Part shown: positions 1 to 25,950 of the stretch, piece by piece
Numbering within the stretch: position 1 is the first letter of the stretch
How the letters are laid out: the number at the start of each line of letters is the position of its first letter
IMG/VR virus record: IMGVR_UViG_3300043410_000211
Coordinates: 1-25,950 of that record
Origin: a virus
Length of the DNA: 25,950 bases
Reading direction: 5' to 3' (one strand)
The notes under the pieces: generated by a model
Told to the model about the DNA's origin: nothing
The model's database searches: none
The model's input: the letters and a program-made list of their open reading frames with translations, nothing else
Position numbers and translations under genes: made by a program

Positions 1-1734
1 AATATAACTTTACAGGGTGATGGATATAGAGAATCTGATCCATTATATTTGATTGGTGCTAACATAACAGGAAGTGGTGGTTCTGGATATACTTCTGGAG
101 CTACTGTTGAAATTGATCCACCAATGAACTCGAACCCATGGATTGATGGAACTTTAGTTTTACTTGGCCAAAAAGTAAATTATAATGGAAACATTTATGA
201 AGTTACGCTTCCAGGCAATTTGGCTAGCCCAGCCCCAACCCATAGATATGGTATTGTATCAAATGGAACTGCTGCTTTAAAGTTTGTTGGTTCAACTGCA
301 GTGGCAGAAGCTGTAACTGTTGGTGGTATTGTAACAGAAATCAATTTAATTGGTGGTGTCAGAGAAGTTAATATGACCAGTGGTGGATCTGGTTATACAA
401 ATACACCAACTGTTTCTTTTGTTGGTGGTGGTGGATCTGGTGTAGTGGCACTAGCAGTTATGAGTGGAACATCTGTTTCTTATGTTGTTATTCAAAATTT
501 CGGCGATGATTACTCAAGCATACCAGCTGTAGTTTTTGGAACTCAGTGGACTGCTACAACTGCTGTAACTGTTGGTCAGCAAATATTTTATTCTAATAGA
601 TTATATACAGTGACAGGTGCTGGTAATACTGGTTCATCTGCACCAACCCATACTTCTGGTTCTGCTACAAACGGAACTGCGACATTAACATATGCTGGCC
701 AGCCAGCCACAGGAACCGCAGTTCTACGTTATGGAGCTGGATATTCTTCAATACCAGATGTACTGGTACAACCAGTGGCTGGTGGCGCAGGTGCAGGGTG
801 TTATTTTTCTTCTGTCAAATCAGAAGCAAAACTAATTCCTATTATTGATGCTGGGCAAATTGTTGGCGTTCAAATTGATGATCCAGGTATAGGATATACA
901 GCAACTAATATAAATGTAACTGGCGATGGAAGTGACGCTCAATTATCAGCAGATTTATCTCCAGGAGATATTAACACGTTACAAGCTAACACTGAATTAT
1001 TGACACCAGATGGAAGAATCATGTCTTATAAAATGACTTCTGGTGGATTCGGTTATGCAGCAGCTACAGTTACTATCGAGGGTGATGGTACTGGAGCAGC
1101 AGCTGAGGCAGTTATACAAAATGGTAGAATTATTAAATTACGAGTAACTAATTATGGTGTTGGTTATCGTTGGGCGAGAGTTACAATTACTGGTAATGGA
1201 TATGGAGCAAAAGCTAGACCTATTATTACTGTTTATGGTGGACATGGTAAAGATTCATTAAATGGTTTATATTCTCGCACACTAATGTTTTATACTAATG
1301 TGTCTAAAGATAAAAACCAAGGATTTGATGTGAATAACGATTTCCGTCAAGTTGGTATTATTAAAAATCCAAGAAAATATGGAACGACATATCGTTTAGA
1401 TTCAGCTATTGGTTCTGGTTGTTTTGTAGTAACTGGTTCGATTAACACAGTACAATTTGAACAAGATATGATTATTCGTTTATCTTCTAATAATGCTAGA
1501 TTCAGAATTGTTAATTTGAATTCAACATCAGCTTTATTACAAGCACTTGATAATTTACCACCTGTTATTGGTGGTGTTATGGTTAATGAATCAACAAATA
1601 CTTTTAGTGTTTCTGGTGTAACCAATCCAACTGTAGATAAATATTCTGGTGATTTGTTGTTTATTGATAATAAACAAGCATTTACACCGACGCAAGACCA
1701 AACTGTTACTCTACGAACTGTTATTAAGTTCTAA
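1..1734 (+). CDS. 8: Baseplate wedge protein, gp8-like (5' partial)
   Basis: The reading frame is open from the first base, so the start lies upstream; 577 residues are visible. The C-terminal third has the gp8-like arrangement of T4-type phages: a GHG turn (about 1240), an NDFRQVG segment (about 1339) and a terminal KYSGDLLFIDN...TLRTVIKF stretch. gp8 is a T4 baseplate wedge subunit. The N-terminal two thirds are glycine-rich beta repeats of the SGGSGYTS type (about 67-110, 376-440, 1033-1100), interrupted by two modules with a Trp, a YNG/YSN turn and an APTH motif (136-291 and 541-699) that resemble carbohydrate-binding modules. T4 gp8 is 334 residues, so this version is clearly enlarged. 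The family call rests on recalled similarity of the C-terminal region and on the following DUF4815-type gene. Confidence 0.7.
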   Translation, partial: NITLQGDGYRESDPLYLIGANITGSGGSGYTSGATVEIDPPMNSNPWIDGTLVLLGQKVNYNGNIYEVTLPGNLASPAPTHRYGIVSNGTAALKFVGSTAVAEAVTVGGIVTEINLIGGVREVNMTSGGSGYTNTPTVSFVGGGGSGVVALAVMSGTSVSYVVIQNFGDDYSSIPAVVFGTQWTATTAVTVGQQIFYSNRLYTVTGAGNTGSSAPTHTSGSATNGTATLTYAGQPATGTAVLRYGAGYSSIPDVLVQPVAGGAGAGCYFSSVKSEAKLIPIIDAGQIVGVQIDDPGIGYTATNINVTGDGSDAQLSADLSPGDINTLQANTELLTPDGRIMSYKMTSGGFGYAAATVTIEGDGTGAAAEAVIQNGRIIKLRVTNYGVGYRWARVTITGNGYGAKARPIITVYGGHGKDSLNGLYSRTLMFYTNVSKDKNQGFDVNNDFRQVGIIKNPRKYGTTYRLDSAIGSGCFVVTGSINTVQFEQDMIIRLSSNNARFRIVNLNSTSALLQALDNLPPVIGGVMVNESTNTFSVSGVTNPTVDKYSGDLLFIDNKQAFTPTQDQTVTLRTVIKF

Positions 1735-1740
1735 TAAATA
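1734..1740 (+). promoter_or_regulatory. Late promoter-like box (ATAAATA)
   Basis: ATAAATA overlaps the last base of the gp8-like stop codon and lies 30 bases before the ATG of the next gene. T4 late promoters are a single TATAAATA box at -10, read by the gp55 sigma factor. The placement fits transcription of the 2061-codon gene and its followers. Confidence 0.6.
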
Positions 1741-1770
1741 AAAGTAATTAACTTAAGATAAGAGCAAAGA

Positions 1771-4700
1771 ATGATTGATTTCAATACCGAACCGTATAAT
1801 GACGATTATGACGAGAACCAAAAATTCTACAGAATTTTGTTCCGTCCAAGTTTCGCTGTTCAGGCTCGCGAACTAACCCAACTCCAAACAATTTTACAAA
1901 AACAAATTTCTCGTCATGGAGACCACGTATTCAAACAAGGTGCGATGGTAATTCCAGGACAAATCTCCATTGATAATAATGTACAATATGTAAAATTACA
2001 ACCATTGTATGCTGGCGTTGCTGTTGAGACGTTTTTAAGCAACTTATTGGGTAAAACAATTATCGGTGCTAATGGTTTAGTTGCCGAAGTTATTAAAGTT
2101 CAAAGTCAAGAGACTACTGAACCAACAACAATCTACGTTAGATATAAAAATTCTGGAACTGATGGTGAAACTAAAGTATTCGCAGATAGCGAAACAATTT
2201 CAACTGAAGATTCTGTATACGAATTCCAAGCAGAAACTAGTGCTGCTACAGGAACTGCTTCTATCGTAACAATTGAACGTGGTGTCTATTATGTTAATGG
2301 TCATTTCGTTTTAGTTGATGCGCATTCTCTTATTCTAGATAAGTATACAAACACTCCTTCATATCGTATTGGTTTATCAGTAACAGAATCAGTCATTACT
2401 CCAGAAGAAGAAGAGACTCTTTTAGATAACGCACAAAACAGCTACAATTATGCTGCTCCAGGCGCACATCGTTATTTCATTGATTTACAACTAGCTAAGT
2501 TGCCTTTAGATTCAACTGAAGATAGCGATTTTATTGAATTACTAAGAGTAAATGAAGGATTTAATCAAAAATTAGTAAACAAAACTGAATACGCTGAGAT
2601 AGAAAAAACATTGGCTAGACGTACATATGACGAATCTGGCGATTATACTGTTAGAGATTTTGCGATTGATATTCGTGAACATCGTACCAATGATCGTGGT
2701 GCTTGGACTAGCACTACTAACTTTATGCTAGGTGACATTGTATCAAATGGTGGTAATACATATGTTGCCAAAAATACTGGAACATCTGTTTCTATTGCGC
2801 CAACTCATACAACTGGTACTGCTTATGATGGTCCAGGATCTACTGGTATTAACTGGGAATATACAACTAATCCAGTTTATAATCGTGGTATTTTTCTATC
2901 TGGCGATGATTCTAAATTAGCTATTGGTTTAGAACCTGGAAAGGCATACGTTCGTGGATATGAGATCGAAAAGATTGCCACTGAATATGTAGCAGTTAAT
3001 AAAGCAAGAGATTTCGTTCAAGCTGACAACGCTTTCATTACAGCAACAGTTGGTAACTTTATCTATGTAACTAATCTCAATAATCTTCCTCCAGTTAATA
3101 CATTTGCTACAGTGGATTTGTATAATCAAATCACAAATTCTGCTGGTCGTGGAACTGCAGTTGGCACTAAGATTGGTACTGCTCGTGTTCGATTCATTGA
3201 TTGGGATAATGGAACTATCGGGTCAACTTCTGCTGTATATAAAGTTTCTTTATTTGATGTTCAATTATTAAACGGATATACATTTGATAGACATGTTAAA
3301 TCTATGTTCTATAATGGTGGTTCAGCTGCAACAAGTTTCTCTGCAGACATTAATCCTAATGTTACTCAATTAATTGGTTCTGTTACAGCTTCTGGTACTA
3401 CTGTGACAGGAACAGGAACTTCATTCCAAACTGATCTAGTTACTGGAGATTATATCTCAGTTAATGGTTCATTATATCGTGTAACTGCTATTGCATCTCA
3501 AGTTTCTTTAACTATTGGAACATCATTAACAGCAACTGGTTCTGCATATGGTTTGGTTAAAACTAAACTTAATGAATCAGATTTAGATTCATTACTATTC
3601 TCTCTTCCATATTATGCTGTTAAATCATTGAGAAGTGCTTTAGGAACCAACGATACTTCTTATACATCTTATGAGAGATTTACTGGTACAACTTCTTCTG
3701 CTTCTGGTGGAACTTGTTCATTAACAGTATCAACATCTTCTGGAACTATGGCTTCTGGAGCAGTTAATGGTAATTACATATTAACTAATAATACAACTGG
3801 AAACATTATTCTTCCAGATTCTATTACTCCATCTGGCTCTTCTGTCACATTTACACTTAATGCTTCTTACGCATCAAGCCCATTCGTTGTTATTGGTGCC
3901 GTTAATAAAACTGGATCAACCAATACAGAAAAAACTAAAACATTAAATTCAGCAACAGTAACATTTACAACTCAAGCCACTGCAACAGCAACAACATTAC
4001 TGTTAGGTAAGTCTGACGCTTGGAGAATTGTTTCTGTGAAGATGAAGTCTGGAACTTTTGCGTCTCCAGGTTCAACATATTCTATCGACATTTCAGATCG
4101 TTATGATTTTGATAATGGTCAACGTTCTACTTACTATGATGTTGGTAGATTGACATTAAAAGATACATATGTTCCACCATCAGCTCCAATTGAAGTTGTG
4201 TTCGAATATTTCACACACTCAACTGGAGATTACTGCTCTGTTAATTCATATCCAGCTGACGTCTCATATAAAGAGATTCCTCCAGTTTTACGCGATTCTT
4301 TGGATTTCCGTCCTAGAATTGATGATGCTGGATTAGTATTCAGTGGTTCTGGGTCAGCAACATTAATACCAAAACGTGGCGCAGATGTTCGTACAGATTT
4401 CACTTATTATCTAGCTCGCAAAGAGAAAATTGCTGTTGATGTTAACGGAAACTTCTTTAGTATTTCTGGAACATCTTCTATCAATCCAGGAGAACCAGAA
4501 GATCCAGCAACTGGTATGGTTCTTTATAAGTTAGCTTTAGAGCCATATACATTCGGTACATCATCAAATAACGTTGATATCAAGAAAATCGATAACAAGC
4601 GTTACACGATGCGTGATATTGGTAAACTAGAAAAGCGTATCGATAATTTAGAATATTACACATCATTATCGCTATTAGAACAAGAAACTCAAAACTTAAA

Positions 4701-7700
4701 GATTTCTGATTCTACTGGTTTAGATCGTTTAAAGAATGGTTTCATTGTAGATAACTTCAATGGCCATGGTGTTGGTGCGTCAAACTCTCCTGATTATAAG
4801 TGTTCTGTTGATATGCAGAAAGGCGAATTACGTCCATTCTACACAATGAAGAACGTTAATATGATTGAGAAGAATTCTAATGACACTCAACGTGCTGCAA
4901 GTTTCTACGAACAAAATGGCGACATTATCACTCTTCCAATTTTAGAAGACATTGTTTTAGTTAAGCAAGATTTCGCTTCTCGTTTAGAAAATATTAACCC
5001 ATTTGCGATTTTCACTTTCATAGGTGATGTTAAAATGAACCCTCCAGCAGATGAGTGGTTCGAAGTAGATCGTCGCCCAGATATCGTAACAAACGTAGAA
5101 GGTAATTTCACTACAGTTTCAACACTGGCTGAAAAGGCAGGTGTTCTTGGAACTGTTTGGAATGCTTGGCAAACGCAGTGGGCTGGTACTCCAGTTTCTT
5201 CAGGTGTTCAGCGTTACGAAGCTGATCGTCGTTGGGGAGATGGTGGTGCTTCACTCGATAACTTATTCGGTCTTGGACCAGAGGCTAGTGGATGGGCACA
5301 TCGTGTAGTTACTGCTGAAGTTTTTGCGACACAAGTTGGACAATCTAGAACTGGTGTTCAGACTTCTATTGTTTCTAAAGTAGATCGTCAAGTTGTTGCT
5401 GATCGTGTTCTTTCTAGCGCAGTTATTCCATATATCAGATCTAGAAATTTATTAGTTCAAGTTCGTGGTTTAAAACCATCTACTCGTTTCTATCCTTTCT
5501 TCGATAATATTGATGTTTCTACATATTGTACACCAGCATCAAAAATTACTTATACTGCTGGAACAGGAACATTTGATCACGAGAAAAATGTTGGTGGTAT
5601 CGCTTCTGAAACAGCTCGTCGTATTTCTGGAGATTCGCAAGTTTGTTTAAACAAAGGTGATGTCATAACTGGTGTTACTTCTAATGCGACAGCTGTAGTT
5701 GTTGGATCTGAAACTGATCCAGATACAGGTTCTACTGCTCTATATGTTGTTAATATTATTGGAACATTCCAAGCAAATGAACAGATTACTGGTTCTATTA
5801 CTAATGCCACTGGAACTATTAACTCTATAACATTAGCTTCTATCGGTGGTTCTATTGTAGCAAATAAAAATGGTGATGTTAATTTACTATTCAACATCCC
5901 AAATACTGAATCAGTTAGATTCCGTACAGGATCTCGTGAGTTTAAGTTAGTTGACAATAGTGTTGCAACTGGCGATTATACATCTCGTGGTCGTGCTCAA
6001 TATCGTGCTGAGGGTATTGTTGAAACAAGACAATCTTTAGTTAATGCAGTTCGTAATGCCGAAATCGTACAAGAAACTGTACAAGATTCTCAGACTATTA
6101 TCGAAACTAGCTCAAGAGTTATCTCCGATACTGGTTGGTATGACCCATTGGCTCAGACTTTCTTAGTTGATAATAAGGGTGGAGCATTCTTAACTAAAGT
6201 TGACATTTTCTTTGCTAGCAAAGATTCTCAAATTCCAGTTACAATGGAAATTCGTGAGGTTGTTAACGGATATCCAGGCAAACGTGTTTTACCATTCTCA
6301 CGTGTAACTTTAAAACCTGAACAAGTTAATTTATCAGTTAACACAGTAGACTTAGATGGCGTAGAAACACCTACATATGATACTCCAACTTCGTTCACGT
6401 TTAAATCTCCTGTGTATGTTCAGGACGCTGGTGAATATTGCATCGTTTTGATTTCTGATTCTAACAAATATAAATGTTGGATTTCTCAGGTCGGTGATGT
6501 TGTTCCAGGAACTAGTCGTACTATTTCTGAACAACCATATGCTGGTTCTCTATTTAAATCGCAGAACGCTTCTACTTGGACAACAGATCAAACTCAAGAT
6601 TTGAAGTTCACTATTCACCGTGCTAAGTTTGATACTTCAGCAGTTGGTACTATTCAATTCGTTAACGATGTTCTTCCATATTCTACTTTAGAAACAGATC
6701 CATTCCAAACAACATCTGGTTCTACCACTGTTCGAGTATGGCATAAAGATCATGGATTATCTTCTGGATCTAAAGTTATTATAACTGGTGCTTCTGGAAC
6801 ATTAAACGGAATTCCTTCTGCTGAATTGAATGGAACAAAAACTGTTTCTAATATTGATTTAGATTCTTACACGATTGTTTCTACAACATCAGCTACAGCA
6901 ACTGGATATGCTGGTGGTTCAGCAATTAAAGCGACTGGTCAAGTTCAGTATGATGCTGTTTATCCAATCGCACAAGTTCAGTCCTTCTCTGAAACATCTG
7001 TAATGTATAGTATCAAAACTACATCTGGTAAATCAGTTGATGGAACTGAAACACCTTACGTTCAAGATATTGCGTTTGGAGATTGTTTATCCAACGAAAA
7101 TAATTACTTCTATAGCCCAAGACTTATAGCTTCTGAAGTTAATGAGAATACTTCTATTGGTGGAAATAAATCAGTGACATTTGCTGTTAATTTCTCATCA
7201 ACTAATGACTCATTATCTCCAGTATTAGATACACAACGTATGAGTTTAGTTGCAATATCTAATAAGATCAATTCACCAACTCACGCTAACACTGACGTAA
7301 CTCCAGTTGATTATACTCAATTATTCACTGGTTCTACTGGAGCGTTTAGTTTCTCTGGATCTACTATAACTTCGAGTGTATCTGCAGTTAGAACATTAGC
7401 TTCTACAATTAATGTTGGACAGTATATTCTAATTTCAGGTGCGACTACTTTAGGTAACAATGGACAATTCTTGGTTACTAACGTATATGACGATGGATCT
7501 TCTGTAACTATTACAGTATCAGGAATTACATTCACTTCTGAGTCTGCAGTATCTGGAACTACAGTATCAACTGTAAACTTGTTTGCTGATGAAATTACTC
7601 CAGTTGGTTCTTCTGCAGCGTCTAAGTATGTGACTAATGTTGTTAAATTGGCTCTTCCTTCTACATTCGTGAAGATTCGTTTTGCAGCTAACGTTCCATT

Positions 7701-7956
7701 TAATTCTGATGTTGATGTTTATTATAAGACATCGCTAGGTTCTACTGGAACATTGGATAAGACTAAATATACTTTAGCTACTCCAGTTACTCCAGCAACT
7801 AAAGTTGAAAACGGTAACGAAACATTCTATGATGTGGATTACTCAATTACTGGATTGAACCCATTTGACGCAATTCAGGTTAAATTGGTTATGAAGTCTA
7901 CAAACACTTCAGCAATTCCAAGAATTAAAGACTTAAGAATTATCGCTTGCGCATAA
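1771..7956 (+). CDS. Giant DUF4815-type baseplate/virion structural protein
   Basis: This 2061-aa protein starts with the hallmark MIDFNTEPYNDDYDE and a FYRILFRP...QARELTQLQTIL segment, typical of the DUF4815 structural protein that follows gp8 in T4-like cyanophages. A distal segment (about 6139-6500) with DPLAQTFLVDN, VNGYPGK and GEYCIVLISDSN is also typical of that family. It is probably part of the baseplate or its peripheral appendages, where T4 encodes gp9-gp10; no enzyme motif is visible. Inserted modules include a Trp/APTH carbohydrate-binding-like unit (2701-2874) and beta-sandwich-like units (3367-3560, 7310-7580). A near-invariant charged stretch at 4580-4700 (KRIDNLEYYTSLSLLEQE) is likely a coiled coil. 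The next gene starts on its last stop-codon base. The function within the baseplate is inferred. Confidence 0.8.
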   Translation: MIDFNTEPYNDDYDENQKFYRILFRPSFAVQARELTQLQTILQKQISRHGDHVFKQGAMVIPGQISIDNNVQYVKLQPLYAGVAVETFLSNLLGKTIIGANGLVAEVIKVQSQETTEPTTIYVRYKNSGTDGETKVFADSETISTEDSVYEFQAETSAATGTASIVTIERGVYYVNGHFVLVDAHSLILDKYTNTPSYRIGLSVTESVITPEEEETLLDNAQNSYNYAAPGAHRYFIDLQLAKLPLDSTEDSDFIELLRVNEGFNQKLVNKTEYAEIEKTLARRTYDESGDYTVRDFAIDIREHRTNDRGAWTSTTNFMLGDIVSNGGNTYVAKNTGTSVSIAPTHTTGTAYDGPGSTGINWEYTTNPVYNRGIFLSGDDSKLAIGLEPGKAYVRGYEIEKIATEYVAVNKARDFVQADNAFITATVGNFIYVTNLNNLPPVNTFATVDLYNQITNSAGRGTAVGTKIGTARVRFIDWDNGTIGSTSAVYKVSLFDVQLLNGYTFDRHVKSMFYNGGSAATSFSADINPNVTQLIGSVTASGTTVTGTGTSFQTDLVTGDYISVNGSLYRVTAIASQVSLTIGTSLTATGSAYGLVKTKLNESDLDSLLFSLPYYAVKSLRSALGTNDTSYTSYERFTGTTSSASGGTCSLTVSTSSGTMASGAVNGNYILTNNTTGNIILPDSITPSGSSVTFTLNASYASSPFVVIGAVNKTGSTNTEKTKTLNSATVTFTTQATATATTLLLGKSDAWRIVSVKMKSGTFASPGSTYSIDISDRYDFDNGQRSTYYDVGRLTLKDTYVPPSAPIEVVFEYFTHSTGDYCSVNSYPADVSYKEIPPVLRDSLDFRPRIDDAGLVFSGSGSATLIPKRGADVRTDFTYYLARKEKIAVDVNGNFFSISGTSSINPGEPEDPATGMVLYKLALEPYTFGTSSNNVDIKKIDNKRYTMRDIGKLEKRIDNLEYYTSLSLLEQETQNLKISDSTGLDRLKNGFIVDNFNGHGVGASNSPDYKCSVDMQKGELRPFYTMKNVNMIEKNSNDTQRAASFYEQNGDIITLPILEDIVLVKQDFASRLENINPFAIFTFIGDVKMNPPADEWFEVDRRPDIVTNVEGNFTTVSTLAEKAGVLGTVWNAWQTQWAGTPVSSGVQRYEADRRWGDGGASLDNLFGLGPEASGWAHRVVTAEVFATQVGQSRTGVQTSIVSKVDRQVVADRVLSSAVIPYIRSRNLLVQVRGLKPSTRFYPFFDNIDVSTYCTPASKITYTAGTGTFDHEKNVGGIASETARRISGDSQVCLNKGDVITGVTSNATAVVVGSETDPDTGSTALYVVNIIGTFQANEQITGSITNATGTINSITLASIGGSIVANKNGDVNLLFNIPNTESVRFRTGSREFKLVDNSVATGDYTSRGRAQYRAEGIVETRQSLVNAVRNAEIVQETVQDSQTIIETSSRVISDTGWYDPLAQTFLVDNKGGAFLTKVDIFFASKDSQIPVTMEIREVVNGYPGKRVLPFSRVTLKPEQVNLSVNTVDLDGVETPTYDTPTSFTFKSPVYVQDAGEYCIVLISDSNKYKCWISQVGDVVPGTSRTISEQPYAGSLFKSQNASTWTTDQTQDLKFTIHRAKFDTSAVGTIQFVNDVLPYSTLETDPFQTTSGSTTVRVWHKDHGLSSGSKVIITGASGTLNGIPSAELNGTKTVSNIDLDSYTIVSTTSATATGYAGGSAIKATGQVQYDAVYPIAQVQSFSETSVMYSIKTTSGKSVDGTETPYVQDIAFGDCLSNENNYFYSPRLIASEVNENTSIGGNKSVTFAVNFSSTNDSLSPVLDTQRMSLVAISNKINSPTHANTDVTPVDYTQLFTGSTGAFSFSGSTITSSVSAVRTLASTINVGQYILISGATTLGNNGQFLVTNVYDDGSSVTITVSGITFTSESAVSGTTVSTVNLFADEITPVGSSAASKYVTNVVKLALPSTFVKIRFAANVPFNSDVDVYYKTSLGSTGTLDKTKYTLATPVTPATKVENGNETFYDVDYSITGLNPFDAIQVKLVMKSTNTSAIPRIKDLRIIACA

Positions 7957-8180
7957 TGAATTACTTAAAAGTTTCTGGACACGATAGCTTGGTTAGAGAT
8001 ACCTCTTCTCAGGCTATCATAAATACTAATACAAGTGAGTATGAAAATTATATGAAACAGCGTAAAGCTGCCGAAGATAAACAAAATGAGATTGCACGTC
8101 AATCACAAGAAATAAATAATATTAAATCAGAGCTTTCTGACATTAAGCAGATGCTTGTTATGTTATTAAAAGATCGCTGA
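7956..8180 (+). CDS. Small coiled-coil virion-region protein
   Basis: The 74-aa protein begins MNYLKVSGHDSLVRD and ends in a predicted coiled coil of about 35 residues rich in Lys, Glu and Gln with heptad Ile/Leu (INNIKSELSDIKQMLVMLL). The ATG at 7956 shares its A with the upstream TAA, giving a TAATG coupling. A TTG three codons earlier is in frame, but the ATG is the better start. Short proteins with this GHDSLVRD opening occur beside the DUF4815 gene in T4-like cyanophages as far as I recall. The function is unknown; a chaperone or minor baseplate component is plausible. The gene is almost certainly real because of its conserved motif, tight spacing and clean frame. Confidence 0.75.
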   Translation: MNYLKVSGHDSLVRDTSSQAIINTNTSEYENYMKQRKAAEDKQNEIARQSQEINNIKSELSDIKQMLVMLLKDR

Positions 8181-8195
8181 TCATAAGGGAAAATA

Positions 8196-9371
8196 ATGGC
8201 GACCATCGTTTTACGAACAGTTAAAGGTTCTCCTCTCACAAATACTGAAGTTGATAATAACTTTAGTAATTTAAACACCGAATTAGGTACAAAACTAGCA
8301 TCTGCGGATTATACAGCGTCCGATGTTTTAACCAAGTTAAAAACAGTTGATGGTTCTTCTTCTGGTTTAGATGCTGATTTGTTGGATGGACTAAACACTT
8401 CTTCTACACTTCCAGTTGCAACAGATAAAAGTTCTGTTGTTACCAGAGATTCTACTGGTAACGTTGGGTTAAACGCATTAACTCTTGCTGGTGCATTATC
8501 AGGTACTAGTGGTGCATTCAGTGGAAACCTTAGTGTTGGTTCTATCAGCATTAGTGGTGGATCTATTCCAGTTAGTGTTGGTGGTACAGGTGCCACTACT
8601 GCTTCTGCAGCAAGAACTAATTTGGGACTTGCCATCGGAACTGATGTTCAAGCGTATGATGTTGAATTAGCTGCAATTGCTGGACTAACTTCAGCTGCAG
8701 ATAAGATTCCTTACTATACTGGTTCTGGTACAGCTGCCCTTGCAGATTTCACTTCTTATACTAGAACTCTAACTGCAGCTGCCAATGCTTCTGCAGCAAG
8801 AACTGTTTTAGGGTTAGTGATTGGTACTGATGTTCAACCATATGATGCTGACTTATCTGGGTTCTCTGGATTATCAACGAATGGTATGGTTGTAAGAACA
8901 TCAAATGGTGCTATTACAACAAGAGCTATCACTGGAGTTGTTGGTGATATTGATGTGACTAACGGAGATGGTGTTGCTGGTGCTCCAGCTTTATCTGTTG
9001 GTGCGAATATTCCAAGATTAGCGTCAAATAACACATTCGCAGGAACAACAAACACGTTCGTTGACATAGTTGCTACTTCTGTTCAGACATCATCAGACGA
9101 AAGACTTAAAGAGAACATCGAAACACTAAATAATGCTGTTGACACTGTATGTAAATTACGTGGTGTTTCATATACAAGAAATAATAAACCAGAGATTGGT
9201 GTTGTTGCTCAAGAAGTAGAATTGGTTCTACCTCAAGTTGTAGGAACTGATGAATCTGGTTATAAATCTGTTGCTTATGCTAATATGGTTGGTGTTTTAA
9301 TCGAAGCAATTAAAGAGCAACAACAAACCATTAAAGAATTAACTACTCGTTTAGAAAAATTGGAGAAATAA
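8196..9371 (+). CDS. Tail fibre protein with S74-type C-terminal chaperone
   Basis: The protein has 391 residues and a ribosome site AAGGGA seven bases before ATG. The first 290 residues are Gly/Ser/Thr/Ala-rich fibre sequence, with two related units containing AARTNLGL / AARTVLGL and IGTDVQ.YD (about 8608-8660 and 8791-8850). Residues from about 294 form an S74 (endosialidase-type) intramolecular chaperone: [11 protein letters not shown], then a [12 protein letters not shown] segment and a C-terminal trimerising helix. In that family the domain guides trimer folding and then cuts itself off before the Ser of S-D-x-R-x-K; here Ser300 and Lys305 are both kept, so autocleavage should be intact. 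The Asn-Cys-rich gene starts two bases after its stop. A receptor-binding or accessory fibre role is inferred. Confidence 0.85.
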
Positions 9372-9372
9372 T

Positions 9373-9741
9373 ATGGCAGTTTCTGCAACTGGATTTAAGA
9401 TTTCAAGTGGAACAGACCTAAATGGTGTGTTCTGGGGATGGCAGGGTGATACTGGTAACCGCAACGTGACAGACAGTAACGGTAACTGTGGATGGAACTG
9501 CGCATGTAATGCATGTAATAGTAACTGTAACTGTAACTGTGGCAACTGCGACGCTGCAGATTTATCAATAAACGTACACGTAACTGATTGGCGTTTGAAT
9601 GTCTTCCGTAACACTTCATACGCAGATGGTGTTCGTCACGACTCTCAAGATCAATCTATGGGGCACTTTAAATTCTATCGAACAAATTGTAACTGTAATT
9701 GTAACTGTAATTGTAACTGTGCTTGCGATTGTAACTGCTAA
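9373..9741 (+). CDS. Asn-Cys repeat protein, candidate radical SAM substrate
   Basis: The 122-aa protein has 17 cysteines, all in two blocks. Block 1 (residues 39-59) has Cys at 39, 43, 45, 48, 52, 54, 56 and 59. Block 2 (106-122) has Cys at every second residue, nine in total, separated by Asn, Ala or Asp; the last residue is Cys. Between them residues 60-104 are Cys-free and look beta-rich (INVHVTDWRLNVF). The opening ATGFKISSGTDLNGVF resembles short motifs I associate with phage tail-associated proteins, so it may be a virion anchor. GGAG lies seven bases before the ATG. Alternating Cys in an extended strand would face one side, suiting metal binding or thioether/disulfide ladders. A SPASM radical SAM gene follows 1 kb downstream. 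A peptide-precursor role is inference; a metal-binding or disulfide-bonded structural protein is the alternative. Confidence 0.8.
   Translation: MAVSATGFKISSGTDLNGVFWGWQGDTGNRNVTDSNGNCGWNCACNACNSNCNCNCGNCDAADLSINVHVTDWRLNVFRNTSYADGVRHDSQDQSMGHFKFYRTNCNCNCNCNCNCACDCNC
9523..9540 (+). repeat. Hexamer tandem repeat AACTGT x3
   Basis: Three perfect in-frame copies of AACTGT encode three Asn-Cys pairs in cysteine block 1. In-frame slippage would change the number of Cys residues without breaking the frame. Confidence 0.9.
9685..9720 (+). repeat. 12-bp tandem repeat AATTGTAACTGT x3
   Basis: Three perfect copies encode six Asn-Cys pairs. Alternate Asn codons (AAT/AAC) keep a 12-bp rather than 6-bp period. 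The tract is followed by GCTTGC GATTGT AACTGC and the stop, so the coding sequence ends on the repeat. Confidence 0.92.
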
Positions 9742-9752
9742 AGGTATAAAAT

Positions 9753-10643
9753 ATGTTTAAACTAATTAAAACACCGATTCTTAGTCTTGAAGGTAGAGAA
9801 GAAATTGGTATTAATAACAATTATAGAACTACTATGGGATACAATACAGCAACTAAACAAATTAAAGTTTCTGTAGATAAAGTAGTTCGCCCAGATTTAA
9901 CTCGTGATGAAGATGTAGAACTTTCTTATGACAACGTTGACGAGAGATTTTTCAGTGTTTCAGATTTTCCAAAAAATTATGATTCATCCTTTTGGTTCGT
10001 TGACTTTGATGTAACAACAGAAAAGATTATTGGACCGATTGAAATGACTGATTTCATAACATCATTAAATCTACCAGCAAAGGGTGCTCCTCACTGGAAT
10101 AGAACTGTTGCTACAAGATATAATAGTAACTTATTACCATGTTTTTCTTTAGGTATTTTTGATAAAGACTCAGTTGACTTCAACCAAGCTATGTTAATAT
10201 TCCATATCGTCAATGCTCCTGGAGCTTATGGAGATACAGTTCTTGAGAATGAAGCTGAGCTAATGACTAATCAAGAACGCATCGATTGGTATACAACTGT
10301 TAAACCAGATATTACTTTTGATTTATTAGACTCAGAAGGTAATGTTGATAGCTCAGCTGTATTCACCAAAGAATACCCATGCCATTATAAAGTTCAACTA
10401 GCACATTCTGATGTGTATAACTTTAAATTTAATTTCAATAAAGAAAATTTCCCTACTGTTGTTAATACATACGAAGTTGTAACTGTTAATTGTACAACAA
10501 ATAAAAATAGAATTAGTTCTGCTAATGGAAGTTCTAATTTAACAATTACTAGTTCTGGATTAACTGCTGGAGATTACATTAAGGTTAAATTGACTGCTGG
10601 AAGATATCTTTCTTATGCAGAACTTTGGATTGAAATAGTTTAA
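9753..10643 (+). CDS. Unknown 296-aa protein between Cys-rich gene and terminator
   Basis: I do not recognise this protein. It starts at an ATG with AAGG eight bases upstream, 11 bases after the Cys-rich gene, and is the last gene before a strong terminator, so the two are probably co-transcribed. It has no signal peptide, no membrane segment and no catalytic motif that I can name. The first 200 residues are a mixed, aromatic-rich domain (SSFWFVDFDV, GAPHWNRTVATRYNSN). The last 90 residues look like a beta-sandwich, with Thr/Asn/Ser-rich strands ending in GRYLSYAELWIEIV, as in carbohydrate-binding or fibre-tip domains. A tail-associated role, possibly joined to the Cys-rich protein, is inferred from position only. 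Confidence 0.75.
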   Translation: MFKLIKTPILSLEGREEIGINNNYRTTMGYNTATKQIKVSVDKVVRPDLTRDEDVELSYDNVDERFFSVSDFPKNYDSSFWFVDFDVTTEKIIGPIEMTDFITSLNLPAKGAPHWNRTVATRYNSNLLPCFSLGIFDKDSVDFNQAMLIFHIVNAPGAYGDTVLENEAELMTNQERIDWYTTVKPDITFDLLDSEGNVDSSAVFTKEYPCHYKVQLAHSDVYNFKFNFNKENFPTVVNTYEVVTVNCTTNKNRISSANGSSNLTITSSGLTAGDYIKVKLTAGRYLSYAELWIEIV

Positions 10644-10659
10644 CTTATTATACGATCGC

Positions 10660-10666
10660 CTAAATA
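10660..10666 (+). promoter_or_regulatory. Putative late promoter variant CTAAATA before the rSAM gene
   Basis: CTAAATA, one base off ATAAATA, lies 44 bases before the radical SAM start codon and runs into the left arm of the terminator hairpin. If used like a T4 late box, RNA would start near 10672-10676 and lack the hairpin's left arm. The same 7-mer also occurs by chance in coding DNA here, so this is tentative. Confidence 0.4.
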
Positions 10667-10698
10667 CCCTGTGTAAAGACAGGGTATTTTTATTTTAT
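10662..10698 (+). terminator. Rho-independent terminator after the 296-aa gene
   Basis: An 11-bp perfect stem (10662-10672 with 10679-10689), core ATACCCTGT/ACAGGGTAT, encloses a six-base loop GTAAAG and is followed by a T-rich run TTTTATTTTATT. It closes the unit holding the S74 fibre, Cys-rich and 296-aa genes. Confidence 0.9.
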
Positions 10699-10709
10699 TA
10701 AGGAAATAT

Positions 10710-12179
10710 ATGAGTGCTTATAAACTAGTCCTACAAGGGGCTAATGATGTGAAACAAATTATGATATATGATCCAATTACATCAGAGATGTATTGGGAAG
10801 AAACTCTAGAACGACCAGATTTACAACATATTAGTAATGGTCTTCAATACGATTTCACAACTAAAGTGTGGACACCAGCTAACGTAACTAATCCACATGA
10901 TCCAGCATTACATGGAAAGAAATCGGCAACTCCAAAAACTATTAAAATTACAATGGGATTGAAGTGTAATTATGCTTGCTCATATTGTAATCAAGCACAT
11001 CAACCACATGACCCAGTTGGTGGACCAGAAGATGCTGAGGAATTAATTCAAAAAATTAAAACCAATTTTAATTTCACTACATATGATAGATTTAGATTAG
11101 AATTTTGGGGTGGTGAACCATTAGTATATTGGAAAACTTTAAAACCATTAGCTGAGAAAGTTCGTAAAGTTTATCCTAACGCATCTTTTAATATTGTTAC
11201 CAATGGTTCTCTTTTTGATAGAGATAAGATTGATTGGTTTAATCAAATGGGTTTCTCTATCGGTATGTCTCATGATGGTCCATTACACGCTCAGAATCGT
11301 GGTCCAGACCCATTAGATGAACCAAAGGCAAAAGATGCTGTTGTTTATGCTCTTAAAACTTTGGGAAAAATGAGATTCGGATTTAACGCTGTATTAACTA
11401 GAGAAAATGTATCTTTAGTTGCAGTTAGGAATTTCATTTTAGACAAATTAAATAGAGTTGATTTTGGATATGAACACGTTGACGTTAGTCAAATGGAAAT
11501 ACATGTTACAACAGAAGAATTAATGTTACCGTATGACGATTCTGGAATGGCTCATTCTATACAGACGTCTGATGAGAAAAAAGAAATTCTACACTCATTA
11601 TACTGGGAAACAATTAATAATGACAATGCCTTTAGTATGACCATTCATAGTAAGATTAAGTCTTTCTTCGAATCAATTGTTTATAAACGTCCAGCAGAAG
11701 TTCTTGGTCAAAAATGTGGTATGGATAGAGAAGATAATATTGCTATTGATATGAAAGGTAACGTAACTACTTGCCAAAACACTTCTTCTTTAACTAAGCA
11801 TAATTTAGGTAATATTGAACAATTAGAAGATGTTAGATTAACTAATTCTTATCATTGGTCAACACGCTCAGAGTGTCCTTCTTGTCCAGTCGTTCAGTTA
11901 TGTCAGGGTGCGTGTTTGTTCTTAGAAGATCAATATTGGGAACAGGCTTGCGAAAACTTATATTGGTATAACTTGGCCATGTTGGCTTCTTGTTTATTCA
12001 TTATGACAGATGGTTTAATTCTAGTTGAAATTCAAGGAGATAAGATTAGATATGATGGTATCAAGTCTCAACCAGTTATTGATATAGATTTCGTTAAAAC
12101 TGGTGGTAAACAAAAATCTTGGAAAGTTAGAAAACCAATTAACATTCCAGTAGTTCAAGTTCCAACAGTTCCACAATAA
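10710..12179 (+). CDS. Radical SAM / SPASM-domain enzyme, putative peptide-modifying
   Basis: The 489-aa enzyme has the radical SAM cluster motif C86-x3-C90-x2-C93 (CNYACSYC), which binds the 4Fe-4S cluster that cleaves S-adenosylmethionine. It also has the GGEP motif at 134-137 and a SPASM-type C-terminal domain with Cys 336, 355, 389, 392, 398, 402 and 414, enough for auxiliary Fe-S clusters. The architecture matches anaerobic sulfatase-maturase-like and RiPP-maturing enzymes, which act on cysteine, serine or other peptide side chains. An unrecognised N-terminal segment of about 75 residues precedes the barrel and a tail of about 60 follows. AAGGA precedes the ATG and the next gene overlaps its stop. 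No sulfatase is visible in the window, so the Cys-rich protein at 9373-9741 is the obvious candidate substrate; that pairing is inference. Confidence 0.9.
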   Translation: MSAYKLVLQGANDVKQIMIYDPITSEMYWEETLERPDLQHISNGLQYDFTTKVWTPANVTNPHDPALHGKKSATPKTIKITMGLKCNYACSYCNQAHQPHDPVGGPEDAEELIQKIKTNFNFTTYDRFRLEFWGGEPLVYWKTLKPLAEKVRKVYPNASFNIVTNGSLFDRDKIDWFNQMGFSIGMSHDGPLHAQNRGPDPLDEPKAKDAVVYALKTLGKMRFGFNAVLTRENVSLVAVRNFILDKLNRVDFGYEHVDVSQMEIHVTTEELMLPYDDSGMAHSIQTSDEKKEILHSLYWETINNDNAFSMTIHSKIKSFFESIVYKRPAEVLGQKCGMDREDNIAIDMKGNVTTCQNTSSLTKHNLGNIEQLEDVRLTNSYHWSTRSECPSCPVVQLCQGACLFLEDQYWEQACENLYWYNLAMLASCLFIMTDGLILVEIQGDKIRYDGIKSQPVIDIDFVKTGGKQKSWKVRKPINIPVVQVPTVPQ

Positions 12180-12502
12180 TGGCATTTATTGATTGTAATG
12201 TATGGGAAGTTATTAAATTTCCAAGATATGGAAGAGATAACGACAAATACACCATAGCTGAGGTCAAATATCAAAACTCAGAGAATAATGTATATCAAAG
12301 TAATAACTTCAATATACAAATACCAGAATTTGAAATATACGGAACAGATGAACAAAAATCGTTTATCAATAAATATAAAGAGATTTTAATAGAAAACCGC
12401 ATTCCAGTCCTAACTTGCAAACTAAATAATGGAATGGAGCGTTGGGTAATCGACTTGTCCATGGCAGATTACCTGTTGCATAAAATAACAAAGGAGAAAT
12501 AA
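12179..12502 (+). CDS. Unknown 107-aa protein coupled to the rSAM gene
   Basis: The ATG shares its A with the TAA of the radical SAM gene, and no good ribosome site is visible upstream, so translation is probably coupled. That implies matched amounts of the two proteins. I do not recognise the family. The sequence is charged and soluble, with aromatic residues (WEVIKFPRYGRDNDKY), a probable beta-rich N-terminal half and a helical C-terminus (DLSMADYLLHKITKEK); there is no signal peptide or Cys cluster. A small partner or substrate-presenting subunit for the enzyme would fit, by analogy with stand-alone peptide-recognition proteins in RiPP systems. No winged-helix recognition-domain signature can be claimed by eye. 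Confidence 0.75.
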   Translation: MAFIDCNVWEVIKFPRYGRDNDKYTIAEVKYQNSENNVYQSNNFNIQIPEFEIYGTDEQKSFINKYKEILIENRIPVLTCKLNNGMERWVIDLSMADYLLHKITKEK

Positions 12503-13450
12503 ATGGAACAAAAACACGTAAAGTGGGTCATTGCTCACGAACCAATCGGTTTGTTCTTAAAAGTCGCTGAGAGATTTGCTAAAGAAGTTAATGAGCAAAC
12601 TGGTGGTAAATTCAATATCGAAGTTCTTTCATTATCTGATTATTCTACAAAATATAATGAAGGTAAGAAAATCACTAAAGACGCTTTAATGGAATTAGTT
12701 GATTCTGGTAAAATTGAAATGAGTCATATCTACACTACTTGGTTGGCTGATTATAATAAAGACCTACATGCGTTAGATCTTCCATTCCTGTTCCGTGACC
12801 ACGCTCATGCTGACGCAGTTTTAGAAGGTGAGATTGGTACTGAATTATTAGCTGGTGTATCTAAGCAGTCAAACATCAAAGCCATGTCTTTCACTTATTC
12901 AGGTGGATATCGTGTTGTTCCAGCTAACTTCCGTGCTGATACAGTAGAAGCATGGAAAGGTCGTACTGTTCGTACATCACGCTCTCCAGTTGCCGTTGAA
13001 ACTTTCAAGTTACTTGGCGCAGAACCAAAAGAGCACATTGCATTAGAAGAAATGAACGCAGCTGCTAAGGCTGGCGAAATTGAAGCTGGCGAATCTACTT
13101 ATGTTCGTGTATTCCCACTACAACAGAATGAAGCATTCAGCGTTGTTAACGATACAGCTCATAGCTTATTCTTAACTTCTATTATTGTTAATCAAGATTT
13201 CTTTAAACAGTTCGATGCTGAAACTCAAGAGATTTTGTCTACTGCTGCATTTAATGCTGCTCGTGCAGAACGTCGCGAGTCAGTTGCTGATATTCCAAAC
13301 ATCTTAGCTGAATGCGAAGCTAAAGGTGTTGAGGTTGTTAAAATGTCTGCTGAACAAGAAATTAAATTCAAAGAAATCACTTATTCTGTTTATGAAAAAT
13401 TTGCTGATTATTTCACTCCAGGATTGGTACAAAAGATTCAACTACATTAA
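12503..13450 (+). CDS. DctP-like TRAP solute-binding protein without signal peptide
   Basis: The 315-aa protein matches the fold pattern of the periplasmic DctP/TRAP solute receptors: DLPFLFRDHAHADAVLEGE (92-110) is close to the family's DLPFLF signature, and RTVRTSRSPVAVETFKLLGA (154-173) is the segment that normally carries the Arg contacting the ligand carboxylate (probably Arg157). Family members carry an N-terminal export signal; here the mature domain begins almost at once (MEQKHVKWVIAHEPIGLF) with no hydrophobic core, so it should stay in the cytoplasm or enter the virion. No TRAP membrane subunits are encoded nearby. The ribosome site AAAGGAG is strong, and the gene ends just before a terminator. 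Codon use looks like its neighbours. The ligand and role are unknown. Confidence 0.85.
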   Translation: MEQKHVKWVIAHEPIGLFLKVAERFAKEVNEQTGGKFNIEVLSLSDYSTKYNEGKKITKDALMELVDSGKIEMSHIYTTWLADYNKDLHALDLPFLFRDHAHADAVLEGEIGTELLAGVSKQSNIKAMSFTYSGGYRVVPANFRADTVEAWKGRTVRTSRSPVAVETFKLLGAEPKEHIALEEMNAAAKAGEIEAGESTYVRVFPLQQNEAFSVVNDTAHSLFLTSIIVNQDFFKQFDAETQEILSTAAFNAARAERRESVADIPNILAECEAKGVEVVKMSAEQEIKFKEITYSVYEKFADYFTPGLVQKIQLH

Positions 13451-13462
13451 TTGTAATTGACG

Positions 13463-13469
13463 CTAAATA
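13463..13469 (+). promoter_or_regulatory. Putative late promoter variant CTAAATA before the PP-loop gene
   Basis: CGCTAAATA precedes the terminator hairpin and overlaps its first base, 39 bases before the ATG at 13508. The same nine bases occur on the minus strand at 15172-15180 upstream of the oppositely oriented gene. The arrangement matches that at 10660. Confidence 0.4.
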
Positions 13470-13494
13470 ATTGGGAGCTTCGGCTCCCAATTTT
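13469..13494 (+). terminator. Rho-independent terminator after the DctP-like gene
   Basis: A perfect 10-bp stem (AATTGGGAGC / GCTCCCAATT) is closed by a stable TTCG tetraloop and followed by a short T run. It ends the rSAM / 107-aa / DctP-like unit. Confidence 0.92.
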
Positions 13495-13507
13495 CATTGA
13501 GGATATT

Positions 13508-14533
13508 ATGAAACAAATTTTACATTACAATGTGTTCACAGTTCCATCACTAATAGAAAAAGATGATGCCAGTGTAATTCCATATATTAAGAATAAAGAA
13601 GTATTTTCCATTTACAGAAAATACAACATGGACACAATGAATTTTGTGTATGATAGAACTGGTAATGTTCCTCACTATTTAAACGTAAAACCAGATTTAT
13701 TTGCGATACCGAATTCGCCGACATTTAATAAATCGTTTGAACAGATTGTAGAAGAACGAGCAAAAGAATTATTATCGTATAATAAACCGATTAATGTTGT
13801 TTGGAGCGGTGGTATTGATAGCACGTTGGCTTTATTTTCTTTATTAAAATTCGCCAATGACCCAAAACAAATAACAGTATATGGAACATACAGTTCTATA
13901 TTAGAATCTGGTAATATGTTTGATAAAAATATATTACCGACTGGGTGTAATTATAGAATTAGAGTTGCATCCAAAAAAGAATTTGAAGATGAAGACTGTA
14001 TTTATGTTACTGGTTTTATGGGTAATCAGTTATTCGGACCTACAGACGATTTTTCTAAAAACTCTAAAGTGACATTATTTCATCACCAATTTAATTCTGA
14101 TGATATTTTAGATCCATATGAAAAATGTATTAATGAAGAATTGCTATCTTTTTTAAAACCAGCCATTGACGCTTCTCCAAAAAAGATTGAAACAGTTAGA
14201 GATTTAAGATGGTATTTCATTTTCAATTTTGACTGGTATACAGCTAAATTTGACGCCATGGTTAATACAAAAAATTGGAATAAAGTTCACCACTTTTTTG
14301 ATACGGAAGATTTTCAAAAATATGCTGTTACGACTAAAGAACCCTTTACTAAAATTAAAGGCGATTCCTTAACCCATAGATGGGTAATGCGAGAATTGAT
14401 TGAGGATTATAGTGGAAATAGTCACTATGCTTGGAATAAAACAAAAGGGGTTTCGAGTCTTAGTAACTCAAACCCCTCTTGGATGTTTCTATTAGATGAT
14501 TATTCTATTCTGTATAACCAACCAAAACGTTGA
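13508..14533 (+). CDS. PP-loop (asparagine-synthase-like) ATP pyrophosphatase
   Basis: I chose the ATG at 13508 (341 aa) with GAGG five bases upstream; a longer in-frame TTG start at 13457 would translate through the terminator hairpin and is unlikely. Residues 96-106 (INVVWSGGIDS-T) form the PP-loop SGGxDS signature that binds ATP and adenylates a carboxyl or carbonyl group, as in asparagine synthetase, argininosuccinate synthase or tRNA thiolases. There is no N-terminal Cys2 glutaminase domain, so it is not a complete AsnB-type enzyme; ammonia or another nucleophile would be needed. The N-terminal 90 residues and the C-terminal 150 are not recognised. The last 29 bases overlap the end of the convergent minus-strand gene. 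Peptide amide or ring-forming chemistry (as in lasso-peptide cyclases) is possible but unproven. Confidence 0.8.
   Translation: MKQILHYNVFTVPSLIEKDDASVIPYIKNKEVFSIYRKYNMDTMNFVYDRTGNVPHYLNVKPDLFAIPNSPTFNKSFEQIVEERAKELLSYNKPINVVWSGGIDSTLALFSLLKFANDPKQITVYGTYSSILESGNMFDKNILPTGCNYRIRVASKKEFEDEDCIYVTGFMGNQLFGPTDDFSKNSKVTLFHHQFNSDDILDPYEKCINEELLSFLKPAIDASPKKIETVRDLRWYFIFNFDWYTAKFDAMVNTKNWNKVHHFFDTEDFQKYAVTTKEPFTKIKGDSLTHRWVMRELIEDYSGNSHYAWNKTKGVSSLSNSNPSWMFLLDDYSILYNQPKR
14434..14477 (-). terminator. Terminator of the minus-strand gene, inside the convergent CDS
   Basis: Read on the minus strand, AGGGGTTT and AAACCCCT arms plus inner GAGT/ACTC pairs with a one-base bulge form a hairpin (14446-14477), followed by TTTTGTTTTAT. 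It lies 28 bases past the stop at 14505 and within the coding end of the PP-loop gene. On the plus strand the downstream side is not T-rich, so it should act mainly on minus-strand transcripts. Confidence 0.75.
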
Positions 14534-15113
14534 AAGTTACATATGCTTCGTTACCCAAGTTTGTTTCAACATAACGTTGTAAATAACCTGGAGTTACAAT
14601 AATTTCACTTTCGATTGCTTGAACGTAGAAGTATGTTCCAATCAATCCTTGCGAAACCTTTTGACGAATTGTTTGGACAGCACCACGTGGGTCTACGAAA
14701 TATGTAGACGGGATGTATTCTCTACCATTTAACACGAATGTGAATACTAATGATGAGTTCTCATAAGCGTGTACTGGAATGTGTTCTCTTGGTTGTTGGA
14801 ACATAATATTAGAACCAAGAATTACTGGAATTTTTTCGTTTTCTACAACTTCTGGCAATTTAGAACAAATGTCAAAAATTGCTTGTTTGATAACAGAAAC
14901 GAATTCTTCGTCTAATGATAAGACATCTCTTTCGTCTTGAGAAGAAGAAAGTTTTCCAGCAGCGTCAATTAGTTGTTGTTTAATGTCTTCATGACGTTTA
15001 TTGTCGAACATAAACAAAGTTGTCGGAAACAAGTGTTTTTCAAATGTTTGTTCGACCAGAGGTAGTGCCTCAGTTGTAATAGTACCATTTTGTGGGGATT
15101 GTGTGGTTTCCAT
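14505..15113 (-). CDS. Cupin/2OG-oxygenase-like protein, active site uncertain
   Basis: The 202-aa protein is the only gene on this strand. GGAG lies five bases before its ATG, and it has its own TATAAATA box upstream and terminator downstream. The second half looks like a double-stranded beta-helix resembling the putative 2OG-Fe(II) oxygenases (TIGR02466-like) common in T4-like marine phages: HIPVHAYENSSLVFTFVLNG (111-130), a VDPRGA turn (140-145) and VTPGYLQRYVETN (173-185) where the family usually has a distal metal-binding His. That His is replaced here, and the first motif is not a clean HxD/E. The protein may therefore be inactive, use other ligands, or be a non-catalytic cupin. The N-terminal 90 residues are helical. 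The substrate is unknown and the fold call is moderate. Confidence 0.7.
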   Translation of the reverse strand: METTQSPQNGTITTEALPLVEQTFEKHLFPTTLFMFDNKRHEDIKQQLIDAAGKLSSSQDERDVLSLDEEFVSVIKQAIFDICSKLPEVVENEKIPVILGSNIMFQQPREHIPVHAYENSSLVFTFVLNGREYIPSTYFVDPRGAVQTIRQKVSQGLIGTYFYVQAIESEIIVTPGYLQRYVETNLGNEAYVTFNVLVGYTE

Positions 15114-15157
15114 GCTAACTCCATAAGTTAAAAAATATCGCTTTCGCCGTATATTGT

Positions 15158-15165
15158 TATTTATA
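15158..15165 (-). promoter_or_regulatory. Consensus T4 late promoter TATAAATA (minus strand)
   Basis: A perfect TATAAATA on the minus strand lies 44 bases upstream of the ATG at 15113. It is the only full eight-base match to the T4 late consensus that I located in the intergenic gaps. Confidence 0.7.
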
Positions 15166-15171
15166 CGAAGA

Positions 15172-15180
15172 TATTTAGCG
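15172..15180 (-). promoter_or_regulatory. CGCTAAATA copy upstream of the minus-strand late box
   Basis: On the minus strand CGCTAAATA lies seven bases upstream of TATAAATA and is identical to the nine bases at 13461-13469. It could be a second weak promoter box or a spacer sequence. Confidence 0.3.
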
Positions 15181-15192
15181 TTCCAAAATAAG

Positions 15193-15199
15193 ATAAATA
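15193..15199 (+). promoter_or_regulatory. Late promoter-like box (ATAAATA) for the fibre cluster
   Basis: AGATAAATA lies 33 bases before the ATG at 15232, divergent from the minus-strand box 28 bases away. It would drive the fibre genes from 15232 on. Confidence 0.6.
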
Positions 15200-15231
15200 A
15201 GTATTGAAATAAATGAATTTTAGGATCAATT

Positions 15232-15564
15232 ATGGCAACTGTTAGTAATCTCGTTGTTGACGCTGGTAGTGACTACAGCACAATTATCACTGTGGCTGCA
15301 ACTAACGGACAACCATTAGATTTGACTGGATATTCTGTGGCTTCTCAAATGAGAAAGTCTTACACATCTACTCAAGTATTCAATTTTACAGCTACAATAT
15401 ACAATGCTACAACTGGCAAAGTTAGATTACAGTTAAGTTCTGGAACATCAACAACAATTCCAGCTGGAAGATGGTTGTATGATGTTGAGATAACATCTCC
15501 ATCAGGAACAAAAACTAGGGTTGTAGAAGGAATTGTGACAGTAACACCAGAAATTACAAAATAA
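15232..15564 (+). CDS. Small beta-sandwich virion protein
   Basis: The 110-aa protein consists of alternating beta strands: VDAGSDYSTIITV, DLTGYSVASQMRKSY, GKVRLQLSS, AGRWLYDVEITSPSG and TRVVEGIVTVTPEITK. This pattern matches the small domain found at the base of many phage fibres and host-adhesion devices (BppU N-terminal-like), where a structural subunit docks receptor-binding proteins. In T4-like cyanophages similar short genes precede the long fibre genes. AGGATC lies upstream of the ATG. The gene is followed after one base by the next small gene, suggesting one operon through to 18234. A role as fibre adaptor is inferred from fold pattern and position. Confidence 0.75.
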   Translation: MATVSNLVVDAGSDYSTIITVAATNGQPLDLTGYSVASQMRKSYTSTQVFNFTATIYNATTGKVRLQLSSGTSTTIPAGRWLYDVEITSPSGTKTRVVEGIVTVTPEITK

Positions 15565-15565
15565 C

Positions 15566-15823
15566 ATGGCAGAAATTATAGCAACAATTGATGGTTCTAG
15601 TTCTGGTGGCACAACTGCCACAGTTCAAGAAACTGGAATCGTTTTAACATCAACTGATTTATCGAACCCTGCAGTGGTAGAATCTATGGAAAACATCGCA
15701 GACATAGATGTTGCAACTAATGGTAAACAGAATGGTTCGATTTTGGTATATAGAACAATAACAAATAAATGGACTTCCACAACTACGCTTGATGCGCAGG
15801 ATATGGAAGGTGGCGAATTTTAA
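15566..15823 (+). CDS. Small conserved fibre-cluster protein
   Basis: The 85-aa protein starts one base after the previous stop (TAACATG). It is Ser/Thr/Gly-rich with a NGSILVYRTITNKWTSTTTL segment, reminiscent of the 'L-Y-x(3)-T-x-K-W' element in phage fibre-associated proteins, and an acidic end DAQDMEGGEF. Comparable short proteins sit next to the long fibre gene in T4-like cyanophages as far as I recall. It has no Cys, signal or membrane segment. It is probably a virion component or connector; the detailed function is unknown. Confidence 0.7.
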   Translation: MAEIIATIDGSSSGGTTATVQETGIVLTSTDLSNPAVVESMENIADIDVATNGKQNGSILVYRTITNKWTSTTTLDAQDMEGGEF

Positions 15824-15837
15824 CGGAGAAATAAAAG

Positions 15838-18234
15838 ATGGCCAGCATAATTAGAATTAAAAGATCGTCAGTAAGTGGTAATCCTACCACTCTTGGCGCA
15901 GGCGAACTAGCATACTCAGCACTAACAGATAACGGATCCAATGGTGGTGATCGCTTATACATCGGTATGGGTAGTGAAACTGCTGGTAACGCTGCGACTC
16001 ACGTTGTTATCGGTGGTAAATATTTCACTGATAAATTAGATCATACTCCAGGTACATTAACAGCATCATCAGCAATAATTACTGATTCGAACAATAAGGT
16101 TGATAATCTTAAAGTTGATAACCTTGATCTAAATGGTAATACCATTTCTTCTACTGATACTAATGGTGACTTGTTTATTACACCAAATGGTACTGGTAAA
16201 ACTGTTATTTCTAATGTTTATATCGGCGACACTTCTACATCATTACAAGAATATATTCAAGACGTAGCTGGTGGTGGTATTGTTGATAGCTCAGAAATTG
16301 ATGCGACATACGACGATACTGCTGGAACTACTTCATTAGCACTTAAGACTACTGGTGTTACTGCTGGTTCTTATGGTTCTGCCACTGCTATCCCAACATT
16401 CACTGTTGATAGTAAAGGTCGTTTATCTGCTGCTGGTTCTGTATCTGTTGCCACTACACTTAACTTAACTGGTGATACTGGTTCTGATGGTATTTCTTTA
16501 TTATCTGAGACATTGTCAGTTGTTGGTGGTGAAGGTATTGATACAGCAGTAACTGCAAATACATTAACAATTTCTGCTGAAGATGCAAGTACAACTAACA
16601 AGGGTGTTGCTTCTTTTGCCACTGCTAACTTTACTGTTACTTCTGGAGCAGTTGCTGCCAAAGATATAACTCTTGGTACTTCTACTCTTTCTCTTGGTTC
16701 TACTACTCTATCTCTTGCTGGTTTAACATCTCTTGGTGTTACTGGAAATACTACTATTGGTGGTACTTTAGGTGTAACAGGTGCGACTACTCTTAGTTCT
16801 ACTCTTGGTGTTGCTGGGGACTTTGCTGTTAACACTAATAAGTTTACTGTTTCTGCCACTTCTGGAAACACTAGCGTTGCTGGCACTCTTGGTGTAACAG
16901 GTAACTCTACTTTAGGTGGCACTCTAGCAGTAACTGGTGCTACAACTCTATCAAGCACATTAGCAGTAACAAACGATTTAACTGTTAATACCAATAAATT
17001 CACTGTTGCTGCTTCAACAGGTAACGTTACTGCTGCAGGTACTTTAGCAGTTACTGGCGCAACAACTTTATCAAGCACATTAGGTGTTACTGGTAATACA
17101 ACAGTTGGTGGAACTTTAGGTGTTACTGGAGTTGCGACTTTCGGTAACGTAATTGATATGAATGCTCACAAGATTACTAATCTTGCTGAGCCAACTGCTG
17201 ATTCTGATGCAGCTACAAAATATTATGTTGATGCTGCTCGTTCAGGATTGGACGTTAAAGGTTCTGTTCGTGCTGCTACAACTGCAAATATCACATTAAG
17301 TAATACACAGACTGTTGATGGAGTTTCTCTTTCTGTTGGCGATCGTGTTCTTGTTAAGAATCAATCTACTGGTTCTCAGAACGGTATTTACGTTGTTGCT
17401 GCTGGTTCATGGACTCGTGCAACTGACGCAGATAATAATCCAGGTGGTGAAGTTACTTCTGGAATGTTCTGTTTCGTTGAGGAAGGTACTGTAAACAGCG
17501 ATTGTGGATTCGTTCTAACGACTAACGACCCAATCACTCTTGGTACTACTGCTCTAGATTTTGCATTATTCTCAGCATCTGGAACTTTAATTGCTGGTAA
17601 TGGTCTAAGTAAGAATGGTTATACCCTTGAAGTAAACGTAGCTGGTTCTGGTGGCATTGAGATTGTATCTGATAATTTACAACTAAAATCATCTTTAGCT
17701 GGTGCTGGTTTAACGTATACTTCTGGTGTTCTAGATATCGTAGGTACTGCGAATCGTTTAACTGTAAACGCTGATAGTATTGATATTGCATCAACTTATG
17801 TTGGTCAGACTTCTATCACTACTCTTGGTACTATCGCCTCTGGCACTTGGCAAGCTGATATTATTAACCCAACTTATGGTGGTACTGGTGTTAATAATGG
17901 TTCTAAGACAATCACTCTTGGTGGCAACTTAACAACAAGTGGAGCATACGCATCGACATTCACGATGACAGGTGCCACTACTGTTACATTCCCAACTACT
18001 GGCACTCTAGCTACATTAGCTGGAACTGAAACATTAACTAATAAAACACTAACTTCTCCAACTGTTACTGGTGGTACAATCAATAACACAGTAATTGGTG
18101 GGACTACTGCTGCAGCTGGTTCGTTTACCACTCTAAGTGCATCAGGAACTATCACTGCTTCTGGTAATATCACTGGAGCTGGTGCATCAACTTCTACTCT
18201 CGATGGATTTAACATCGATGGTGGAACATACTAA
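15838..18234 (+). CDS. Long repetitive tail fibre protein (798 aa)
   Basis: The protein opens with MASIIRIKRSSVSGNPTTL...ELAYS, the short beta domain that starts many phage fibres (similar to the N-terminal domain of the Bordetella phage Mtd). Next come tandem units of the type LGVTGNTTIGGTLGVTGATT (about 16730-17140), which are low-complexity beta repeats of a trimeric shaft. A NLAEPTADSDAATKYYVDAA segment (about 17182-17240) leads into a domain seen in many fibre proteins (DRVLVKNQSTGSQNGIYVV, about 17340-17402). The C-terminus repeats LTNKTLTSPTVTGGTIN. Unlike the other two fibres it lacks an S74 chaperone and ends in FNIDGGTY. GGAG precedes the ATG. Host recognition or shaft function is inferred. 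Confidence 0.85.
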   Translation: MASIIRIKRSSVSGNPTTLGAGELAYSALTDNGSNGGDRLYIGMGSETAGNAATHVVIGGKYFTDKLDHTPGTLTASSAIITDSNNKVDNLKVDNLDLNGNTISSTDTNGDLFITPNGTGKTVISNVYIGDTSTSLQEYIQDVAGGGIVDSSEIDATYDDTAGTTSLALKTTGVTAGSYGSATAIPTFTVDSKGRLSAAGSVSVATTLNLTGDTGSDGISLLSETLSVVGGEGIDTAVTANTLTISAEDASTTNKGVASFATANFTVTSGAVAAKDITLGTSTLSLGSTTLSLAGLTSLGVTGNTTIGGTLGVTGATTLSSTLGVAGDFAVNTNKFTVSATSGNTSVAGTLGVTGNSTLGGTLAVTGATTLSSTLAVTNDLTVNTNKFTVAASTGNVTAAGTLAVTGATTLSSTLGVTGNTTVGGTLGVTGVATFGNVIDMNAHKITNLAEPTADSDAATKYYVDAARSGLDVKGSVRAATTANITLSNTQTVDGVSLSVGDRVLVKNQSTGSQNGIYVVAAGSWTRATDADNNPGGEVTSGMFCFVEEGTVNSDCGFVLTTNDPITLGTTALDFALFSASGTLIAGNGLSKNGYTLEVNVAGSGGIEIVSDNLQLKSSLAGAGLTYTSGVLDIVGTANRLTVNADSIDIASTYVGQTSITTLGTIASGTWQADIINPTYGGTGVNNGSKTITLGGNLTTSGAYASTFTMTGATTVTFPTTGTLATLAGTETLTNKTLTSPTVTGGTINNTVIGGTTAAAGSFTTLSASGTITASGNITGAGASTSTLDGFNIDGGTY
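16360..16410 (+). repeat. 51-bp exact repeat shared with the S74 fibre gene (copy 1)
   Basis: The same 51 bases occur at 18884-18934 in the 937-aa fibre. They encode TAGSYGSATAIPTFTVD. The exact match includes synonymous positions, pointing to recent recombination or conversion between the two fibre genes. Confidence 0.88.
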
Positions 18235-18237
18235 ATA
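18231..18237 (+). promoter_or_regulatory. CTAAATA box at the end of the long fibre gene
   Basis: CTAAATA overlaps the stop codon of the 798-aa fibre gene and lies 76 bases before the next ATG, just upstream of a G-rich hairpin. This is the third CTAAATA-then-hairpin arrangement in this window. Confidence 0.35.
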
Positions 18238-18245
18238 ATTGAATA

Positions 18246-18281
18246 GGGTGGGCACTACCCACCCAAGTAGTTATTACTACT
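18246..18281 (+). terminator. Tandem hairpins between fibre genes, possible terminator
   Basis: GGGTGGG and CCCACCC pair around a CACTA loop (18246-18264), and a second small hairpin AGTAGT-TATT-ACTACT follows (18266-18281). No T run directly follows the first stem; a TTCTTTTTA run comes only at about 18292. It may be a weak terminator, an RNA-end stabiliser or a processing site. Confidence 0.5.
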
Positions 18282-18313
18282 CAGTATTGTGTTCTTTTTA
18301 GAATAAAGGTATT

Positions 18314-18550
18314 ATGGCAAACAACATTATTCTCAAAAAATCCTCTCAACCTGGAAAGGTTCCTACGACATCAGATTTACAGTATGGAGAGGTTGCGTTA
18401 AACTATGCTGATGGTAAATTATTTTATAAGAACGCCAATAATGAAATCGATTCTATATCTAATGGTAGCTCTACTGGTGGTGGTATATCGATAGATTTTG
18501 GTTCTGTTGTAGAATCAGTATTAAGCGACCAAGATTTTGGTACGCTATAA
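18314..18550 (+). CDS. Small fibre-associated protein with fibre-type N-terminal domain
   Basis: The 78-aa protein begins MANNIILKKSSQPGKVPTTSDLQYGEVALNY and continues DGKLFYKN: the same fibre-start beta domain as in the neighbouring long fibres, but with almost nothing after it. The end, DFGSVVESVLSDQDFGTL, is acidic. It may be a short connector or capping subunit that uses the shared domain to dock, or a remnant of a longer fibre. The frame is clean and AAAGG precedes the ATG, so I consider it functional. The next gene starts 15 bases later and carries the same domain type. Confidence 0.75.
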   Translation: MANNIILKKSSQPGKVPTTSDLQYGEVALNYADGKLFYKNANNEIDSISNGSSTGGGISIDFGSVVESVLSDQDFGTL

Positions 18551-18565
18551 AATAAGGGAATAATA

Positions 18566-21379
18566 ATGGCTGTACAAGTACAACTTAGAAGAGGTACAAC
18601 TACTCAACACTCAACGTTCACTGGCGCAATTGGTGAGGTGACGATTGATACAACAAATGACTCATTAAGAGTTCATGATAATGTAACTGCTGGTGGTTTT
18701 GAAACCGCACGTGCTGATTTATCTAATATAGTTTCTATCTCAAATGCTAAATTAGCAAACTCTACAATTTCTGGAGTTTCTTTAGGTTCAAATTTAAATA
18801 GTTTAACCATTGGTACTGGGCTTTCTGGAACTTCATACAATGGTTCTTCTGCAGTTACTATTGATCTTGCTAATACATCAGTAACTGCTGGTTCTTATGG
18901 TTCTGCCACTGCTATCCCAACATTCACTGTTGATGCTCAAGGACGTATTACCGCAGCATCAACAGCAACAGTTTCTTCTACATTACCAATCGCTGGCGAC
19001 ACTGGTACTGATAATGTATCTTTATTATCAGACACGCTAACTTTTGTTGGTGGAACTGGGTTAGATTCTGCAGTCACAAATAATACAGTAACATTTAACA
19101 TTGATTCAACTGTCGCCACTCTATCTGGCACACAAACCCTAACAAATAAAACAATCGCTGCTGGTTCTAATACTATCAGTGGTTTAACTAATAGTAACCT
19201 TTCTGGTACTGCTGGTATTACAAATGCCAATTTAGCTAACAGTGCTGTAACAGTTGGTACAACAAGTATTAGTTTAGGATCATCTAGTACAACTCTAGCT
19301 GGCTTAACATCAGTAACATCATCAAGTTTCGTTGGTGCTTTAACAGGTAACGCTAGCACTGCGACAACATTGGCAACTGCTCGTGCAATTCAAGGTGTAA
19401 ACTTTGATGGTTCTGCGGCAATTACTGTTGTTACTGCTGGTACTGGTGTTTCTGTTTCTGGAACACAAGTTTCTATTGGTCAAGCAGTTGGTACAGGTGA
19501 TAGTCCATCATTCACTAACTTAACATTAAGTGGTGATTTAACTGTTAATGGTACTACTACAACTATAAATTCTACAACAATTAGTGTTGACGATAAAAAT
19601 ATTGAACTTGGTTCAGTAACAACACCAACAAATACAACAGCTGATGGTGGTGGTATTACTCTTAAGGGTGCGACTGATAAAACATTAAATTGGGTAAATG
19701 CTACTTCTGCTTGGACATCGTCAGAGCACTTAAATCTAGCTTCTGCTAAAGCATATTATATTGCTGGTACTTCTGTTTTAAGCGCAACGACTCTTGGTTC
19801 TGGCGTAACTGCTTCTTCTTTGACTAGTGTTGGCACAATAACATCAGGAACTTGGTCTGGTTCTTTTGGCGCAGTGTCTGGAGCAAATCTAACATCGCTA
19901 ACTGCTGGTAATCTTTCTGGTACATTACCTTCTGCAGTTCTTGGTAACTCTACTGCTTATATTGGTACTACTGCAGTTACGCTAAATCGTTCTTCTGCTA
20001 ACTTAGCGTTGACAGGCATTTCTTCAGTAACATTACCTGGATCTACTTCTGGTACTGTTCAGATAGTTCCTGCTGCAGCAGTTGGTACTGGAACAGTTCT
20101 AACTATCCCAGCAACAACTGGTACAATTGTTACTACTGGCGACTCAGGAACAGTAACAAATACAATGTTAGCTGGTTCCATCGCCAATGCTAAATTATCA
20201 AACTCTACAATTTCAGGTGTATCTCTGGGTTCTAACCTGAATGCCCTAACCATTGGTACTGGTCTATCTGGTACTTCTTATAATGGTTCTGGTGCAGTTA
20301 CTATCGCACTTGCCAATACAGCAGTAACTGCTGGCTCTTACACTAATGCAAACGTAACTATTGATGCTCAAGGTCGTATTACTTCTGCGAGTAATGGTAC
20401 GGCAGGCACAGTAACTTCTGTTGCTATGACAGTTCCAACAGGGTTGTCTATATCAGGTACTCCTATTACTACATCAGGTACACTTGCTTTAACATTAACT
20501 GCTGGTTATTCTATTCCTACCACAGCAAGTCAAACTAACTGGGACAGTGCTTATACACAGCGTCTACAATGGGATGGTGGCTCAACTAATTTAACTGCAT
20601 CAACAGGCAGAACATCTTTGGGTGCTACAACTCTTGGTGGTAATTTATTTACTATCACTAATCCATCAGCAGTCACATTCCCTAGATTTAATGCCGATAA
20701 TACTGTTTCAGCTTTAGATGCTGCCACATTCCGTACAGCAATTGGCGCAGGTACTTCATCAACAACTGGTACAGTGACGTCTATCGCCACTGGAACTGGT
20801 TTGTCTGGTGGTACAATTACTACAAGTGGTACGATCTCTCTTGCCAATACCACTGTTACTGCTGGTTCTTATACTAATACAAACATTACAGTTGATGCTC
20901 AAGGACGTATTACCGCAGCGTCTTCTGGATCAAGTGGTGGTGTTTCTTCATTGGCAGCTGGAACATACTTATCAGTTAGTGGTTCAACTGGTGCTGTTAC
21001 TGTTAGTACAAATGCTACATCAGCTAATACTATTTCTACTTTAGTTGCTCGAGATGGATCTGGAAATTCATACCACGGAACTCTTTATGCTTCTGCACAC
21101 CAAGTTTCTTCTGACGTCAGATTAAAGACTGATGTTGTTAACAGTAGTTATGGTTTAGATAGTGTTATGCAATTACGTTCTGTTAAATATATTAAGAACG
21201 AAAAACCTGAGATTGGTTTTATTGCCCAAGAAGTTGAACAAATTATTCCAGAATTTGTTGGAATCCAAGAAGATGGTATTAAAACATTGAATTATGCGCA
21301 AATGGTTTCTGTTTTAGTTAAAGCAGTTCAAGAACTTAAAGCTGAAGTTGATACACTTAAAGCTCAATTAGGAAAATAA
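18566..21379 (+). CDS. Long tail fibre protein with S74-type chaperone (937 aa)
   Basis: The first 50 residues (MAVQVQLRRGTTTQHSTF...GEVTIDTTNDSLRVHD) form the fibre-start domain. The shaft is Ser/Thr/Gly-rich with a large internal duplication: residues 60-132 recur near 541-610 (NAKL.NSTISGVSLGSNLN), and a shorter third copy lies near 745-790 (NTTVTAGSYTNTNITVDAQG). The C-terminus from 848 is an S74 intramolecular chaperone, SSDVRLKTDVV, with Ser849 and Lys854 in the S-D-x-R-x-K self-cleavage motif, then KPEIGFIAQEVE and a trimerising helix. It is closely similar to the S74 region of the fibre at 8196-9371. A receptor-binding role is likely. AAGGGAA precedes the ATG; gp13 starts two bases after its stop. 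Confidence 0.88.
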   Translation: MAVQVQLRRGTTTQHSTFTGAIGEVTIDTTNDSLRVHDNVTAGGFETARADLSNIVSISNAKLANSTISGVSLGSNLNSLTIGTGLSGTSYNGSSAVTIDLANTSVTAGSYGSATAIPTFTVDAQGRITAASTATVSSTLPIAGDTGTDNVSLLSDTLTFVGGTGLDSAVTNNTVTFNIDSTVATLSGTQTLTNKTIAAGSNTISGLTNSNLSGTAGITNANLANSAVTVGTTSISLGSSSTTLAGLTSVTSSSFVGALTGNASTATTLATARAIQGVNFDGSAAITVVTAGTGVSVSGTQVSIGQAVGTGDSPSFTNLTLSGDLTVNGTTTTINSTTISVDDKNIELGSVTTPTNTTADGGGITLKGATDKTLNWVNATSAWTSSEHLNLASAKAYYIAGTSVLSATTLGSGVTASSLTSVGTITSGTWSGSFGAVSGANLTSLTAGNLSGTLPSAVLGNSTAYIGTTAVTLNRSSANLALTGISSVTLPGSTSGTVQIVPAAAVGTGTVLTIPATTGTIVTTGDSGTVTNTMLAGSIANAKLSNSTISGVSLGSNLNALTIGTGLSGTSYNGSGAVTIALANTAVTAGSYTNANVTIDAQGRITSASNGTAGTVTSVAMTVPTGLSISGTPITTSGTLALTLTAGYSIPTTASQTNWDSAYTQRLQWDGGSTNLTASTGRTSLGATTLGGNLFTITNPSAVTFPRFNADNTVSALDAATFRTAIGAGTSSTTGTVTSIATGTGLSGGTITTSGTISLANTTVTAGSYTNTNITVDAQGRITAASSGSSGGVSSLAAGTYLSVSGSTGAVTVSTNATSANTISTLVARDGSGNSYHGTLYASAHQVSSDVRLKTDVVNSSYGLDSVMQLRSVKYIKNEKPEIGFIAQEVEQIIPEFVGIQEDGIKTLNYAQMVSVLVKAVQELKAEVDTLKAQLGK
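18743..18961 (+). repeat. Internal fibre duplication, copy 1
   Basis: This segment encodes residues 60-132 of the 937-aa fibre and recurs, diverged at the DNA level, at 20186-20395. Conserved words are STISGVSLGSNLN and TIGTGLSGTSYNGS. Confidence 0.85.
18884..18934 (+). repeat. 51-bp exact repeat shared with the 798-aa fibre (copy 2)
   Basis: This is identical to 16360-16410. It lies inside the internal duplication's first copy, but the second copy (20186-20395) has a different sequence at this point, so it was probably acquired after the duplication. Confidence 0.88.
20186..20395 (+). repeat. Internal fibre duplication, copy 2
   Basis: This second copy of the unit at 18743-18961 is slightly shorter: it reads TAGSYTNANVTIDAQGRIT where copy 1 carries the 51-bp shared segment. 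A third partial copy lies near 20800-20925. Confidence 0.85.
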
Positions 21380-21380
21380 A

Positions 21381-22118
21381 ATGGCTGTTGATTCAAGAGA
21401 AAGTTTAAAACAATATGCTCTAAGAGCTCTTGGTGCTCCAGTATTAGAGATCAACGTTGACGATGATCAATTAGAAGATCGACTAACTGAAGCACTTGAG
21501 TATTGGAGACAATACCACTACGATGGTGTTGAAAAAGTTTACATGAAACATACAGTAACCTCCACTGATCTTACGAATAGATATATCACTATCCCAGAAT
21601 TAGTTTATGGGATTTATCGTGTCATTCCAGTGACGCAAACACAATCATCAAAAAACATGTTTGATATTCAATATCAACTTCGTCTTCATGATTTATATGA
21701 TCTAACATCCACTTCAATCATTTACTATACCACAGTAATGAGTCATATCGCTTTATTGGATATGGAATTAAATGGACAACAAGGATTTAGATTCAATCGT
21801 TTACAAGGAAAATTATTCATTGATTGCGATTGGGAAACTGAATTAAAAGAAGGATCTATCATTGTGTTTGAGTGTTATCGTGTTTTAGATCCAGCAGAAT
21901 ACACGAAAGTTTGGGGCGATCCTTGGTTGAAGCACTATGTTACTGCTCTATTTAAAAGACAATGGGCAGTAAACATTAAAAAGTTTTCTGGAATTCAACT
22001 TCCAGGTGGCGTGACGTTAGATGGTAATGCTCTTTATGACGAAGCAATCGGAGAAATAAAAGAATTGGAAGATGATTTAATGCATAAATCAGCTCCTCTT
22101 GACTTTTTCTTAGGATAA
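21381..22118 (+). CDS. 13: Neck protein gp13-like
   Basis: The 245-aa protein has the features of the T4-like cyanophage gp13 family: LEINVDDDQLEDRLTEALEY near the start, NRYITIPE, KVWGDPWLKHYVTALFKRQW in the last third and the KKFSGIQLPGGVTLDG segment. gp13 and gp14 form the neck that seals the filled head and joins it to the tail. T4 gp13 is 309 residues, so this is the shorter marine form. It starts two bases after the fibre stop and is separated by one base from gp14, making a neck operon with gp15 and gp17. Confidence 0.9.
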   Translation: MAVDSRESLKQYALRALGAPVLEINVDDDQLEDRLTEALEYWRQYHYDGVEKVYMKHTVTSTDLTNRYITIPELVYGIYRVIPVTQTQSSKNMFDIQYQLRLHDLYDLTSTSIIYYTTVMSHIALLDMELNGQQGFRFNRLQGKLFIDCDWETELKEGSIIVFECYRVLDPAEYTKVWGDPWLKHYVTALFKRQWAVNIKKFSGIQLPGGVTLDGNALYDEAIGEIKELEDDLMHKSAPLDFFLG

Positions 22119-22119
22119 T

Positions 22120-23034
22120 ATGACAACAACAAACGTATACTTTTCTCATGGTACTCGTAACGAACAATACCTAGTTGAAGATTTAATTATTGAATCTTTG
22201 CGTATGTATGGTAATGAGGTTATGTACATTCCAAGAACTCTTGTTTCTAAGGATGAGATCCTAGGAGAAGATCGTTTATCTCAATTTAAAACAGCTTTTC
22301 CTATTGAAATGTATTTTGAGAATGTAGATTCTTTTTCTGGTCAAGGTGCATTTATTCAAAAGTTTGGTTTAATGATGGAGCAATCAGCTACATTGGTAGT
22401 TGCTCGCCGTAGATGGGAACAATTTGTTGGTAGATATGGTGTAACAACTCTACCTAATCGACCAAATGAGGGAGATTTAATTTACTTTCCATTGACTAAA
22501 GGATTGTTTGAAATTAAATTTGTCACACATCAAGACCCATTCTATCAACTTGGTAAATTATATGTTTACAAACTTCAAGTTGAATTATTCCAATATGCTT
22601 CTGAACGTATTGATACTGGAATAGCAGAAGTTGATGTATTCGAAACATTAAAAACATTCTCAACTAATACAACAAGAAGTGGTTTTGGTGAGATAACTGG
22701 ATTAACGTTAAGTAGTTCTGGTTCTGGATATACATCTGCACCTGACGTGTCGTTCACATCAAGTTCTGGTTCGGGTGCTGCAGCTACAGCAACACTTGGT
22801 ACTGGTGCTAATGCTGGTAAGGTAGTAAGTATAACACTAACAAATCCAGGAACAGGATATCAAGTTGCACCTATTATTGATTTTATTGGTGGTGGTGGAA
22901 TTGGTGCCATCGCAACATGCACAATATCAACAAATATAGATAAACCAGATTCGTTTGGTGATAACAACAAATTTAAAGAAGAATCAGAAAATATTTTATT
23001 CAATGAGAATAATCCGTTTGGGGATGTAGTTTAA
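22120..23034 (+). CDS. 14: Neck protein gp14-like with inserted beta-repeat module
   Basis: Residues 1-190 are typical gp14: VYFSHGTRNEQYLVEDLIIE, VMYIPRTLVSKDEILGED and FGLMMEQSATLVVARRRWEQ. gp14 is the second neck protein at the head-tail joint. Residues 192-271 (22693-22932) are an inserted Gly/Ser/Thr beta module with SGSGYTSAPDVSF and NPGTGYQVAPIIDF, after which the usual acidic gp14 tail returns (DNNKFKEESENILFNENNPF). With 304 residues it exceeds T4 gp14 (256). The same kind of module is found in the gp8-like protein and in the sheath. The stop overlaps the gp15 start codon (TAATG). Confidence 0.9.
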   Translation: MTTTNVYFSHGTRNEQYLVEDLIIESLRMYGNEVMYIPRTLVSKDEILGEDRLSQFKTAFPIEMYFENVDSFSGQGAFIQKFGLMMEQSATLVVARRRWEQFVGRYGVTTLPNRPNEGDLIYFPLTKGLFEIKFVTHQDPFYQLGKLYVYKLQVELFQYASERIDTGIAEVDVFETLKTFSTNTTRSGFGEITGLTLSSSGSGYTSAPDVSFTSSSGSGAAATATLGTGANAGKVVSITLTNPGTGYQVAPIIDFIGGGGIGAIATCTISTNIDKPDSFGDNNKFKEESENILFNENNPFGDVV

Positions 23035-23780
23035 TGTTAAATAATCAAGTATTTTATCACGGTGTTATTCGAAAAACAATCGTATCTTTTGGTAGATTGT
23101 TTAGTAGCATATACATAGATCGCAAAGAAGGCGATTCTGTAAATGGAACTACAATACAACGTGTACAAGTTCCATTAGCATACGCACCAAAAGAAAAATG
23201 GTTAGTTCGTATAGATTCAGACCCAACTCTTGAAGGTAATACATATACAACTTTACCAAGAATGTCTTTTGAGATTACTGGTTATTCGTATGATCCTTCT
23301 CGTAAAGTTAATCGCATGAACAAGATAACTTGTGGTGTCGGTACAACATCAATGAACACATTATATACTCCAGTTCCATATAACATTGACATATCTCTTT
23401 ACGTTCTAACAAAAACACAAGAAGATGGTCTTCAAATCATCGAACAGATTCTTCCAACGTTCACTCCAGAATACACATTGTCAATTAAAACTATTGACGA
23501 CATGAATTTAGTACTTGATGTTCCAGTCATTTTAAACAGTATAACAGTACAAGACGACTATGATGGCGATTTTCAACTTCGTAGATTTGTGACTCATACG
23601 TTAAACTTCACACTAAAGACAAACTTATTTGGACCAACAAGTAATCAGGGTGTTATCACTCAGGTTGCAGCAAATATTGGTCAAGACGAAACATTTGTTA
23701 ATCCAAATAGAACTTATGTGGCAGAAGGTGACCCAACAACTGCTACAGTCTCTAACGAAAACTGGCAAGATAATTTCTAA
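23034..23780 (+). CDS. 15: Tail sheath stabiliser gp15-like
   Basis: The 248-aa protein begins MLNNQVFYHGVIRKTIVSFG and contains RVQVPLAYAPKEKWLVR and LPRMSFEITGYSYDPSRK, diagnostic of the gp15 family. gp15 caps the tail tube and sheath and connects the tail to the neck. Its length is close to T4 gp15 (272). The start overlaps the gp14 stop and its own stop overlaps the start of the terminase gene, so translation of gp14-gp15-gp17 is probably coupled. In T4 the small terminase gene 16 lies between 15 and 17; here there is no room for it. Confidence 0.92.
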   Translation: MLNNQVFYHGVIRKTIVSFGRLFSSIYIDRKEGDSVNGTTIQRVQVPLAYAPKEKWLVRIDSDPTLEGNTYTTLPRMSFEITGYSYDPSRKVNRMNKITCGVGTTSMNTLYTPVPYNIDISLYVLTKTQEDGLQIIEQILPTFTPEYTLSIKTIDDMNLVLDVPVILNSITVQDDYDGDFQLRRFVTHTLNFTLKTNLFGPTSNQGVITQVAANIGQDETFVNPNRTYVAEGDPTTATVSNENWQDNF

Positions 23781-25363
23781 TGAATCAAAAAGTATATAAT
23801 GCTAATGTGAATTTGAAAGCTGCTAATGTCAGCGTTCAGTTTACTCCAGAACAAGTTCAAGAATACTTATTGTGTTCTCAAGACCCAATTTATTTCATTG
23901 AAAATTATTGTAAAATCGTATCACTAGATCATGGTTTAGTTCCATTTAAGTTATATGAGTGTCAAAAAGAAAAGGTGAAAGTCATTCATGAGAATCGTAG
24001 AGTTATTCTTATGGAGGGTCGTCAGCAAGGTAAGACTACTACTTCAGCTGCCTACATTTTATGGTATACTTTATTCCAAGATAACAAAAACGTAGCGATT
24101 CTAGCAAATAAAGCGACAGCTGCTCGAGAAGTTTTAGATCGTTATCAAACTATGTATGAACACTTACCTAACTGGTTACAACAAGGTGTTACTACTTGGA
24201 ACAAAGGTGACATTGAATTAGAAAACGGATCAAAGGTATTCACTGCTGCAACTTCTGCTTCTGGTATTCGTGGTAAGTCTGTTAACTTACTATATGTTGA
24301 CGAAGCTGCCATTATACCAAACACTGTCGCTGAACAATTTTTCACTTCAGTTTATCCAACTATTTCTGCTGGTGAGACGACAAAGATTTTATTAAGTTCA
24401 ACGCCACTCGGATATAATCATTTCTGGAAATTCTGGAATGACGCTGAAAATAATAGAAATGGATTTGTTCCATTATTCATTCCTTATTGGAAAATTCCAG
24501 GTCGCGATGAGAAATGGGCGAATGAACAGAAAGCTATGCTCGGTGATTTAAAATATAATCAAGAAGTACTATGTAAATTCCTTGGTTCTAGTTTAACATT
24601 AATAAATGCAGATACTATCGCAAGAATGTCATTGGCTGTTCCTGTGTTTAGTAAGGATGGTCTTGATATTTATGAACATCCTATTGAAAGCCACATTTAT
24701 GTTATCGTTGCTGATACGGCAAAGGGTGTTGGTGGTGACTATTCTGCATTCACAATTATGGATATTACAGAAACTCCATATAAGTTAGTTGGAAAATATA
24801 GAAATAATAACATCAGTCCTTTATTATATCCAAACGTAATACATCAAGTTGCAACTAAATTTAATGAAGCGTATGTGTTGGTTGAAACAAATTCAAGCGA
24901 ACAAGTTCCGTACATTCTACATAACGAATTGGAGTATGAAAACTTAATATTCGTTAATAGAACTACAGCTATTCAGACAGTTTCAGGTGGTTTTGGTGGT
25001 GGTAAAACACAACTTGGTGTTACAACTGATAAAAAGGTTAAACGCACTGGGTGCCATAACTTTAAATCGTTACTTGAAGAAAATAAAATGATTATTCAAG
25101 ACGCTGATATAATTTCAGAGATTTCAACGTTTATTGAAACAAAGGGTTCTTATGCTGCAGACGATGGATATCATGATGACTTAGTAATGACCCTAGTTTT
25201 ATTCTCATGGTTGACAGCAACGAGTTATTTTAAAGAACTAAATAATGTAAACCTTAGACAACTTATGTATGAGAAAAAGATTCAAGCCATGGAAGATGAA
25301 TTGACTCCATTTGGTTTCCTAGATAATGGCGATACAAGAGAGAAGCCACCATTGAACTTCTGA
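23780..25363 (+). CDS. 17: Large terminase subunit gp17-like
   Basis: The 527-aa packaging ATPase/nuclease has Walker A GRQQGKTT (80-87), Walker B LLYVDEAA (170-177), coupling motif LLSSTP (204-209) and a nuclease domain with the expected acidic triad: Asp311 (VADTAKG), Glu369 (VETN) and Asp466/467 (HDDLVM). It pumps DNA into the prohead and cuts the concatemer. T4 gp17 has 610 residues; this form lacks the long T4 N-terminal region. The ATG shares its A with the gp15 stop, and the ribosome site is weak. All catalytic residues I can check are present. Confidence 0.96.
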   Translation: MNQKVYNANVNLKAANVSVQFTPEQVQEYLLCSQDPIYFIENYCKIVSLDHGLVPFKLYECQKEKVKVIHENRRVILMEGRQQGKTTTSAAYILWYTLFQDNKNVAILANKATAAREVLDRYQTMYEHLPNWLQQGVTTWNKGDIELENGSKVFTAATSASGIRGKSVNLLYVDEAAIIPNTVAEQFFTSVYPTISAGETTKILLSSTPLGYNHFWKFWNDAENNRNGFVPLFIPYWKIPGRDEKWANEQKAMLGDLKYNQEVLCKFLGSSLTLINADTIARMSLAVPVFSKDGLDIYEHPIESHIYVIVADTAKGVGGDYSAFTIMDITETPYKLVGKYRNNNISPLLYPNVIHQVATKFNEAYVLVETNSSEQVPYILHNELEYENLIFVNRTTAIQTVSGGFGGGKTQLGVTTDKKVKRTGCHNFKSLLEENKMIIQDADIISEISTFIETKGSYAADDGYHDDLVMTLVLFSWLTATSYFKELNNVNLRQLMYEKKIQAMEDELTPFGFLDNGDTREKPPLNF

Positions 25364-25376
25364 AAATGACTTTTCA

Positions 25377-25383
25377 ATAAATA
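25377..25383 (+). promoter_or_regulatory. Late promoter-like box (ATAAATA) for gp18
   Basis: CAATAAATAAATT lies 13 bases after the terminase stop and about 70 bases before the sheath ATG. The tail sheath is a highly expressed late gene, and a dedicated late promoter fits. The leader of about 65 bases is the longest one seen here. Confidence 0.6.
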
Positions 25384-25453
25384 AATTAGTGCTTTCAAGT
25401 GCTCCTCGAAGCAAAACAAAATAACATGTAAATGTAATTAAGGAGAATTTACA

Positions 25454-25950
25454 ATGCCTTTCCAACTTAGTCCTGGCGTTGCAGTCGTAGAAAAAGACTT
25501 TACTTCAATCGTTCCAGCAGTTTCGACTTCTGCTGGTGCTTTTGCTGGTACATTCCAATGGGGTCCAGTTATGGATCCAGTTACAATCACTTCAGAAAAT
25601 GATTTGGTTCGTCGCTTTGGTAAACCAGTTGATGGTACTGCTCAATCATTCTTTACTGCAGCAAACTTTTTATCTTATACAAATAATCTACTAGTAACTC
25701 GTATTGATACTGTAACACACAGAAACGCTGTTGCTAGAACTTCTGGTACATTAAATACTATCACTGTAACCAATTCTGGTTCTGGTTACACATCAGTTCC
25801 AGCTGTTTCTTTCAGCGCACCTGATATTGATGGTGGTAATCAAATTACTGGTATTGCTCGTTTATCTGGTGGTGGTGTTACTGCTGCTACAGTCACTAGT
25901 CCAGGTTCTGGATATGTAACTGCAACTGTAACATTCTCAGCACCTCAAGT
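25454..25950 (+). CDS. 18: Tail sheath protein gp18-like (3' partial)
   Basis: The gene has a strong AAGGAG site eight bases before its ATG and runs off the window after 165 codons. The opening MPFQLSPGVAVVEKDFTSIV, followed by AGAFAGTFQWGP and NDLVRRFGKP, is the standard gp18 contractile-sheath start. From about residue 100 a Gly/Ser-rich beta module appears (TVTNSGSGYTSVPAVSFSAP, 25765-25824, and SPGSGYVTATVTFSAP), the same type as in gp14 and the gp8-like protein. In T4 gp18 this region is part of the protruding domains, so the module is probably exposed on the sheath surface. The gene position directly after gp17 is the T4 order. Confidence 0.95.
   Translation, partial: MPFQLSPGVAVVEKDFTSIVPAVSTSAGAFAGTFQWGPVMDPVTITSENDLVRRFGKPVDGTAQSFFTAANFLSYTNNLLVTRIDTVTHRNAVARTSGTLNTITVTNSGSGYTSVPAVSFSAPDIDGGNQITGIARLSGGGVTAATVTSPGSGYVTATVTFSAPQ

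What the first reader, a model, noticed from the sequence alone, without database searches (positions are those of the whole stretch)
9373..12502. Phage locus pairing an Asn-Cys repeat protein with a radical SAM/SPASM enzyme
Seen: a 17-Cys protein with near-perfect Cys alternation, then a 296-aa protein, then an enzyme with CX3CX2C, GGEP and a seven-Cys SPASM region, coupled by TAATG to a 107-aa protein. Known: SPASM radical SAM enzymes commonly modify genetically encoded peptides (thioether formation, Ser/Cys oxidation, epimerisation). Inference: the phage makes and modifies a Cys-rich peptide or virion part, for example a thioether or metal-clad fibre tip or an antibacterial peptide. The terminator at 10662-10698 separates the putative substrate from the enzyme, so expression may be staged. 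I know of no described phage system of this form.
Basis: partly seen in the sequence, partly recalled or inferred. Interest (0 to 1): 0.88.

Follow-up and report, generated by a model that had tools for sequence, protein, structure and literature searches.

The report
Phage enzyme paired with fibre tips
Many tailed phages end their tail-fibre proteins in a strict Asn-Cys-Asn-Cys stretch and almost always carry, just downstream, a radical enzyme of the kind that forges unusual bonds on cysteines, which suggests that viruses chemically finish the tips they use to grip bacteria in a way not described before.

Summary
In detail: a 122-aa protein with 17 Cys, a 296-aa protein, a complete radical SAM/SPASM enzyme, and a 107-aa protein coupled by TAATG. 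The pairing is not local. In an IMG/VR scan for DNA encoding NCNC.CNC, in-frame hits with at least 4 kb downstream carried this rSAM family in 46 of 48 cases, always on the same strand; out-of-frame controls did so in 1 of 21, itself a truncated NC tail. Working from the enzyme, 61 of 72 independent rSAM lineages have a same-strand CxCxC protein nearby, against 4 of 72 on the opposite strand. The block usually ends tail-fibre-like proteins, or sits just before a self-processing domain (Hint, S74), so it is probably the mature tip. Isolated Achromobacter phages JWF and 2-1 have the module. Most loci also have a relative of the 296-aa protein, and many a 2OG-Fe(II) oxygenase. The closest folds are CteB, ChlB, anSME and TigE. 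Best reading: the enzyme modifies the Asn-Cys block at the virion tip, probably by Cys-Asn thioethers of NxxC geometry. The chemistry is inferred, not shown. I found no description in the open literature searched.

The parts
9373..9741 (+). 122-aa Asn-Cys protein, proposed substrate and virion tip component
   Evidence: dN/dS about 0.1
9487..9549 (+). first, irregular Cys block (residues 39-59)
   Evidence: sequence; two of its Cys are lost in some relatives
9685..9738 (+). C-terminal strictly alternating block NCNCNCNCNCNCACDCNC (residues 105-122), proposed site of modification
   Evidence: sequence; near-invariant in relatives; recurs on unrelated fibres
9753..10643 (+). 296-aa protein, distant member of the ~280-aa family that follows the NC gene in most loci
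   Evidence: hhalign probability 97.3, E 2e-11; C-terminal Big/Ig-like fold in a modelled member
10662..10689 (+). intrinsic terminator hairpin followed by a T-rich run
10710..12179 (+). radical SAM/SPASM enzyme, phrog_1802
10965..10988 (+). CX3CX2C motif for the SAM cluster (residues 86-93)
   Evidence: invariant in 47 sequences
11715..11951 (+). seven-Cys SPASM region (residues 336-414)
   Evidence: invariant in 47 sequences; TIGR04085 above cut-off
12179..12502 (+). 107-aa protein of unknown role, coupled by TAATG; relatives in about ten loci
8196..9371 (+). tail-fibre protein with C-terminal S74 chaperone, directly upstream; possible fibre partner of the 122-aa protein (inferred)

Best explanation
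A widespread phage maturation module. Step 1 (shown by comparison): phages encode a virion/tail-fibre protein whose C-terminal tip is an alternating (Asn/Ala/Asp-Cys)n block, reached either directly or after loss of a C-terminal Hint or S74 domain (that loss is inferred). Step 2 (co-occurrence shown, catalysis inferred): a dedicated radical SAM/SPASM enzyme encoded a few genes downstream on the same strand acts on that block. Step 3 (inferred chemistry): the 5'-deoxyadenosyl radical takes an H from an Asn (or Asp/Ala) of the block, and a Cys thiolate, probably held on a SPASM [4Fe-4S] cluster, closes a C-S thioether. In (NC)n every Asn has a Cys at +3, the NxxC geometry of the known Cys-Asn ranthipeptide NxxcA, whereas the CX3D/E spacing of PapB never occurs. 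Step 4 (inferred): the cross-linked, rigid tip serves receptor binding, durability, or attachment of the neighbouring beta-sandwich protein, as T4-type fibres carry a metal-stiffened needle or an adhesin cap. In this window the block sits on a separate 122-aa protein beside an S74 fibre.
For: NC motif first: 46 of 48 loci with room have the enzyme, 70 of 70 enzymes on the same strand; out-of-frame control 1 of 21, itself a truncated NC tail. Enzyme first: 61 of 72 lineages under 70% identity have a same-strand CxCxC protein, opposite-strand null 4 of 72. Block at the C-terminus in 51 of 61, before Hint in 6; carriers match tail-fibre families, Hint, S74, collagen-like. Isolated phages JWF and 2-1 carry it. 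Complete SPASM; nearest folds CteB Z 22.9, ChlB 19.6, anSME 19.2, TigE 18.1. X residues N 212, A 48, D 29 of 312; [ND]xxC in 59 of 60 blocks, CX3[DE] in 0. Cys-Asn thioether precedent NxxcA and protein-substrate precedent QhpD (PMC8326336).
Against: No chemistry was measured. Co-occurrence cannot show catalysis. That NxxC is present follows almost automatically from the alternation, so it is compatible rather than diagnostic. Eleven of 72 lineages lack the motif, so the wider family probably has other substrates. Virion location rests on similarity to fibre families, not on proteomics. The enzyme-first scan was seeded partly with enzymes found through the motif.
Confidence: 0.6

Rival explanations
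1. Same enzyme-substrate pair and same fibre-tip location, but the chemistry is not thioether formation: epimerisation of alternate residues (PoyD/EpeE-like), Cys or Asn oxidation (anSME-like), or other bonds, possibly followed by Asn hydroxylation by the 2OG oxygenase found in many loci.
For: SPASM enzymes do all of these. anSME is among the nearest folds (Z 19). A 2OG-Fe(II) oxygenase family lies nearby in 27 of 72 lineages. An alternating sequence would suit alternate-residue epimerisation.
Against: The epimerase EpeE is clearly further away in fold (Z 13.2 against 22.9 for CteB). Cys is the most rigidly kept residue, which suits a sulfur-using reaction.
Confidence: 0.25
2. The Cys block is a metal- or Fe-S-binding needle, a thiol version of the His-X-His iron needle at the T4 gp37 tip, and the radical enzyme acts on something else (for example the neighbouring 296-aa protein) or only assists.
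For: The CxCxC pattern puts all Cys on one face of a strand, as HxH does in gp37 (PMC10175313), and the block caps fibre proteins.
Against: The enzyme follows the NC block (61 of 72) more faithfully than it follows the 296-aa family (49 of 72), and a passive metal site would not explain a near-obligate radical enzyme.
Confidence: 0.1
3. The block is a phage-encoded secreted or antibacterial RiPP peptide made during infection.
For: Closest curated families are RiPP maturases.
Against: Blocks cap fibre proteins of up to several hundred residues. No leader, peptidase or exporter gene was named beside it in the window. The model has only a short N-terminal beta hairpin and no helices where a full leader-binding (RRE) domain would be.
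Confidence: 0.03
4. The two genes merely travel together in a tail-fibre cassette without a functional link.
For: Tail-fibre regions recombine often (general knowledge), and the neighbouring families co-travel too.
Against: The NC block is found on unrelated fibres (collagen-like, S74, Hint, small proteins) and still comes with the same enzyme family across deeply split lineages.
Confidence: 0.02

Closest known systems
Ranthipeptide maturases (NxxcB with NxxcA; PapB with freyrasin; CteB with SCIFF peptides)
   Same: Radical SAM core with SPASM domain; Cys-rich partner encoded nearby; NxxcA has a Cys-Asn C-beta thioether with NxxC spacing (PMC8326336); CteB is the nearest solved fold
   Different: Score far below PapB and SCIFF family cut-offs; substrate is the tip of a fibre protein, no leader seen; phage-encoded; CX3D/E spacing of PapB absent
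QhpD and anSME, radical SAM/SPASM enzymes that modify proteins
   Same: Act on a protein rather than a small peptide; QhpD makes Cys thioethers in an enzyme subunit (PMC8326336)
   Different: Scores below cut-off for both families (TIGR03906 55.7 of 453; TIGR03942 66 of 349); no sulfatase or amine dehydrogenase named next to it
T4 gp37 long-tail-fibre needle with His-X-His iron sites
   Same: Alternating ligand-X-ligand motif at the tip of a fibre (PMC10175313)
   Different: Cys instead of His, and a dedicated radical enzyme
Radical SAM proteins of phages JWF and 2-1 (phrog_1802), annotated only as anaerobic sulfatase-maturating enzyme or radical SAM protein
   Same: Same family and same arrangement with an Asn-Cys fibre
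   Different: There the block precedes a Hint domain; here it ends a separate 122-aa protein

Membership tests
Radical SAM superfamily (PF04055) | CX3CX2C motif and profile score above the gathering cut-off | tested here: met
   36.9 bits against 29.5; motif invariant in 47 relatives
SPASM domain proteins (TIGR04085) | seven-Cys CX9-15GX4C ... CX2CX5CX3C ... C pattern and domain score | tested here: met
   36.6 bits against 27; all seven Cys invariant
phrog_1802 (phage radical SAM proteins) | profile match over most of the enzyme | tested here: met
   E 3e-64, residues 58-417
PapB ranthipeptide maturases (NF047865) | curated score of 340 bits | tested here: not met
   75.2 bits
PapB ranthipeptide maturases (NF047865) | CX3D/E spacing in the substrate | tested here: not met
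   0 of 60 independent blocks
NxxcA/NxxcB ranthipeptides | NxxC motif in the substrate | tested here: met
   [ND]xxC in 59 of 60 blocks, but this follows from the alternation, so it is weak
NxxcA/NxxcB ranthipeptides | C-beta thioether in the product | not testable with these tools
   needs mass spectrometry or NMR
RiPP biosynthetic clusters | short leader-bearing precursor with peptidase or exporter genes | tested here: not met
   carriers are mostly fibre proteins of 77-891 aa; no such genes named in the window
RiPP biosynthetic clusters | RRE leader-binding domain on the enzyme | tested here: inconclusive
   only a three-strand N-terminal hairpin in the model, no helices there; the region aligns to the start of CteB
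Anaerobic sulfatase maturases (TIGR03942) | curated score of 349 bits | tested here: not met
   66 bits
T4 gp37-type metal needle | tandem His-X-His motifs at the fibre tip | tested here: not met
   the blocks are Cys-X-Cys

The most novel reading that the evidence does not exclude
A previously undescribed class of viral post-translational modification: phages across many lineages install multiple radical-made Cys-Asn cross-links on the (Asn-Cys)n tips of their tail fibres, possibly with Asn hydroxylation by a partner 2OG oxygenase, giving a covalently hardened receptor-binding or attachment tip.
Probability: 0.45. Interest if true: 0.95.

Novelty: new variant of a known kind. Interest (0 to 1): 0.86.

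Why it matters
If right, radical SAM/SPASM chemistry, described in the papers read here for small peptides and a few enzymes, is also used to finish virus particles. It would make a new question testable: how tail-fibre tips are covalently matured. It gives a motif (NC tail plus phrog_1802) to find such fibres in phages and prophages, and a large natural library of apparently leaderless substrates for protein cross-linking. Two isolated phages, JWF and 2-1, make tests possible now.

Tried and rejected
tblastn of the 122-aa protein in the phage collection gave nothing, and the profile libraries have no family for it. Literature searches for NCNCNC, phage radical SAM with tail fibre, and cysteine-rich tail fibres found no relevant paper; the radical SAM gene of Fusobacterium phage FNU1 is not linked to a fibre in the passages read. 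The T4 late promoter TATAAATA is not enriched (1 found, 3.1 expected), so staged expression is unsupported either way. Sulfatase-maturase identity was rejected by score and for want of a sulfatase. The fold search with the ~280-aa family gave only a common Ig/Big-like C-terminal domain and uncharacterised phage proteins. My first end-position rule missed blocks before Hint domains; corrected. Campylobacter phage radical SAM proteins match only over the core and were not studied further.
Full report
What is in the window. The record is a 25,950-base virus fragment of a T4-like myovirus: baseplate wedge, head closure, sheath stabiliser and terminase genes are present. The enzyme has the SAM-cluster motif and a complete seven-Cys SPASM domain. 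The Asn-Cys protein has a perfect C-terminal alternating block and an irregular first block. A hairpin terminator separates the 296-aa gene from the enzyme. Of 19 IMG/VR loci with the enzyme, 17 carry the Asn-Cys gene; in L002 and L016 the contig begins too close to the enzyme to tell. The gene evolves under purifying selection (dN/dS about 0.1) and nearly all of its C-terminal Cys are invariant.

The pairing is general. The first hint was Achromobacter phage JWF: a 37% identical enzyme and, two genes upstream, a fibre protein reading ...NCNCDCNCNCSCFPAGT..., an Asn-Cys block running straight into an intein-like Hint domain. Phage 2-1 shows the same. Where an ORF reads the motif and at least 4 kb follows it, 46 of 48 loci have the enzyme family; in all 70 in-frame loci with an enzyme it lies on the same strand. 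Where the DNA pattern is out of frame, 1 of 21 does (Fisher 4e-14), and that one is a fibre tail cut by the contig end...NCNCDCNC-stop, followed at once by the enzyme. The two exceptions are ORFs of 52 and 61 aa that look like chance. Loci are not all independent, so the P value overstates the evidence.

The reverse scan started from an alignment of 18 diverse enzymes and searched viral contigs and one genome per prokaryote species. Reduced to lineages under 70% identity with at least 4.5 kb upstream, 61 of 72 have a same-strand CxCxC protein nearby, against 4 of 72 on the opposite strand. On a maximum-likelihood tree the NC label needs 6 changes; shuffled labels need 11.3 on average and none of 500 was as low. 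Caveats: the enzymes that seeded this scan had partly been found through the motif, and only the best-scoring loci are kept. Lineages without the motif include a chromosomal-looking Bacteriovoracaceae clade, in two loci next to a second radical SAM gene, and a Ramlibacter/Variovorax clade, where the enzyme may have another substrate. L234, counted as lacking it, has a degenerate Asn-Cys protein; L294, counted as having it, was treated as lacking it in the tree.

Where the block sits. In 51 of 61 lineages it ends the protein (8 or fewer residues left) and in 6 it is followed by a Hint domain. In L119 it is followed by the same sequence that Pfam calls S74 in L061. Both kinds of domain are known for self-processing, so the block would become the mature C-terminus; that cleavage is inferred. 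Several carriers match tail-fibre families, including collagen-like ones. X residues in 60 blocks are N 212, A 48, D 29 of 312, and the first two are N in 52 and 53 of 60. The cysteines are fixed and the partner is small and polar, mostly Asn.

The other parts. The 296-aa protein is a distant relative (hhalign probability 97.3, E 2e-11) of a ~280-aa family. That family, taken with the window's own branch of it, lies near the enzyme in 49 of 72 lineages, usually right after the NC gene. A model of one member (pLDDT 90.5) has an Ig/Big-like C-terminal domain as in intimin (Z about 10). That is a common fold, so an adhesin or cap role is only a suggestion. A second family, near the gene in 27 of 72 lineages, is a 2OG-Fe(II) oxygenase by its phrog_81 match. 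The 107-aa protein has relatives in about ten loci.

What the enzyme may do. The model (pLDDT 92) is nearest to CteB, ChlB, anSME and TigE (Z 18-23), less to SkfB (15.6) and the epimerase EpeE (13.2). No curated maturase family is met. A review gives the key precedents: NxxcA, a Cys-Asn C-beta thioether between Cys23 and Asn20, and QhpD, which makes Cys thioethers in an enzyme (PMC8326336). In an alternating block every Asn has a Cys three residues on, so NxxC spacing is available throughout, while the CX3D/E spacing of PapB never occurs. This favours, without proving, Cys-Asn thioethers. A thiol version of the T4 His-X-His iron needle (PMC10175313) remains open and could even be combined with it.

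Strength of claims. Shown: the genes, motifs, conservation, co-occurrence, position of the block, and predicted fold. Inferred: that the enzyme acts on the block (about 0.85), that this is a virion tip (about 0.75), and that the product is a thioether (about 0.6 for the whole statement). The literature searches covered open-access papers only, so an earlier description elsewhere cannot be excluded.

Noticed in passing
window 12503-13450: TRAP-type solute-binding protein (DctP family, 146 bits) among phage tail genes, with no obvious signal peptide; the same gene follows the 107-aa gene in about nine relatives.
   Followed up: partly
window 13457-14533: Protein with a PP-loop-like SGGIDST motif and a weak match to phage QueC-like families; related genes in about eight loci.
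   Followed up: no
window 14505-15113, - strand: 2OG-Fe(II) oxygenase-like protein (phrog_81, E 1e-7); in the alignment it seems to lack the distal iron-binding His. It may be a displaced relative of the oxygenase found between fibre and enzyme in other loci.
   Followed up: partly
L020 3078-4585; L190 2857-7343: Runs of desaturase-like genes (His-box membrane proteins) between the NC gene and the radical SAM gene.
   Followed up: no
L290, L302, L308, L312, L318: Chromosomal-looking Bacteriovoracaceae branch of the enzyme family without an NC protein; in L290 and L302 it stands beside a second radical SAM-like gene.
   Followed up: no
L029 2383-2754; L053 211-582; L128 13487-13930: Another kind of Cys-rich protein (CQKCQTCQGCQTC...NCNCDCNCNCSDDS) beside a divergent radical SAM protein (about 25% identical), possibly a sister system.
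   Followed up: no
L316 5168-5632; L203 5596-6170: Tandem small proteins (72-95 aa), each ending in its own NC block, upstream of one enzyme.
   Followed up: no

Follow-up and report, generated by a model that had tools for sequence, protein, structure and literature searches.

A radical-SAM/SPASM enzyme probably tailors a C-terminal cysteine ladder on phage tail-fibre proteins

A ladder of alternating cysteines at the C-terminus of a small phage protein marks a widespread phage system, in which ladders with invariant Cys, borne by unrelated carriers that include tail-fibre and collagen-like proteins, are linked to one family of radical-SAM (rSAM)/SPASM enzymes with conserved cluster Cys. The window (the whole stretch of DNA that was analysed, 25,950 bases) is an IMG/VR virus record representing a tailed-phage fragment, in which baseplate and structural genes are followed by a 391-aa S74 tail-fibre protein and the ladder gene. 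We propose that the ladder would tag the C-terminus of a phage tail (fibre) protein as a substrate, and that the phage-encoded radical-SAM/SPASM enzyme, two genes downstream, would modify it post-translationally. The most likely product would be thioether bonds that join the sulfur of the ladder Cys to carbons, in the backbone or in side chains, of adjacent residues or sister strands, and these would lock the end of the (usually trimeric) fibre into a hard cap. Overall, we consider it probable that the enzyme tailors the C-terminal ladder of a tail-fibre protein, with thioethers as the leading candidate for the chemistry. The relevant features of the window are:

8196..9371, plus strand: tail-fibre protein with an S74 chaperone and no ladder of its own, directly upstream of the ladder ORF
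9373..9741, plus strand: ladder protein, 122 aa, proposed substrate of the rSAM enzyme (ORF, relatives, alignment)
9487..9549, plus strand: block 1, inner Cys/Asn-rich block, C39-C59, with C39, C43, C45, C54 and C59 invariant in 19 members
9685..9738, plus strand: block 2, the C-terminal ladder NCNCNCNCNCNCACDCNC, all of its Cys invariant in 19 members
9753..10643, plus strand: c2, the second component, 296 aa, beta-rich, of no known family (family profile E 3e-6)
10710..12179, plus strand: radical-SAM/SPASM enzyme, 489 aa, proposed maturase (Pfam, NCBIfam, PHROGs, alignment)
10965..10988, plus strand: CxxxCxxC of the radical-SAM cluster (C86, C90, C93), invariant in 18/18
11715..11951, plus strand: SPASM domain with seven invariant Cys (C336-C414) and no eighth (structure comparison, alignment)
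14505..15113, minus strand: c3, 2OG-Fe(II) oxygenase-like (c3 profile E 3.9e-6; weak match to Pfam PF13759)

The ladder ORF (9373-9741, plus strand, 122 aa) ends in ...RTNCNCNCNCNCNCACDCNC*, and in block 2 a Cys occupies every second residue nine times (C106-C122, 9688-9738), the last residue of the protein being Cys. When the residues of the protein were shuffled 200,000 times, an alternating run of eight Cys came up once and one of nine never. The nine-Cys ladder that a sequence-only reading of this DNA had described is confirmed. The DNA repeats given in that reading (12 bp x3 in block 2, 6 bp x3 in block 1) were recovered by TRF as a 12-mer in 3.0 perfect copies at 9685-9720 and a 6-mer in 3.3 perfect copies at 9521-9540. 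Its picture of Cys alternating with Asn holds for the Cys, found at every second residue, but not fully for the Asn, as the residues in between include one Ala and one Asp. An AlphaFold model of the ladder protein (19 sequences) had a mean pLDDT of 40.6 and was uninformative.

The sequence-only reading had further suggested that repeat slippage, which would stay in frame, alters the number of Cys and may make the ladder vary in length between strains. Slippage as the main cause was rejected on the lengths and codons of 19 aligned members (the window and 18 relatives), in none of which any ladder Cys of the window is replaced. Sixteen of these members have a nine-Cys ladder, one has 10 Cys and two have 11, and slippage is not supported because nine Cys are kept in 16/19; third-position changes in the relatives' ladder codons (TGT/TGC, AAT/AAC) also disrupt the perfect DNA repeats. 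Comparison of the 16 nine-Cys members (120 pairs) gave 417 synonymous and 0 nonsynonymous differences in the ladder Cys codons; these differences are synonymous only, and therefore selection acts on the protein and not on the DNA repeat. Where the ladder does vary, it is at the Asn positions and not at Cys (the residue preceding a ladder Cys is Asn 133 times, Ala 36, Asp 4, Gln 2 and Thr 1 in the 19 members). The predicted length variation is nearly absent from these close members but does appear more widely, with 3-10 Cys over 85 carriers and 25-27 in three others. None of the 19 members keeps the length of the ladder with its Cys replaced. A scan of viral contigs with the ladder protein returned 12 loci, with the whole ladder in 11 and a contig end cutting the twelfth; since 11 viral contigs carry the whole ladder, an assembly artefact is unlikely and this worry could be dismissed. 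Overall, the data support the earlier suggestion that the Cys ladder of this phage has a function, for which cross-links and metal binding are candidates; the rSAM gene, which supplies the decisive context, lay beyond what that reading could see.

The enzyme matches Pfam PF04055 and the NCBIfam SPASM model TIGR04085, both above their cut-offs. The SPASM motif is CX9-15GX4C - CX2CX5CX3C - C, and with both GX4C and CX2CX5CX3C present the family belongs to the radical-SAM/SPASM enzymes. Across 18 sequences exactly ten Cys never vary: three belong to the radical-SAM cluster and seven to SPASM. The best curated models for the window enzyme are peptide or protein maturases (PapB, 5e-21; DynA; sulfatase maturase; Nif11), with SCIFF and the Cys-rich CcpM ranked lower and all of them far below their cut-offs. 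It falls outside the PapB family (NF047865; 75 bits against a 340-bit cut-off) and outside the anaerobic sulfatase maturases (anSME, TIGR03942; 66 bits against a 349-bit cut-off), whose extra SPASM Cys it lacks. The nearest solved structures include anSME and CteB; the extra Cys of anSME, soon after the first SPASM Cys, is a non-Cys residue in the phage enzyme family and is absent in CteB too. The phrog_1802 profile matches the window enzyme at E 3e-64 and also matched 3/3 further enzymes tested. No Pfam match to an RRE/PqqD domain was found in the window enzyme up to E = 1, a search that a diverged RRE could escape.

Thioether formation is our first choice of product because the enzyme has three plus seven Cys without an eighth, as CteB does, and because of the open site of CteB and the spacing tolerance of PapB. 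The CteB study describes an open site at its Aux I cluster, which is occupied by a leader Cys and not by the linked Cys (PMC6231123); this occupancy counts against the proposal. The PapB work describes Cys joined to Asp at spacings of zero to six (PMC9413430). No acceptor rule is proven, because the residue before a ladder Cys varies (mostly Asn, otherwise Asp, Ala, Gln, Tyr, Arg and others). We give the thioether, a reasoned guess from these likenesses, an even chance of being the product.

The association between ladder and enzyme is strong. Relatives of the window enzyme by sequence were found at 19 viral loci, with a ladder gene upstream in 17; one of the other two has 0.3 kb of upstream sequence, and L031, a close relative of the window rSAM, has no ladder within its 1.8 kb upstream. 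To sample the enzyme side more broadly, an alignment (A1) of 18 diverse enzymes was used, and the best 80 of at least 583 viral-contig relatives were taken. Among these best 80, a ladder ORF of at least 4 Cys is found in 57 of the 64 loci whose upstream sequence extends for 4 kb or more. This threshold misses 3-Cys and Ala-Cys ladders, which were counted separately; shorter or Ala-Cys ladder ends are present in five of the remaining seven, bringing the count to 62/64. Over all 80 loci of this best-80 set, 77 ladder ORFs lie on the enzyme strand and 0 on the opposite strand. A second, more divergent alignment gave 567 matches, and the best 80, after leaving out L048, L080 and L087 (already in the earlier set), made up a sample of 77 loci. 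In this best-80 sample a ladder of at least 3 Cys is found in 51 of 63 loci with at least 4 kb upstream (opposite strand, 6), and Ala-Cys or similar ladders were seen by eye in six of the other 12, giving 57/63. No ladder was found in 2/64 and 6/63 of the viral loci with at least 4 kb upstream in the first and second samples, respectively; the two must not be summed, because contigs recur between them, and they are not fully independent of the hypothesis, because the query alignments were built from ladder-linked rSAMs.

Further support for the association is provided by sampling from the ladder side. The pattern NCxCxCNCxC occurs in at least 120 stretches of viral contigs, and of 120 records in which the rSAM profile was sought 36 contain it (10/40, 15/50 and 11/30). 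Under a fixed rule that counts C-terminal or Hint-linked ladder ORFs, 34 of the 120 records listed have both ladder and rSAM, 12 the ladder only, 2 the rSAM only and 72 neither (Fisher p 2e-17, a value that is too small because the records are related). Three of the 12 ladder-only records (L103, L115, L154) hold window-type ladders without an enzyme in the record, and we read the other nine as low-complexity or antisense sequence. Both rSAM-only records (L064, L093) do contain ladders, which fail the rule only because they lie more than 25 residues from the ORF end. Among 34 rSAM cluster representatives a ladder is present in 29/29 with at least 2 kb upstream, a figure that mixes ladder-found and enzyme-found loci, so that the enzyme-selected samples are preferred. 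In the latter a putative maturase gene adjoins the gene of a Cys-rich candidate substrate, as in RiPP systems, and it is very probable that the rSAM enzyme acts on the ladder. At three loci (L109, L110, L117) a second, shorter rSAM-like ORF lies just upstream of the main one, with one TGA inside each matched stretch.

The best named-phage matches to the window enzyme are the cultured Achromobacter phages JWF and 2-1 (37% identity), and JWF (two records) and 2-1 are the only named phages with the core enzyme. Their tail protein two genes before the rSAM gene carries NCNCDCNCNCSC / NCNCDCNCSC, and the last Cys of this ladder is the first residue of a Hint domain (a Pfam match for JWF). This arrangement pointed to the ladder as the partner of the enzyme beyond the window family. 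The ladder protein and c2 had no tblastn match in the named phages, and no ladder was found in 12.4 kb of Campylobacter phage CP220, one of 15 Campylobacter rSAM records among 25. In 399 Burkholderiales genomes a related enzyme was found at E <= 1e-40 in seven. In the three best of these, ladder, c2 and c3 are present in order; near the four weaker ones, some of them amid chromosomal-looking genes, there is no ladder. The link is thus a property of the core family and does not extend to every related enzyme. One bacterial contig (L379, G235:C5) has at least two rSAM genes of the ladder-linked kind, a third rSAM-like gene by eye and a c2-like gene, and no ladder was found there. In cellular genomes the ladder pattern occurs at at least 118 loci, mostly microsatellites or chance-looking matches, and among the loci examined an rSAM match was found only in L257, in L262 and on the contig of L163. 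Short DNA repeats reading as Asn-Cys were noted in bacteria, many of them Burkholderiales (L194, L198, L199, L215, L219, L226, L255, L266, L267), with no ladder-type rSAM in the locus sequence.

The proteins that carry ladders range from 67 to 691 aa, and those tested match tail-fibre PHROGs, collagen repeats or nothing. Clustered by their bodies, 117 carrier ORFs form 15 groups, and no similarity was detected from one group to another at E <= 1e-5. Antisense ORFs make up two of these groups; the largest, with 92 of the 117, is probably joined by fibre repeats. The terminal ladders of 85 distinct carriers number 3-10 Cys and mostly end a few residues from the stop codon; a ladder Cys is preceded by Asn in 299/413 cases, then by Asp (54) and Ala (34), with Gln, Tyr, Arg and others also found. 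Three consecutive ladder genes occur in some phages, and some carriers are small (67-140 aa), some are Cys-rich throughout, and some lie 4-9 bases from the rSAM gene. Three loci (L419, L426 and L420) have 27, 25 and 25 ladder Cys with mostly Lys between them. These long ladders are on small fibre-like ORFs (L419:951-1745, L420:1790-2515, L426:490-1227), in two of which an S74 chaperone follows.

In several carriers with an internal ladder, the domain that follows is of a self-removing kind. The ladder is followed by Trp and then S74 in L419 and L426, and by Phe-Trp and then S74 in L093, the Pfam match beginning in all three at the first Ser of S74. A Hint or Hint-like domain follows in JWF, 2-1, L083, L163 (weak match) and L410, and Hint-like starts were seen by eye in L346, L414 and L416. 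Hint domains cleave at their first residue. S74 domains in phages are described as trimerising the fibre and then cleaving themselves off (PMC8326128). Self-removal of S74 or Hint would leave the ladder at the mature C-terminus, and the order of the domains suggests that it is exposed in this way. The carrier is likely to be a virion tip, and from the carriers we infer a mechanical role for the ladder as a fibre-end cap. In our view it is evenly poised whether a portable C-terminal (Asn/Asp/Ala/Lys)-Cys ladder, set on unrelated fibres and brought to the end by a stop codon, by S74 or by a Hint domain, becomes a covalent virion cap through cross-linking by the rSAM enzyme.

Other genes recur around the enzyme. 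The c2 family (about 240-340 aa) lies beside it in 23/34 rSAM cluster representatives, and among six genes compared in 12 window relatives c2 is conserved least (25-41% identity, against 71-82% for the enzyme and 56-87% for the DctP and PP-loop neighbours); such fast divergence would suit a receptor-binding protein, which is a guess. Its AlphaFold model (pLDDT 62) is beta-rich, with a C-terminal part that looks like a beta-sandwich by eye, and a Foldseek search against the PDB gave no significant match (best E 0.04). JWF gp029 was considered as a c2 homologue, and this was not supported. The c3 gene is near the enzyme in 14/34 cluster representatives and in the window lies on the other strand from the rSAM gene. 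The window also encodes a DctP-type TRAP solute-binding protein (12503-13450, plus strand; Pfam 1.5e-42), here in a phage, which is near the rSAM gene in 11/12 relatives at 75-87% identity and starts without an obvious signal peptide by eye. It is followed by a PP-loop ATPase-like gene (13457-14533, plus strand) with an SGGIDS motif by eye and weak QueC-like and asparagine-synthase matches, syntenic in 11/12 relatives. Judged by eye, L011 (8104-9623), L324, L031 (2-415) and L279 have fatty-acid-desaturase-like ORFs close to the ladder and rSAM genes or between the two.

Several other explanations were weighed against tailoring by thioethers. The rSAM enzyme may modify the ladder by other chemistry (formylglycine, thio-oxazole-like products, epimerisation of alternate residues, or C-C or C-O cross-links), perhaps assisted by the 2OG-Fe(II) oxygenase. 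Strict alternation would fit a modification of alternate residues, anSME and other maturases score about equal to thioether formers, and the oxygenase-like gene accompanies the enzyme in 14/34 representatives; however, the phage family lacks the extra SPASM Cys of anSME, and it is Cys that stays invariant, as a thioether donor should, which leaves this chemistry a modest chance. A slimmer one attaches to the idea that metal or Fe-S clusters are bound by the ladder at the end of the fibre, in the manner of the T4 gp37 His-x-His iron needle but through Cys, with the rSAM serving another step. The geometry (every second residue) and the class of location equal those of the tail-fibre HxH motifs, as these are presented in PMC11705849. 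Collagen and S74 carriers also suggest trimers, but a metal site would leave unexplained why one SPASM family tracks the ladder across unrelated carriers. To our knowledge, moreover, HxH fibres need no radical-SAM enzyme, which we counted against metal binding.

It is very improbable that the ladder gene encodes a diffusible RiPP (a toxin, signal or exclusion factor) and not a part of the virion. The carriers of 67-140 aa, those that are Cys-rich throughout and those within 4-9 bases of the rSAM gene would suit such a product, but others are tail-fibre or collagen-like proteins of 300-691 aa, and no transporter or protease gene was noticed among the recurrent neighbours. The carriers, at 67-691 aa and with many tail fibres and a C-terminal ladder among them, are not short leader-core precursors. 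The lack of an evident leader in them, and of an RRE/PqqD match in the enzyme (Pfam, E up to 1), counts against our own proposal of a RiPP-like maturation of fibre tips. Finally, next to no chance is left for a functionless low-complexity DNA repeat or assembly artefact, already refuted for the window locus. Asn-Cys microsatellites are indeed found in cellular genomes (at least 118 matches, 2 of them with an rSAM match in the locus), but in the phages ladder Cys show no nonsynonymous change, the repeats are broken in relatives, and strand and gene order are conserved.

Tailoring of a fibre-borne ladder would have several known parallels. Ranthipeptide and sactipeptide systems (PapA/PapB, SCIFF/CteB, AlbA, RumMC) likewise place a SPASM rSAM beside a Cys-rich substrate, and CteB shares with the phage family the missing eighth SPASM Cys. 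In contrast, their substrates are small leader-core peptides, whereas those of the phages are tail proteins of up to 691 aa with a C-terminal tag; the substrate motif of PapB is CX3D/E and the phage ladder CXC; and the phage enzyme has no RRE match (Pfam, E up to 1) and scores far below the family cut-offs. Anaerobic sulfatase maturase and QhpD are radical-SAM/SPASM enzymes that work on Cys of a whole protein, but on other substrates, and anSME has an additional SPASM Cys. The S74 autocleavage chaperone begins one or two residues after the ladder in L419, L426 and L093, but we know of no described S74 fibre with a Cys ladder before the cut, and the window's own S74 fibre has none. The His-x-His needle of T4 gp37 and its relatives, as described in PMC11705849, also has a motif at every second residue close to the tail-fibre end; unlike it, the phage ladder has Cys in place of His and a dedicated rSAM enzyme, and so falls outside the HxH class. 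PHROGs includes the window enzyme and three tested relatives in phrog_1802 ('radical SAM domain-containing protein') but assigns neither function nor partner, the ladder link being new here. Radical SAM cassettes are reported in host-recognition regions of pelagimyophages, in passages that name no substrate (PMC7029224). A literature search, with most subscription journals and preprints outside its reach, turned up no paper that connects a radical-SAM enzyme of a phage with a tail protein.

If the proposal is true, a type of post-translational chemistry hitherto described from peptide natural products and a handful of enzymes also occurs in virus particles, and radical-SAM chemistry is located where the virion meets its host. 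The ladder, with up to 27 Cys, would then be a part of the virion made by a radical-SAM enzyme, of which we know no earlier case. A leaderless tool for peptide stapling may also be possible, because the tag is short, C-terminal and seemingly portable and the enzymes are numerous (at least 583 viral relatives). A function that is testable in a cultured phage, JWF, would thereby be given to a family whose only label is 'radical SAM domain-containing protein'.
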